Shown one piece after another: positions 1 to 44,469 of a stretch of 44,469 nucleotides of DNA (positions are counted from its first letter, which is position 1; every line of letters starts with the position of its first letter). The notes below the pieces were generated by a model, which saw only the letters and a program-made list of their open reading frames with translations, was not told the DNA's origin and did not search any database. The translations under genes and the position numbers were made by a program. Origin of the DNA: a virus; IMG/VR virus record IMGVR_UViG_3300017963_000104, positions 1-44,469 of that record; one strand, given 5' to 3'.

Positions 1-123
1 CCTGAATTCGGTATTACAGAGTTATTTGGAGGCAAAACAGGTTCTTTGCAAACACCTTCAGTTTTATCAGCATCTGATTACAGAGCGGACGAGGAAGAGA
101 AGCAAACAACTTCAACCCCAACG
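1..123. repeat. direct terminal repeat, left copy
   Basis: These 123 bases are identical to 44347-44469. The copies lie inside one continuous reading frame, so joining the ends restores a complete gene. The simplest reading is assembly overlap from a circular or circularly permuted genome. A true short terminal repeat is possible but less likely, because it would fall within a coding region. Confidence 0.97.
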
Positions 124-1140
124 GCACCCGCAACTTCAAGTGTTGTTAGTGGTGCTAGAGTTTCCAGCAGTGCGGGAAGTGCCGGAAATGAGGTAGCTCA
201 GAGAAGTAGCGAGATAAAAAGTTCCAAGAAAAAGCAGGAGGATGCAGCAAAGAAACAAGAAGAAGCCTTCAGAGCGGCCATTGAATCTGAGTACAACAAT
301 GTAATGAGACAGCTTGGATCTTCGGAACAGAGCCTTAGGGCACAGTTGCCTTTGACTGAGCAACAGATAGCTCAGAGTTACGGGGAGGTTGTGCCACAAA
401 TAGAGGCTGAAAGAGGACAAAGACTTGCCGATCTAGCAGGACAAGAAACAACCGCGAGAGGAGAAACTGAAAGTGTTCTTAATAGAGCACGTCAGGTTTA
501 TAACGAACTTTTGTCTGGTGCCGGTCAATTTAGTGGATCTGCGGCACAAGCCTATGGGGAACTATTAGGAAGACAGACCGCAGGAACCATGGGAGAAGCA
601 AGAACTAATCTTGCTAATACCATAACAGAAATTCAAGGAGAAGTTGGTAGGGTAAGAAATTTCTACGATGCGAAGGTTACAGATTTACAGCAAAAGAAGA
701 ACCTCGCAGTTGAACAGGCAAGACAGGATTTTAGGAACGAACTTAGTAAGATAGAGCAGAGAAGATACGAAGCAGGAAGTGCTAAAGCAAGTCAGAAACT
801 TTCTGTGTTGGCAAATTTCCAGCAGAGAATGGCCGATATTGCAGACGCAGTAACCCTACAGCAACAACAACTAAGACAGTGGGCAATGGAAAGAAACGCA
901 GCTTTGGCGGCAGCACAGCAAGAAACAATAAAGCAAGCGCAACTTGGATTTACCGATATAGGTAAAATAGCAAGTTCCGTTGAAACTACAGGAAGTCAGT
1001 TTACTCCACAAGGACTGGCGGGGGTTTATGGTTTATATGGTCAAAATCCTGCAGAAGTGGACTGGCAGAAGATCTTTGGTCAAACAGAGCCGAAGGAAGA
1101 AGAAAAAGCACAAGCAGCAGGCGGAAACTGGTGGGATTAA
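1..1140 (+). CDS. coiled-coil, Gln/Ala-rich virion (ejection-type) protein, C-terminal part
   Basis: The frame is open from base 1 and is the continuation of the gene starting at ATG 44305. On the circle the protein is 393 residues, so no start inside this part is needed. After a Ser/Thr-rich N-terminal linker, most of the chain is predicted helical, with many Gln, Ala, Glu and Arg, resembling internal or ejection proteins of short-tailed phages. The C-terminus ends in a Trp-Trp-Asp tail. It lies 16 bp before a very large ejection-type protein, which supports a virion role. No enzymatic motif is visible. The function is inferred from composition and position only. Confidence 0.75.
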   Translation, partial: PEFGITELFGGKTGSLQTPSVLSASDYRADEEEKQTTSTPTAPATSSVVSGARVSSSAGSAGNEVAQRSSEIKSSKKKQEDAAKKQEEAFRAAIESEYNNVMRQLGSSEQSLRAQLPLTEQQIAQSYGEVVPQIEAERGQRLADLAGQETTARGETESVLNRARQVYNELLSGAGQFSGSAAQAYGELLGRQTAGTMGEARTNLANTITEIQGEVGRVRNFYDAKVTDLQQKKNLAVEQARQDFRNELSKIEQRRYEAGSAKASQKLSVLANFQQRMADIADAVTLQQQQLRQWAMERNAALAAAQQETIKQAQLGFTDIGKIASSVETTGSQFTPQGLAGVYGLYGQNPAEVDWQKIFGQTEPKEEEKAQAAGGNWWD

Positions 1141-1156
1141 GTTTTGAGGTTAGTTT

Positions 1157-4100
1157 ATGAGTATACTTTCAGAAGCTAGAGAGCTTTATAACAAAAGAAT
1201 AAAGCCTAACCTCGAACTAATCCCGCAGGCTGCCAGCTATGCGGCGAAACAGGTTCGTGAAGGCAACGAAACGAGCAGAGCAATAAGCTCGGCAGCTAAA
1301 AATGTTGCCAAAAATTTTACGGAAGGAAGGAACGCCAGAACAGAGGCACTTTATAATGTGCCTGGTGTAAAACAAACACTTCAGCAACTAAATACCGCAC
1401 CACAAAGACTGACTAACCCCTTGGAATGGGCACGTTATATTGAAAATTTCTCTAGGGGTATGGGGGAGAGAAGTATAGATTTTAGCCAAAATACTGCTAA
1501 TACATTAATGGGTTTGGGTAGTAAAATTTCTGGGCTTCAGAACAGACCTCTTAGCTTAGATCCTATAAAGAGTGCCCTATATAATCCTAAATATGATGTA
1601 TTTGAAAGGGATCCCTACTATGCAGGCGCAGGTTCTTTTGCTTTTGATCAGGCTCTTTTAACAGGCGGTGCAGATGTAATAAAGGGAAGCAAGGTCTTAA
1701 AGCCCTTACAACAGGCTTTGGGAAAAGAAGCAGGGTCTTTCTATGCTCGTGGCAACCCAATAGTCGGGAAGGCACTAGCGGAGATTTCTCAGTCTGTACC
1801 TTATACAACAATGTCAGCGTTTCTTAACTTTGCGGAAGGAGGTAACATCGGTGAAGGTGTTGTTTCCGATATTGTTATAGATACAATAGTGGGACAAATT
1901 CTTGGTAAGAACTTTGGTAAAAAGGGTGCGAAAGTCAGCAATAACGCAATAGAAAAAATAAGAGGAGCAATAAGAGAACGAAACGAGGAAATGTTAGACG
2001 ATGCGATTAGGTTTGCTAAAAAACAAGGCGTAGAGGTCAATGATGCGATTATTCCTCAGATAAAATCAATAATGAATCAATCTGGGACTATGGGGGGTTT
2101 GAGTGCCAAGTCTTTTGAAGGACTAAGCGAGAAGCAGCTGACTAAAAAACTTACCCAAAAAGGGGCTTACTCAAACATTCAGGACAAAGGTATAAGATTC
2201 TTCATAAGCGATAAACAAGCTAACCTTAAAAGGGGTAATTTAAAGGAGGCAGTTGATAGAGGTTACGGCACATTGGATGAGATATTTGTACACCCAAAAC
2301 TTTTTAAGGAATATCCACATCTTAAAAACATAGCGGTTAGATTTGATCCTAATGTTAGAGGCAGCGGGTATTTTGATGAGGTTTCAGGCACTATTACTCT
2401 TAATCCCAATAATACAAATCTTCAGACGTTGGGTACGTTGATACATGAAAACCAACATGTAATACAAACAATAGAAGGTTTTTCCAAAGGAGGAAGTACA
2501 GACTTACTTGGAAAACAAGGCTATAAGAATACCTATGCTGAATTAGAAGCTCGTGCGGCGGAAACAAACAGGGTAATTACTCAATTTAAAGGAAAGAATA
2601 GAGATTTTGTTTATGAACAGGCCATTAAAGAAGGAGTTGATCCAAAAGATATTGTTGTAAGGCCTAGAGGTGCCTATGGAGGTATCTCCGCAAAAGAGGA
2701 GATCGCGAGCATTCTACCAAACAAAGACCCGTCTCAGTGGAGCATAGAAGACATGCGGGATATTGGCAATACCGCCAAAGGATTTAAGGATGTTTATAGG
2801 AATTTCGAGAAAGTGTTTGGAGACCAGTTCCCTAAGGTTAAAAAGTTGATACTAGATCCTTTTGATACTGCAAAAAACAATTTTGTTGATATGCAAAACC
2901 AATACCTTGATGAGCTTGATAATAAGGTTATAAAGGGATTTGGTATTAAAAAAGGCAGTAAGCTATCTGGGATAGTACAGAAATACGGCGAAGGTGTGAT
3001 TTCAGACGAAGAGTGGCAGAGTCTATCTAAATCCGACCAAAGTAAAGTTATTGATGCTGATAAATTTTTCAGAGAAAAGTACGATGAGTTATTAACTACC
3101 GTTAATGGCAAAATTGCACAGATTTATCCAGATCAACCAGACAAACTAATACCAAAAAGACAAGATTATTATAGACACTTTAAAGAAATGCGCGAGGGCA
3201 TAGGCGGTTTACTAAATATATTTGATACTCCAGCAAATATTCCTTCGGAGCTTGTAAATATATCTGAATACACTAAACCAAAACAAAAGTTTCTTTCCAT
3301 TGCGCAAAAAAGGTTGGGTGGAGAAACAGATTATGATGCTGTTGGGGGCTATCTTAATTACTTAAGACAAGCCACATATGCTACACATATAGATCCAGAG
3401 ATTAGTAAGTTTAGAAGTCTTGCTAAGGATTTAGAAGAACTTACTAACAAAGAAGCTCGTCCCGCCGATGTTGGTAAACTCAACAACTTTTTGTGGTTTC
3501 TAAGAGAATACGCTAACTCTCTTGCTGGAAAAACTAATCCGCTTGATAGACAGATACAGGAGTTAATTCCTGGAGGTAGAACTACATTTAGGGCAATGAG
3601 CTGGTTGAACAGAAGAGTTAAGACCAACGTGATACTTGGAAATATATCTTCTGCGCTTGCTCAACCATTTAATATACCACAGGCTGCTGCTGATATGGGA
3701 TATACAAACTATGCTCGTGGGGTCGGTAAATCTTTGGCTGAAATACTGGACGCCGATACCGCGATTAAGAAATCGGGATTTATTAAAGAAAGATACTTTA
3801 AGGGATACGCCAAATTTGACAGCGGCATTCTTAACAATACTAAAAAATTTGCGGCGTGGATCACAGGTGTTTTAGATGAGGTAAGCACTAAAACCATATG
3901 GAATGGTTATTACAACAAGGCTTTAACGGAAAACATTAATAATCCTGTTAAGTATGCAGACGATTTGACCAGAAAAATGGTAGCTGGTAGAGGTGTTGGC
4001 GAGGTTCCGATAGCCCAACAGTCTAAGCTCTTTCAGCTAGTTGCCCCGTTCCAGCTAGAGGTAGGAAATCTTTGGAATGTTTTTGGTGATTGGGTTGGTA

Positions 4101-4984
4101 GTAAAGGTGCGGCATCTAAAATGGTAAAGTTTTCTGTTGCAGCTTTCTTAATGAACAGGGCTGTGAAAGAGATCAGAGGTTCAGATGTAACCTTCGATCC
4201 AATTCAGGCGACACTAGAGGCGTATACGGAATTAAAAGAAGGTAAGCCAGCTTCCGCTGCTGGAAGACTTGCGGGAGAGGTTTTATCAAATGTGCCGTTT
4301 GGTCAGTCTGTAGCAGCAGCATACCCAGAGGAAGGGCTAAGATATGGAGGCGTGGAGTTGCCTAGTAGAAGCGAGTTTTTTGGAGAGGGCGATCCGACAA
4401 AGTACGGTTCGGGTTTATTGGCAGCGCAGGCCTTCGCAGACCCGCTATATAAGTTAATACCCCCTTTTGGCGGGCAGCAACTTAAAAGAAGTGTAGAAGG
4501 CGGTAAGACGTACAGCCAAGGGTACTCCGAAACCCCTTCAGGAAGAACTAGATTCGAGGTAGAAAAAGGCCCTCTTAGTATGGCGAGATATTTAACTCTT
4601 GGTCAGTACTCAACCCCAGAGGCGAGGAAGTATTTTGAGAGTCTTGGAAAATCTAAAGCAGAGGTGCTTTTAGAGAAGTTGGAGAACGAGCCTATTGAAA
4701 AACAAAACGAGATGATGGCACAATTAATGGAAGGAGATAAGCAACTATATAACCAAGTAGTCTTGAAGAAAAAAGATGAAGTTTTAAAAATAACGGATAG
4801 AGAAAAACAGATTAGAAATTTGCCTGTAAAAGACGGTTCAAGGGCACGGGCACTTGCTAAGATTTTGAAAAAAATGGACGAACAAGAACAAAATGAATAC
4901 ATGAAAAGGATGCTCGATCTTAAGGTTGTAAGCGAAAACGTATTAGAGCAGTTGAAAGAATTGAAGAGAGAGGGGGGAATTTGA
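1157..4984 (+). CDS. large internal virion/ejection-type protein with HExxH zincin-like region
   Basis: This 1275-residue protein has a helical N-terminus. A region around residues 400-480 contains HENQH (residues 430-434), followed by a Glu-Gly-Phe-x-x-Gly-Gly segment and a downstream Ala-Glu-Leu-Glu-Ala-Arg motif. That pattern resembles the metallopeptidase-like domains of phage large polyvalent proteins (LPD group). The C-terminal half is helical, with hydrophobic and amphipathic stretches like proteins injected with the DNA. It lies between the coiled-coil virion protein and the lysis genes. The role proposed is a structural protein ejected into the host, with a possible peptidase activity. 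Whether the zinc site is active cannot be told from sequence. Confidence 0.75.
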   Translation: MSILSEARELYNKRIKPNLELIPQAASYAAKQVREGNETSRAISSAAKNVAKNFTEGRNARTEALYNVPGVKQTLQQLNTAPQRLTNPLEWARYIENFSRGMGERSIDFSQNTANTLMGLGSKISGLQNRPLSLDPIKSALYNPKYDVFERDPYYAGAGSFAFDQALLTGGADVIKGSKVLKPLQQALGKEAGSFYARGNPIVGKALAEISQSVPYTTMSAFLNFAEGGNIGEGVVSDIVIDTIVGQILGKNFGKKGAKVSNNAIEKIRGAIRERNEEMLDDAIRFAKKQGVEVNDAIIPQIKSIMNQSGTMGGLSAKSFEGLSEKQLTKKLTQKGAYSNIQDKGIRFFISDKQANLKRGNLKEAVDRGYGTLDEIFVHPKLFKEYPHLKNIAVRFDPNVRGSGYFDEVSGTITLNPNNTNLQTLGTLIHENQHVIQTIEGFSKGGSTDLLGKQGYKNTYAELEARAAETNRVITQFKGKNRDFVYEQAIKEGVDPKDIVVRPRGAYGGISAKEEIASILPNKDPSQWSIEDMRDIGNTAKGFKDVYRNFEKVFGDQFPKVKKLILDPFDTAKNNFVDMQNQYLDELDNKVIKGFGIKKGSKLSGIVQKYGEGVISDEEWQSLSKSDQSKVIDADKFFREKYDELLTTVNGKIAQIYPDQPDKLIPKRQDYYRHFKEMREGIGGLLNIFDTPANIPSELVNISEYTKPKQKFLSIAQKRLGGETDYDAVGGYLNYLRQATYATHIDPEISKFRSLAKDLEELTNKEARPADVGKLNNFLWFLREYANSLAGKTNPLDRQIQELIPGGRTTFRAMSWLNRRVKTNVILGNISSALAQPFNIPQAAADMGYTNYARGVGKSLAEILDADTAIKKSGFIKERYFKGYAKFDSGILNNTKKFAAWITGVLDEVSTKTIWNGYYNKALTENINNPVKYADDLTRKMVAGRGVGEVPIAQQSKLFQLVAPFQLEVGNLWNVFGDWVGSKGAASKMVKFSVAAFLMNRAVKEIRGSDVTFDPIQATLEAYTELKEGKPASAAGRLAGEVLSNVPFGQSVAAAYPEEGLRYGGVELPSRSEFFGEGDPTKYGSGLLAAQAFADPLYKLIPPFGGQQLKRSVEGGKTYSQGYSETPSGRTRFEVEKGPLSMARYLTLGQYSTPEARKYFESLGKSKAEVLLEKLENEPIEKQNEMMAQLMEGDKQLYNQVVLKKKDEVLKITDREKQIRNLPVKDGSRARALAKILKKMDEQEQNEYMKRMLDLKVVSENVLEQLKELKREGGI

Positions 4985-4986
4985 TT

Positions 4987-5232
4987 ATGGCAAACGGCAG
5001 AATAAACAACAAAGAAATATACGAGCGCATAGCTAAGTTGGAAATCAGGATGGATAATATTTGTTCAGAGGTAAAGAAGATATCAAGTAATGATCTGGCG
5101 CATTTAGAAAAGAAGATCGATAACAACTCAGATAAAATCGACACTATTGAGAGAAAACTAGCCTATGCCGCAGGAGCTTTAGCAATCCTACAAGTAATAG
5201 TCCCTTTCGTCATTCATTATTTATTTAGATAA
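4987..5232 (+). CDS. small coiled-coil membrane protein, XhlA/holin-like
   Basis: An 81-residue protein. Residues 1-55 are charged and heptad-like (KLEIRMDNICSEVKKIS region), followed by one strongly hydrophobic segment near residues 58-78 and a short positive end. This is the layout of XhlA-type (haemolysin XhlA) proteins that work with a holin and endolysin. A TTG at 4981 would overlap the upstream stop, but the purine-rich GAGAGGGGGG fits the ATG at 4987 better. The endolysin gene follows after 3 bp, consistent with a lysis cassette. Confidence 0.7.
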   Translation: MANGRINNKEIYERIAKLEIRMDNICSEVKKISSNDLAHLEKKIDNNSDKIDTIERKLAYAAGALAILQVIVPFVIHYLFR

Positions 5233-5235
5233 CCT

Positions 5236-6078
5236 ATGACATTAAAAGAATTTGTTGAAAAATATAAAGGCAGGGAACTAGATTATGACGGTTACTATGG
5301 CGCCCAGTGTATGGATTTGATGCACTATTACATTGACGAGGTTTTAATTGGCAGTCCTAGCCCACAAGTGCTAGCAGCACCAAGTGCAAAGCTAGCTTAT
5401 CAAAATTTTAATAGACCTGATTTATTTACAAAATTAGACAACACTCCTCAAGGTGTCCCGCAGGAGGGGGATATCGTTTTTTGGGGAGGCGGGGAATATG
5501 GCCACGTTGCCGTATTCTTGCGAGGTACTGTAAATGATTTTACTAGCTTTGACCAAAACTATCCTACTGGTAGTGCTTGTCATGAGCAGTATCATAATTA
5601 CTATAACGTTTTGGGCTGGCTAAGATATAAAGGAACTACAATGGAATTAAAAGATACAGAAATAGACTGGGCTGACTTTGAGGGCAATTTTCACACAGTA
5701 GGTTGGTACGTTCACGAATGGGAAGTGGAAAAAAAGGGAAAAGAAAGACTAGCAGACGAGATAAAAGAGAAAAATAAGGACTATGAAAGGCTCCAAAAGA
5801 CGCTTTCAGAACAAAACTTGGCTATAACAAACCTTAGAAACGAAGTGGAATCCATGAAAAGAGACAAACTTGCACTAGAAGGCAAAATAGAGGCCCTAGA
5901 AGTGAAATTAGTTGCAGCAAATGAAGAGGTTACAGATTTAGAGAACCATTTGGACGAGCAGATGGAAAAGGTTACTAAATACTACGATCTGTCTCAGGAA
6001 TTGAAATCTAAACTCAATAAGAATTTATATGGTTATACACGGTGGGAGAGATTTATCTCCTTATTCAGGAGGAGGTGA
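5236..6078 (+). CDS. endolysin with CHAP domain and C-terminal coiled coil
   Basis: A 280-residue protein. The N-terminal 135 residues match a CHAP (cysteine/histidine amidohydrolase) fold, with the catalytic cysteine in GAQCMD (C25) and the histidine in GHVAV (H90). A hydrophobic, aromatic strand pattern runs to the Trp-Leu-Arg-Tyr segment. CHAP enzymes cut peptide or amide bonds of peptidoglycan. Residues about 160-260 form a long charged coiled coil instead of a usual SH3b or LysM wall-binding domain, which is atypical and may mediate oligomerisation. There is no signal peptide, so export would need the adjacent holin candidates. Confidence 0.85.
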   Translation: MTLKEFVEKYKGRELDYDGYYGAQCMDLMHYYIDEVLIGSPSPQVLAAPSAKLAYQNFNRPDLFTKLDNTPQGVPQEGDIVFWGGGEYGHVAVFLRGTVNDFTSFDQNYPTGSACHEQYHNYYNVLGWLRYKGTTMELKDTEIDWADFEGNFHTVGWYVHEWEVEKKGKERLADEIKEKNKDYERLQKTLSEQNLAITNLRNEVESMKRDKLALEGKIEALEVKLVAANEEVTDLENHLDEQMEKVTKYYDLSQELKSKLNKNLYGYTRWERFISLFRRR

Positions 6079-6083
6079 GTAGA

Positions 6084-6290
6084 ATGAATAAACTTAAAGA
6101 ATTATATGGCAAACTACCAAAAGAAGCTAAAGTCTTTGTTGAGTATATCCTTCCTTCTGCTATTATTACCGCTCTTGTTGATTATCTGGGCGGCCTGGAG
6201 TTTAACGATGTCTATGTTGCTGCTGTTGTCAACGTTGTTCTTATATTCCTAAGACAACTAAAACCCAGATACGAAAGATTGAAGAGCTAA
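6084..6290 (+). CDS. holin candidate
   Basis: A 68-residue protein with two hydrophobic segments (roughly residues 20-36 and 43-57) and a positively charged C-terminus, as in small phage holins. The ATG at 6084 sits behind an excellent AGGAGGAGGTG site. An upstream in-frame start at 6042 would lie inside the endolysin gene and has no such site. It follows the endolysin directly. Assignment rests on topology and lysis-cassette context rather than a recognised family motif. Confidence 0.65.
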   Translation: MNKLKELYGKLPKEAKVFVEYILPSAIITALVDYLGGLEFNDVYVAAVVNVVLIFLRQLKPRYERLKS

Positions 6291-6298
6291 AGTACAGA

Positions 6299-6328
6299 CG
6301 GCGGGGACCACCTCGCCGCTTGTGTTTT
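6299..6328 (+). terminator. rho-independent terminator after lysis genes
   Basis: CGGCGGGG (6299-6306) pairs with CCTCGCCG (6311-6318) through one G-U pair and a four-base loop. TTGTGTTTT follows. It lies just after the holin candidate stop. Confidence 0.75.
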
Positions 6329-6375
6329 AGAGTACCTTGAAAATAATATAAGGAGGAAAAGATGGGAGGCTAATC

Positions 6376-6573
6376 ATGTATTTCTGGGGCGCACTATTTT
6401 TGATAGGCAAAAAGCAGAAGTGGGTTTTCGGAGTTATGAAGTGGGACACCGTAGAATTTGCTGAGGCTGAAATGAAGGAGTTTGTCAATAATTGGATGTG
6501 GCTTAGAAGCAAAGGTATTCCTTCTTCAGCAAAACTTATTAGAACTGTTATATGTACACCATCAGAATCGTAG
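6376..6573 (+). CDS. small hypothetical protein
   Basis: A 65-residue protein with an aromatic N-terminus (MYFWGALFLIG) and several Trp residues. GGGAGG lies 6-7 bp before the ATG. A stronger AAGGAGG just upstream instead faces a three-codon frame (ATG GGA GGC TAA), which could act as a leader peptide. No family is recognised. The protein has a single weak hydrophobic N-terminal stretch and a mostly polar remainder. It leads a group of small genes after the lysis terminator. Confidence 0.6.
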   Translation: MYFWGALFLIGKKQKWVFGVMKWDTVEFAEAEMKEFVNNWMWLRSKGIPSSAKLIRTVICTPSES

Positions 6574-6582
6574 GAGGTCGAG

Positions 6583-6807
6583 ATGGAGACTATCAACGGG
6601 GTTTTGAGAAAAACCCATCCGATTTTGGTCTACTCGGAGAACGGGAACAGCAGGTATGCAGTTTTGCCAAAGGGAACCAAGGTTGTGATTTATCCACGAC
6701 TTGCTACTTTATGGAAAGCGGAAATTTGCGGAGGTTTTTACAAGGGCTGGTGTTTTTACGTTACCATTAAGGAGATGGCACGGCTCGTTGCTGAGGATCT
6801 GTCATGA
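6583..6807 (+). CDS. small hypothetical protein
   Basis: A 74-residue protein preceded by a good AGGAGG site (GTAGGAGGTCGAG then ATG). It has a compact beta-rich pattern with conserved-looking Gly and aromatic residues and two Cys. No known domain is recognised. The last codons overlap the start of the HNH gene by 4 bp (ATGA-type overlap), so the two are probably translated together. Confidence 0.65.
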   Translation: METINGVLRKTHPILVYSENGNSRYAVLPKGTKVVIYPRLATLWKAEICGGFYKGWCFYVTIKEMARLVAEDLS

Positions 6808-6998
6808 GATACAAGACAAGGAGGTTTGTCGTTCAGAGGGATAAGGTGTGTCAGGTATGTGGAAAAAAGGGAGTGCGTGGAAATAAATTAACCATACACC
6901 ACATCAAACCAAAATCAGAGTACCCCGAACTTGATGACGATCCAGACAATTTGATTTTAGTTTGTCGAAAATGTCACGATTTAATTCATGGAATGTAG
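6804..6998 (+). CDS. HNH endonuclease
   Basis: A 64-residue, minimal HNH nuclease. Zinc-binding pairs are C16/C19 and C54/C57. The catalytic core is H32-H33 in IHHIKPK, N49 in DPDNLILV and H58. Phage HNH proteins of this type nick or cut DNA and often assist the terminase in packaging. Here the gene lies far from the terminase pair (13507-15193), which is unusual for a packaging HNH. The start overlaps the upstream gene. Confidence 0.85.
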   Translation: MRYKTRRFVVQRDKVCQVCGKKGVRGNKLTIHHIKPKSEYPELDDDPDNLILVCRKCHDLIHGM

Positions 6999-7022
6999 GT
7001 TCATGGAATGTAGGAGGTAGAA

Positions 7023-7943
7023 ATGGCTATAAGAACAGAAGATATGTTGAAGGAAATCAATCGACTTCTTGATAAAGGAGTTCAGGCAATTCCCTCATAC
7101 AAGTACGAGAAGATTGATTTTCCAGCTGCACAAGGGGACGAGGAAACGGTTGTTTTGGTCATATCCGATCTTCAGATTGGGCACAGAACCCCGACTACCA
7201 CAATGAGAATTATCGCAAACCGAGCCGACAGACTGACACGGAGATTTCTAAAAATCGTGAGCCTTCACCGAAAGGCACATCCTATTAAAAGGTGTGTGGT
7301 TTTTTTGCTCGGCGATCTAATCCAGTCTGAAGAGATTGGTTTCAAAGTTAGTCTAGATGAGATGGAAGCGGTTCTCATGGATCAGATTTTTGAGGGAGCG
7401 ATCCCCATCCTTGAGAGAATGCTTCTAACTTTGATGCCCCACTTTCCTGACGGAATCGATGTTTATACGGTCAGCGGGAACCACGGTAAGATCGACAGAT
7501 TTCACTCTGAGTCCACCAACTTTGACACGATAATCTACCGATTCTTGAAAGGGAGGTTGCGCCAGCAAAAGGGGATCAAGTTCTACATCGAAGCCGCCAA
7601 GTTCTATCAGAAGGTCAAGATCTATCGCAAGGTGTTCCTGCTGGTCCACGGTGATCAAATTCCCATGTATATGAACCTCCCGTGGTATGGCATCACAACC
7701 AGAGCAATGAGATGGAAAGGTTCTTTGGAAGGCGTTCCGTTTCACTACTTGGTGATGGGTCATTTCCATGTGGCAAGTTCTATCAACTGGAACGACATGA
7801 GAATTCTAGTCAACGGGTGTTTTGTGTCTGATGACCAGTGGGTACTGAAAAAGATCGGCATGTCTTCCAGCACGGTTCAACTGACATTTGGGGTTCACCC
7901 ACGACAGGGAATCACCTGGATGTACCAGATTAAGTTGGATTAA
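7023..7943 (+). CDS. calcineurin-like metallophosphoesterase
   Basis: A 306-residue protein with the metallophosphoesterase motif series in order: SDLQIGH (D49), GDL (G97-D98), SGNHG (N153-H154), HGDQ (H209) and GHFH (H247, H249). These residues form the two-metal site of the family, which cuts phosphomonoesters or phosphodiesters. The first motif is D-x-Q instead of the common D-x-H, a known variant. Phage members are often described as DNA-repair exonuclease-like, but the substrate cannot be deduced here. GTAGGAGGTAGAA precedes the ATG. It may act in nucleic-acid processing together with the adjacent HNH protein. Confidence 0.85.
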   Translation: MAIRTEDMLKEINRLLDKGVQAIPSYKYEKIDFPAAQGDEETVVLVISDLQIGHRTPTTTMRIIANRADRLTRRFLKIVSLHRKAHPIKRCVVFLLGDLIQSEEIGFKVSLDEMEAVLMDQIFEGAIPILERMLLTLMPHFPDGIDVYTVSGNHGKIDRFHSESTNFDTIIYRFLKGRLRQQKGIKFYIEAAKFYQKVKIYRKVFLLVHGDQIPMYMNLPWYGITTRAMRWKGSLEGVPFHYLVMGHFHVASSINWNDMRILVNGCFVSDDQWVLKKIGMSSSTVQLTFGVHPRQGITWMYQIKLD

Positions 7944-7944
7944 C

Positions 7945-8160
7945 ATGAAAGGAAAATTGGTTCGAGACATAGCTACAGTACAGATGGAAGGAAAAACTGG
8001 CAGAATAACCGCTGTGCTGTTAAAAGATACGTTGGTTTCGTGTGTGCCGGTTGACGAAACTCAAAGGGATTTCAAGGTTATCGTTTTGAGTGGAAAACAC
8101 AAAGATAAAACGTTTTTCTTGCAGAAATGGCAGATAAGGATGTATGTGCAAGAAGAATAA
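7945..8160 (+). CDS. small hypothetical protein
   Basis: A 71-residue protein starting at ATG 7945, immediately after the phosphoesterase stop. Earlier in-frame starts would lie inside that gene. The sequence is beta-rich, with alternating charged and hydrophobic residues like a small barrel, but no family is recognised. It is the last gene of the rightward block and is followed by a terminator shared with the converging leftward operon. Confidence 0.6.
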   Translation: MKGKLVRDIATVQMEGKTGRITAVLLKDTLVSCVPVDETQRDFKVIVLSGKHKDKTFFLQKWQIRMYVQEE

Positions 8161-8166
8161 CCCTAC

Positions 8167-8211
8167 GCCCTCGTTTATTGGACTATTACAGTCTTTAAGC
8201 GGGGGCTTTTT
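8167..8211 (+). terminator. terminator between converging gene blocks
   Basis: GCCCTCG (8167-8173) pairs with CGGGGGC (8200-8206), with a nested GACT/AGTC hairpin inside the loop, followed by TTTTT. It separates the rightward block ending at 8160 from the leftward operon ending at 8298. Confidence 0.75.
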
Positions 8212-8297
8212 CTATTCAAACAGCAGATACCCCGATATAACCGCCAGTGCTAAAAGCCCCAGTAAGGATACGATAAAAACTACATCTTGTTTCATGA

Positions 8298-8456
8298 CTA
8301 ATTTTGTGGCGTTTTTGCCACATAGTAAACGATCAGCCCTGCATATAAAAAGGTAAACCCATCATAAGCCTCGAAACCGTAATACAAACCATCGGATAGT
8401 ATGAAAAATGCAGAGAAAACAGTCCAGATCAATAAAATATATCTAATCAATGACAA
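8298..8456 (-). CDS. small membrane protein
   Basis: A 52-residue protein with two hydrophobic segments. I choose TTG 8456 as the start, because AAAGGGGTGAT lies just upstream and the previous gene stops at 8458. An in-frame ATG at 8492 exists but lies inside the upstream gene and has no good ribosome site. No family is recognised. It could be an accessory lysis or superinfection-exclusion membrane protein, but nothing in the sequence shows that. Confidence 0.5.
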   Translation of the reverse strand: MSLIRYILLIWTVFSAFFILSDGLYYGFEAYDGFTFLYAGLIVYYVAKTPQN

Positions 8457-8457
8457 C

Positions 8458-8616
8458 CTAATCACCCCTTTCCCTATAATTCGATAAATCATACCTATCT
8501 AAAAAATCACAATGAGGACATTCATACTTAAAATTATATCCATATACCCTCATCTTAGAACCACAATCAGGACAATAATTTCCTATTCTTAATCTGCCTA
8601 GAAATTTTTTTATCAT
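8458..8616 (-). CDS. small zinc-ribbon protein
   Basis: A 52-residue protein with two CxxC knuckles (CPDCG at residues 15-19 and CPHC at 33-36), forming a single zinc ribbon. The ATG at 8616 overlaps the stop of the upstream gene (ATGA), a typical coupled start, so the longer frame beginning further upstream is not favoured. Small zinc ribbons in phage early regions usually bind nucleic acid or host proteins. The specific role is unknown. Confidence 0.6.
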   Translation of the reverse strand: MIKKFLGRLRIGNYCPDCGSKMRVYGYNFKYECPHCDFLDRYDLSNYRERGD

Positions 8617-8816
8617 ATAGGGCCTGCAATTAAAGCTAGAATAAGTACTACCAATAAAAATATTAACATCGCCATGGGTACGCAACCGTAGGCTACCTTT
8701 CTTAAAAGAGCTGTATCATGTTCATAATCCCCATTTGGTTTTAAAGGGAATGGATTGTGGGGGTCGCCGCCTATATTACCTTCCCATTTTAGATTTCTGT
8801 TCATTTCTTCTATCAT
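8613..8816 (-). CDS. small C-terminally anchored membrane protein
   Basis: A 67-residue protein. The N-terminal 45 residues are polar, and the C-terminus is one long hydrophobic helix (MLIFLLVVLILALIAGP). The start is either ATG 8816 or ATG 8804; TAAGGAA precedes the first. The stop overlaps the next start (ATGA). No family is recognised. The topology suggests a tail-anchored membrane protein. Confidence 0.5.
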   Translation of the reverse strand: MIEEMNRNLKWEGNIGGDPHNPFPLKPNGDYEHDTALLRKVAYGCVPMAMLIFLLVVLILALIAGPI

Positions 8817-8829
8817 TTCCTTATACTTT

Positions 8830-9018
8830 CTATAAATCCCTTCCCGTAATGGTTCTAACCATATAATAATTCACATAGGCTCTTTTGTCGTAATCGTATC
8901 TTTTGTTTCTGTAATAGGAATAAAGCCCCATCACAGCCCCATACAATCCTTTTACTCTACGGCCTTTATAGCCTTTAAGTTTTTCATTTTTAATTGTTTT
9001 ATAAATTGTTTTTAACAT
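8830..9018 (-). CDS. small basic hypothetical protein
   Basis: A 62-residue protein, very rich in Lys, Arg and Tyr, with no hydrophobic helix. The start (9018) lies within the end of the upstream gene, and AAAGGTAAAAG precedes it. The strong positive charge would suit nucleic-acid binding, but no domain is recognised and it is short enough for a false call to be possible. Confidence 0.45.
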   Translation of the reverse strand: MLKTIYKTIKNEKLKGYKGRRVKGLYGAVMGLYSYYRNKRYDYDKRAYVNYYMVRTITGRDL

Positions 9019-9484
9019 CTTTTACCTTTGTCAAATATTTATCCCATTTGGACTTATCGCCCGCCGTGATCCCCGATCTTGGAAAAACATCCCCAGGAAT
9101 CATATAAGATTTAATTGGATTCTCTCCCCCGTCATAGCATATACATAAAAAATAGTCTGGTAATTGCTCCTTACTTGTCCTACTAAAAGTCCATTGAATC
9201 GTGTCCGCTCTATTCTTCCTAACGTAAGGGCGGGAACCTTTTATGTCTATCGTCTTTCCGTTATACTCCGTGTCTATCTTGGCCTTCCTGTCTATCTTTA
9301 TTCCCAAAATCCCCTTAACATATTCTTCTACTTTGAAAGAAAAAGCCTCTTCTTGACCGTTTCTTCTCCTATACGCCCTATTAGCACAGGCCTCAGAACA
9401 CCATTTGACCTTCCACCTAGAATATTTTCCCCCCCGTTCCTTAGGTATTAACTTTCCACAATGTAAGCAATATTTATCCGTCAT
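8999..9484 (-). CDS. zinc-ribbon nuclease-like protein
   Basis: A 161-residue protein. The N-terminus has a zinc knuckle pair (CLHCGK near residue 6 and WCSEAC near 28). The rest has the sequence rhythm of a PD-(D/E)XK nuclease: an acidic residue followed by the short strand TIDIKGSRP (D-x-K). It then has WTFSR and YFLCICYDG strands, a helper segment of the SYMIPG type, and a C-terminal GITAG-SKWDKYL motif. Such proteins occur among phage and intron-associated endonucleases. Catalysis is inferred, not proven. A TTGCAT/CATAAT promoter sits directly upstream, placing transcription start almost at the ATG. Confidence 0.55.
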   Translation of the reverse strand: MTDKYCLHCGKLIPKERGGKYSRWKVKWCSEACANRAYRRRNGQEEAFSFKVEEYVKGILGIKIDRKAKIDTEYNGKTIDIKGSRPYVRKNRADTIQWTFSRTSKEQLPDYFLCICYDGGENPIKSYMIPGDVFPRSGITAGDKSKWDKYLTKVKDVKNNL

Positions 9485-9492
9485 ACTGTATG

Positions 9493-9521
9493 ATTATGCC
9501 ATAAAAGAGTGGGGAATGCAA
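9493..9521 (-). promoter_or_regulatory. promoter for the zinc-ribbon nuclease-like gene
   Basis: TTGCAT (9521-9516), 17 bp spacer, CATAAT (9498-9493). The start codon at 9484 is only 8 bp after the -10 box, so the message would be nearly leaderless. It overlaps the terminator of the upstream gene. Confidence 0.5.
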
Positions 9522-9543
9522 CAAACATGTTGCCACACTCCCC
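9499..9543 (-). terminator. rho-independent-like terminator
   Basis: On the minus strand GGGGA...CAACA pairs with TGTTG...TCCCC (9543-9511), with an internal loop, followed by ACTCTTTT. It ends the transcript of the small gene at 9551-9700. The tail sequence is also the spacer of the next promoter. Confidence 0.6.
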
Positions 9544-9550
9544 GTGCCAA

Positions 9551-9700
9551 TCACTTTTTGTCCCAGTCATCCGTCCTTTCTACTCGATCTCTGTGGTCGC
9601 TGTCCCTGCAATCCTGACGTGCCTGGTGCCATGCTTCCCGAACTTCACTTTCATCAACCCCAGTGTCTTCAGCTGCATCATCAACATCGTACGGCCCCAT
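9551..9700 (-). CDS. small acidic hypothetical protein
   Basis: A 49-residue protein, strongly charged with many Asp, Glu and Arg and one Cys. AAAGGAGAC lies 6-7 bp before ATG 9700. A terminator follows its stop closely. No family is recognised. Its good ribosome site and clean gap-filling position support it as real. The acidic surface could mimic DNA or bind a host protein, but that is only a guess. Confidence 0.55.
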   Translation of the reverse strand: MGPYDVDDAAEDTGVDESEVREAWHQARQDCRDSDHRDRVERTDDWDKK

Positions 9701-9730
9701 CGTCTTGTCTCCTTTCTCTAATGGAAGATT

Positions 9731-10417
9731 TTAGTTAAACCAACTAATGTTAGTCCATGGCCCTTCCTTACAACCATTAACAGTTCTCATAATTCCATAA
9801 TATTGAATCATTCCTAAAATTCCGGTGTTATCCACGGCAACGTGTCCAAATTCCTGGTGTCCGTCATTCTCCATCTCAAAGCACCATCTGGGGTCCTCTA
9901 CATCCTCGCTAAAACAAACCTCAATAGTGTCCCCACCCATAGCAGACCAGGTAGCTTGAGGAAACCAATTATTAAGTGCGGAGCCGTCCTCGATGGTTAC
10001 CCAAGTAATAGCGGGCGGTCTGGTATCAAGACACCTTGTGTCTGGATGAAACGTGTTTCTTGGTGCTTCATAATCGTTTGGTTTATCCACAGGTTCTTCA
10101 CAAACCTCACAATCCTTATCAACCTTACAAGCGTCTTCGCCCTCTCCCTCAACCAACACACACGCCTCTTCTACACACTCGTTATGAAATACAGGCTCCC
10201 TACACTTTCCAAGATAATCGTTCTCATGCTCTCTTAAATGAAATTGAACAGCATGCTCATCAATAAAAATCGAAACACATTCCTTCTGAGGTTCGCAATG
10301 ACAAAGCCATTGTTTGTGCTCCTTTGCTTCAGCCTTCCCAGTCACAACATATAAGAGAAAAGCAAGCATGGCCCCTAATACAACAGCACCTAGTAAAAAT
10401 TTAATTATGTCCTTCAT
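9731..10417 (-). CDS. Cys-rich secreted or membrane-anchored protein
   Basis: A 228-residue protein. Residues about 5-27 form one hydrophobic segment after a short basic start, acting as a signal peptide or membrane anchor. The exported part has many Cys (including HCEPQKEC, CVEEAC, CKVDKDCEVC), implying disulfides or metal binding outside the cytoplasm, and a C-terminal half with beta-rich, Trp-containing strands. GGGCGGTGAT precedes the ATG. No family is recognised. An envelope role such as superinfection exclusion is plausible but unsupported by motifs. Confidence 0.6.
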   Translation of the reverse strand: MKDIIKFLLGAVVLGAMLAFLLYVVTGKAEAKEHKQWLCHCEPQKECVSIFIDEHAVQFHLREHENDYLGKCREPVFHNECVEEACVLVEGEGEDACKVDKDCEVCEEPVDKPNDYEAPRNTFHPDTRCLDTRPPAITWVTIEDGSALNNWFPQATWSAMGGDTIEVCFSEDVEDPRWCFEMENDGHQEFGHVAVDNTGILGMIQYYGIMRTVNGCKEGPWTNISWFN

Positions 10418-10503
10418 TTATAATCACCGCCCTTCATAAACCCAAGCGACTCCCCCAGTACCCTCTCGATCACTGCCTCGTACCAAGAAGAACCAGAAGG
10501 TCG

Positions 10504-10875
10504 CTAAGGCCTACGACCTGCCCACCCTGCCTGACAAGCAAGTTCCATTAGTATTAACAGATCATTTAATTCCATAAGGCACAGCACCTCTTTATCGTTG
10601 TTTTTGCTTGTCATAACTATCGGCATTTTTCCACTGCCTGCGTCGTTTTTTGCCTGTTGCCACGCCTTCCTAAAATTAAGTCGCTCCTGGTTTTTCACTT
10701 CTATGGACACTGGTAAGTTTGTGAATATGTCCCCTTTAAATCTGTCCACCGCACCCGACATAACCATTCTTGTTGCCTCAATGCCGTATTTACCAAGAAC
10801 GTCTTCTATAATTTTTGCTATTTCTTTTTCAAGCCTTGTGCCTTTTGCCTTTCGGCTCTTGCTTGTCTTTGCCAT
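10504..10875 (-). CDS. PD-(D/E)XK nuclease, Holliday-junction-resolvase-like
   Basis: A 123-residue protein with N-terminal basic residues, then E17 and E19 in a helix, MSGAVDRFKGDI (S40-G41, D49) and the strand SIEVKNQ (E59-x-K61). This order of acidic residue, G-D and E-x-K is the catalytic pattern of archaeal-type Hjc and related phage resolvases that cut branched DNA. A C-terminal helix with LNDLL-type hydrophobics could be the dimer interface. The gene abuts the zinc-finger gene upstream (1 bp apart). The same frame stays open for 28 more codons after the TAG stop. Confidence 0.7.
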   Translation of the reverse strand: MAKTSKSRKAKGTRLEKEIAKIIEDVLGKYGIEATRMVMSGAVDRFKGDIFTNLPVSIEVKNQERLNFRKAWQQAKNDAGSGKMPIVMTSKNNDKEVLCLMELNDLLILMELACQAGWAGRRP

Positions 10876-10876
10876 A

Positions 10877-11116
10877 CTATGCTCCCATAACCCTTTGTGT
10901 TATTTTGTAAAGTCCTCTAGGGCTGAGTCGCGCGTAATCTTCTGCGCACTGATCACATACAGACAGACCATGAAGCTTTTCCCAACCACTAACAGTCTTG
11001 CTTCGGTCTACAAGTATTCCGCAGAGTGCGCAAGCTCCTTCCTTCTGTTTACTTTTAATGTCTTCTATATATCTCATGGCCTCTGAGGGACTGGTAAGCG
11101 CGTGAATCCTGCCCAT
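10877..11116 (-). CDS. small zinc-finger protein
   Basis: A 79-residue protein with two Cys pairs (CALCG near residue 33 and CDQC near residue 57) forming one zinc finger. The rest is helical and charged. The start at 11116 lies downstream of a strongly structured intergenic RNA region (11203-11259), which may control its expression. It is directly followed by the resolvase-like gene, so the two are probably co-translated. No specific family is recognised. Confidence 0.6.
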   Translation of the reverse strand: MGRIHALTSPSEAMRYIEDIKSKQKEGACALCGILVDRSKTVSGWEKLHGLSVCDQCAEDYARLSPRGLYKITQRVMGA

Positions 11117-11202
11117 TCACATTCTTTTTGGGGTAAGCACTTTAAGCTCATAGAGATTTAATAAAGTTAAAGTTATATTTTCTTACCAGCCCCTCGGAAG
11201 CT

Positions 11203-11259
11203 GGGAGACTTGTGGACTGTGAAGCACAAGCCTCCCTCACAATCAGCTAATTCACAGTC
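11203..11259 (-). promoter_or_regulatory. interleaved inverted repeats, possible RNA switch
   Basis: On the minus strand GACTGTGAA (11259-11251) is perfectly complementary to TTCACAGTC (11223-11215), which is the loop of a second hairpin. That hairpin is GGGAGGCTTGTG (11236-11225) paired with CACAAGTCTCCC (11214-11203), 12 bp with one G-U. On the plus strand the same position is a mismatch, so the structure favours leftward RNA. A third hairpin, CCAGC/GCTGG, follows. Pairings are mutually exclusive or form a pseudoknot. It starts right after the lysozyme-like stop. Confidence 0.6.
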
Positions 11260-11820
11260 TTATAACGCACCAAGAAAACTTCCATTTTGATAGACTACCC
11301 AAGGATTCCACCCTTGTTCCTCCCATAAAGCGTAAGCAGCGTCTATTTGCTGTTCACAACTTACAAGATTTTTAAGACCTCCAAACTTTTCCCAGTGAAT
11401 ACTGTTAATTTGGAATAATCCGTAATCTACCGTTTTGTTATCATTAACGTTCATAGCCTCGCAGTTCATATTTGATTCAGCGCTGGCTATCGCTAACGCA
11501 ACCTGACAGTTAAACTTTCCCCATTTATCACAAATTGCTATTTCTATAGGAGTATCTATTTCGTCTGGATACTCTATAACGACCACTGGTTGAAGCATTT
11601 CCTTTCCTCTGGTTTTAACTTCAACAGGTTGGTGGAAACTAACTTTAACCGGTCTAGTAAATACAACCTCATGGAAATTAAACCAATCGGCTATCTTAAC
11701 AGCCCCTAAAGTTATAAGCAGAGTTATAACAACCATGCTTAAAGCTCCAACCATAACCTTCTCTCTAGTGGATATTTTAGCAAATTTGCCACTAGAATTT
11801 CTTACATTGTAATATTCCAT
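11260..11820 (-). CDS. membrane-anchored lysozyme/transglycosylase-like protein
   Basis: A 186-residue protein. One transmembrane segment lies at about residues 23-43, followed by a linker and then a lytic-transglycosylase/lysozyme-like domain from about residue 95. IASAESN carries the probable catalytic glutamate (E115), and DYGLFQINS (132-140) is the classic SLT/goose-lysozyme motif. C97, C105, C120 and C145 may form disulfides. Such enzymes cleave the glycan strands of peptidoglycan. Being in the leftward operon with a membrane anchor, it is more likely to act on the envelope early, or in entry, than to be the main endolysin (5236-6078). The start overlaps the upstream stop by 1 bp. Confidence 0.8.
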   Translation of the reverse strand: MEYYNVRNSSGKFAKISTREKVMVGALSMVVITLLITLGAVKIADWFNFHEVVFTRPVKVSFHQPVEVKTRGKEMLQPVVVIEYPDEIDTPIEIAICDKWGKFNCQVALAIASAESNMNCEAMNVNDNKTVDYGLFQINSIHWEKFGGLKNLVSCEQQIDAAYALWEEQGWNPWVVYQNGSFLGAL

Positions 11821-12152
11821 TACTTACTCACCTCCTTAGTATTAACTATTCCGTCACAAGCAGGATAGTCTGAACAACCCCAGAACTCCCCCCACTTGCC
11901 CTCTCTTAAAACCATAGGACTTCCGCATTTAGGACAATTAGGCATGTTACCTCCATTTTTCTTAGCCGCTTCCTTCTCTTTAATAACCCTAGTACCCTCA
12001 CCAAACTCCTTAAGCATTTTCTTATAGAAGTAACCGGCAAGTTTGTATGATTTCTCAACCTCTTCCTTGGTCAATTCGTCAGTACCCACCATTACAGTAT
12101 GCTTACCGTCGGTTGAGAATATGATTTTAAGTTTGTAATCTTTTACTTCCAT
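11820..12152 (-). CDS. protein with topoisomerase-type C4 zinc finger
   Basis: A 110-residue protein. The N-terminal 65 residues are charged and helical. The C-terminus is a zinc ribbon with C73, C76, C93 and C99 in a CPKCG...WGCSDYPAC arrangement, the signature of the C4 finger found at the end of bacterial topoisomerase I. That finger binds single-stranded DNA. There is no topoisomerase catalytic domain, so this is a stand-alone ssDNA-binding adapter. It lies between two genes with overlapping ends, forming a tight operon. Confidence 0.75.
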   Translation of the reverse strand: MEVKDYKLKIIFSTDGKHTVMVGTDELTKEEVEKSYKLAGYFYKKMLKEFGEGTRVIKEKEAAKKNGGNMPNCPKCGSPMVLREGKWGEFWGCSDYPACDGIVNTKEVSK

Positions 12153-12484
12153 AGTAACCCCCTTCCTCTAATAGCCTTGCTCCTTTGACTCATATATTCG
12201 TCCCAAGTAATCAGCCCAAAGTTGTAACAAGCTCTTAAATATACTAGTTTGGTTGGATTAGAATCTCTTAGCAAACTAAGTTCGCTAAAACTCCTAACGT
12301 CCCCATTGTATATTCTTGCGAGGCTTAAATCCTTTTTCCTAGTAACCTCACTTACAAGCTCGCTCCATTTATCCACGGCTAGGCTTAAACTAAGTACTTC
12401 TTCAGCAATATCGTCTCTCCCTTGTTCTCTATAGAACTTTACAAGAGCCTTTGTAGCCTTGTTTTCTACAAAACTCACAGTCAT
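12143..12484 (-). CDS. hypothetical early protein
   Basis: A 113-residue protein, mostly helical and charged, with no recognised motif. It is the first gene after the strong leftward promoter (12543-12515), with AAAGGC before the ATG. The stop overlaps the next start by 10 bp. First genes of phage early operons often encode host-takeover factors, but that is position-based inference only. Confidence 0.6.
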   Translation of the reverse strand: MTVSFVENKATKALVKFYREQGRDDIAEEVLSLSLAVDKWSELVSEVTRKKDLSLARIYNGDVRSFSELSLLRDSNPTKLVYLRACYNFGLITWDEYMSQRSKAIRGRGLLWK

Positions 12485-12514
12485 TTTTGCCTTTCATAAC
12501 TTTGTACTAATATT

Positions 12515-12543
12515 ATTGTACATAATTATTTAACATTTGTCAA
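12515..12543 (-). promoter_or_regulatory. main leftward promoter
   Basis: TTGACA (12543-12538), 17 bp spacer, TACAAT (12520-12515), a near-consensus sigma70-type promoter. The TGA stop of the ribbon-helix-helix gene lies inside TTGACA. The 10-mer AATAATTATG sits directly before the -10 box and recurs before the regulator's own -10 box. Confidence 0.85.
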
Positions 12544-12686
12544 GTTTTTAGATAAGACCTTATCATTTCACGCATAAACTCGCTTACGGATCTGCCTCTC
12601 AGCGCAAGTATGGATTTAAGTTGGCGATATTCGTGGATATCTAGGTACAGTGTTACACGTTCTTTTGTGTGATCTATGTTTCGCAT
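12540..12686 (-). CDS. ribbon-helix-helix (CopG/Arc-like) transcription regulator
   Basis: A 48-residue protein. After a short basic start comes the beta strand RVTLYLDI (alternating residues face DNA), then helix 1 (HEYRQLKSILALRG), the turn RSVSEF and helix 2 (FMREMIRSYLK). This is the exact layout of ribbon-helix-helix repressors, which bind DNA as dimers. It lies at the head of the leftward operon, and its 3' end contains the -35 box of the operon's main promoter. The shared 10-mer at both promoters suggests it represses itself and the operon. Transcription from its own -10 box would start at about the ATG, giving a leaderless message. Confidence 0.85.
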   Translation of the reverse strand: MRNIDHTKERVTLYLDIHEYRQLKSILALRGRSVSEFMREMIRSYLKT

Positions 12687-12692
12687 GCGCGT

Positions 12693-12701
12693 ATTATACC
12701 A
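12693..12701 (-). promoter_or_regulatory. extended -10 promoter of the regulator gene
   Basis: TGGTATAAT (12701-12693) is an extended -10 element with a perfect TATAAT. Only six bases separate it from ATG 12686, so transcription is predicted to start at the start codon itself. No clear -35 box is present. AATAATTATG (12709-12700) overlaps it and is a candidate operator. Confidence 0.65.
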
Positions 12702-12738
12702 TAATTATTGAAGGTTCTAGGGGAAAAACAAAACCCGC

Positions 12739-12768
12739 TTGACAAAATCAAACGGGTTGTGTTATTGT
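12739..12768 (+). promoter_or_regulatory. rightward promoter into the structured intergenic region
   Basis: TTGACA (12739-12744), 18 bp spacer, TATTGT (12763-12768). It diverges from the regulator promoter and would begin transcription near 12775. The nonamer TTATTGTAC overlapping its -10 box also occurs at 12514-12522 over the leftward -10 box. Confidence 0.65.
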
Positions 12769-12822
12769 ACTTAGTATGCTAACTAATTACAAGCATTATA
12801 CAACACAGGTAAAGAAAAATCA

Positions 12823-12847
12823 AGCGCCGTAACAGGCGTTATTTTTA
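12823..12847 (+). terminator. terminator-like hairpin close to the rightward promoter
   Basis: AGCGCC (12823-12828) pairs with GGCGTT (12835-12840) around a six-base loop, followed by ATTTTTATT. It would end a transcript of about 70 nt from the promoter at 12739, or act as a conditional terminator ahead of the structured region. Confidence 0.5.
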
Positions 12848-13120
12848 TTGGCAAATAACTGCACGTTAGTTACTTGCTAATAAGCAGGAAGCAGAGGTAA
12901 GCGAAACCTAGTCCGGCCATAATTTTTTGGCGAGCATTAACAGGACTCATCCATCGCTACTGACTAGACCCATACCTAATGTGGTGATGACCTAGACAGC
13001 ATTCTAGGAGATACCCATACATTAGGGAGGGGGAGATCAGGAGAACTAGAACAATATACTTTGAAATTATATGACCACAGACTTTAGGAACACCACCCGA
13101 CGGGGCGGGGGTATAAGGTC
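12848..13120 (+). ncRNA. candidate structured non-coding RNA region
   Basis: No convincing gene is seen here, but stems are dense. GCAAATAACT (12851-12860) pairs with AGTTACTTGC (12868-12877) with one mismatch. GCCA/TGGC (12916-12919/12928-12931) lies inside AGTCC/GGACT (12910-12914/12943-12947), which competes with CTAGTC/GACTAG (12908-12913/12962-12967). CCTAATGT (12975-12982) pairs perfectly with ACATTAGG (13019-13026) around CCTAG/CTAGG (12991-12995/13004-13008). A bulged ACC-CCCG/CGGGGGT stem follows near 13095. It lies downstream of a promoter. The family is not recognised and covariation is untested. Confidence 0.4.
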
Positions 13121-13133
13121 AATAAGAGTAATT

Positions 13134-13250
13134 ATGAAACTACACAAGGATAAAAAAATACGTAAGATTCAAAAACGTTGTACAGAGTGGGCGGAGGAGT
13201 TAAGAGATAAAAGAAAAGCTAACGAGATATTTGACGGCACGGTTATTTAA
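13134..13250 (+). CDS. possible small basic protein
   Basis: A 38-residue frame, rich in Lys and Arg at the start (MKLHKDKKIRKIQKR), with a helical middle (WAEELRDKRK). AAGAG lies upstream with acceptable spacing. No family is recognised. The composition looks coding rather than random, but its short length leaves real doubt. It sits between the structured RNA region and the terminase genes. Confidence 0.35.
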   Translation: MKLHKDKKIRKIQKRCTEWAEELRDKRKANEIFDGTVI

Positions 13251-13336
13251 AAAAGGCATTGTAGCGGGTCTTATAATATTCTTCTACCTGGTTATTTTTC
13301 ATCGCCTGCGGGGTAACTACATAAAAGCCCCGCGCT

Positions 13337-13347
13337 TGTGATATAAT
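13337..13347 (+). promoter_or_regulatory. extended -10 promoter before the terminase block
   Basis: TGTGATATAAT is an extended -10 element with perfect TATAAT. The same 11 bases occur at 16178-16188. The next ATG (13356) is eight bases on, so the message is leaderless or nearly so. A GC hairpin (GCGGGG 13308-13313 with CCCCGC 13328-13333) lies just upstream. No -35 box is clear. Confidence 0.6.
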
Positions 13348-13355
13348 TTTCGTAA

Positions 13356-13523
13356 ATGAAGTTGACTGCAATTTTAGCAAGAACTACAACTGACAAAGTT
13401 AAATCAAAATTATTATCTCCTGGGCTGGCAGAGATAACATTCGAGTGCTATATTGAACCAGAAGAATTTGCAAAACTAATCAACGAATATTTTGACAAGG
13501 AGTTAAATGTCGAAATCACTTGA
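13356..13523 (+). CDS. small hypothetical protein preceding the small terminase
   Basis: A 55-residue protein starting at an ATG eight bases after an extended -10 box. It has a mixed beta/alpha pattern with one Cys and an acidic C-terminus. Its stop overlaps the terminase small-subunit start by 17 bp, suggesting coupled translation. The ribosome site AAGGAG for the next gene lies inside it. No family is recognised. Confidence 0.55.
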   Translation: MKLTAILARTTTDKVKSKLLSPGLAEITFECYIEPEEFAKLINEYFDKELNVEIT

Positions 13524-13911
13524 GAAAAAAGAGGTAGGTAGACCTGCCGCAGATATTGAGGGCTATTTTACGAAAATGGTTCCGTATCTAAATTTGGGAT
13601 TAAGTGTGTACAGAGCATGCAATCAAGCCGACGTTCCTTACACAACCGTTCGTGATTACTACAATCAGGACGAGGATTTTCGTAGGCGCGTGGACTTAGC
13701 AAGAGACGACATTGTTGTTACAAGCAGAGCTAAGTTAGCTGAAGAAGTAAAAAAGAAGAGTTGGAGTAGAACCGACGCACATAAATACGTCCTAGATAAT
13801 CTGGACGAAGATTTCTCAAAACAAAAAAACCAAGGAAACATAAACATAGCAGGAAACGAAATGAGTATCGAGTTTGTCTTGGACGACTATGCCACAGATA
13901 AAACTACATGA
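13507..13911 (+). CDS. terS: terminase small subunit
   Basis: A 134-residue protein. It has a GRPAA-type N-terminus, then a helix-turn-helix-like region (LGLSVYRACNQADVPYTTV) and a following DFRRRVDLARD helix, as in phage small terminases that recognise packaging sites and form rings. A C-terminal helical tail with LDNLDEDF could contact the large subunit. It overlaps the large-subunit gene directly downstream. AAGGAG lies seven bases before the ATG. The assignment rests on this motif layout plus gene order. Confidence 0.8.
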   Translation: MSKSLEKKEVGRPAADIEGYFTKMVPYLNLGLSVYRACNQADVPYTTVRDYYNQDEDFRRRVDLARDDIVVTSRAKLAEEVKKKSWSRTDAHKYVLDNLDEDFSKQKNQGNINIAGNEMSIEFVLDDYATDKTT

Positions 13912-15193
13912 GAGTCAGTATGAGATTGCACAAGACAGTCACAGATACCGAATAGTTTGTGCGGGAAGAAGATGGGGTAAATCAGTACTTAGCAGGATGA
14001 TTGTACTGCAGTGGGCATTAAGAGAACAGGGAATTTATTGGATTGTTAGCCCAACATACAAACAATCAAAAATGATTCATTGGCGGGATTACCTAAAAGA
14101 AATTCCGAGCCAATGGGTACAAAAGAAAAATGAAGTTGAACTATCAATTATACTCAAAAATGGATCAATTATCGAGCTTAAAGGCGCTGAAAATCCGGAT
14201 GCTCTTAGAGGAGTTAAACTTAGAGGACTCGTTATTGATGAGATTGCTTCAATTAGAAACTGGGACTGGCTCTGGGCTGAAGTCCTTAGACCAACACTTA
14301 CTGACTATAGCGCTCCAGCCATATTTATTTCCACACCAAAAGGGTTTAACCATTTCCATGATCTATACCAGCTCGGACAACAGCCCGAGGGTGACTATCG
14401 ATCTTGGAGATACACAAGCTACGACAACCCCTATATCCGAAACGAAGAGATAGACGCGGCCAAAAAAGAACTGACAGAGGATACATTTGCCCAGGAATAC
14501 ATGGCTGATTTCAGAAAGTACACAGGGCTTGTATACAAGAACTTTGAAAGAATACTGCACGTCATCGAGCCTTTTGACATACCCTACGATTGGCGGGGAA
14601 TCAGAGGAGTGGATTTTGGTTCGACGAACCCAACGGCTTGTATTTGGGTGTTATTTGATAAAGACGATAACTGGTACATAGCAGACGAACATTACGAAAC
14701 AGGCAAAACAATTGATTACCACGCAGGAATTATGAATGCACATGCTCTGACACCAAAGATAATTTCAACATTTGGAGATCCTAGCGGCGCACAGTGGATG
14801 AGAGAGTTTGCTGAACGTGGCGTTTATATAACTCCGGCTAACAAAGACACAGGAACAAGCAACAAAAACTGGGTAAACTTTGGAATTGAGAAAGTAGCAG
14901 AAAAACTCAAACCTATTCCTGGACACTTTGTCGATAAGGTAGGTAAAGACAATCAACCTAAGCTATTCGTGTTTAACAACTGCGAAAACACAATCCGAGA
15001 ATTTGAGACATACAGATGGCGGGAGAAATCACCAACAGCAGCGCAGGATTTAAATGAACCTGAAGAACCGGAAAAGGCGAACGATCACATTATGGACGCA
15101 TTAAGATATTGCGTAGTTAGTTATCAAAAACCTGAGTCTGTATATGTTGAACCTCAATGGAAAGAGGAACAATGGAAAATAGGCAAACATTAA
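13889..15193 (+). CDS. terL: terminase large subunit
   Basis: A 434-residue DNA-packaging motor. The ATPase half has Walker A AGRRWGKS (residues 25-32) and Walker B LVIDE (114-118). The nuclease half has GVDFGST (D242), FGDPSG (D297) and NDHIMDAL (D399, D403), the three acidic clusters of the RNase-H-like fold. I choose ATG 13889. A TTG 15 bp upstream is possible, but the ATG gives a conventional N-terminus. It overlaps the small subunit by 23 bp and the next glycosyltransferase gene by 22 bp. Confidence 0.95.
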   Translation: MPQIKLHESQYEIAQDSHRYRIVCAGRRWGKSVLSRMIVLQWALREQGIYWIVSPTYKQSKMIHWRDYLKEIPSQWVQKKNEVELSIILKNGSIIELKGAENPDALRGVKLRGLVIDEIASIRNWDWLWAEVLRPTLTDYSAPAIFISTPKGFNHFHDLYQLGQQPEGDYRSWRYTSYDNPYIRNEEIDAAKKELTEDTFAQEYMADFRKYTGLVYKNFERILHVIEPFDIPYDWRGIRGVDFGSTNPTACIWVLFDKDDNWYIADEHYETGKTIDYHAGIMNAHALTPKIISTFGDPSGAQWMREFAERGVYITPANKDTGTSNKNWVNFGIEKVAEKLKPIPGHFVDKVGKDNQPKLFVFNNCENTIREFETYRWREKSPTAAQDLNEPEEPEKANDHIMDALRYCVVSYQKPESVYVEPQWKEEQWKIGKH

Positions 15194-15852
15194 TCTACGG
15201 CACACTTATTTGCCAAAACGCGATAAGTGAAATAAGGCGTTGCATAGAGTCTGTTAGGCCTGTAGTTGATGAGTATTATGTTATGGACGGTGGGTCAACA
15301 GATGGTACATGGGAAATGCTGAATGATTACAAGGATGTTTATGGCCTTACGCTTTTTCAGAGTAAATACGAAGATCAAGGAGCGCAGAGGAATAAGCTAA
15401 GATCAAAACTTCCTAAGAACATTTGGGTTGTTAATTTAGATCAAGACGAGGAGTTAAACATGGCCGCAAGAAAAGAACTTAGGCAGTTTCTTAATCGAGT
15501 TCAAGTAACGCAGCACGATTTGCCTCTGACTCTTGCAATCAAGAATATTAACTTGGTAAAGGACATGTTTCATTACGATGCTAGTTTAGTGAGCTACTTT
15601 GCCACGAAGATCTTTTATTATGACAAAAACTTACATTTTACACCTGGATATCATATGTCAATTCATTACTTTGACAACGAACAAAATATTAATTCTATTC
15701 CGTGCCCTGAGGATTTTGTTATTAAACATTACGCATGGTTGGATAAAAAGCGTAGAGAAACTGCGGGCAAGGATAATAAACGAGCATATGGAGGAGAAGA
15801 GGGGTTGGAAAGTTCGTGGGATATTAGAGAATTACCAGAGGAGTGGTACTAG
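15172..15852 (+). CDS. glycosyltransferase, family 2-like
   Basis: A 226-residue protein with a GT-A fold start (TLICQNAISEIRRCIESV), the donor-site strand YYVMDGGSTDGTW (residues ~36-48) and VNLDQDEEL (D-x-D metal site, ~89-97). It is shorter than many GT2 enzymes. The second start (15172, after AAAGAGGAAC) is preferred over 15157, which has no ribosome site. It is isolated between terminase and portal genes, 7 kb from the main glycan cassette. The acceptor is unknown; capsid, fibre or host DNA/lipid targets cannot be separated by sequence. Confidence 0.8.
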   Translation: MENRQTLIYGTLICQNAISEIRRCIESVRPVVDEYYVMDGGSTDGTWEMLNDYKDVYGLTLFQSKYEDQGAQRNKLRSKLPKNIWVVNLDQDEELNMAARKELRQFLNRVQVTQHDLPLTLAIKNINLVKDMFHYDASLVSYFATKIFYYDKNLHFTPGYHMSIHYFDNEQNINSIPCPEDFVIKHYAWLDKKRRETAGKDNKRAYGGEEGLESSWDIRELPEEWY

Positions 15853-16160
15853 TGATTAAACAAAGTATTAGGACAAGTCTAGCTTCTATAACCAAAGAGC
15901 AGTGGGAAACACATAACAATAACATGTTTATGCAACATCTCCTAAGAGCCGATCCTGACTTGTGGCTTATTAAAGAATACTTAGAACGTTATCACATAAA
16001 CGCAGCTTTGTTACCTCCGATTCTTGAAGCAATGGACGTAGTAAATAAAACAACAGGCTGGGGTAGAGTTGTCATAGAGATTAGAAACAATGTTGTCGTG
16101 CGCTGTCGAGGAGAAAATGATAGATTACTTGAATTGGAGTTAAAGAGGGAAGGTGAGTAG
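15852..16160 (+). CDS. hypothetical protein
   Basis: A 102-residue protein starting at GTG 15852, which shares a base with the upstream TAG stop. AGAGGAG lies nine bases before it, so this start is preferred over GTG 15843. The N-terminal half is helical with aromatic residues. The C-terminus (WGRVVIEIRNNVVV) is a beta hairpin with alternating charge. No family is recognised. It ends a block before a promoter and RNA switch. Confidence 0.6.
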   Translation: MIKQSIRTSLASITKEQWETHNNNMFMQHLLRADPDLWLIKEYLERYHINAALLPPILEAMDVVNKTTGWGRVVIEIRNNVVVRCRGENDRLLELELKREGE

Positions 16161-16177
16161 AGAGAAAGTGATTAAGA

Positions 16178-16188
16178 TGTGATATAAT
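16178..16188 (+). promoter_or_regulatory. extended -10 promoter
   Basis: TGTGATATAAT, identical to the element at 13337-13347, with perfect TATAAT and no good -35 box. Transcription from about 16195 would run straight into the interleaved repeats at 16204-16250. Confidence 0.6.
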
Positions 16189-16203
16189 CCAAACATTAAT
16201 TAA

Positions 16204-16258
16204 GTTCGCGAGCAGTGATCCGGGCATTTCCTCGCGAACGTGCCCGGATCTTTGTTGC
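16204..16258 (+). promoter_or_regulatory. attenuator-like element of two interleaved perfect inverted repeats
   Basis: GTTCGCGAG (16204-16212) pairs with CTCGCGAAC (16231-16239), 9 bp. GATCCGGGCA (16217-16226) pairs with TGCCCGGATC (16241-16250), 10 bp. The arms alternate, so both hairpins cannot form fully at once. Only one base separates the last two arms, so a full pseudoknot is strained. The second hairpin is followed by TTTGTTGCTT and would act as a terminator. The first would be its competitor. The next gene starts at 16274. Confidence 0.75.
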
Positions 16259-16273
16259 TTAGAAAGGTTATTT

Positions 16274-16885
16274 ATGTCTAAAAAGACAATAGAAATAGAA
16301 GAACCTAGTGTAGCTAGGTTAGTAGTAAGTGTAATAGGAACAGCTCCGTTCCTTAGCGATAGAATTGATCCTAGATTTTTAGAATCAGAGCACGCTAAAA
16401 GAGAATTATCCCCAGAAGAATTAGATGCTTTGTACGAGAGTAAAAAGTATTATGATGAAAAAATGCGTGCAGGAATTCCCGCCGCCGCCTTCAAGAAGGC
16501 CTTCGAGGAGGCAGCCAAGGGACAGGGTTGGTGGGTGGGGGGTAAGATTAATGGTAAAAGGCTCAAAGGCGCAGTTTCATTGACAGGAGTGGTAATCCCG
16601 CTTGAATCTATTTCCGACGAAAGGAAACTAGAAGAAGTGCGAAGGGAAGATATAGTTAATCAGGGCGGCAGGAAAAGTTCTAAGGTGCTCAGAAGGCGAG
16701 TAGCTTTTTATAACTGGCGTTGTAAGTTACCTTTGGACATCAACGTTAATCTAATGTCCGTTGACGATGTTGTGAAAGTTATTAATATGGCGGGAGTTGC
16801 TGTTGGTGTTGGGAACTGGAGACCGCAGTGTAGTGGTACTTTTGGAACTTTTAGAGTCGAGGAGGTTAAAGATGCAAAAGATTAA
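16274..16885 (+). CDS. conserved phage hypothetical protein with GxGxWRP...GxFGxF C-terminus
   Basis: A 203-residue protein. Beta strands and helices alternate, and a helix region near residue 75 (AAAFKKAFEEAAKG) is followed by glycine-rich WWVGGK. The C-terminal motif GVGNWRPQCSGTFGTFRV resembles a motif I recognise from uncharacterised phage proteins that commonly end in G(I/V)G-x-WRP...G-x-(F/Y)G-x-F. The biochemical role is unknown. It overlaps the next gene by 14 bp, and together they form a two-gene unit behind its own promoter and switch. A run of GC-rich codons near 16480-16545 differs from the flanking AT-rich use. Confidence 0.7.
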   Translation: MSKKTIEIEEPSVARLVVSVIGTAPFLSDRIDPRFLESEHAKRELSPEELDALYESKKYYDEKMRAGIPAAAFKKAFEEAAKGQGWWVGGKINGKRLKGAVSLTGVVIPLESISDERKLEEVRREDIVNQGGRKSSKVLRRRVAFYNWRCKLPLDINVNLMSVDDVVKVINMAGVAVGVGNWRPQCSGTFGTFRVEEVKDAKD

Positions 16886-17354
16886 AGAAATAATATACAA
16901 AGCTAGAGAAGGTGCCCCGTTTGGGGACGAAAAGGCGAAAGAGCTTGCACTTTACATGGAGGAAAACGAACTTGAAAGTCCTGATGAGGTTTTAGACGAC
17001 GCGTTAAAGAATGAGAAATCCCCTTTTAGAGAGTTTATAGAGTGGGATAAGGAAAAGGCGTTTATAAAATACGCGAAGGAAAGTGTTAAACATGTGGTGG
17101 CAAGTATATCCGTCGAGATAAAGTTTGTTGGGGGTGAAACCGTGCGCTTTAAACGTGCCTATAACATTGTTCGTATTGGAGGTGCAAATTTTTATGCCCC
17201 TACTGAGGATGCGCTGACCAGCGAAGAATCCCGTAAGCAGATTTTAAATCGCGCGTATGGTAATTTAAAGGGTTGGCAGGAAACATACGGTAACTATTTG
17301 GAGTTTGCTAAAATAGTATCAGCTATAGACGAGGTCGATCCGTCTGAGTTTTAA
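16872..17354 (+). CDS. conserved phage hypothetical protein, partner of the upstream gene
   Basis: A 160-residue protein. GAGGTTAAAG precedes ATG 16872, so the earlier in-frame start at 16797 is not used. A motif of the type SPFREFIEWDKEKAFIKYAK is followed by short beta strands with Arg and a C-terminal helix (RKQILNRAYGNLKGWQ...YLEFAKIVSAID). That order resembles an uncharacterised phage family (W-x-D-x-x-KA near the start, AID near the end). It ends 6 bp before the pentamer array, which may be its target or its regulatory element. Confidence 0.65.
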   Translation: MQKIKEIIYKAREGAPFGDEKAKELALYMEENELESPDEVLDDALKNEKSPFREFIEWDKEKAFIKYAKESVKHVVASISVEIKFVGGETVRFKRAYNIVRIGGANFYAPTEDALTSEESRKQILNRAYGNLKGWQETYGNYLEFAKIVSAIDEVDPSEF

Positions 17355-17360
17355 ATCTAC

Positions 17361-17430
17361 GACGCAACGCACCGCGCCGCTGCGCAACGCTACGCGCCGC
17401 AGCGCTACGCCTCGCAACGCAACGCCACGC
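17361..17430. repeat. array of 14 NNCGC pentamers
   Basis: Seventy bases read as 14 uninterrupted five-base units, each ending in CGC, with the first two bases variable: GA, AA, AC, GC, TG, AA, TA, GC, AG, TA, CT, AA, AA, CA. A degenerate unit (ACCGA) follows. It is very GC-rich within AT-rich flanks, is not a whole number of codons, and lies between a stop codon and the next promoter. The function is unknown. Confidence 0.9.
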
Positions 17431-17446
17431 ACCGATAAACTTAAAG

Positions 17447-17476
17447 TTGACGAATAGGCATATATTGTGTTAAAAA
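17447..17476 (+). promoter_or_regulatory. possible promoter before the portal gene
   Basis: TTGACG (17447-17452), then TAAAAA at 18 bp (17471-17476) or TTAAAA at 17 bp. The -10 match is poor. Its place between the pentamer array and a terminator-like hairpin matches the promoter-hairpin-gene pattern seen elsewhere in this genome. Confidence 0.35.
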
Positions 17477-17509
17477 TGGGGCAACAAAGTTCGTTACCGG
17501 TAGAACTGG

Positions 17510-17564
17510 GGCGGACATCATAGATTACAAGATTTGTAGTTTGTGGTGTCCGCCTTCTTGTTTT
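17510..17564 (+). terminator. terminator-like hairpin in the portal leader
   Basis: GGCGGACA (17510-17517) pairs perfectly with TGTCCGCC (17547-17554), followed by TTCTTGTTTT. ACAA/TTGT can pair inside the loop. The portal ATG follows 15 bp after the T-rich tail, so this is more likely a conditional terminator of the portal operon than a simple end. Confidence 0.65.
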
Positions 17565-17578
17565 AAAGAAAGGAAATT

Positions 17579-19561
17579 ATGCCAGAAGCTATAGAAGCCA
17601 AAGGTACAAAAAAAGAAAGAGAACAATTCTATATTCTGAACCAACACTTTAAAATGGCACTAGAAGACTTAGAGAATAGATATTCAGGTTGGGATACAAA
17701 ACTAGAATTGTTTTATTCGTACATAGATGAATCTGGTTGGCCGTATTCAGCGGAGATATTCGTGCCACAGACATTCACCGCTTTATTTGAGAAAATGGCA
17801 CGCCTTAATGGAGGCAAGCCAAGAGGAAGGCTTATACCAAGAGAGGGAGGAGATATTATTAGAGCCAAGATTAACAACGAATTGCTAAACTACCAATGGG
17901 ATGACGCGGCAAGAGTTGATAAAGAGCCAATGGTTGCCAAATGGGCAAGAATGGATCTTAACGCGAGAATATATGGTGCGGCTTTTGGGCTTGTTAAGTG
18001 GAGGTATGAAGTGGATTCAGACGGGGAGGTAGTGTTTGACGGGCCTGTATTAAAAGTACTCAACAACAAGGACTGTCTGCCTAATCCAGCATATTCAACA
18101 GTAAAAAACTGGTTTCAATATAGGGATTATATAACACTGTATGAGCTTGATAATGTAAACGATACCTGTGGAGAAAAGCCCCGTTACAAGAATTTAAAGA
18201 TACTAAGAGAGTCAATTATTAACAAGTCTACAAAGGGCGGGGATACTAGGCAGCTAAATTATACGCCTAAAGGAAGGGAGTTGTTGGGACTGTCAGATTA
18301 CTTGGGTATGGACGAGGACCCAGACTTTAGAATCGTTGAAATCGTCACCGAATATAGGGACGATAGAATAATTTCCTTTGCACCTAAGCACGGAGTAATT
18401 ATTCGAGACGAGCCAAATCCTTATGCACACAAGCAAATTCCAATTGTCTGTCTAAAGTACATTCCTGTTGACGACGACATTTACGGTCTTTCAGAGATCG
18501 AACCGATTGAGAAAGTACAAAAGGCAATGAACGCACTAACCAGCCAGTTTATTGACGCAATCAACATGGATTTATACAGGATTATGCAAGTTAATCCTTC
18601 GGCAGTTCAGATGCACACACTCGAGTGGGGACCAGGCAAAAAGTGGCTTATGAATGAGCCGGGCAAGTCGGTTGTTCCTCTTGAACACTCAATGACGGCA
18701 ACAAATCAATTTGTTAATGTATACTCGGTATTAACACAAATGTTTAAAGAGGCAATGGGGGAGCTGTCAGCAGCCATGTCAACACTTAAACCATTTGGTA
18801 AAGAAAAGACTGCAACAGAAGTAGAGGCTTTAACAACCACAAGGTCTGTGAGAGATAACTTTAATCAGATATTCTTGGCAGAGACAATCAAGGAACAAAT
18901 GCTTTATTGGTTGCAAATGAACCAGCAGTTTATATTCTCCGATCCAGAGAAGCAGTATTTAGCACTTAGGGTAGTTGGCAGAGAGGCTATGAAGGATTTT
19001 GAGAGGCTGGGGCTTGACGGAATGACTCCCGATACAAGTGATTTTGAAATGTACAGCGCAGAGCAGGCAATATTGCAAGGAGGGGAAGGAGAGCTTCCAA
19101 TGGTTCCTCAATATCCTGTTACGGTAGAGGGAGAAACAATTCCAAAGTTTAAGTTGGAGGAAACAGGGGAAATGGGCACGCTGTACGTTGTAGCAGACGA
19201 TTTGTCAGGAAGCTATGATTACATTGCAGACGTAGAGCCTATGCAAGCGGATTCAACAGAAAAGGAGATTCAGGCAGCAAGGGACGCTATAGGAATGTTA
19301 GCTAATCCTACCATTCTACAGCTATTGCAAATGGAAGGGAGAAGACCTAAGGTATCTGAGATGATTATAGATTTATTTGAGAAGACAGGCATTAAAGGTG
19401 CGGAGAAATACTTTGATGTTATGGAATCTCAGGAGGTAATGTATGGCCAACAAGGGCAGGCAGGAACTAACCAAGGAGGAGCAGGACTTGGTGCACAAGG
19501 GGGAGGAGTTGTACCTCCTCAAGCAGCACCCGGGATGGAAGGTTTTGGAGGAATGGCTTAA
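17579..19561 (+). CDS. portal protein
   Basis: A 660-residue protein. A helical N-terminus with an aromatic stretch (YSGWDTKLELFYSYID) leads into a core with repeated beta strands, a VYGAAF-like segment (IYGAAFGLVKWRYEV), NPAYSTVKNW, and a long central helix region (GELSAAMSTL...KTATEVEA) typical of portal stem and wing helices in short-tailed phages. The C-terminus is Gly/Gln/Pro-rich and flexible. It sits between terminase and scaffold/capsid genes, the standard place. AAAGAAAGG lies before the ATG. The last 119 bp overlap the next gene in another frame. Confidence 0.85.
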   Translation: MPEAIEAKGTKKEREQFYILNQHFKMALEDLENRYSGWDTKLELFYSYIDESGWPYSAEIFVPQTFTALFEKMARLNGGKPRGRLIPREGGDIIRAKINNELLNYQWDDAARVDKEPMVAKWARMDLNARIYGAAFGLVKWRYEVDSDGEVVFDGPVLKVLNNKDCLPNPAYSTVKNWFQYRDYITLYELDNVNDTCGEKPRYKNLKILRESIINKSTKGGDTRQLNYTPKGRELLGLSDYLGMDEDPDFRIVEIVTEYRDDRIISFAPKHGVIIRDEPNPYAHKQIPIVCLKYIPVDDDIYGLSEIEPIEKVQKAMNALTSQFIDAINMDLYRIMQVNPSAVQMHTLEWGPGKKWLMNEPGKSVVPLEHSMTATNQFVNVYSVLTQMFKEAMGELSAAMSTLKPFGKEKTATEVEALTTTRSVRDNFNQIFLAETIKEQMLYWLQMNQQFIFSDPEKQYLALRVVGREAMKDFERLGLDGMTPDTSDFEMYSAEQAILQGGEGELPMVPQYPVTVEGETIPKFKLEETGEMGTLYVVADDLSGSYDYIADVEPMQADSTEKEIQAARDAIGMLANPTILQLLQMEGRRPKVSEMIIDLFEKTGIKGAEKYFDVMESQEVMYGQQGQAGTNQGGAGLGAQGGGVVPPQAAPGMEGFGGMA

Positions 19562-19793
19562 TAAAAGGCTACACCATTCTTGGGTAGATCCAAGAGGATT
19601 AGATCAAGAAGAATGGGAGTGGGCAGAGCTTAACGCGTTTCATAGCGCAGATGTAGCTAGGCAATTATTGGAGGATGTTGATATGTTGATTGCACAGGCC
19701 GAATATTTAAGAAAGAAGGAAAGAGGAGAGGTAGAAGTAGATAAGTTCAAGGCTTTGTGGGAAAAGCTGAAAGGAGACAAAAATGAAGGTTGA
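19443..19793 (+). CDS. hypothetical virion-region protein overlapping the portal end
   Basis: A 116-residue protein. It begins inside the Gly/Gln-rich portal C-terminus (119 bp overlap, different frame), with AGGAGG (19431-19436) six bases before its ATG. It is helical, rich in Glu, Lys and Trp (WEWAELNAFHSADVARQLLEDV), with no hydrophobic helix. Phages often carry a small helical protein at this place, perhaps a portal-associated or head-assembly factor. The following gene overlaps its end by 11 bp. The overlap is large for a phage but both frames look coding. Confidence 0.7.
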   Translation: MANKGRQELTKEEQDLVHKGEELYLLKQHPGWKVLEEWLNKRLHHSWVDPRGLDQEEWEWAELNAFHSADVARQLLEDVDMLIAQAEYLRKKERGEVEVDKFKALWEKLKGDKNEG

Positions 19794-20061
19794 AGATGTG
19801 GTTTCTTATGTAGTAGAAAACTACGATAATAACGCCAAGATGGCAGATAAACTAAATATTGGTTATCCAGAATATGGGGTATTTAAAGAAGCTATGGCGG
19901 CACATGCACATTACTTTTTAGGCTCAAGGCCTCTTAGTATGAACATATTGCCACAATACAAGGTAGTATGGGAGACTATGAAGAAGGCAAAAGAAGAAAG
20001 TTTGGTTGTTAAGCCGGTTGAGGAGAAACCAAAAAAAAGACGTAGGAGAGCAAAGAAATAA
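19783..20061 (+). CDS. small basic-tailed hypothetical protein
   Basis: A 92-residue protein. A helical body (DVVSYVVENYDNNAKMADKL) is followed by a strongly basic C-terminal tail (KKRRRRAKK). GGAGAC precedes the ATG. The stop shares a base with the next start. The basic tail suggests nucleic-acid contact. No family is recognised. Confidence 0.6.
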   Translation: MKVEDVVSYVVENYDNNAKMADKLNIGYPEYGVFKEAMAAHAHYFLGSRPLSMNILPQYKVVWETMKKAKEESLVVKPVEEKPKKRRRRAKK

Positions 20062-20195
20062 TGCCGTTCAAGAGCGAGAAACAAAGAAGATATCTTTGGG
20101 CAAAACACCCGGAGATAGCAGAACGCTGGACAAAGAAATATGGAAGTAAGATCAGAAAAGGCAAACGAAAAAAGTCTAAACGATCTTCCAAGTAG
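20061..20195 (+). CDS. small conserved phage protein, MPFKSExQRRYLW type
   Basis: A 44-residue protein beginning MPFKSEKQRRYLWAKHPE and ending in a Lys/Arg-rich tail. This N-terminal signature is common among small phage proteins near head genes. The function is unknown. It starts at the base shared with the upstream stop (TAATG). The next gene begins inside it in another frame. The high positive charge suggests DNA or RNA binding. Confidence 0.7.
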   Translation: MPFKSEKQRRYLWAKHPEIAERWTKKYGSKIRKGKRKKSKRSSK

Positions 20196-20385
20196 TCAGG
20201 ACGATTATTGGGAGCATTCAGAGGTTTATCTAAGAGAAATGAAAGAACCAGATAAACACGAGCATGTGTTCAAATACTTGAACTCTAGGGAGATAATATG
20301 TAAATGTGGCATGGGGTTGTTTATAGGAGAAGGAGATGAGCTAAGAGGCGGGCACTTGTACCACAACAACAAGCTTGTTCTCTGA
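20140..20385 (+). CDS. small Cys-containing hypothetical protein
   Basis: An 81-residue protein starting within the preceding gene. The C-terminal half holds CKCGMGLFIGEGDELRGGH, resembling small phage proteins near the portal and scaffold with a CxCG...GxGDE...GH pattern. It may bind one metal ion with a histidine. The ribosome site is weak, so the start is uncertain. The frame is clearly coding toward its end. Confidence 0.6.
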   Translation: MEVRSEKANEKSLNDLPSSQDDYWEHSEVYLREMKEPDKHEHVFKYLNSREIICKCGMGLFIGEGDELRGGHLYHNNKLVL

Positions 20386-20421
20386 TAGCTGGGAAATCTC
20401 AGCTATTAGCTAATAAGCTAA
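20385..20421 (+). promoter_or_regulatory. tandem hairpins before the scaffold gene
   Basis: ATAGCTG (20385-20391) pairs with CAGCTAT (20400-20406), directly followed by TTAGCT (20406-20411) pairing with AGCTAA (20416-20421). The T at 20406 belongs to both, so full formation competes. There is no T-run, so it is probably an RNA-processing or stability element. Confidence 0.45.
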
Positions 20422-20464
20422 AGTTTCGCCAACTACACCGGGCTGTATAAAGGGGGTGAATTTT

Positions 20465-21202
20465 ATGAATGAAAACGAAACGGCCGAACAACAAGAGGCA
20501 GAGGACACTGCCGAGCAGGATTCGCCGACTGCTGAACAAAATACACTTGATGACCAAGAGGATGATTCAGGAGAGAACCTAGACGAAACACCAGACTCAG
20601 ACGAAGTTGAGGATGCACAAGCAGCTTCTCAGGATAGAAACTGGAAAGAGGTTAGGGAACAGTTGCAAAAGCTAAAGCAGGAAAACGAAAGGCTAAAGGG
20701 TGAGGAGCCTACTCCTCGCAGGGCAGTAAGAACACAACTTGATAATCTTTACCTTACTCCCGATGAAAATGTAGCTTTGAGTAAAGACGAGCTAAAAGCC
20801 GAGCTAAAGTACCCGGATCTTGAAAGTAGAAATCCCTTTTCCGCCGCTGTGTATGGTGAGTACCGCATGGCTTTGGATGAATACAATCTGAAAAAGTCAT
20901 TAGGACAACCAACTAGATTGCCTTCTGCTTACGAGATCGCTACTCGTGTAAAGCAGGACATAGACACTGTTTATGGAAAGGCAGATAAATCAGTTGCGGA
21001 TAAAGTTAAGAGAGCAGAAGCTGAAGGTGCCAAGAAAGCCAAGAAAGCCAAAGAAGGCCGAGAGGCTACCGTTGAGGCCGAGGGAAGAAGCTCTAGAGCA
21101 AGAGCCGCCAGAACATCTGCGGAACTAGAGAAACTTCAGGACGACTCAAGACATGGAAACCTCGACGCTGTGGCAGAAAGGATTTCTCGTAGCAAACTTT
21201 AG
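20465..21202 (+). CDS. scaffolding protein
   Basis: A 245-residue protein. It has a very acidic, disordered N-terminus (about residues 1-60, rich in Glu, Asp and Gln), then a coiled coil (VREQLQKLKQENERLKG), then a Lys/Ala/Glu-rich helical C-terminus, with a basic end of the type that binds capsid protein. This composition is typical of phage scaffolds. It lies directly before the major capsid gene, the usual order. AAAGGGGGTG gives a good site for ATG 20465; a GTG at 20456 is less likely. Confidence 0.8.
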   Translation: MNENETAEQQEAEDTAEQDSPTAEQNTLDDQEDDSGENLDETPDSDEVEDAQAASQDRNWKEVREQLQKLKQENERLKGEEPTPRRAVRTQLDNLYLTPDENVALSKDELKAELKYPDLESRNPFSAAVYGEYRMALDEYNLKKSLGQPTRLPSAYEIATRVKQDIDTVYGKADKSVADKVKRAEAEGAKKAKKAKEGREATVEAEGRSSRARAARTSAELEKLQDDSRHGNLDAVAERISRSKL

Positions 21203-21228
21203 TTTAAGTAGGAGGTGACAAGAGAAAA

Positions 21229-22149
21229 ATGGCAGAATTTGGATTGATTACATATGACGATGCAGTAAGACGTGAGGATTTATTGGATATCATTAGCGAT
21301 GTTTCGCCCGATGATAATCCTTTGTCCACTATGCTTGCAACTACAACTGCAAAAGGAACCTACCACGAGTGGGCAGAAGACTACATTGATCGTCCTTCTA
21401 GCGTTGCTTCTTCTTATGAAGGTCAAGCAACTTCCTACTCAGATCTGACACAACCTAGTAGGAGAGGTAACTTTACACATATTATCTCTCAGAGCTACAG
21501 AGTATCAGGAACTGAAAGAGCAGTCTCTGTTGCAGGAATGTCCGATCCTTTTGCATATCAAAAAGCAAAAGCACTTAGACAATGGAAGAACAATCTTGAA
21601 TACGCACTCTTAAGAAGTACAGCCGCTTCTGGCTCCTCTGGTGTTGCTAGAACTATGATTGGTATCTCCGCTGTGGTTACGAGCCACTATACCAACAGAA
21701 ACTCTGGTACATCATTAACAGAAGACATGCTTCTTGACGGTATCCAGGATGTTTGGACAGATGTTGGTGGCGATTCAGTCTGTGACTTAATATTAACAAC
21801 AATGCCTTTGAAGAGAAGAATTTCTTCATTCACTGCAGGTTCAACCAAATACATTGACGCATCTGACAAGAGACTTGTTAGACCAGTCGAGGTATACGAA
21901 TCTGATGCAGGTCTTGTTAGGATTATGGCTCACAAAGACGCTAGAAACGCTGCAGCAACTCCAGGACCTGAGCTTTTGGGTCTTAGAGAAGATAAGTGGA
22001 GAGTCGCTTACTTGCGAAGACCGACTTCCGAAGATCGACCTAAAGACGGTGACTACACCGCTGGGGAGATAATCGGAGAAATGACGCTTGAATATTTAGC
22101 ACAGAGAGCGAACTTCAGGCAGACCGGATTTGTCTTAACAGGTATATAA
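21229..22149 (+). CDS. major capsid protein, SU10-like family
   Basis: A 306-residue HK97-fold capsid protein. It matches the SU10-type family (often annotated DUF5309) by the order of its motifs: NPLSTMLATT, GTYHEWAEDYI, YEGQATSY, RRGNFTHIISQSYRVSGTE, then an AMxKxLRxxKxxLEYALL-like helix (KALRQWKNNLEYALL). The C-terminus has EMTLEYLAQRANF. It forms the icosahedral shell together with the upstream scaffold. AGGAGGTGAC lies before the ATG. No separate protease is visible. Confidence 0.85.
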   Translation: MAEFGLITYDDAVRREDLLDIISDVSPDDNPLSTMLATTTAKGTYHEWAEDYIDRPSSVASSYEGQATSYSDLTQPSRRGNFTHIISQSYRVSGTERAVSVAGMSDPFAYQKAKALRQWKNNLEYALLRSTAASGSSGVARTMIGISAVVTSHYTNRNSGTSLTEDMLLDGIQDVWTDVGGDSVCDLILTTMPLKRRISSFTAGSTKYIDASDKRLVRPVEVYESDAGLVRIMAHKDARNAAATPGPELLGLREDKWRVAYLRRPTSEDRPKDGDYTAGEIIGEMTLEYLAQRANFRQTGFVLTGI

Positions 22150-22158
22150 GGTTATAAT
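22130..22158 (+). promoter_or_regulatory. promoter for the glycan cassette
   Basis: TTGTCT (22130-22135), 17 bp spacer, TATAAT (22153-22158). The -35 box lies inside the end of the capsid gene. The leader then holds GGCAA/TTGCC and CCTCG/CGAGG stems, the second including the ribosome site GAGGTG of the next gene. Confidence 0.65.
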
Positions 22159-22223
22159 CGGAGTTAGGCAAGCTCTGTTACTCAATTGCCCCTGCCTCGT
22201 GGAAGGCGAGGTGAAAGGTATGT

Positions 22224-22595
22224 ATGTTAGTTGAAGATAAGCTGACAGGCAGATTAATAAGAGATAAACACCAAGCATTTATAGATAAGGTTATAAAGTT
22301 GAAGAATACAAAAGGTGTTTGGGCGGCCATAGATTTAATGATTAAGGAATGGGAAGAATCTAATCCGCAAGAGTTTAGGTCTTACGTAGTGTCGGTTGAG
22401 GATAAAAAGGAAACTAGAGAAACCAGGTATGGTTCCAATAAGCAAAAAACTATTAGACAGACAGTTGATTTTCCCCAGGAGATTCAAAATAGAATAAGAG
22501 CAATTTACAAAGCAGACGAACTTCCTTTTGATAAGAAGTTTTTTAAAATGTTTTGGGAAAGGTATCCGCAGTATAGGGTTGCGGAAAAATATTAA
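22224..22595 (+). CDS. hypothetical protein at the head of the glycan cassette
   Basis: A 123-residue protein with a helical N-terminus (KLTGRLIRDKHQAFIDKVIK) and a basic-aromatic C-terminus. No motif is recognised. It shares a single base with the next gene (TAATG), suggesting coupled translation with the large glycosyltransferase. Its leader may be folded around its ribosome site. A capsid or regulatory role is equally possible. Confidence 0.6.
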   Translation: MLVEDKLTGRLIRDKHQAFIDKVIKLKNTKGVWAAIDLMIKEWEESNPQEFRSYVVSVEDKKETRETRYGSNKQKTIRQTVDFPQEIQNRIRAIYKADELPFDKKFFKMFWERYPQYRVAEKY

Positions 22596-25105
22596 TGGCA
22601 AAAATAGCACTAGCAATGATATTAAAAGATAGCGAACCTACAGATATGATAATGAGGTGTTTGTATTCTGTGGCTCCGCATGTGGATGGAATATTTTTAA
22701 CAATCAACGGTAGAACTAAGAAAGAGACTAAAAAGGCAATTCAACTGAAAAAAGAATTAGACATACTTTGTATTTCAAGAAGTTATCCAGAAGTCCAGTT
22801 TTCTTATACTAAGTGGGAGAAAGACTTTGCCAAGGTACGTAATTTTAACTTTGGACAAGTCCCGAGCGAATACGATTTTATTATTTGGCTAGATGCAGAC
22901 GATATTCTTCGAGGTGGAGAGAATCTGCATGATTTAGCAGACGAGTGCTTGCAAAAGGGATTTAGTGCGGTGTTTTTTAATTATCTTTACCGTGTAGATC
23001 TCGATGAGAACATGAAAATACGCCAAGTACTGATAGAACACCTCAGAGAACGCCTTATTAGAAACGATAATAGCTATATGTGGATATCTCCGATACACGA
23101 GACTTTGATAGAACAAAGAGAGACAGTTAAGACTGATTCTGGGCTTTGCGATGTTGTGCATTTGTCTAGCGATAAAAGAGCGGACGCAGCTATTCACCGA
23201 AACATTGAAATACTTGAGAAACAACTAGAGGACCAGGGAGACAGAAAAGATCCTCGAACGCTCTATTATTTGGCCAAAGCCTACTTTGATTTAAGGGAAG
23301 ACGAGTATTGGTTGAAGGCGGAAGATTATATTAAGAAATACTTACACGGGTCTGAGGAAAACACACCTTCGGGTTGGGCAGAGGAAAGGGCGCAGGCTTG
23401 GGAGTATTTAGCTGAGATTTATAGAGACTGGGGGCTTTACAATAAGGCCATAAAAGCTGTTTCAAATGCGCTTATAGAAGATCCTAAGTTCCCTAACTTT
23501 TACATAGATATGGCAATGATCTATATGTATATGCACGATTGGAGAAAAGCAAAACATTGGGCGCTTTTGGCACAACAGGTTCCCTATCCAAAGACCACTC
23601 TTGTTACCAATCCAAGGGATATGCAGGTAAGAACGATTGAAGTTTTATTAAACGTTGCCATTAACACAAACGATATTGATGGGGCATGGGCAATGGCCTC
23701 TAAGTCGGCGGAGATCTTTCCTAACGACGATGTGATATTGGACAGGTTTAAACATCTTACTGAGATAAAACGCCAAAACGAGGTAGCTCATGAGATTATA
23801 GATTTGGCAAGGTACTTGGACGAAAGAGGACAAACCGATAAGCTAGTCTCACTCGTTGGCTCAATTCCCAGAGAGATCGAAGAAGAACCTGTAATGATTA
23901 GCTTGAGGCGGGATTTTACCCCAGCGAGAACTTGGGAAGAAGATGAAGTGGCTATAATGTGTGGCAGAGGTTTTGAAAAATGGAGTCCTAAGAATCTTGG
24001 TACGGGAATAGGCGGTAGCGAAGAGGCGGTTATTTATATGGCTAAAGAACTTAGCAGTCTTGGGTGGAGAGTGACAGTTTTTGGCGATCCGCAAGAGGAT
24101 GCTGGAATGCACGAGGGTGTAAGATACGTTCCTCATTATAAGTTAAACCCTAAAGACGAGTTTAATATTTTGATAGGTTGGAGAAGTGTTTCTTTCTTTG
24201 ATCACGACTGGCACGCTAAGAAAACGTATTTGTGGCTGCATGATATACAAAACCCTAATGAATATACTCCAGAGAGACTTGACAGCATCACAAGAATATT
24301 TGCTCTCTCCGAGTGGCAAAGGAACAACATGCCTAATGTCCCGGACGACAAGTTTCTTGTTACGGGAAACGGCATTGATCTTGATAGCTTCAGACAGCTT
24401 GATAAAAGCCCTATTAAGAGAAATACAAAGAGGTGTATTTATACCTCAAGCTATGATAGAGGGCTTGAGCATTTGTTGAAACTATGGCCTGAGGTTAAAA
24501 AAGAAGTTCCGGAGGCAGAGTTACATGTGTTTTATGGTTGGAAACTATTTGAGTCTTTCTATGCAAACAACCCCGAGAGGATGGCGTGGAAAGAAAGGAT
24601 AGACGAACTAATGAAGCAGGACGGTGTTTACCATCACGGGAGAGTAGGGCAGCTTGAGGTATTGGAAGAAACATATAAATCAGGTATATGGGCATATCCT
24701 ACTCATTTTGGTGAAATATCCTGTATAACAGCTATGAAGTGTCAAGCAGCGGGAGCGATACCGGTTGTTTGTGATTATGCGGCTCTCAAGGAAACTGTGC
24801 AGTTTGGAAAGAAGGTAAATGTTGATGAGGAGGACATTTACGTTAAAGATACCCAAGATAAGTACACCAAAGAGCTAGTTGCAGCTCTCAAAGACACAGA
24901 ATGGCAAAATTCCATACGTAAGGAAATGATGGCATGGGCTAGGGCTAGGTTTTCTTGGGGTTCGGTAGCGGAGCAATGGGATAAGGAGTTTAGAACAGAT
25001 GAGCTAAAGGATGCTGCCAAGGTTTTAACAGACCACGACGAAAGTTTAAAAAAATATTTACCTGTACAGTTACAAGAAAGGCTTGGATATGAGCAAACTT
25101 ATTGA
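22595..25105 (+). CDS. bifunctional glycosyltransferase: GT2, TPR, GT-B domains
   Basis: An 836-residue protein with three parts. Residues ~1-200 are a GT-A/GT2 domain with WLDADDIL (D100, D102) as the metal and donor site. Residues ~205-395 are TPR-like helical repeats (YYLAKAYFDL, AWEYLAEIYRDWGLYNKAIKA). Residues ~445-800 are a GT-B (GT4-like) domain with a glycine-rich loop (GTGIGGSEEAVIYMAKEL), the strands TYLWLHDIQN and CIYTSSYDRGLEHLL, and a donor-binding region near EISCITAMKCQAAGAIPVV. Two transfer sites in one chain imply building a disaccharide or longer glycan on a protein held by the TPRs. It leads the cassette. Confidence 0.85.
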   Translation: MAKIALAMILKDSEPTDMIMRCLYSVAPHVDGIFLTINGRTKKETKKAIQLKKELDILCISRSYPEVQFSYTKWEKDFAKVRNFNFGQVPSEYDFIIWLDADDILRGGENLHDLADECLQKGFSAVFFNYLYRVDLDENMKIRQVLIEHLRERLIRNDNSYMWISPIHETLIEQRETVKTDSGLCDVVHLSSDKRADAAIHRNIEILEKQLEDQGDRKDPRTLYYLAKAYFDLREDEYWLKAEDYIKKYLHGSEENTPSGWAEERAQAWEYLAEIYRDWGLYNKAIKAVSNALIEDPKFPNFYIDMAMIYMYMHDWRKAKHWALLAQQVPYPKTTLVTNPRDMQVRTIEVLLNVAINTNDIDGAWAMASKSAEIFPNDDVILDRFKHLTEIKRQNEVAHEIIDLARYLDERGQTDKLVSLVGSIPREIEEEPVMISLRRDFTPARTWEEDEVAIMCGRGFEKWSPKNLGTGIGGSEEAVIYMAKELSSLGWRVTVFGDPQEDAGMHEGVRYVPHYKLNPKDEFNILIGWRSVSFFDHDWHAKKTYLWLHDIQNPNEYTPERLDSITRIFALSEWQRNNMPNVPDDKFLVTGNGIDLDSFRQLDKSPIKRNTKRCIYTSSYDRGLEHLLKLWPEVKKEVPEAELHVFYGWKLFESFYANNPERMAWKERIDELMKQDGVYHHGRVGQLEVLEETYKSGIWAYPTHFGEISCITAMKCQAAGAIPVVCDYAALKETVQFGKKVNVDEEDIYVKDTQDKYTKELVAALKDTEWQNSIRKEMMAWARARFSWGSVAEQWDKEFRTDELKDAAKVLTDHDESLKKYLPVQLQERLGYEQTY

Positions 25106-25901
25106 CGCTGTAAGAACAATAAGAAAAGAATTAATAATAAAAGACGAGCCACTCAAGGCATGGAAGCTATTGGAAGCGATTGATTCAAAAGAGCTGAATC
25201 CTGAAAGAGATAGAACATGGACAATGATAAACCATGTTTATGACGAGGATCGCTACCAGGAAATCTATGGCATGCAAGGACAAGATCAAATACCAAACGC
25301 AGAGCTTGTGGAACCCAGAGACTATATAACTAATGCAGGGAAAAGATATTACAGATATCAGTGGATAGTTGAGGAGGCAGAAAGGAACAAACCCAGTACT
25401 TATATGGATCTTGCTTGTTATGTTGGCAGTCTTGTTACTACAGTAGCTAATATGGGTATACATTCAATCGGTGTAGATATGACGGAAAGAGCTATAGAGT
25501 TGGCAAAAGAAAGAGCAAAGTCTGCGGGAATCGAAAACTGTGAATTTTATGTAGCCGATGCGACAAAGTTTAAAAAGAAAAAAGCCGACATGGTTTCTGC
25601 TTTTGAGGTGTTTGAACACGTTCCTGATCCAGATCAGTTTATTGAACACCTGCTTTCTCTAGTGAATAAAGGAGGTTGGTGCTATATAACAACACCGAAC
25701 GGTCCTTTTGATAACGGGAGAGGAAACCTAGGTCATTGGGATATACCAAATTATAGGGGACACGTGAGAGTATTTACTAAGGCCACACTACTTAAAATTA
25801 TGGACAATCATAACTGTGAAATAGGTTACTTGGAAGGCGAGCACGACGGCCTTTTGTGGTTAAAGTTTAGAAGAAAGGAGGTTAGCAATGAAAATGTTTG
25901 A
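25089..25901 (+). CDS. SAM-dependent methyltransferase
   Basis: A 270-residue protein. The class I core begins with DLACYVGSLVTTVANMG (motif I, aspartate plus Gly), then GVDMTERAIELAK (acidic end of the second strand), VADATKF and VSAFEVFEHVPDP (motif IV with EHV). Such enzymes methylate sugars, lipids or proteins. The position inside the glycan cassette favours sugar O-methylation. The TTG at 25083 is a weaker start than ATG 25089, preceded by AGAAAGG. The gene overlaps the previous and the next genes. Confidence 0.8.
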   Translation: MSKLIDAVRTIRKELIIKDEPLKAWKLLEAIDSKELNPERDRTWTMINHVYDEDRYQEIYGMQGQDQIPNAELVEPRDYITNAGKRYYRYQWIVEEAERNKPSTYMDLACYVGSLVTTVANMGIHSIGVDMTERAIELAKERAKSAGIENCEFYVADATKFKKKKADMVSAFEVFEHVPDPDQFIEHLLSLVNKGGWCYITTPNGPFDNGRGNLGHWDIPNYRGHVRVFTKATLLKIMDNHNCEIGYLEGEHDGLLWLKFRRKEVSNENV

Positions 25902-26028
25902 AGGAGAGTGTCCTAAGTGTGGTAAGAAGGTGTTTCTACCTACACCGGATGCTGTTAGGTTTTGTTCCAGGGTATGTGAAACAAATTATAAGTTTGAAAA
26001 AGATAGGATGTTAAAAAGATTTGTATGA
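25888..26028 (+). CDS. small zinc-ribbon protein in the glycan cassette
   Basis: A 46-residue protein, with ATG 25888 after AAAGGAGG. Zinc-binding residues are CPKCG (residues 8-12) and CSRVC (26-30). It is translationally overlapped with the neighbours (14 bp upstream, ATGA downstream). No family is recognised beyond the ribbon. It may act as a small regulator or a structural partner. Confidence 0.65.
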   Translation: MKMFEGECPKCGKKVFLPTPDAVRFCSRVCETNYKFEKDRMLKRFV

Positions 26029-26810
26029 AACCTAAGATACTATTCGTTTTAAGACACGAATATCAAGATATTTGGAAAGACGGGCTTTTTAAGGCAATAG
26101 AACTATTGTCCTATGACTACGATATAACTGTCCACAACTTGATCGATGGGGATCCGACCTCTACTGTAGGCTATGATTTCGTTCTGGGCTGGGGAGCCTT
26201 TGGAAGTCAGGTTGACTATTTTATGCACAGAATTGATAACAAGAAGGGGCTTTGTATAGCAGGCACTCCTTCCCCGACGCTTGGTGGCAGGAATTACGAT
26301 ATCTTGTTTTATGAAACCGATTGGTATAAGGAGAAGATTAAAGAACACCCAAGAGCCATTAAGGCTTTCGGGATAAACACAGATATTTATAAGCCCGAAG
26401 ATACTGAAAAGTTTTTTGACTACATAACGGTAGGGGCATTTGCTTTGTGGAAGCGACAACATTTTCTTTTACAAAAAGAGGGCAGAAAGTTAGCAATAGG
26501 GGAGATTCAGAAAGATAATCCACAGGAGTCCTTGGGGATAATTGCAAGGCTTCTAGCGGGCGGGGTTTTTATCTCCGACATGGTTGAGCCGGAAGCGCTC
26601 GCCACTTTATACAACATGAGTAAAAAGGCATACATACCAGCGAGTGTAGATGGTGGCGGAGAAAGAGCTGTTTTAGAGGCAAGGGCTTGCGGTATAGATG
26701 TAGAGGTAGAAAGCGATAACCTAAAACTACAAGAACTCCTGGATTGTCCCATATACGACCAGGAAGATTATTTTAAAAAGTTAAAGGAGGGCATTGAATT
26801 GTGTCTATAG
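26025..26810 (+). CDS. glycosyltransferase, GT-B-like
   Basis: A 261-residue protein. It has an N-terminal Rossmann-like strand (ILFVLRHEYQDIWK) and a VGWG/VLGWG strand, a middle NTDIYKPE linker of the type joining GT-B halves, and a C-terminal donor region (VYIPASVDGGGERAVLEARACG-like). It is shorter than typical GT-B enzymes, so one half is reduced. It is coupled to the zinc-ribbon gene before it and to the RGP-like gene after it by overlaps. It probably adds a sugar to the cassette glycan. The donor is unknown. Confidence 0.7.
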   Translation: MKPKILFVLRHEYQDIWKDGLFKAIELLSYDYDITVHNLIDGDPTSTVGYDFVLGWGAFGSQVDYFMHRIDNKKGLCIAGTPSPTLGGRNYDILFYETDWYKEKIKEHPRAIKAFGINTDIYKPEDTEKFFDYITVGAFALWKRQHFLLQKEGRKLAIGEIQKDNPQESLGIIARLLAGGVFISDMVEPEALATLYNMSKKAYIPASVDGGGERAVLEARACGIDVEVESDNLKLQELLDCPIYDQEDYFKKLKEGIELCL

Positions 26811-27664
26811 CTGTAGTAGTACCAACAATAAGAGAAGAATGGTGGAAAAAGTTTGTTAAAAAGTGGAAGCCCTTATTCTTACGTCATAATTGCCACGTTA
26901 TTAAGGTGGAGGATGGCGCATCTCCGAGACTTATTCATCTAGATAACATTTTTGATGTTCACGATGTAATGGGGGAAAACAAAGATCTGATTTACAACCA
27001 ATCTGATTGTGTTAGGAATCTCGGATTTGCTTATATAGCCAAATTTATGCCTGATATTGAGTACATAATTACTCTAGACGATGATGTAAGCCCAGTTGGG
27101 GATACCATAGCCGATCACCTCAAAACATTGTCAAGAAGAGTTCCTATATCTTGGTTGAGTACTCTTATTGAAGATTATTCGCGGGGGTTTCCGTATGGGA
27201 TAAGAGACGAGGCCGAGGTTGTTCTTTCTCACGGACTTTGGGAAGGGGTAAAGGACTATGATGCTCCAACACAGCTTGTCAAAGAGGATTGTTTTTCTGA
27301 TTATTATGTTGGGCCTATACCAAAGGGTGCGTATTATCCTATGTGTGGCATGAACGTCGCATTTAAAAGGAAGATGCTACCATACATGTACTTTGCTCCA
27401 ATGGGCTACATGGTCGGCCTTGACAGGTTTGCAGACATATGGCTAGGGATTGAGAGTAAAAAAGTAATTGATAAGAATAAATGGGCTGTATTTACTGGAG
27501 GAGCCGTTGTCCACCACGAGAAAGCCTCTGACGTGTGGGTTAATATGAAAAAGGAGTTACCTGGTTTGAAAATGAACGAGAGCTATGGAAAGGGTAATTA
27601 TTTTGAATTATACAAGGAGAAAAGAGAGCGGTGGCAAAAGTTAATCTTAAAGCTGATAAGTTAA
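26801..27664 (+). CDS. reversibly glycosylated polypeptide / UDP-arabinopyranose-mutase-like protein
   Basis: A 287-residue protein. Its motif order matches the RGP/GT75 family: TLDDDVSP (D93-D95), then RGFPYGIR (R128-R135), SHGLW (143-147), DYDAPTQLV (152-160), PMCGMN (180-185), WLG and a HHEKASD...NMKKE end. In plants this family interconverts UDP-arabinopyranose and furanose forms, with the DDD site binding the nucleotide sugar and an arginine in the RG-P...R region carrying the sugar. Here it would supply an activated furanose-type or related sugar. GTG start after AAAGGAGGG. The substrate is inferred. Confidence 0.8.
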   Translation: MSIAVVVPTIREEWWKKFVKKWKPLFLRHNCHVIKVEDGASPRLIHLDNIFDVHDVMGENKDLIYNQSDCVRNLGFAYIAKFMPDIEYIITLDDDVSPVGDTIADHLKTLSRRVPISWLSTLIEDYSRGFPYGIRDEAEVVLSHGLWEGVKDYDAPTQLVKEDCFSDYYVGPIPKGAYYPMCGMNVAFKRKMLPYMYFAPMGYMVGLDRFADIWLGIESKKVIDKNKWAVFTGGAVVHHEKASDVWVNMKKELPGLKMNESYGKGNYFELYKEKRERWQKLILKLIS

Positions 27665-28086
27665 ATTTAGGTTGTGGTAATGAGTTTATGGAGGGTTGGG
27701 AAAATATTGATTTGTGGGAATACGATCCTAGAGTTATTCCGATAGATTTGGAAAAGGCTAGTTTGCCCTACAAGACTAGTAGTATTGCGGAAGTACGTGC
27801 GCACCATGTTCTTGAGCACGTGTTTAATTATATAGAGTTGTTGAATGAATGCCACAGGGTAATAGTTCCAAAGGGATTTATTGATATACACGTTCCTAAG
27901 TTTCCCCATCCAAGTAGTGTTAAGGATCCGACACATGTTAGGTTTTTTAATGAGGAGACTTTTAAGTACTTCAGTGAGTACTTGGATCTTGGTTGTTTTA
28001 GTATGTATAGGATAAAACCATGGGATTTGCATGACATTAGATTTGAGGAATCCGAGATACAGGCTGTAATGAAGCCAATTAAGTGA
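27631..28086 (+). CDS. small SAM-dependent methyltransferase
   Basis: A 151-residue protein starting at GTG. It has LNLGCGNEF (motif I), NIDLWE (acidic end of strand 2), VRAHHVLEHVFN (motif IV with EHV) and a short C-terminal part. This is the compact class I fold often found in polysaccharide clusters, where it methylates sugars. It overlaps the RGP-like gene by 34 bp. The ribosome site GGAGAAAAGAGAG fits the GTG start. Confidence 0.8.
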   Translation: MAKVNLKADKLNLGCGNEFMEGWENIDLWEYDPRVIPIDLEKASLPYKTSSIAEVRAHHVLEHVFNYIELLNECHRVIVPKGFIDIHVPKFPHPSSVKDPTHVRFFNEETFKYFSEYLDLGCFSMYRIKPWDLHDIRFEESEIQAVMKPIK

Positions 28087-28092
28087 TTTTAT

Positions 28093-28650
28093 ATGAAAGA
28101 ATTTGATACAAAAATTAGTGTAGTAGTGCCTTACTACGAGAACAGACCCGAGAAAAGGGGCATGCTTTATAGAGCTGTTGATAGCTTCAGAGGGTACGAT
28201 GAGCTTTTACTTATTTGGAACGATAAGATGGGGTTTTCAAAGGCAGTTAATACAGGGTACAGGCTTGCTAAGGGAGATTTTATTATTATGGCAAGCGATG
28301 ATTGTTATGTTGAGGAAGGCAGTCTTAGGGATTTAGCTGTGGGTGGATTTGTTACATCTCCTGTGGTGAACAAAATATCTAATGATTTCTCCGGAGTTAT
28401 GTGGTGCGTACCAAGAGAGATATATGAACAATATGGAATGCTGGATGAGGGTTATTCTGAGGGGATTCTTTATGAGGACGAAGACTATTTAAACATGCTT
28501 AGGTTTGAGGGCATTTCCCACAAGTGCGTTGAATCAGTTAGGATTATACATCCGGAGGGAGGAGCCACATTGACAAGAGATCCGGAGTTTCGTAGAAAAG
28601 CCGACATAAATCTTAGCTACTTTAATGATAAGTGGAAGGATAGACTATAG
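28093..28650 (+). CDS. glycosyltransferase, family 2-like
   Basis: A 185-residue protein. VVVPYYENRPEKRG opens a GT-A fold, GYRLAKGDFIIMASDDCYVE carries the D-D metal site (residues ~68-70), and the region around EDEDYLNMLRF is the catalytic acidic loop typical of GT2. It is short but retains all of the core parts. Seven bp separate it from the upstream methyltransferase. The substrate is unknown. Confidence 0.8.
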   Translation: MKEFDTKISVVVPYYENRPEKRGMLYRAVDSFRGYDELLLIWNDKMGFSKAVNTGYRLAKGDFIIMASDDCYVEEGSLRDLAVGGFVTSPVVNKISNDFSGVMWCVPREIYEQYGMLDEGYSEGILYEDEDYLNMLRFEGISHKCVESVRIIHPEGGATLTRDPEFRRKADINLSYFNDKWKDRL

Positions 28651-29277
28651 ATGGGCGTGTTGATGCCAAATAGTATATTCTTTCATGTTCCAAAGACAGG
28701 AGGTACTTGGGTTACTACAGTTCTTGAGAATACAGTGCCTGGTGCCGAAAAGCTGCACATTGATTATGAAAATAAGCTGAATTTACGTCGTCAGCACGTT
28801 TATCCTTCTAAGGTGCCTAGGAAAGTAAGAGGGAGCAAGCTGCTTTTTTGCTTTGTAAGAAACCCTTATGAGTGGTACAGATCTTTTTGGTCTTATAGAG
28901 TCCCGGCCGGTTGGGATTTAGGACATGAGAACGAGAACATTAATCCTAGTGTTGTGGATGTTAGATGTGGCAACAAGGACTTTAATGAATTTGTTCTCAA
29001 TTGTGTTAAGGTGTTTCCAAAGGGTCTGCTTACGACCATATACAAAAAATACGTGGATCACGTGCATTTTGTTGGTAGACAGGAGAGTTTGCGTGAAGAT
29101 TTGGTAAAAATCTTGTCTTCTGCAGGAGAGACTTTTGATTACAAATACATAATGGGAAAAGGTAAGCTGAACGAGTCCTCAGCCAATTACAAAGTGAATA
29201 GTGTTTACTTAGATGAAACAAAAGAAAGGCTTTATGAAAATGAAAAATGGGTATTTGAAAGATTTGTATATAATTAG
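28651..29277 (+). CDS. sulfotransferase
   Basis: A 208-residue protein. FHVPKTGGTW (residues ~11-20) is the 5'-phosphosulfate-binding loop for PAPS, and CFVRNPYEWYRSFW (R70-N71-P72) is the 3'-phosphate-binding site. HFVGRQESL is the later conserved strand. This is the family that transfers sulfate to sugars (or occasionally tyrosine). In the cassette it would sulfate the glycan, adding negative charge. The host would have to supply PAPS, as no PAPS-synthesis gene was found here. The gene begins directly after the preceding stop. Confidence 0.8.
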   Translation: MGVLMPNSIFFHVPKTGGTWVTTVLENTVPGAEKLHIDYENKLNLRRQHVYPSKVPRKVRGSKLLFCFVRNPYEWYRSFWSYRVPAGWDLGHENENINPSVVDVRCGNKDFNEFVLNCVKVFPKGLLTTIYKKYVDHVHFVGRQESLREDLVKILSSAGETFDYKYIMGKGKLNESSANYKVNSVYLDETKERLYENEKWVFERFVYN

Positions 29278-29289
29278 TTGGGAGAGTAT

Positions 29290-29973
29290 ATGGAGAAGTT
29301 AGATGTTTTAGTAACTGGTGGTGAGGGATTTATTGCAAAGGGAATTGTTCCGCATCTTGGTAAACGCTCTGTTTTTTGTTACTCGTATGACCTTATCACC
29401 GGCGCTGATATTTTTGATAAGGAAAAGCTTGCAGAAGCGTTGGAAGGAAAAGACGCTGTTATTCACCTTGCCGGCCTTCACGGCCCTAGTTGCGATATGT
29501 TTGGGCACGTTGATAAGGACTATAAGCGTATAAATTTAGGGGGATCAAAAGCTGTTTTTAGAGCCGCTAAAAAGGCAAAGGTTAAGAGACTGGTTTTTGC
29601 ATCTTCTATAGAGGTCTATGGATTTAAGTCTGTTTGGGCTGATTGGTATAACGATACCCCAGAGTTGCCAATAACGGAAGATACAGAGCTTCCTAAGAAA
29701 CAACATCCTTACGCGAAGTACAAACTTGAGACAGAAAAGTTCTTTAAGGAAAATACCAAGGATGGAGAGATTACTGTAGTAGCAATAAGGTTTGGAGGAA
29801 TAAACGGAGAAAGTCCTTGGTCAATAAAATGGGAGAATCTAGCAGAGGCTTTTAATTTAGCGCTTAGAACTGATAAGGTAAAGGGCTTTGAACACGTAAC
29901 AATCTGCGATTTAGATAGAAATGGTGTAGATCTTGATAAGGCAAGGAGGGTGCTAGGATATGTCAAAAATTAG
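29290..29973 (+). CDS. NAD-dependent sugar epimerase/dehydratase
   Basis: A 227-residue protein. VTGGEGFIA (T9-I15) is the NAD-binding loop and Y141-x-x-x-K145 (YAKYK) the catalytic pair. The strand VFASSIEVYG carries the catalytic serine/threonine region. It is shorter than full-length enzymes (about 300), as the C-terminal substrate domain is reduced. Such proteins make modified nucleotide sugars. GGGAGAG lies before ATG 29290; TTG 29278 is less likely. Confidence 0.8.
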   Translation: MEKLDVLVTGGEGFIAKGIVPHLGKRSVFCYSYDLITGADIFDKEKLAEALEGKDAVIHLAGLHGPSCDMFGHVDKDYKRINLGGSKAVFRAAKKAKVKRLVFASSIEVYGFKSVWADWYNDTPELPITEDTELPKKQHPYAKYKLETEKFFKENTKDGEITVVAIRFGGINGESPWSIKWENLAEAFNLALRTDKVKGFEHVTICDLDRNGVDLDKARRVLGYVKN

Positions 29974-30802
29974 TGTAATGAACCTAACAAATAGATACGG
30001 GGGAATAGATATTCTGTGGGCGAATATGAAAAGGCAAACCGAACAGGATTTTGAACTAATTATTGTAGACGCTCTTTGGAAAGAGAGGGAAAAAGAAATT
30101 AAAGAGTACATAAACGACCCAAGACTTAAATATATAAGGCAATCAGACAAGAAAGAGGGTGCGCTTACTAATCTTGCACACGCAGATAACGAGGGCTTTA
30201 GGGCGTGTACAGGAGATTTAATAGTTTTGTTGCAAGACTATATTTGGATACCTCCTACAGCACTTGAGAAATTTTGGTTTCACCACGAACACGCTGACGG
30301 AAGAATCCAGATAACTGGGGTCGGGCACCAATACGGCAAGCCTTCAGGAGAAGATATTGTTAATCCTAAAGGTAAGATTACGGTTTTTGAGAAGCCTTAT
30401 GTCAAAAAGCCTAGCGAACAATGTTGGACAGATCCGAGAATGAGAACTGATTTTGGCACATTTTATGAATGTACGCCACAGGACATAGAGTTTAATTACT
30501 GTGCTGTTCCCAGAAGAATGATTGCAGATCTCGGGGGTATGGACGAACAGTTTGATTTTGAGGGATTTGCTTGGGACAACGTTTACATGGCAGTTAAAGG
30601 AGATATGGCTGGATATAGCCCTATGATAGACCAGACCAATGAGTGTATGGGATTTGATCATGACGGATGGTGGCCAAATCCTCTAAAAGTTAATAGGATA
30701 AGTCCGGCTGCTTATTATCACGACCAAGTAGCAAAGTTGCGTGCAGGGCTTGTGCCTTTCAAACTTCCTTATGTGGTATACGAAGATATGAATGCATATT
30801 GA
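29960..30802 (+). CDS. glycosyltransferase, family 2-like
   Basis: A 280-residue protein. It has a GT-A fold with VMNLTNRYGGIDILW, FELIIVDAL (nucleotide strand) and VLLQDYIWIPP, in which Q-D occupies the place of the usual DxD. FEGFAWDN and DHDGWW-like segments are probably part of the catalytic site. The last cassette gene, it overlaps the epimerase by 14 bp. Its TGA stop is embedded in a TTGACT promoter box. Confidence 0.75.
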   Translation: MSKISVMNLTNRYGGIDILWANMKRQTEQDFELIIVDALWKEREKEIKEYINDPRLKYIRQSDKKEGALTNLAHADNEGFRACTGDLIVLLQDYIWIPPTALEKFWFHHEHADGRIQITGVGHQYGKPSGEDIVNPKGKITVFEKPYVKKPSEQCWTDPRMRTDFGTFYECTPQDIEFNYCAVPRRMIADLGGMDEQFDFEGFAWDNVYMAVKGDMAGYSPMIDQTNECMGFDHDGWWPNPLKVNRISPAAYYHDQVAKLRAGLVPFKLPYVVYEDMNAY

Positions 30803-30827
30803 CTATCTATAGCTGCGAAAGTATAAT
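30799..30827 (+). promoter_or_regulatory. strong promoter
   Basis: TTGACT (30799-30804), 17 bp spacer, TATAAT (30822-30827), near-consensus. The stop TGA of the preceding glycosyltransferase lies within TTGACT. Transcription from about 30834 runs into a terminator-like hairpin before the next gene. Confidence 0.85.
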
Positions 30828-30859
30828 GTGACAAAAGTTGAAAGGAACGAATCCTAAAA

Positions 30860-30893
30860 CCCACATAGCTGACTTGGCGTGTGGGAGTTTTTT
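30860..30893 (+). terminator. terminator-like hairpin in a leader
   Basis: CCCACA (30860-30865) pairs with TGTGGG (30880-30885), followed by AGTTTTTT. The next gene's ATG (30898) is only 4 bp after the T-run. GGGAG, the only ribosome-site candidate, is partly within the hairpin arm. The hairpin could therefore control both transcription and translation. Confidence 0.7.
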
Positions 30894-30897
30894 ATTT

Positions 30898-31320
30898 ATG
30901 GACAGAAAACCATTATCAGAAACAGTTGACAAACCAACTGAGGCAGAGGTCGCTGTACAAGAAGAACGTGCAGCAAAAAATATTGAACAAATGGGGTTTA
31001 ATGACCTAGACGTATTCAATGCGTCCAAAGACTTTAGGCAGTTTTGCGATTTTCTTCAGATAGATGTGGGTTTGGGTAAAGAAAACCAAGACGAGTTGCT
31101 TTTCTTGGTTGATTGGGCAAAAGAGAAGTCTAGTAGTGAGGATATGGTGGATATTACCTACGAAATAAAGAAAATGAAAGACTCTCTGGGGTTTAACGAC
31201 GTAGGTCTTACCTCTGTAAAAAGGTTATATCAGTATATAAGATTGACGGACGAACAGGGAAAAATCTTTGATCGTCTTAAAAGAATTAAAAAAGAAAAGG
31301 AGTTATTAAGAAATGCCTAA
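30898..31320 (+). CDS. hypothetical protein
   Basis: A 140-residue protein, charged and helical (EAEVAVQEERAAKNIEQM, VKRLYQYIRLTDEQGKIFDRL). No motif is recognised. It begins directly after a leader hairpin, and its end overlaps the next gene by 8 bp. A chaperone or assembly factor for the fibre genes downstream would fit its place, but nothing in the sequence proves it. Confidence 0.6.
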   Translation: MDRKPLSETVDKPTEAEVAVQEERAAKNIEQMGFNDLDVFNASKDFRQFCDFLQIDVGLGKENQDELLFLVDWAKEKSSSEDMVDITYEIKKMKDSLGFNDVGLTSVKRLYQYIRLTDEQGKIFDRLKRIKKEKELLRNA

Positions 31321-31648
31321 ATTTGGAAATATACAGCCACAACTTGACCTAGAAGAACATGCAATTATAGACGGAGTTCCTGGAAAAAAGGTTTTTGTTA
31401 TTGATGACAGCGGGAATCAAATAACTTCGTTTACTCCTCAGCTTGATGCGTATGAGTACATGGGCAAGCAGACCTCAGGAGCTTACACGTATTATGGTTT
31501 TAGACAGTACGGATCGTCTAACTGGAGAATCATGCGTAAGGATGGCAATGACGCTAGCGCCTGGGCATACGCTTATGGTACTAGCGGATGGACGGCATCT
31601 TGGGCTTCTCCTGCTGGGGAAAGTTATGGGGATCCGCCTAGCTCATAA
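31313..31648 (+). CDS. small structural-type protein
   Basis: A 111-residue protein. It has a short Pro/Gln-rich start, then beta-type repeats rich in Gly, Tyr, Ser and Trp. Residues ~55-105 include YYGFRQYGSSNWRIMRKDG, which resembles carbohydrate- or receptor-binding head/tail appendage domains in phages. No known family is certain. AAGGAG precedes the start. Confidence 0.55.
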   Translation: MPKFGNIQPQLDLEEHAIIDGVPGKKVFVIDDSGNQITSFTPQLDAYEYMGKQTSGAYTYYGFRQYGSSNWRIMRKDGNDASAWAYAYGTSGWTASWASPAGESYGDPPSS

Positions 31649-31668
31649 TATTTAGTTAGGAGTAAAAC

Positions 31669-32280
31669 ATGCCAGTACTACAACCAAGTGAATACGATAT
31701 ATCCTATTTTGATGGAAATAAAGGTTCTTATTCCCATAATGCGGGGTATACAAAATATAGAAGATGGAGACGTAAGTCCGCAGGTATTGTTCCTTTTGAT
31801 GAATCTACAGGTTCTTTCTTTGGTGATATAGCCAAGAGATTTGATATTGAAGCATTTATTGATGGAAAGGATGTTTTAGAGTTAGGGTGCGCTTATGGAT
31901 TTTTGGTTGAAGATATGAGAGCTTTAGGTGCAAATGCCTACGGATTGGACGTCTCACAATATGCTTATGACCAAGCAGACCCTTCAATTCAACCTTATTT
32001 GACTGTAGCAGATGCTAGAACCTATCTTACAAACTATTCTCGTAATCAATGGGATGTAATTGTGTCTAGGTGGTTTCTTGATTGTATTGATGATAACGAT
32101 CTCCCCGACTTAATAGACGAGATGAACCGCATCTCAAAGAATCAAGCACATGTTATTGGTACGCTTATTCCGGACACTTATTATAACGTAAAAGATCCGC
32201 AGGTATGGGTAGATAGTTTCGATTGGGACAGAGGAACAATTATTGTTCCCGATACTTTCAATCAGATATATAGGAAATAG
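31669..32280 (+). CDS. SAM-dependent methyltransferase
   Basis: A 203-residue protein. [15 protein letters not shown] (motif I) and [13 protein letters not shown] (strand 2 acidic end) are followed by [13 protein letters not shown]. It has a class I fold and sits between structural genes and the giant Ser-rich fibre gene (2 bp downstream). An N-terminal extension with an aromatic YKYRRWRR-like stretch precedes the fold. It may methylate a sugar or an end group of the fibre glycan. Confidence 0.75.
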
Positions 32281-32282
32281 AC

Positions 32283-35200
32283 ATGGCTATATGGGTAGAA
32301 GAAGGTACAGCACAAGAAGGCGATAGTTTTAGTTTGGAAAATGGCAATCGTATTGTTGTTAGAACTTCTAGCGGGATTCCTTACGTGGTGGCATGGAACG
32401 TTACCTCTACCGCACAGATTACTGTGTTTAAGGGAAACGGTACCTCTCCTACAGCTTTTAGTATTGAGGATAATGGCCCTAGCGGTTCTACTGTTGGTTC
32501 TTGTTCTGCCGCCATTGATTCAAGCGATGTAATCCATATTGTTTATGCAGAGTACACCTCTAAATCATCAGATTTAACTTATGTAACCTACGACACGGGA
32601 ACAGACTCTTTTAGCGGTACTACAGATATAGAAGGAGACTTAGGGGAGGATGATGGGGGTGTTTCTAACATTTATACCGCAATAGCAATAGACTCGAATG
32701 ATGCTCCCCACGTTGCGGTTACTTCTCTGTTTAAGGTTGGGGGAACTACTACACGTACGGTTCAATATTCAAATTATACAGACGGAAGTAATTGGAACGA
32801 ATTAATAGAGGTTGAAGGCGCTACTGCTGGTGTGAATTGTTATGTAACTGATATTTTAATTGATGCTACTGATAGGCCTGTTGTTCTTTATAGAAACTCT
32901 ACAGATAAAAATTTGGCTGCTGCTAGAGGAAATGCCAATGACGCAGAGTCGTTTTCATTAGTTGATTTGGAAACAACAACCAATTCCACGACTGGAGTAA
33001 AAGTTAAAGGGGCTTTGGATTCGGATGGTAATTTGTGGGTTGGTTGGGGGAATGTAGATAATGATGTTTCCTCTGATGCAGTAAATATAATTAAACATAC
33101 TCTTGGAAGTGCTTGGTCTAGTTGGGGAAGTATATTGGGGGATGGACAGTCTACAAATTCAATCGAATTAAGCGAGCCATATACCAGCATATATGTAGAA
33201 GGGTCTGATGTATATGTTTTTTATGAGAGCGGTTCAGATGATATTGAATATTCTGTATATAATGGTTCTAGTTGGGATGCTGGTAATTCTATTGAGACAG
33301 GTACTTATGATATAGTTGTAGCCAAATACGGGGCATGGGTAGATAACGATAGTGGCGGTGCTTTAGTTACAGGCGGCGGAGACAGATATCATCATGATAA
33401 TTATAATAGTGATGCTGCTTTATATAGTGGTGCGAATACAAGGGCAGCTCAAACCTTTACGGGAGTGTCTGGGGATTTGACAGGTGCGGATTTCTGGATG
33501 AATAAATCTGGTACTCCTTCTGGAAATGTTACCGCTACTTTGTACGCTACATCAGGCGGCGCACCAACAGGTTCGGCTCTAGCTACTTCAGAAGCAGTAT
33601 CTGCTACAGATATTGATTACACCGCAACAGGACAGACATTTGTTTTTACCACAGGATACACTCTTAGTTCGGGAACAACCTACGCCATAGCTGTTGAGTA
33701 TTCTGGCGGGGATTCTTCTAACTACATACAGGCAGGTTATGACAGTACCCCTCAACACTCTGGTACAGGATATGTTTATAGTGGTAGTTGGTCAACATTA
33801 AATGGTGGAGACGGGGATTTAATCTTTGGTGTTACAGCGTATAGTAGAGATGCCGCAAGTGAGTTGGATTACGCCTTTAGAGATGTAACTGGCGGTGCTG
33901 TTGAGATTTACTGGAATACTTTAAGTATAGGAGTAACTGAATCAGCGTCTATTTCTCCCTCGGCATCCGAGTCAGCTTCTATAAGTCCATCAGCATCTGA
34001 AAGCGCTTCGATATCACCTTCCGCTAGTGAGTCTGCGTCCGTCTCGCCCTCTGCTTCTGAGTCAGCTTCTATCTCTCCATCAGCTAGTGAGAGCGCAAGT
34101 ATTTCTCCTAGTTCATCTATAAGCCCTTCTGCAAGTGAAAGCGCTTCGGTATCACCATCTGCATCAGAGTCAGCTTCCATATCTCCCTCAGCATCGGAGT
34201 CAGCTTCGATCTCTCCTTCGGCATCTGAAAGTGCATCAATATCTCCTAGTGCTAGTGAGTCTGCAAGTATTTCACCTAGTGCTAGTATCTCACCAAGTGC
34301 GTCTGAATCCGCTAGTATTAGTCCGTCTGCTTCAGAATCTGCTTCTATTAGCCCAAGTGCAAGTGAATCGGCTTCTATATCGCCTTCAGCATCTGAATCC
34401 GCCAGTATTTCCCCTTCAGCTTCAATAAGTCCTTCAGCAAGTGAAAGTGCTAGTATATCTCCTTCAGCCTCAGAGTCAGCTAGTATTAGTCCTTCGGCTA
34501 GTATATCTCCCTCTGCGTCTGAAAGTGCTAGTATCTCACCTTCAGCGAGTATAAGTCCATCTGCTTCAGAGAGTGCGTCTATTTCCCCTTCTGCATCTAT
34601 TAGTCCAAGTGCTTCAGAAAGTGCCTCTATATCTCCGTCTGCGAGTGAAAGTGCTTCGGTTAGTCCAAGTGCTAGCATCTCACCTTCCGCATCGGAGTCA
34701 GCATCAATTAGTCCGTCTGCTTCTGTGTCTCCGTCAGCTAGCGAGTCGGCTTCGATAAGCCCATCCGCCTCTATATCACCTAGCGAATCTGAATCTGCTT
34801 CTATCAGTCCTTCTGCTAGTATTTCTCCATCTGCCAGCGAATCGGCTTCGATTTCTCCTAGTGCAAGTGAAAGTGCGTCAGTATCGCCTAGTGCATCTAT
34901 ATCACCTTCGGCATCCGAATCCGCTTCTATAAGTCCGTCGGCCTCTGAGAGTGCATCTATATCGCCTTCTGCATCGATATCGCCGTCTGCTAGTGAGAGT
35001 GCGAGTATTTCACCTTCTTCGTCGGCATCTCCATCAGCTCAGGAGAGTGCTTCTATTTCGCCAAGTGCTTCTGAGTCGGCTTCGATCTCTCCATCAGCTT
35101 CGATAAGCCCTAGCGCAAGCGAATCGGTTAGTGTAAGTCCTAGTGCTTCGGTTAGCCCTAGCCCGTCTCCCGGCACACCTTTTGAATGGACTGATTGTTT

Positions 35201-36695
35201 TCAAGCAGATGCGATTCCTGAAAACTCGTCCCCTGCTTGGACAGCTACTGGAACACCCGATACAGAAGAGGTAAGTGGTGGGATTTTCCATATGGCTGAC
35301 TCAGCTGATGGAATCTACTACTACTTAGAGGACACGAATATTGATGCTAGTTTGGGAGTTACGCTAGAAACAAGATTAAAGGTTGTAGATGCAAACGATG
35401 ATTATTATACAGTCTGCGGTGTTGAGGTTGGTTCGGGTTCTTCTTGGATATATATGGTCTTTTCCGAGTCTTCGGCTGGTTTGGATGACTATAACGGAAA
35501 TACCGATTCCTACAACATGGATACCACCGACGATTTCCATCAATACAGGCTTACTGTATTAAATGGGACGGCAATACTCTACGTTGATGGTGTACAGCGT
35601 GCAACCATTAGCTATTCAGGAACGGATGCTGGAGGAAAGTATATAGAGTTTGGTTCGTTTGCTAGCGCTACTTATGAACACTATTGGGATTATGTTTGTT
35701 ACTCGGTAGATGGGGCATATCCAGCGGGGCCAAGTGGTTCGCCATCAGCCAGCATTTCTCCCTCAGCCAGTGAGAGTGCATCAATCTCACCATCAATGAG
35801 CGAGAGCGCATCGGTATCTCCATCGGCAAGTGTGTCCCCCTCAGCTTCAGAAAGTGCTTCTGTATCTCCATCAGCTAGTGAAAGCGCATCAATCAGCCCA
35901 TCAGCTAGTGTTTCCCCATCTGCTAGTGAAAGTGCTAGTATAAGCCCTTCAGCATCAGAGTCAGCCTCGATATCTCCCAGCGCATCTATCAGTCCATCTG
36001 CTTCTGAGTCTGCTAGTATTAGTCCTTCAGAAAGCGAGTCTGCGTCGGTATCTCCTAGCGCTAGTATCTCTCCCTCGGCCTCTGAGAGTGCCTCCATCTC
36101 TCCATCAGCGAGTGTATCGCCGTCTGCCTCGGAGAGTGCGTCGGTCAGTCCGAGCGCTTCGATTTCGCCATCGGAAAGCGAATCGGCGTCGTTGTCTCCT
36201 AGTGCCAGTATTTCTCCGTCAGCTTCTGAGAGTGCTAGTGTTTCGCCTTCGGCTTCGGTAAGTCCCTCAGCTTCACCAAGTGCAGGATATGAGATGTATA
36301 CAATGGGAGATTATGCCGCCTTACCTGCAGATGATTCAGCATTAGAAACGAATTTTGAAGCTCAGGATTATTTGGATGTTGACGTAGAGGATAGTACTTA
36401 TGTAGACCAAACAGCAGCAACAGATGACTACGCAATATTTCAATTTAAAGACTTTATAGGGGATGCGGGATCAATAACGCTTGAGTGGATAGGAAAATCT
36501 TCGTCAGCACCTTCTTCGGAAACAGTTTATCTGCAAATATATAACTATGATACACCGGGTTGGGAAAATGTTGATTCAGAGAGCGATGCAGGAGCAGATG
36601 AGGATTTTACACTTACGGGACAAATAGCCGATACTACAAACTATGTAGACGGCAGTAATGTAGTTACTTGTAGGGTTTATCAATTAGCGCCATGA
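32283..36695 (+). CDS. giant Ser-rich repeat fibre/adhesin-like protein
   Basis: A 1470-residue protein. Residues ~1-340 hold propeller-like repeats ([10 protein letters not shown]-type strands, [14 protein letters not shown]). Residues ~360-545 form a beta-rich binding-type domain ([12 protein letters not shown]..., ATLYAT). Residues ~552-963 are a Ser-rich repeat of the [12 protein letters not shown] type. Residues ~964-1150 form a LamG/jelly-roll-like domain ([32 protein letters not shown]). Residues ~1152-1334 are a second Ser-rich repeat, followed by a final beta domain. The layout resembles a surface fibre with glycan-bearing stalks between binding heads. No signal peptide is seen, as expected for a virion protein. 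Confidence 0.7.
33937..35172 (+). repeat. Ser-rich peptide repeat, first stalk
   Basis: About 400 residues of near-perfect repeats of SASESAS(I/V)SPSAS. All six serine codons (TCT, TCC, TCA, TCG, AGT, AGC) are mixed, so the DNA is not repetitive although the peptide is. Expansion by recent copying would show the opposite. Confidence 0.9.
35739..36285 (+). repeat. Ser-rich peptide repeat, second stalk
   Basis: About 180 residues of the same unit as in the first stalk, with codons equally scrambled. It follows the jelly-roll-like domain and precedes the C-terminal beta domain. Confidence 0.88.
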
Positions 36696-39244
36696 ATTTA
36701 GAATATTTTAACCAAACACAACACTATAAGGGAGTACCAAAAGACGATCCTAAAGACAGGATAGAAGTAGAAATTGGTGATTCAAAGCAAGCTAAATTCA
36801 TTCCACAAATGAAACTAATGAGGTGGGACAACGAGGTTAATCTGTCTGTCAGAGCAGAGGAGATGCAACTGCCCAGTGTTGGTAGGTACGCTAATAAAGT
36901 AAGGTATAGGGGAAGTAAAAAAGGATATGAGTTTTACCATGTAGACCCTAACGATGAGTATAAGGAAGGTGCTTTTAAATTTGAATACATATTAGAAGAA
37001 AAACCTGCTACTAACAAACTGACATTTTCAATACAGACTAAAGGGCTTGACTTTTTCTACCAGCCCGAACTTACCCAAGAAGAAATAGATAGGGGCGATA
37101 TTAGACCAGACAATGTTGTTGGTTCTTATGCTGTTTATCATAAAACTAAGGGAGGAATAAATCCTGCTGATGGTATAGATTATAAGGTTGGTAAGTTTTG
37201 CCATATTTACAGACCTAAGATTATAGATGCTAATGATAATTGGGTATGGGGAGATTTACACATTGATACGGACACGGGGCTTTATGAGGTAACGATACCA
37301 CAAGACTTTTTAGATAATGCGGTTTATCCGATAAGAAGTAATGATACGTTTGGGTATACAACATTAGGAAGTTCTACCTCTGGATATATAGCAGGGAATT
37401 TGGGCGGTTCGGCATATCAACAAATGTATGGAATTGCGCACAGTCTCGGAGAAAGTGGAACTTTAGACAAAATAACTGTTGGCATAAAAACAGATTTTAG
37501 TACAACCGCAGATGTTTATGCTGCAATTTACAGAGAAGATAGTGGCGGGAGTAATGTTCATGGAAAGGTAGTAGGAATTGAAAATTTAGAAGTTTCCCTG
37601 AGTACTACGCAGGCGTTTATAGACTTTACTGCTTCATCAGAAGAACTTTCGGCAGATGATTATATTTTGGCAGCAGTAGGTAACGGTGCGGATATGACAG
37701 AGAGCAATGGTTATATGTATGTAGTTTATGATGGAACTGGAACTTCTAGGCATAGATATGCTGAGAGTTTTAATGGAGCATCTGGGTATTCAACTGCAAA
37801 GGCGGAAAACACATGGGCATGTACAGACACTGCAGACGACAAAAATTATTCCATCTATGCCACCTATACACCTTCTGGCCCTGTTGAGTCGGCGTCGGTT
37901 TCTCCATCAGCTTCCACATCACCGTCAGCCTCAGAGTCAGCATCTATCTCTCCGTCTGCTTCTATTAGCCCAAGTGCCAGCGAGTCTGCGAGCATATCCC
38001 CAAGTGCAAGCGAAAGTGCATCAGTCAGTCCGTCTGCGAGTATTTCGCCATCAGCCTCTGAATCGGCGTCTGTTAGTCCTAGTGCAAGCATCAGCCCTTC
38101 CTTGTCGGAAAGTGCTAGTATATCCCCTTCGGCTAGTGTAAGCCCCTCGTTGTCTGAAAGTGCAAGCATATCCCCAAGTACTTCGGTTAGTCCCAGTGCT
38201 TCGGAGTCAGCATCGCTCAGCCCCTCTGCTTCAGAATCTGCGAGCATCTCACCTAGTGCTAGTATTTCGCCGTCATCTAGTGCGTCTCCTTCAGGAGGGA
38301 TAACAACACTATCGACAGATTATTGGAAGGTAACATTTGAAATATCTAGCGAATCTCCATCAATTAGTCCTTCGGCCTCTGTAAGCCCCTCAGCGTCGAT
38401 AAGTCCTTCAAAGTCGGAGTCAGCGTCTGTCAGTCCATCGGCGAGCATAAGTCCCTCGGCATCGGAATCGGCGTCGTTAAGCCCAAGTGCTTCCGAAAGC
38501 GCATCAGTTTCTCCCAGCGCCTCTATCAGCCCTTCTGGTTCTGAATCTGCTTCCTTGTCTCCGTCTGCTAGCATTAGTCCTAGTGCATCAGAATCTGCCT
38601 CAATATCACCAAGTGCGTCAGTAAGTCCAAGTGCTTCAGAGAGCGCATCTGTATCGCCGAGTGCCAGCGAGAGTGCGTCTTTGTCTCCATCCGCCTCTGA
38701 GTCTGCCAGTATTTCACCCAGTGCGTCAAAAAGTCCTAGCGCAAGTGAATCTGCCTCCGTATCGCCGTCGGCAAGTGAATCTGCATCAGTAAGCCCCAGT
38801 GCAAGCGAATCGGCCAGTGTAAGCCCTTCAGCTAGTATTTCACCTAGTGCGAGCGAATCTGCGAGCCTTTCACCGTCAGCTTCGGAGTCTGCCTCAGTTA
38901 GCCCGTCGGCAAGTGAAAGTGTTTCCATAAGCCCCTCGGCTTCAGAATCAGCATCTGTGTCACCATCGGCTTCGGTGTCTCCGAGCGCATCAGAATCAGC
39001 GTCTGTTAGCCCCAGCGCATCGGTATCGCCAAGCGCATCTATAAGCCCATCAGCTTCAGCAAGCGCAAGCAGGAGTCCAAGCGCTAGTATTAGCCCCAGT
39101 GCTTCGGTTAGTCCCAGTGCTTCGATATCTCCATCGGCATCGGCAAGCCCGTCCCCACCTCCAGGGTATGAAGAAATATTCATTGTTAATAGGGGTAGGT
39201 TCGCCGCATGGATAGACACTGGAGAATATCTTGAGTTGAGTTGA
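36692..39244 (+). CDS. second Ser-rich repeat virion protein
   Basis: An 850-residue protein. Residues ~1-200 form a mixed alpha/beta head ([45 protein letters not shown]), which looks like a structural fold. A beta domain up to about residue 395 resembles the head domain of the preceding giant protein ([22 protein letters not shown]). Ser-rich stalks span ~399-535 and ~552-823, separated by a short segment. A 25-residue C-terminal end ([16 protein letters not shown]) closes the chain. Its start overlaps the previous stop by 4 bp. The function is inferred as a fibre or surface protein. Its TGA stop forms part of a promoter box. Confidence 0.7.
37886..38297 (+). repeat. Ser-rich peptide repeat, first stalk of the second protein
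   Basis: About 135 residues, [13 protein letters not shown] type, with scrambled synonymous codons. Changes such as Leu-Ser-Glu and Thr appear in a few units. Confidence 0.88.
38349..39162 (+). repeat. Ser-rich peptide repeat, second stalk of the second protein
   Basis: About 270 residues of the same unit. Codons are again scrambled. A few units carry Lys, Gly or Arg. The stretch ends in Pro-Pro-Pro-Gly. Confidence 0.88.
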
Positions 39245-39269
39245 CATTTTCGATAGTATTTTGTAACAT
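39241..39269 (+). promoter_or_regulatory. promoter after the Ser-rich genes
   Basis: TTGACA (39241-39246), 17 bp spacer, TAACAT (39264-39269). The preceding gene's TGA stop lies inside TTGACA. Transcription would start near 39276 and meet a strong terminator-like hairpin before the next gene. Confidence 0.75.
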
Positions 39270-39304
39270 TTGACAAAAGACGGCAAAAGAAGAAAAACTT
39301 CGAG

Positions 39305-39351
39305 CCCGATATTTGAATGCAACAACCTTGCAAGCAAGTATCGGGTTTTTT
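39305..39351 (+). terminator. terminator-like hairpin in a leader
   Basis: CCCGATATTTG (39305-39315) pairs with CAAGTATCGGG (39335-39345) through 11 bp with one G-U, with TGCAA/TTGCA pairing inside the loop. TTTTTT follows. The next ATG (39375) comes after AAAGAAAGG. Promoter plus hairpin would release a short RNA of about 75 nt unless read through. Confidence 0.8.
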
Positions 39352-39374
39352 ATTTATTTAAAGAAAGGAACACT

Positions 39375-39614
39375 ATGGCAGGTATCGAGGTAATCCAGAT
39401 CAGCGACTATTACTATGAGAATAATCTTAGTGGCGCTACTGTTACTAGAACAGTGAACAACGATCGTACGGCTAATAACTTCAGAAAGGAATTCCAGGGC
39501 CCTGATAACAATATATACACGATATCAGGAAATGAGGAAAAGTCAGTTCCCCAAGAGGTGGGCACCGCTTGGAGGTCTTTAGATCCCGACGTTGTGTTAG
39601 TAAGAACTAGTTAA
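39375..39614 (+). CDS. small hypothetical virion-region protein
   Basis: A 79-residue protein, beta-rich and polar (EVIQISDYYYENNLSGATV). No motif is recognised. The ATG at 39375 has AAAGAAAGGAA before it; the upstream frame extension has no good start. It lies between the Ser-rich genes and the head/tail joining genes, and may be a head or tail accessory. Confidence 0.6.
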   Translation: MAGIEVIQISDYYYENNLSGATVTRTVNNDRTANNFRKEFQGPDNNIYTISGNEEKSVPQEVGTAWRSLDPDVVLVRTS

Positions 39615-39636
39615 TTTAAGAAAGGGGTGATTAGTT

Positions 39637-40074
39637 ATGACAAAAGTAATAAATTTGAACTCTGCTACTGGGTCTGTTCTTATTGATGACGATTCAGAGC
39701 CGACTCTTCTTTTAGAGAACACCTCCTCTGGAAATGTCTTAAAGCTCCAGAACGCAGGAGGAACAGGAAACCAGCTGTCAGCAGTCTCTTGTCCAACAAC
39801 AGCTTTATATGTTGTTGGTGCAGGATATTTAGCGGCTGATTTCAGAAGCGCAGCTTCAGCATCAAACGTTGTTGAAGTCAAGAAAGACGTGTTGTCTAGC
39901 GCAACCGTAGCAGCATTAAAAGTATCAACTTCAGGAGCTTCGGCACCTGCTTTAGAGTTTGCAGGAACCTGTATAACTTCTACAGCTTCTGCTTCAGCAA
40001 CCGTGTCAGCGAAGATCAGGGTCAAGTATGGGGATACCTATGGATGGATTCCTGTTTACCCAACTATGGCATAA
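39637..40074 (+). CDS. small Ala/Ser/Thr-rich virion-type protein
   Basis: A 145-residue protein with beta-type repeats (LLLENTSSGNVLKLQNAGGTGN) resembling capsid-decoration or head-fibre proteins, and a C-terminal short domain (RVKYGDTYGWIPVYPT). No enzymatic motif is seen. AAAGGGGTGATT precedes the start. The role is inferred from composition and position. Confidence 0.55.
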   Translation: MTKVINLNSATGSVLIDDDSEPTLLLENTSSGNVLKLQNAGGTGNQLSAVSCPTTALYVVGAGYLAADFRSAASASNVVEVKKDVLSSATVAALKVSTSGASAPALEFAGTCITSTASASATVSAKIRVKYGDTYGWIPVYPTMA

Positions 40075-40080
40075 GGGCAT

Positions 40081-40113
40081 GGGGCTAGGCATTGCTGGCC
40101 CCACTAGCCTTTT
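40081..40113 (+). promoter_or_regulatory. alternative hairpins before the adaptor gene
   Basis: GGCTAG (40083-40088) pairs with CTAGCC (40104-40109), followed by TTTT, as a weak terminator. GGGGC (40081-40085) can instead pair with GCCCC (40098-40102), using three of the same bases. These structures cannot coexist, a second possible attenuator. Confidence 0.55.
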
Positions 40114-40124
40114 AGAAAGGAAAA

Positions 40125-40802
40125 ATGGCAGTTAATGTAACAGAATTACAAAAAAGAATACATGCGATCGTAGCCCAAGATGCTGATGGCCCTACAGAGG
40201 GGGGAGATGATTGGGATCTCTATTTGAAGTATATAAATATGGCCCAGCAAGAGTGGCAAGAAGCATACCAATGGCCTTCCTTGTATAAAGAGGTGAATAC
40301 TCTAACCAGTCAAGCAACAGGAAACGTTACTGTTAGCCTGCCTGCAGACTTTAGAAAGTTCGATGCCTCGCCTATAATTTGTGATGGCACAAACACCAAG
40401 CACACTTACCCACAGGTTAGTCCTGAGATGAGGGGGCAATATAATGACACGGAGCAGTATTTCTATGTTCTCGGATACCCAGGTAGCTACAACATGGTTG
40501 TAAATCCCGGCACGCACGGTTCGGGAGCTTCCATTTACTATTCTTATTGGTCAACGGCGGCATCTTTAGTAAGTGGAGACAACGTTTCCATGTGTCCAGA
40601 CCCGAATTACTTATCTCAGAGAACGGTAGCGTACGTTTGGGAGGCAAGAGATGATGGAAGATTTCCTCAAGCAAAAGCAGAGGCAGACAAGATTTTGGCT
40701 AGGATGTTGGAATTTGAGCAGACAAAGGGCTATTCCTATGACGACAGAATCCAAACATATGAGGAAGCCAGATACGGATTCCGTATTGGAAAGGATAGTT
40801 AA
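40125..40802 (+). CDS. head-tail adaptor protein, P22 gp4-like
   Basis: A 225-residue protein. The N-terminal helix (TELQKRIHAIVAQ) and Asp/Trp-rich segment (YLKYINMAQQEWQEAYQWPSL) match the ring-forming adaptor proteins of short-tailed phages, where a helix packs against the portal. Beta strands with DFRKFDASPI and the C-terminal helix (AEADKILARMLEFEQ) complete the fold. AAAGGAAAA precedes the start. It overlaps the next gene by one base. Confidence 0.75.
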   Translation: MAVNVTELQKRIHAIVAQDADGPTEGGDDWDLYLKYINMAQQEWQEAYQWPSLYKEVNTLTSQATGNVTVSLPADFRKFDASPIICDGTNTKHTYPQVSPEMRGQYNDTEQYFYVLGYPGSYNMVVNPGTHGSGASIYYSYWSTAASLVSGDNVSMCPDPNYLSQRTVAYVWEARDDGRFPQAKAEADKILARMLEFEQTKGYSYDDRIQTYEEARYGFRIGKDS

Positions 40803-42736
40803 TGCCTGTTTTTAATCAAAGGGTTCCTAAATACAAGCCTGGAAGGGAGAAGGCAGTTAGCTGGGATGCTTTTAGAGGCGGATTAAACACGCTTCTAAGA
40901 GAGACGGAGTTAAAATCCAACGAGCTTTCTCAAGCAGACAATATTATGCTCGTTGGTTCTGGTGTTCCAACAAGAAGATGGGGCAGTGCTAATTACTTCT
41001 TGGCCGGAGCCACAGGAGCAGTAAGAGGGCTTAAAGGCTATTATACTACCGATGGTACGAATGAACTTTTAGCAATAACCGACTGGGGAATGCTAACAAA
41101 AAAGTCCGGTGCTAGCTATACATTGATCTCCGGTGCAAGCTGGGTTTCTGGCTATGACGCTCAAATGGTTCAGTTAAACGATAAAATGTATATCGTCAAC
41201 GGGCAAGACACCTTCAAGAAATATGATGGAACTACGATAAGTTCTTTTGCCACATTATCAGTACCTTCAAATATACAAATTACCAATATTTCGGGAGTTT
41301 CTGGAACATTCACGTATTCATGGAGAGTGTCTGCAGAAAACGAGGTAGGAGAAACTCTTGCTAGCGACAGCGCAACTCTTGCTAATCTACCGCAGGAAAT
41401 ATCCGACACCCTAGTACATATAAGCTGGACAACCTCCAGCCCTTCTTCTGGTGTACAAGGTTACGTTATTTATGGTAGAGATGAGGGAAATGAAAGGTTC
41501 TTGTCACGGGTGAATAGCTCGACCCTTCTGTATGAGGATGATGGAACAAATGAGCCTGCAGAACTTGCAGAACCGCCAACAGCAGACTCAACAGGAGGAC
41601 CGACTGCTGAATTTATAATCAGACACGACAACAGGCTTGTTATGGCCAAACTATCCGACAAGAAGTCTAGGGTTATTTTCTCGGGCAAGTTGCAAAACTC
41701 TGAGAAATTCCACTGGTCTCAGGGGGGCGGATTTATAGATGTTGACGTGGATAGCGGGGACAATATAACCGGTCTTGTTGTATTCCAAAACAAAATTATA
41801 GTCTTCAAGGAGAAAAGTATTTGGGAACTAACCATAGGCACTGTGGAGATAGGAAACTGGACAATTGCTAGCCCAAGCGTTCAAGCAATAACATATTCTC
41901 ACGGAGCTATCTCAGGTAAAACCGTAGTGCCTGTTGAGAACGATGTGTTTTTCTTAACGAGAAATGGTGTTTATGTGTTGGGGTACGAACCCAACATTTT
42001 AAATGTGCTTAGAACAAACGAGGTTAGTGCAAGAATCAGGCCATTTTTCGAAAACATTAGCTACGCGGATCTACAGAATGCGTGTGCCGAGTATATAGAC
42101 AAAAGGTACATTTTAAGTTTCCCGACTGTTAAAAAGTCTATAGTTTACGACAGAGAACGTCTTGCTTGGACTGCCCCTTGGATTACACCTTTCGGGATTA
42201 GGCAGTGGCATGTTTATTACGACTCTGCCGGAGCACAACAATGGCTAGCGGGAGACAACGACGATAGTTACGTTTCTGAGTTTAACTCCGGTTATTCTGC
42301 AGATAAAGGAGCCGCTTTTACTACTATTTTAAGAACAAAGAAAGAGGATTTTGGCGACTGGTCAGTTTTCAAAACTATTAGGGATCTATTTTTAAACTTT
42401 AGAAGTGTTCAGGGAGGCGTTGACGTGAACATTAGGGTGGAGGAAAGAGACGGGAATGTTATTACTGCTAAGAACTTTACTCTTACAACAACGTCAACAG
42501 ATGCCGGCTGGGCGTCAGATCAGTGGGGGAATACCCTATGGGGAGATTCAGAAGAGAGTGGTTCTGCCACAGATATAAACGACCTAGTAAGATGGGCGCT
42601 TTTAAATAAAACAGGAAGAAGTATTCAATTAGACATCCGCACAGACGATGCGGGTGACAACTACGAACTGTTAGGGGTTCGTATAAATGCCAAGGTGCAA
42701 GGAAAAGGTTCTATTCCTTCGTCTTGGAAGGTATAA
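40802..42736 (+). CDS. tail hub/nozzle protein, P22 gp10-like, with fibronectin-like insert
   Basis: A 644-residue protein. The N-terminal FRGGLNTLLRETELKSNELSQ segment and the later beta-propeller-like repeats (GLKGYYTTDGTNELLAIT, AQMVQLNDKMYIVNG, DVFFLTRNGVYVLGY) fit the P22 gp10-type tail hub of short-tailed phages. Residues ~150-240 (SWRVSAENEVGETLASD) form a fibronectin III-like insert, which may bind a receptor or stabilise the tube. It starts in the stop of the adaptor gene. Confidence 0.75.
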   Translation: MPVFNQRVPKYKPGREKAVSWDAFRGGLNTLLRETELKSNELSQADNIMLVGSGVPTRRWGSANYFLAGATGAVRGLKGYYTTDGTNELLAITDWGMLTKKSGASYTLISGASWVSGYDAQMVQLNDKMYIVNGQDTFKKYDGTTISSFATLSVPSNIQITNISGVSGTFTYSWRVSAENEVGETLASDSATLANLPQEISDTLVHISWTTSSPSSGVQGYVIYGRDEGNERFLSRVNSSTLLYEDDGTNEPAELAEPPTADSTGGPTAEFIIRHDNRLVMAKLSDKKSRVIFSGKLQNSEKFHWSQGGGFIDVDVDSGDNITGLVVFQNKIIVFKEKSIWELTIGTVEIGNWTIASPSVQAITYSHGAISGKTVVPVENDVFFLTRNGVYVLGYEPNILNVLRTNEVSARIRPFFENISYADLQNACAEYIDKRYILSFPTVKKSIVYDRERLAWTAPWITPFGIRQWHVYYDSAGAQQWLAGDNDDSYVSEFNSGYSADKGAAFTTILRTKKEDFGDWSVFKTIRDLFLNFRSVQGGVDVNIRVEERDGNVITAKNFTLTTTSTDAGWASDQWGNTLWGDSEESGSATDINDLVRWALLNKTGRSIQLDIRTDDAGDNYELLGVRINAKVQGKGSIPSSWKV

Positions 42737-42745
42737 GGAGGTCAT

Positions 42746-43612
42746 ATGGCTTATTATCAAGCACCAACAGACAACTACGTATCGACCACTCTTAACGGTT
42801 CGATTAACGATAGTGTCGATACTATAACCCTAAACGATGCCTCCAAGCTGCAGGCACCGGGGTATATAGTAGTAGATAGAGAGGACGGCAACGGCAACGC
42901 CACGCCAAACTCTCGTGAAGTAATTAGTTATACTGGTATATCAGGAAACGATTTGACTGGCTGTACTAGAGCAGCAGATAACTCAACGGCACGAAGCCAC
43001 AACGATGGGGCTTTAGTAGAGGCGGTATTGACCGTTGGGATGTGGGCTGGGTTCTATACAGGAGTAAACACAGCGATAAATTCTGATGGCACCGGCATTC
43101 ATGTTGGAACCGCCACAGTTACAACGTTAGCACACACACCCAGGCTTGCAGTAACTTCTGTAGCTTCGGTTGCAAGAATGGAAAGTAATTATTATGAAGC
43201 TAAGAACTTAGCGGTAAGTTCTGTTGCCTCTGTATCCACACTTCATTTAGGACTATACGGAGTACACATGGCTAGCGGAACATCTATATCGAGAAATCTA
43301 GCTCCTATGCAACTAACAGCAGCCGACGCAGCAACGATTACTTTTGATTGTTCTTTATCAGATAAGTTTGAGGTAACGCTTGGGGATAACAGAGTTATCC
43401 GTGTAATAAACGCTGAGGTTGGAAAACCGTTTTTGGTGCATGTAGTACAAGACGGTACTGGGTCAAGAACACTTACGTGGCAACCAACAGTTTATTGGGT
43501 AGATGCTACAGCCCCAACACTTACAACAACAGCTAATAAAAGAGATACATTTGGTTTTATACCATCAAATGCCACAACGTATTCTGGTTATATAGTAGGG
43601 CAAAACATATAG
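42746..43612 (+). CDS. tail appendage or fibre-like protein
   Basis: A 288-residue protein. The N-terminal ~95 residues resemble a small beta domain (TLNGSINDSVDTITLND, GYIVVDREDGNGN) found at the start of phage tail appendages. An Ala/Ser/Val-rich middle (LAVTSVASVARMES, VSSVASVSTLHLG) may form a fibrous stalk. The C-terminus is beta-rich with VYWVDATAPTL. AAGGAGG precedes the start. The receptor-binding role is inferred only. Confidence 0.6.
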   Translation: MAYYQAPTDNYVSTTLNGSINDSVDTITLNDASKLQAPGYIVVDREDGNGNATPNSREVISYTGISGNDLTGCTRAADNSTARSHNDGALVEAVLTVGMWAGFYTGVNTAINSDGTGIHVGTATVTTLAHTPRLAVTSVASVARMESNYYEAKNLAVSSVASVSTLHLGLYGVHMASGTSISRNLAPMQLTAADAATITFDCSLSDKFEVTLGDNRVIRVINAEVGKPFLVHVVQDGTGSRTLTWQPTVYWVDATAPTLTTTANKRDTFGFIPSNATTYSGYIVGQNI

Positions 43613-43621
43613 GAGGAAACT

Positions 43622-44290
43622 ATGGCAATAACAGTAGCAAATCTAGCAAATGTAGGAAGTAACAGTGCAACATCTCACGAGACCGCAGAACTTACTTTTC
43701 CTGCAAACCAACTAATAACAATAGGTGTATGGAACGAGGTTGGTTCCGGTACTGCCGATTTACCAACCTGTACAGGAACAGCAAAGACCTGGACACAAAT
43801 AGATACTCAGCTTACTGCTGATAACCTAACAAGAATGACTCTTTTTAGGTCTTTAGATTCTTCTGAGATATCCGAGACCATAGTGGCAGACTGTACAAAC
43901 ACACAAACTTATATTCGTGTGGTTGTTCATAAATGGGACGGCGTTCTCACAACGGGAACAAATGGGGCGGATGCTGTAGTGCAAGATGCAGGAGCAACAA
44001 ATACGGGAACGCAAACAGGAATAACAGTAACACTTTCTGCTTTCGCCGATGCCAGAAACGTAGCATGGGGCTTTGTAGCAACATCGGCTGCGGTCGATGC
44101 CACAGTAGGTAGTGGATTTACACAAATTGCAGAAGATACGGGAGACCCGTCATATAACTCTGAATGGAAAAAGAATGACAATACGGTTGATTGGACATGG
44201 AGCAGCGCAGGAGTGAATTGTACGGCTATGGCAATTGAGGTAGCCGCCGCCGAGCTAAAAGGCGGTTCGTTTTTATTTAATTTTGTTTAA
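43622..44290 (+). CDS. beta-rich virion-region protein
   Basis: A 222-residue protein of repeating beta strands with many Thr, Ala and Val (ITVTLSAFADARNVAWGFVAT). No catalytic motif is seen. A hydrophobic end (SFLFNFV) may be an assembly contact. AGGAGGAAAC lies before the start, and AGGAGGTGAAG follows for the gene that crosses the ends. The likely role is a tail or head surface protein. Confidence 0.55.
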   Translation: MAITVANLANVGSNSATSHETAELTFPANQLITIGVWNEVGSGTADLPTCTGTAKTWTQIDTQLTADNLTRMTLFRSLDSSEISETIVADCTNTQTYIRVVVHKWDGVLTTGTNGADAVVQDAGATNTGTQTGITVTLSAFADARNVAWGFVATSAAVDATVGSGFTQIAEDTGDPSYNSEWKKNDNTVDWTWSSAGVNCTAMAIEVAAAELKGGSFLFNFV

Positions 44291-44304
44291 GGAGGTGAAG
44301 TGAA

Positions 44305-44469
44305 ATGCCATTAGGATATTATGGGAGCGGTAACTGGTTCGGGTTGCCTGAATTCGGTATTACAGAGTTATTTGGAGGCAAAACAGGTTCTTTGCAAACA
44401 CCTTCAGTTTTATCAGCATCTGATTACAGAGCGGACGAGGAAGAGAAGCAAACAACTTCAACCCCAACG
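44305..44469 (+). CDS. N-terminal part of the coiled-coil virion protein that crosses the ends
   Basis: ATG 44305 follows AAGGAGGTGAAG. The frame reads MPLGYYGSGNWFGLPEFG and continues, after joining the ends, into the gene at 1-1140. From here the 123-bp repeat holds the same sequence as at the start of the window. On the circle the full protein is 393 residues, so a TTG start at position 46 is not needed. Confidence 0.9.
   Translation, partial: MPLGYYGSGNWFGLPEFGITELFGGKTGSLQTPSVLSASDYRADEEEKQTTSTPT
44347..44469. repeat. direct terminal repeat, right copy
   Basis: Identical to 1-123. See the left copy for its meaning. Confidence 0.97.

Follow-up and report, generated by a model that had tools for sequence, protein, structure and literature searches.

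An NNCGC pentamer array in an uncultivated phage is very probably the guide tract of a VIPR cassette with a CGC scaffold

This locus raises the question of what use a phage could have for a run of five-base units in which three bases are constant and two vary. The window (the whole stretch of DNA that was analysed) is a virus contig of 44,469 bases with SU10-like portal and terminase genes, and its positions 17361-17430 read exactly (NNCGC)x14, uninterrupted, so that the fourteen units of the original prediction are real. The dinucleotides, each preceding a CGC, are in order GA, AA, AC, GC, TG, AA, TA, GC, AG, TA, CT, AA, AA and CA. As had also been claimed, the array begins 6 bp past a two-gene module, the stop of the second gene lying at 17354. 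The array recurs without change in L130, another record of this phage, and no second array was found in the 44,469-base window. The features of the locus are the following.

15843-16160, plus strand: 105-aa ORF, conserved, bordering the insertion site on the left and adjoining the portal gene in five of six relatives
16204-16251, plus strand: vipr leader, two interleaved perfect stems of 9 and 10 bp, a potential H-type pseudoknot
16274-16885, plus strand: vipr, RAMP-fold (Cas7/Csm3-like) protein of 203 aa, PHROG 4652, predicted RNA-guide binder
16872-17354, plus strand: vap, accessory gene of 160 aa, PHROG 15946, overlapping the end of vipr
17361-17430, plus strand: repeat tract of the putative guide (vrRNA), NN as targeting code and CGC as constant scaffold
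17431-17509, plus strand: putative 3' tail of the guide transcript, by its position between the repeat tract and the terminator
17510-17564, plus strand: intrinsic terminator, a 20-bp stem (17510-17554) followed by the T-rich TTCTTGTTTT
17579-19561, plus strand: portal gene (PF23899, PHROG 1216), neighbour of the insertion site and outside the VIPR system

We are confident that the fourteen units form the targeting part of a guide RNA (vrRNA) and that this RNA belongs to a phage-borne VIPR cassette consisting of vipr, vap and one array. VIPR (Viral Interference Programmable Repeat) was described in 2026 as an RNA-guided, CRISPR-like weapon of phages (bioRxiv 2026.04.26.720920, PMC13142463). 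According to that preprint, the system comprises a phage RAMP protein, Vipr, and guide RNAs of alternating GGY and NN, with one DNA base skipped; the vrRNA has 9-16 tandem pentamers with a constant triplet and a hypervariable NN, and the accessory genes are vap1-6 (PMC13142463).

The array itself is not what chance would produce. Five CGC triplets at period 5, with up to two mismatches allowed, gave twelve overlapping matches in the window and none in 100 dinucleotide shuffles, and when the GC-rich bases of the array itself were shuffled 20,000 times, no run exceeded 4 units; the shuffling check proposed at the outset thus yields no run of this length. Low-entropy NNCGC repeats without Vipr do occur in viral contigs, and one could therefore read the array as a chance or mutational pentanucleotide repeat, a slippage microsatellite devoid of function. 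This is most improbable in view of the nine kinds of dinucleotide among the 14 units (entropy 2.95 bits), of the shuffles and of the association with vipr, a Vipr homologue being found beside most other diversified arrays as well. A CRISPR array was also considered and set aside, the period being 5 rather than that of 20-50 bp repeats with unique spacers and no cas genes adjoining; a coding-repeat reading was likewise rejected. Rfam gave no match, and no tRNA was found.

By sequence and by modelled fold, the gene at 16274 is a homologue of Vipr. Its protein matches PHROG 4652 (E=3.8e-20) and on its own scores the Vipr of Escherichia phage SUSP1 at 33.9 bits, the family profile raising this to 101.7 bits; the same profile matches PDB 36pp, the solved SUSP1 Vipr protein, with E=1.7e-25. 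The AlphaFold (AF2) model has a mean pLDDT of 88.7, and Foldseek matched that model to Csm3, to Cas7 and to RAMPs of type VII (E 2e-6, probability 1.00). A PADLOC search with the Vipr family returned nothing. Among named phages, the window Vipr and Vap have their closest relatives in Gordonia phages UmaThurman, ODay and Ecliptus and Mycobacterium phage Quico, the identity to UmaThurman gp39 being 33% for Vipr, and an alignment of distant window-type Viprs, made for a viral search, contained no conserved stretch. Within the otherwise AT-rich vipr gene there is a GC-rich stretch with an overlapping imperfect palindrome (16477-16522), which encodes AAAFKKAFEEAAKG. The second gene, at 16872, belongs to PHROG 15946 (E=7.5e-11), a family that recurs next to vipr in nine further loci; vap homologues adjoin vipr in L030, L060, L061, L080 and L091 and in Gordonia and Mycobacterium phages. 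The Vap fold had no match in the PDB, and there is no detectable relation between the window vap and the vap1 of SUSP1.

The link between the array and gene 16274, which the original prediction had asked to see examined in related phages, proved to be strong. A scan of IMG/VR for seven NNCGC units returned 119 pieces, many of whose arrays are long, diversified, intergenic and repeated within one locus, and an iterated profile begun from the 16274 protein found homologues in most of these pieces. In particular, among the IMG/VR loci whose diversified runs reach 9 units or more, 42 of 50 contain a Vipr homologue, the other eight arrays lying less than 1 kb from the end of a piece, as against 11 of 36 simple repeats (entropy below 2 bits). 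The median distance from the gene to its nearest array is 71 bases. Since the Vipr profile was partly trained on array loci, loci were also fetched by the protein alone: among nine genome contigs with main-clade relatives, five have CGC arrays beside vipr (L143, L144, L146, L148 and L150), one GGY (L145), one CTC (L149) and one AGC (L151). Two of these contigs add further scaffold triplets, the Vipr homologue of L149, a Flavobacteriaceae MAG, being accompanied by CTC/NN arrays and that of L151, bacterium ADurb.Bin236, by AGC/NN arrays.

The surroundings of the array indicate to which transcription unit it belongs. It had been placed in the leader region of the portal gene, ahead of a portal promoter, but no sigma-70 promoter-like site lies between array and portal, and what is found there is a strong intrinsic terminator (fold z-score of the region -5.35), upstream of which the array lies. 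Hence the array forms the 3' part of one transcription unit with vipr and vap and is not a portal leader. Since L131, a relative without vipr, has a similar hairpin ahead of its portal gene, the terminator probably belongs to the phage backbone. At the other end of the unit, 16204-16251 is the one site where perfect stems of 7 bp or more interleave inside 55 nt, no other such site occurring in the window; its fold z-score is -3.3, pseudoknots not being counted. This potential leader pseudoknot possibly controls expression of the cassette, or operon. A pseudoknot-like leader was not seen upstream of other vipr genes.

Array, vipr and vap are together missing from all six portal relatives, and in five of them the 105-aa ORF stands directly beside the portal gene. 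Because these five have the empty site, the slot between ORF and portal is, as judged by sequence comparison, a site that takes up cargo, and the VIPR cassette was inserted into it. In the sixth relative (L131, 1336-3432) the slot holds, by sequence reading, an HNH-like ORF and a probable DNA methyltransferase, contents that would fit a hotspot for anti-competitor or defence cargo. The original prediction had listed a packaging, replication or recombination site among its candidates, and the position of the array between the terminase and portal genes would suit such a backbone site. Backbone relatives that do without array, vipr and vap make this very improbable indeed. It had further been said that absence of the array from homologous phages would count against the element. 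Literally, the array is absent from the portal relatives, but they lack it because the whole cassette is a mobile insertion, and pentamer arrays accompany almost every homologue of gene 16274 in other places. Farther along the window, at 33908-39337, are two very long ORFs, of 1470 and 850 aa, which have raised GC and degenerate repeats of 18, 30, 48 and 78 bases and probably encode virion or adhesion proteins.

If the arrays are guides, the dinucleotides should spell targets, and the published code, in which the NN pairs match the target with one base skipped per unit (NNxNN), was applied to a CGC relative. The element of Paracoccus litorisediminis (L144) has four CGC arrays round its vipr, of which arrays 1, 3 and 4 were tested against 121 Paracoccus genomes, array 2 being too short. 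With a one-base skip, array 1 matches in 61 of the 121 genomes with at most 3 mismatches among 24 code bases, two of them at 24/24; the reversed control gave 0, and skips of two bases or none gave 0/121 each. Array 4 matches in 23 of 121 genomes (reversed control 0), and in several of them its site lies 210 bp from that of array 1, in the same gene. Both arrays thus match a serine recombinase gene (PF00239), in which the skipped base coincides with wobble positions. For array 3, ten consecutive units (20 code bases) are matched in two genomes, with a reversed control of 1, and the target is a prophage terminase gene (PF05876). Since the target matches are homologues of each other, they represent few independent events; a full 24-base match is expected by chance about 3e-8 times per genome, as estimated from genome size. 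The code is confirmed in this one locus, and for two other CGC loci, the Rhizorhabdus-family and the Nitrospiraceae elements, no target was found in their host groups. Because the arrays of L144 match targets with the one-base skip and the controls gave almost nothing, NNCGC arrays are very probably guide RNAs with a one-base-skip code. The early description, in which the code looked both constrained and diversified and a protein-binding array or an RNA element was thought possible, was right in kind, although it assigned no function. The matches constitute independent computational evidence that CGC-scaffold arrays follow the published code and are directed at core genes of prophages, here serine recombinases and a terminase.

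The same matches bear on the proposal that the array is an operator, a double-stranded DNA or mRNA site at which Vipr or Vap would bind a CGC-phased repeat and control its own operon or the portal gene, with no guide involved. A constant CGC at a 5-bp phase beside a predicted nucleic-acid-binding protein, just before a terminator and the portal gene, is what such a site might look like. An operator, however, has no need of hypervariable dinucleotides, let alone of ones that in L144, once every third target base is skipped, spell genes for serine recombinases and a terminase, and some Vipr loci contain up to 15 different arrays; we regard this explanation as quite unlikely.

A guide tract also has a strand. 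In 61 array loci, and in all vipr loci of the CGC type, the CGC triplet is read on the same strand as vipr, and the GGY arrays of SUSP1 are on the vipr strand too. One could instead suppose that the guide is the opposite strand (GCGNN), transcribed leftward, given that the target pattern is the same for both strands and that the minus-strand RNA folds more stably (z -2.6). Against this stand the constant orientation to vipr across the CGC loci, the strand of the SUSP1 arrays, whose vrRNAs are known, and the fact that CGC shares with GGY a G and a pyrimidine at positions 2 and 3, which GCG does not. A leftward guide is accordingly unlikely.

Where a Vipr locus has an array, the constant triplet that fits best is on the vipr strand; in the present set, which was selected for CGC, it is mostly CGC and otherwise GGY, AGC, GCG or CTC; a '-GCG' entry is the same array as a '+CGC' one in another register. 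These five triplets replace one another across homologous loci. When 67 Viprs are placed on a tree, like triplets cluster, yet the triplet switches several times, at least three changes of CGC being forced by well-supported branches. The window Vipr is nearest to a vap-bearing group (PHROG 15946) with GGY, AGC and GCG, of which GGY is the most used, and does not fall in the large CGC clade; its branch is long, however, and its placement uncertain. We give an even chance to the proposal that the constant triplet is evolvable (GGY/CGC/AGC/GCG/CTC, with several switches) and that the window Vipr gained CGC independently of the large CGC clade; if true, protein-scaffold orthogonality would be readable from natural pairs. 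In the available parts of the preprint the constant triplet is given as GGY 'or a related consensus', and CGC was not found there as a constant triplet (PMC13142463). Another vap-bearing VIPR locus (L061, 5374-6000) has at least six GCG/NN arrays; the spacer between them is nearly constant, resembles CAGTGRTGGGGAGCG and is a candidate for a tail or processing element.

By analogy with the preprint, the array would be transcribed and processed, its RNA bound, and target DNA bound and silenced by the window system. The operon transcript would run on the plus strand through the array to the terminator at 17554; Vipr, being Cas7-like, would assemble on the array RNA, holding the CGC triplets and presenting the NN pair of each unit. 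These pairs would read double-stranded DNA as NNxNNxNN, one target base being skipped per unit, and the guide would bind its site in a rival phage or mobile element, where it would silence the gene. Read with the one-base skip, the window guide would recognise GANAANACNGCNTGNAANTANGCNAGNTANCTNAANAANCA. No convincing target for it was found in IMG/VR or in the phage itself. In IMG/VR, units 1-9 with a one-base skip found one contig, which fails from unit 10, and units 6-14 found none; three shorter seeds returned 51, 2 and 61 pieces, in which extension was at chance level or in unrelated or spurious frames. Within the window, no self-targeting stood above background at any skip.

How, then, does the locus compare with known systems? 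The window has 14 pentamers with a constant triplet and hypervariable dinucleotides, inside the published range for vrRNA, a Vipr-clade RAMP protein and a vap beside vipr. The type II VIPR systems (Escherichia phage SUSP1, P. fulva prophage) resemble it in a homologous Vipr, a two-gene vipr and vap cassette and an intergenic pentamer array on the vipr strand, and their one-base-skip code is shared by the CGC relative L144. They differ in having the GGY triplet and four arrays, whereas the window has CGC and one. The published vrRNAs have a 3' tail (PMC13142463). The window array is followed by a structured stretch with the terminator, for which there is no homologous tail for comparison; no conserved tail is definable after its repeats, nor was a pseudoknotted one found, the pseudoknot-like element standing instead as a leader before vipr. 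The Gordonia phages UmaThurman, ODay and Ecliptus and Mycobacterium phage Quico have the same two gene families (vipr and the PHROG 15946 vap), but their arrays are GGY/NN where that of the window is CGC/NN, and the nearest vap-bearing relatives use GGY, AGC or GCG rather than CGC. With the RAMPs of class 1 CRISPR-Cas (Csm3/Cas7), the modelled window Vipr has the RAMP fold in common, from which a guide-binding role may be proposed; unlike those systems, the window is without cas genes, CRISPR repeats and spacers, and its guide would consist of discontinuous dinucleotides. The locus is thus very probably VIPR, a very young addition to the known systems, with a non-GGY scaffold. Through it, VIPR now reaches an uncultivated phage whose scaffold is CGC, and with the pairs of Vipr and scaffold triplet in the present set, what in the protein selects the triplet becomes directly testable.
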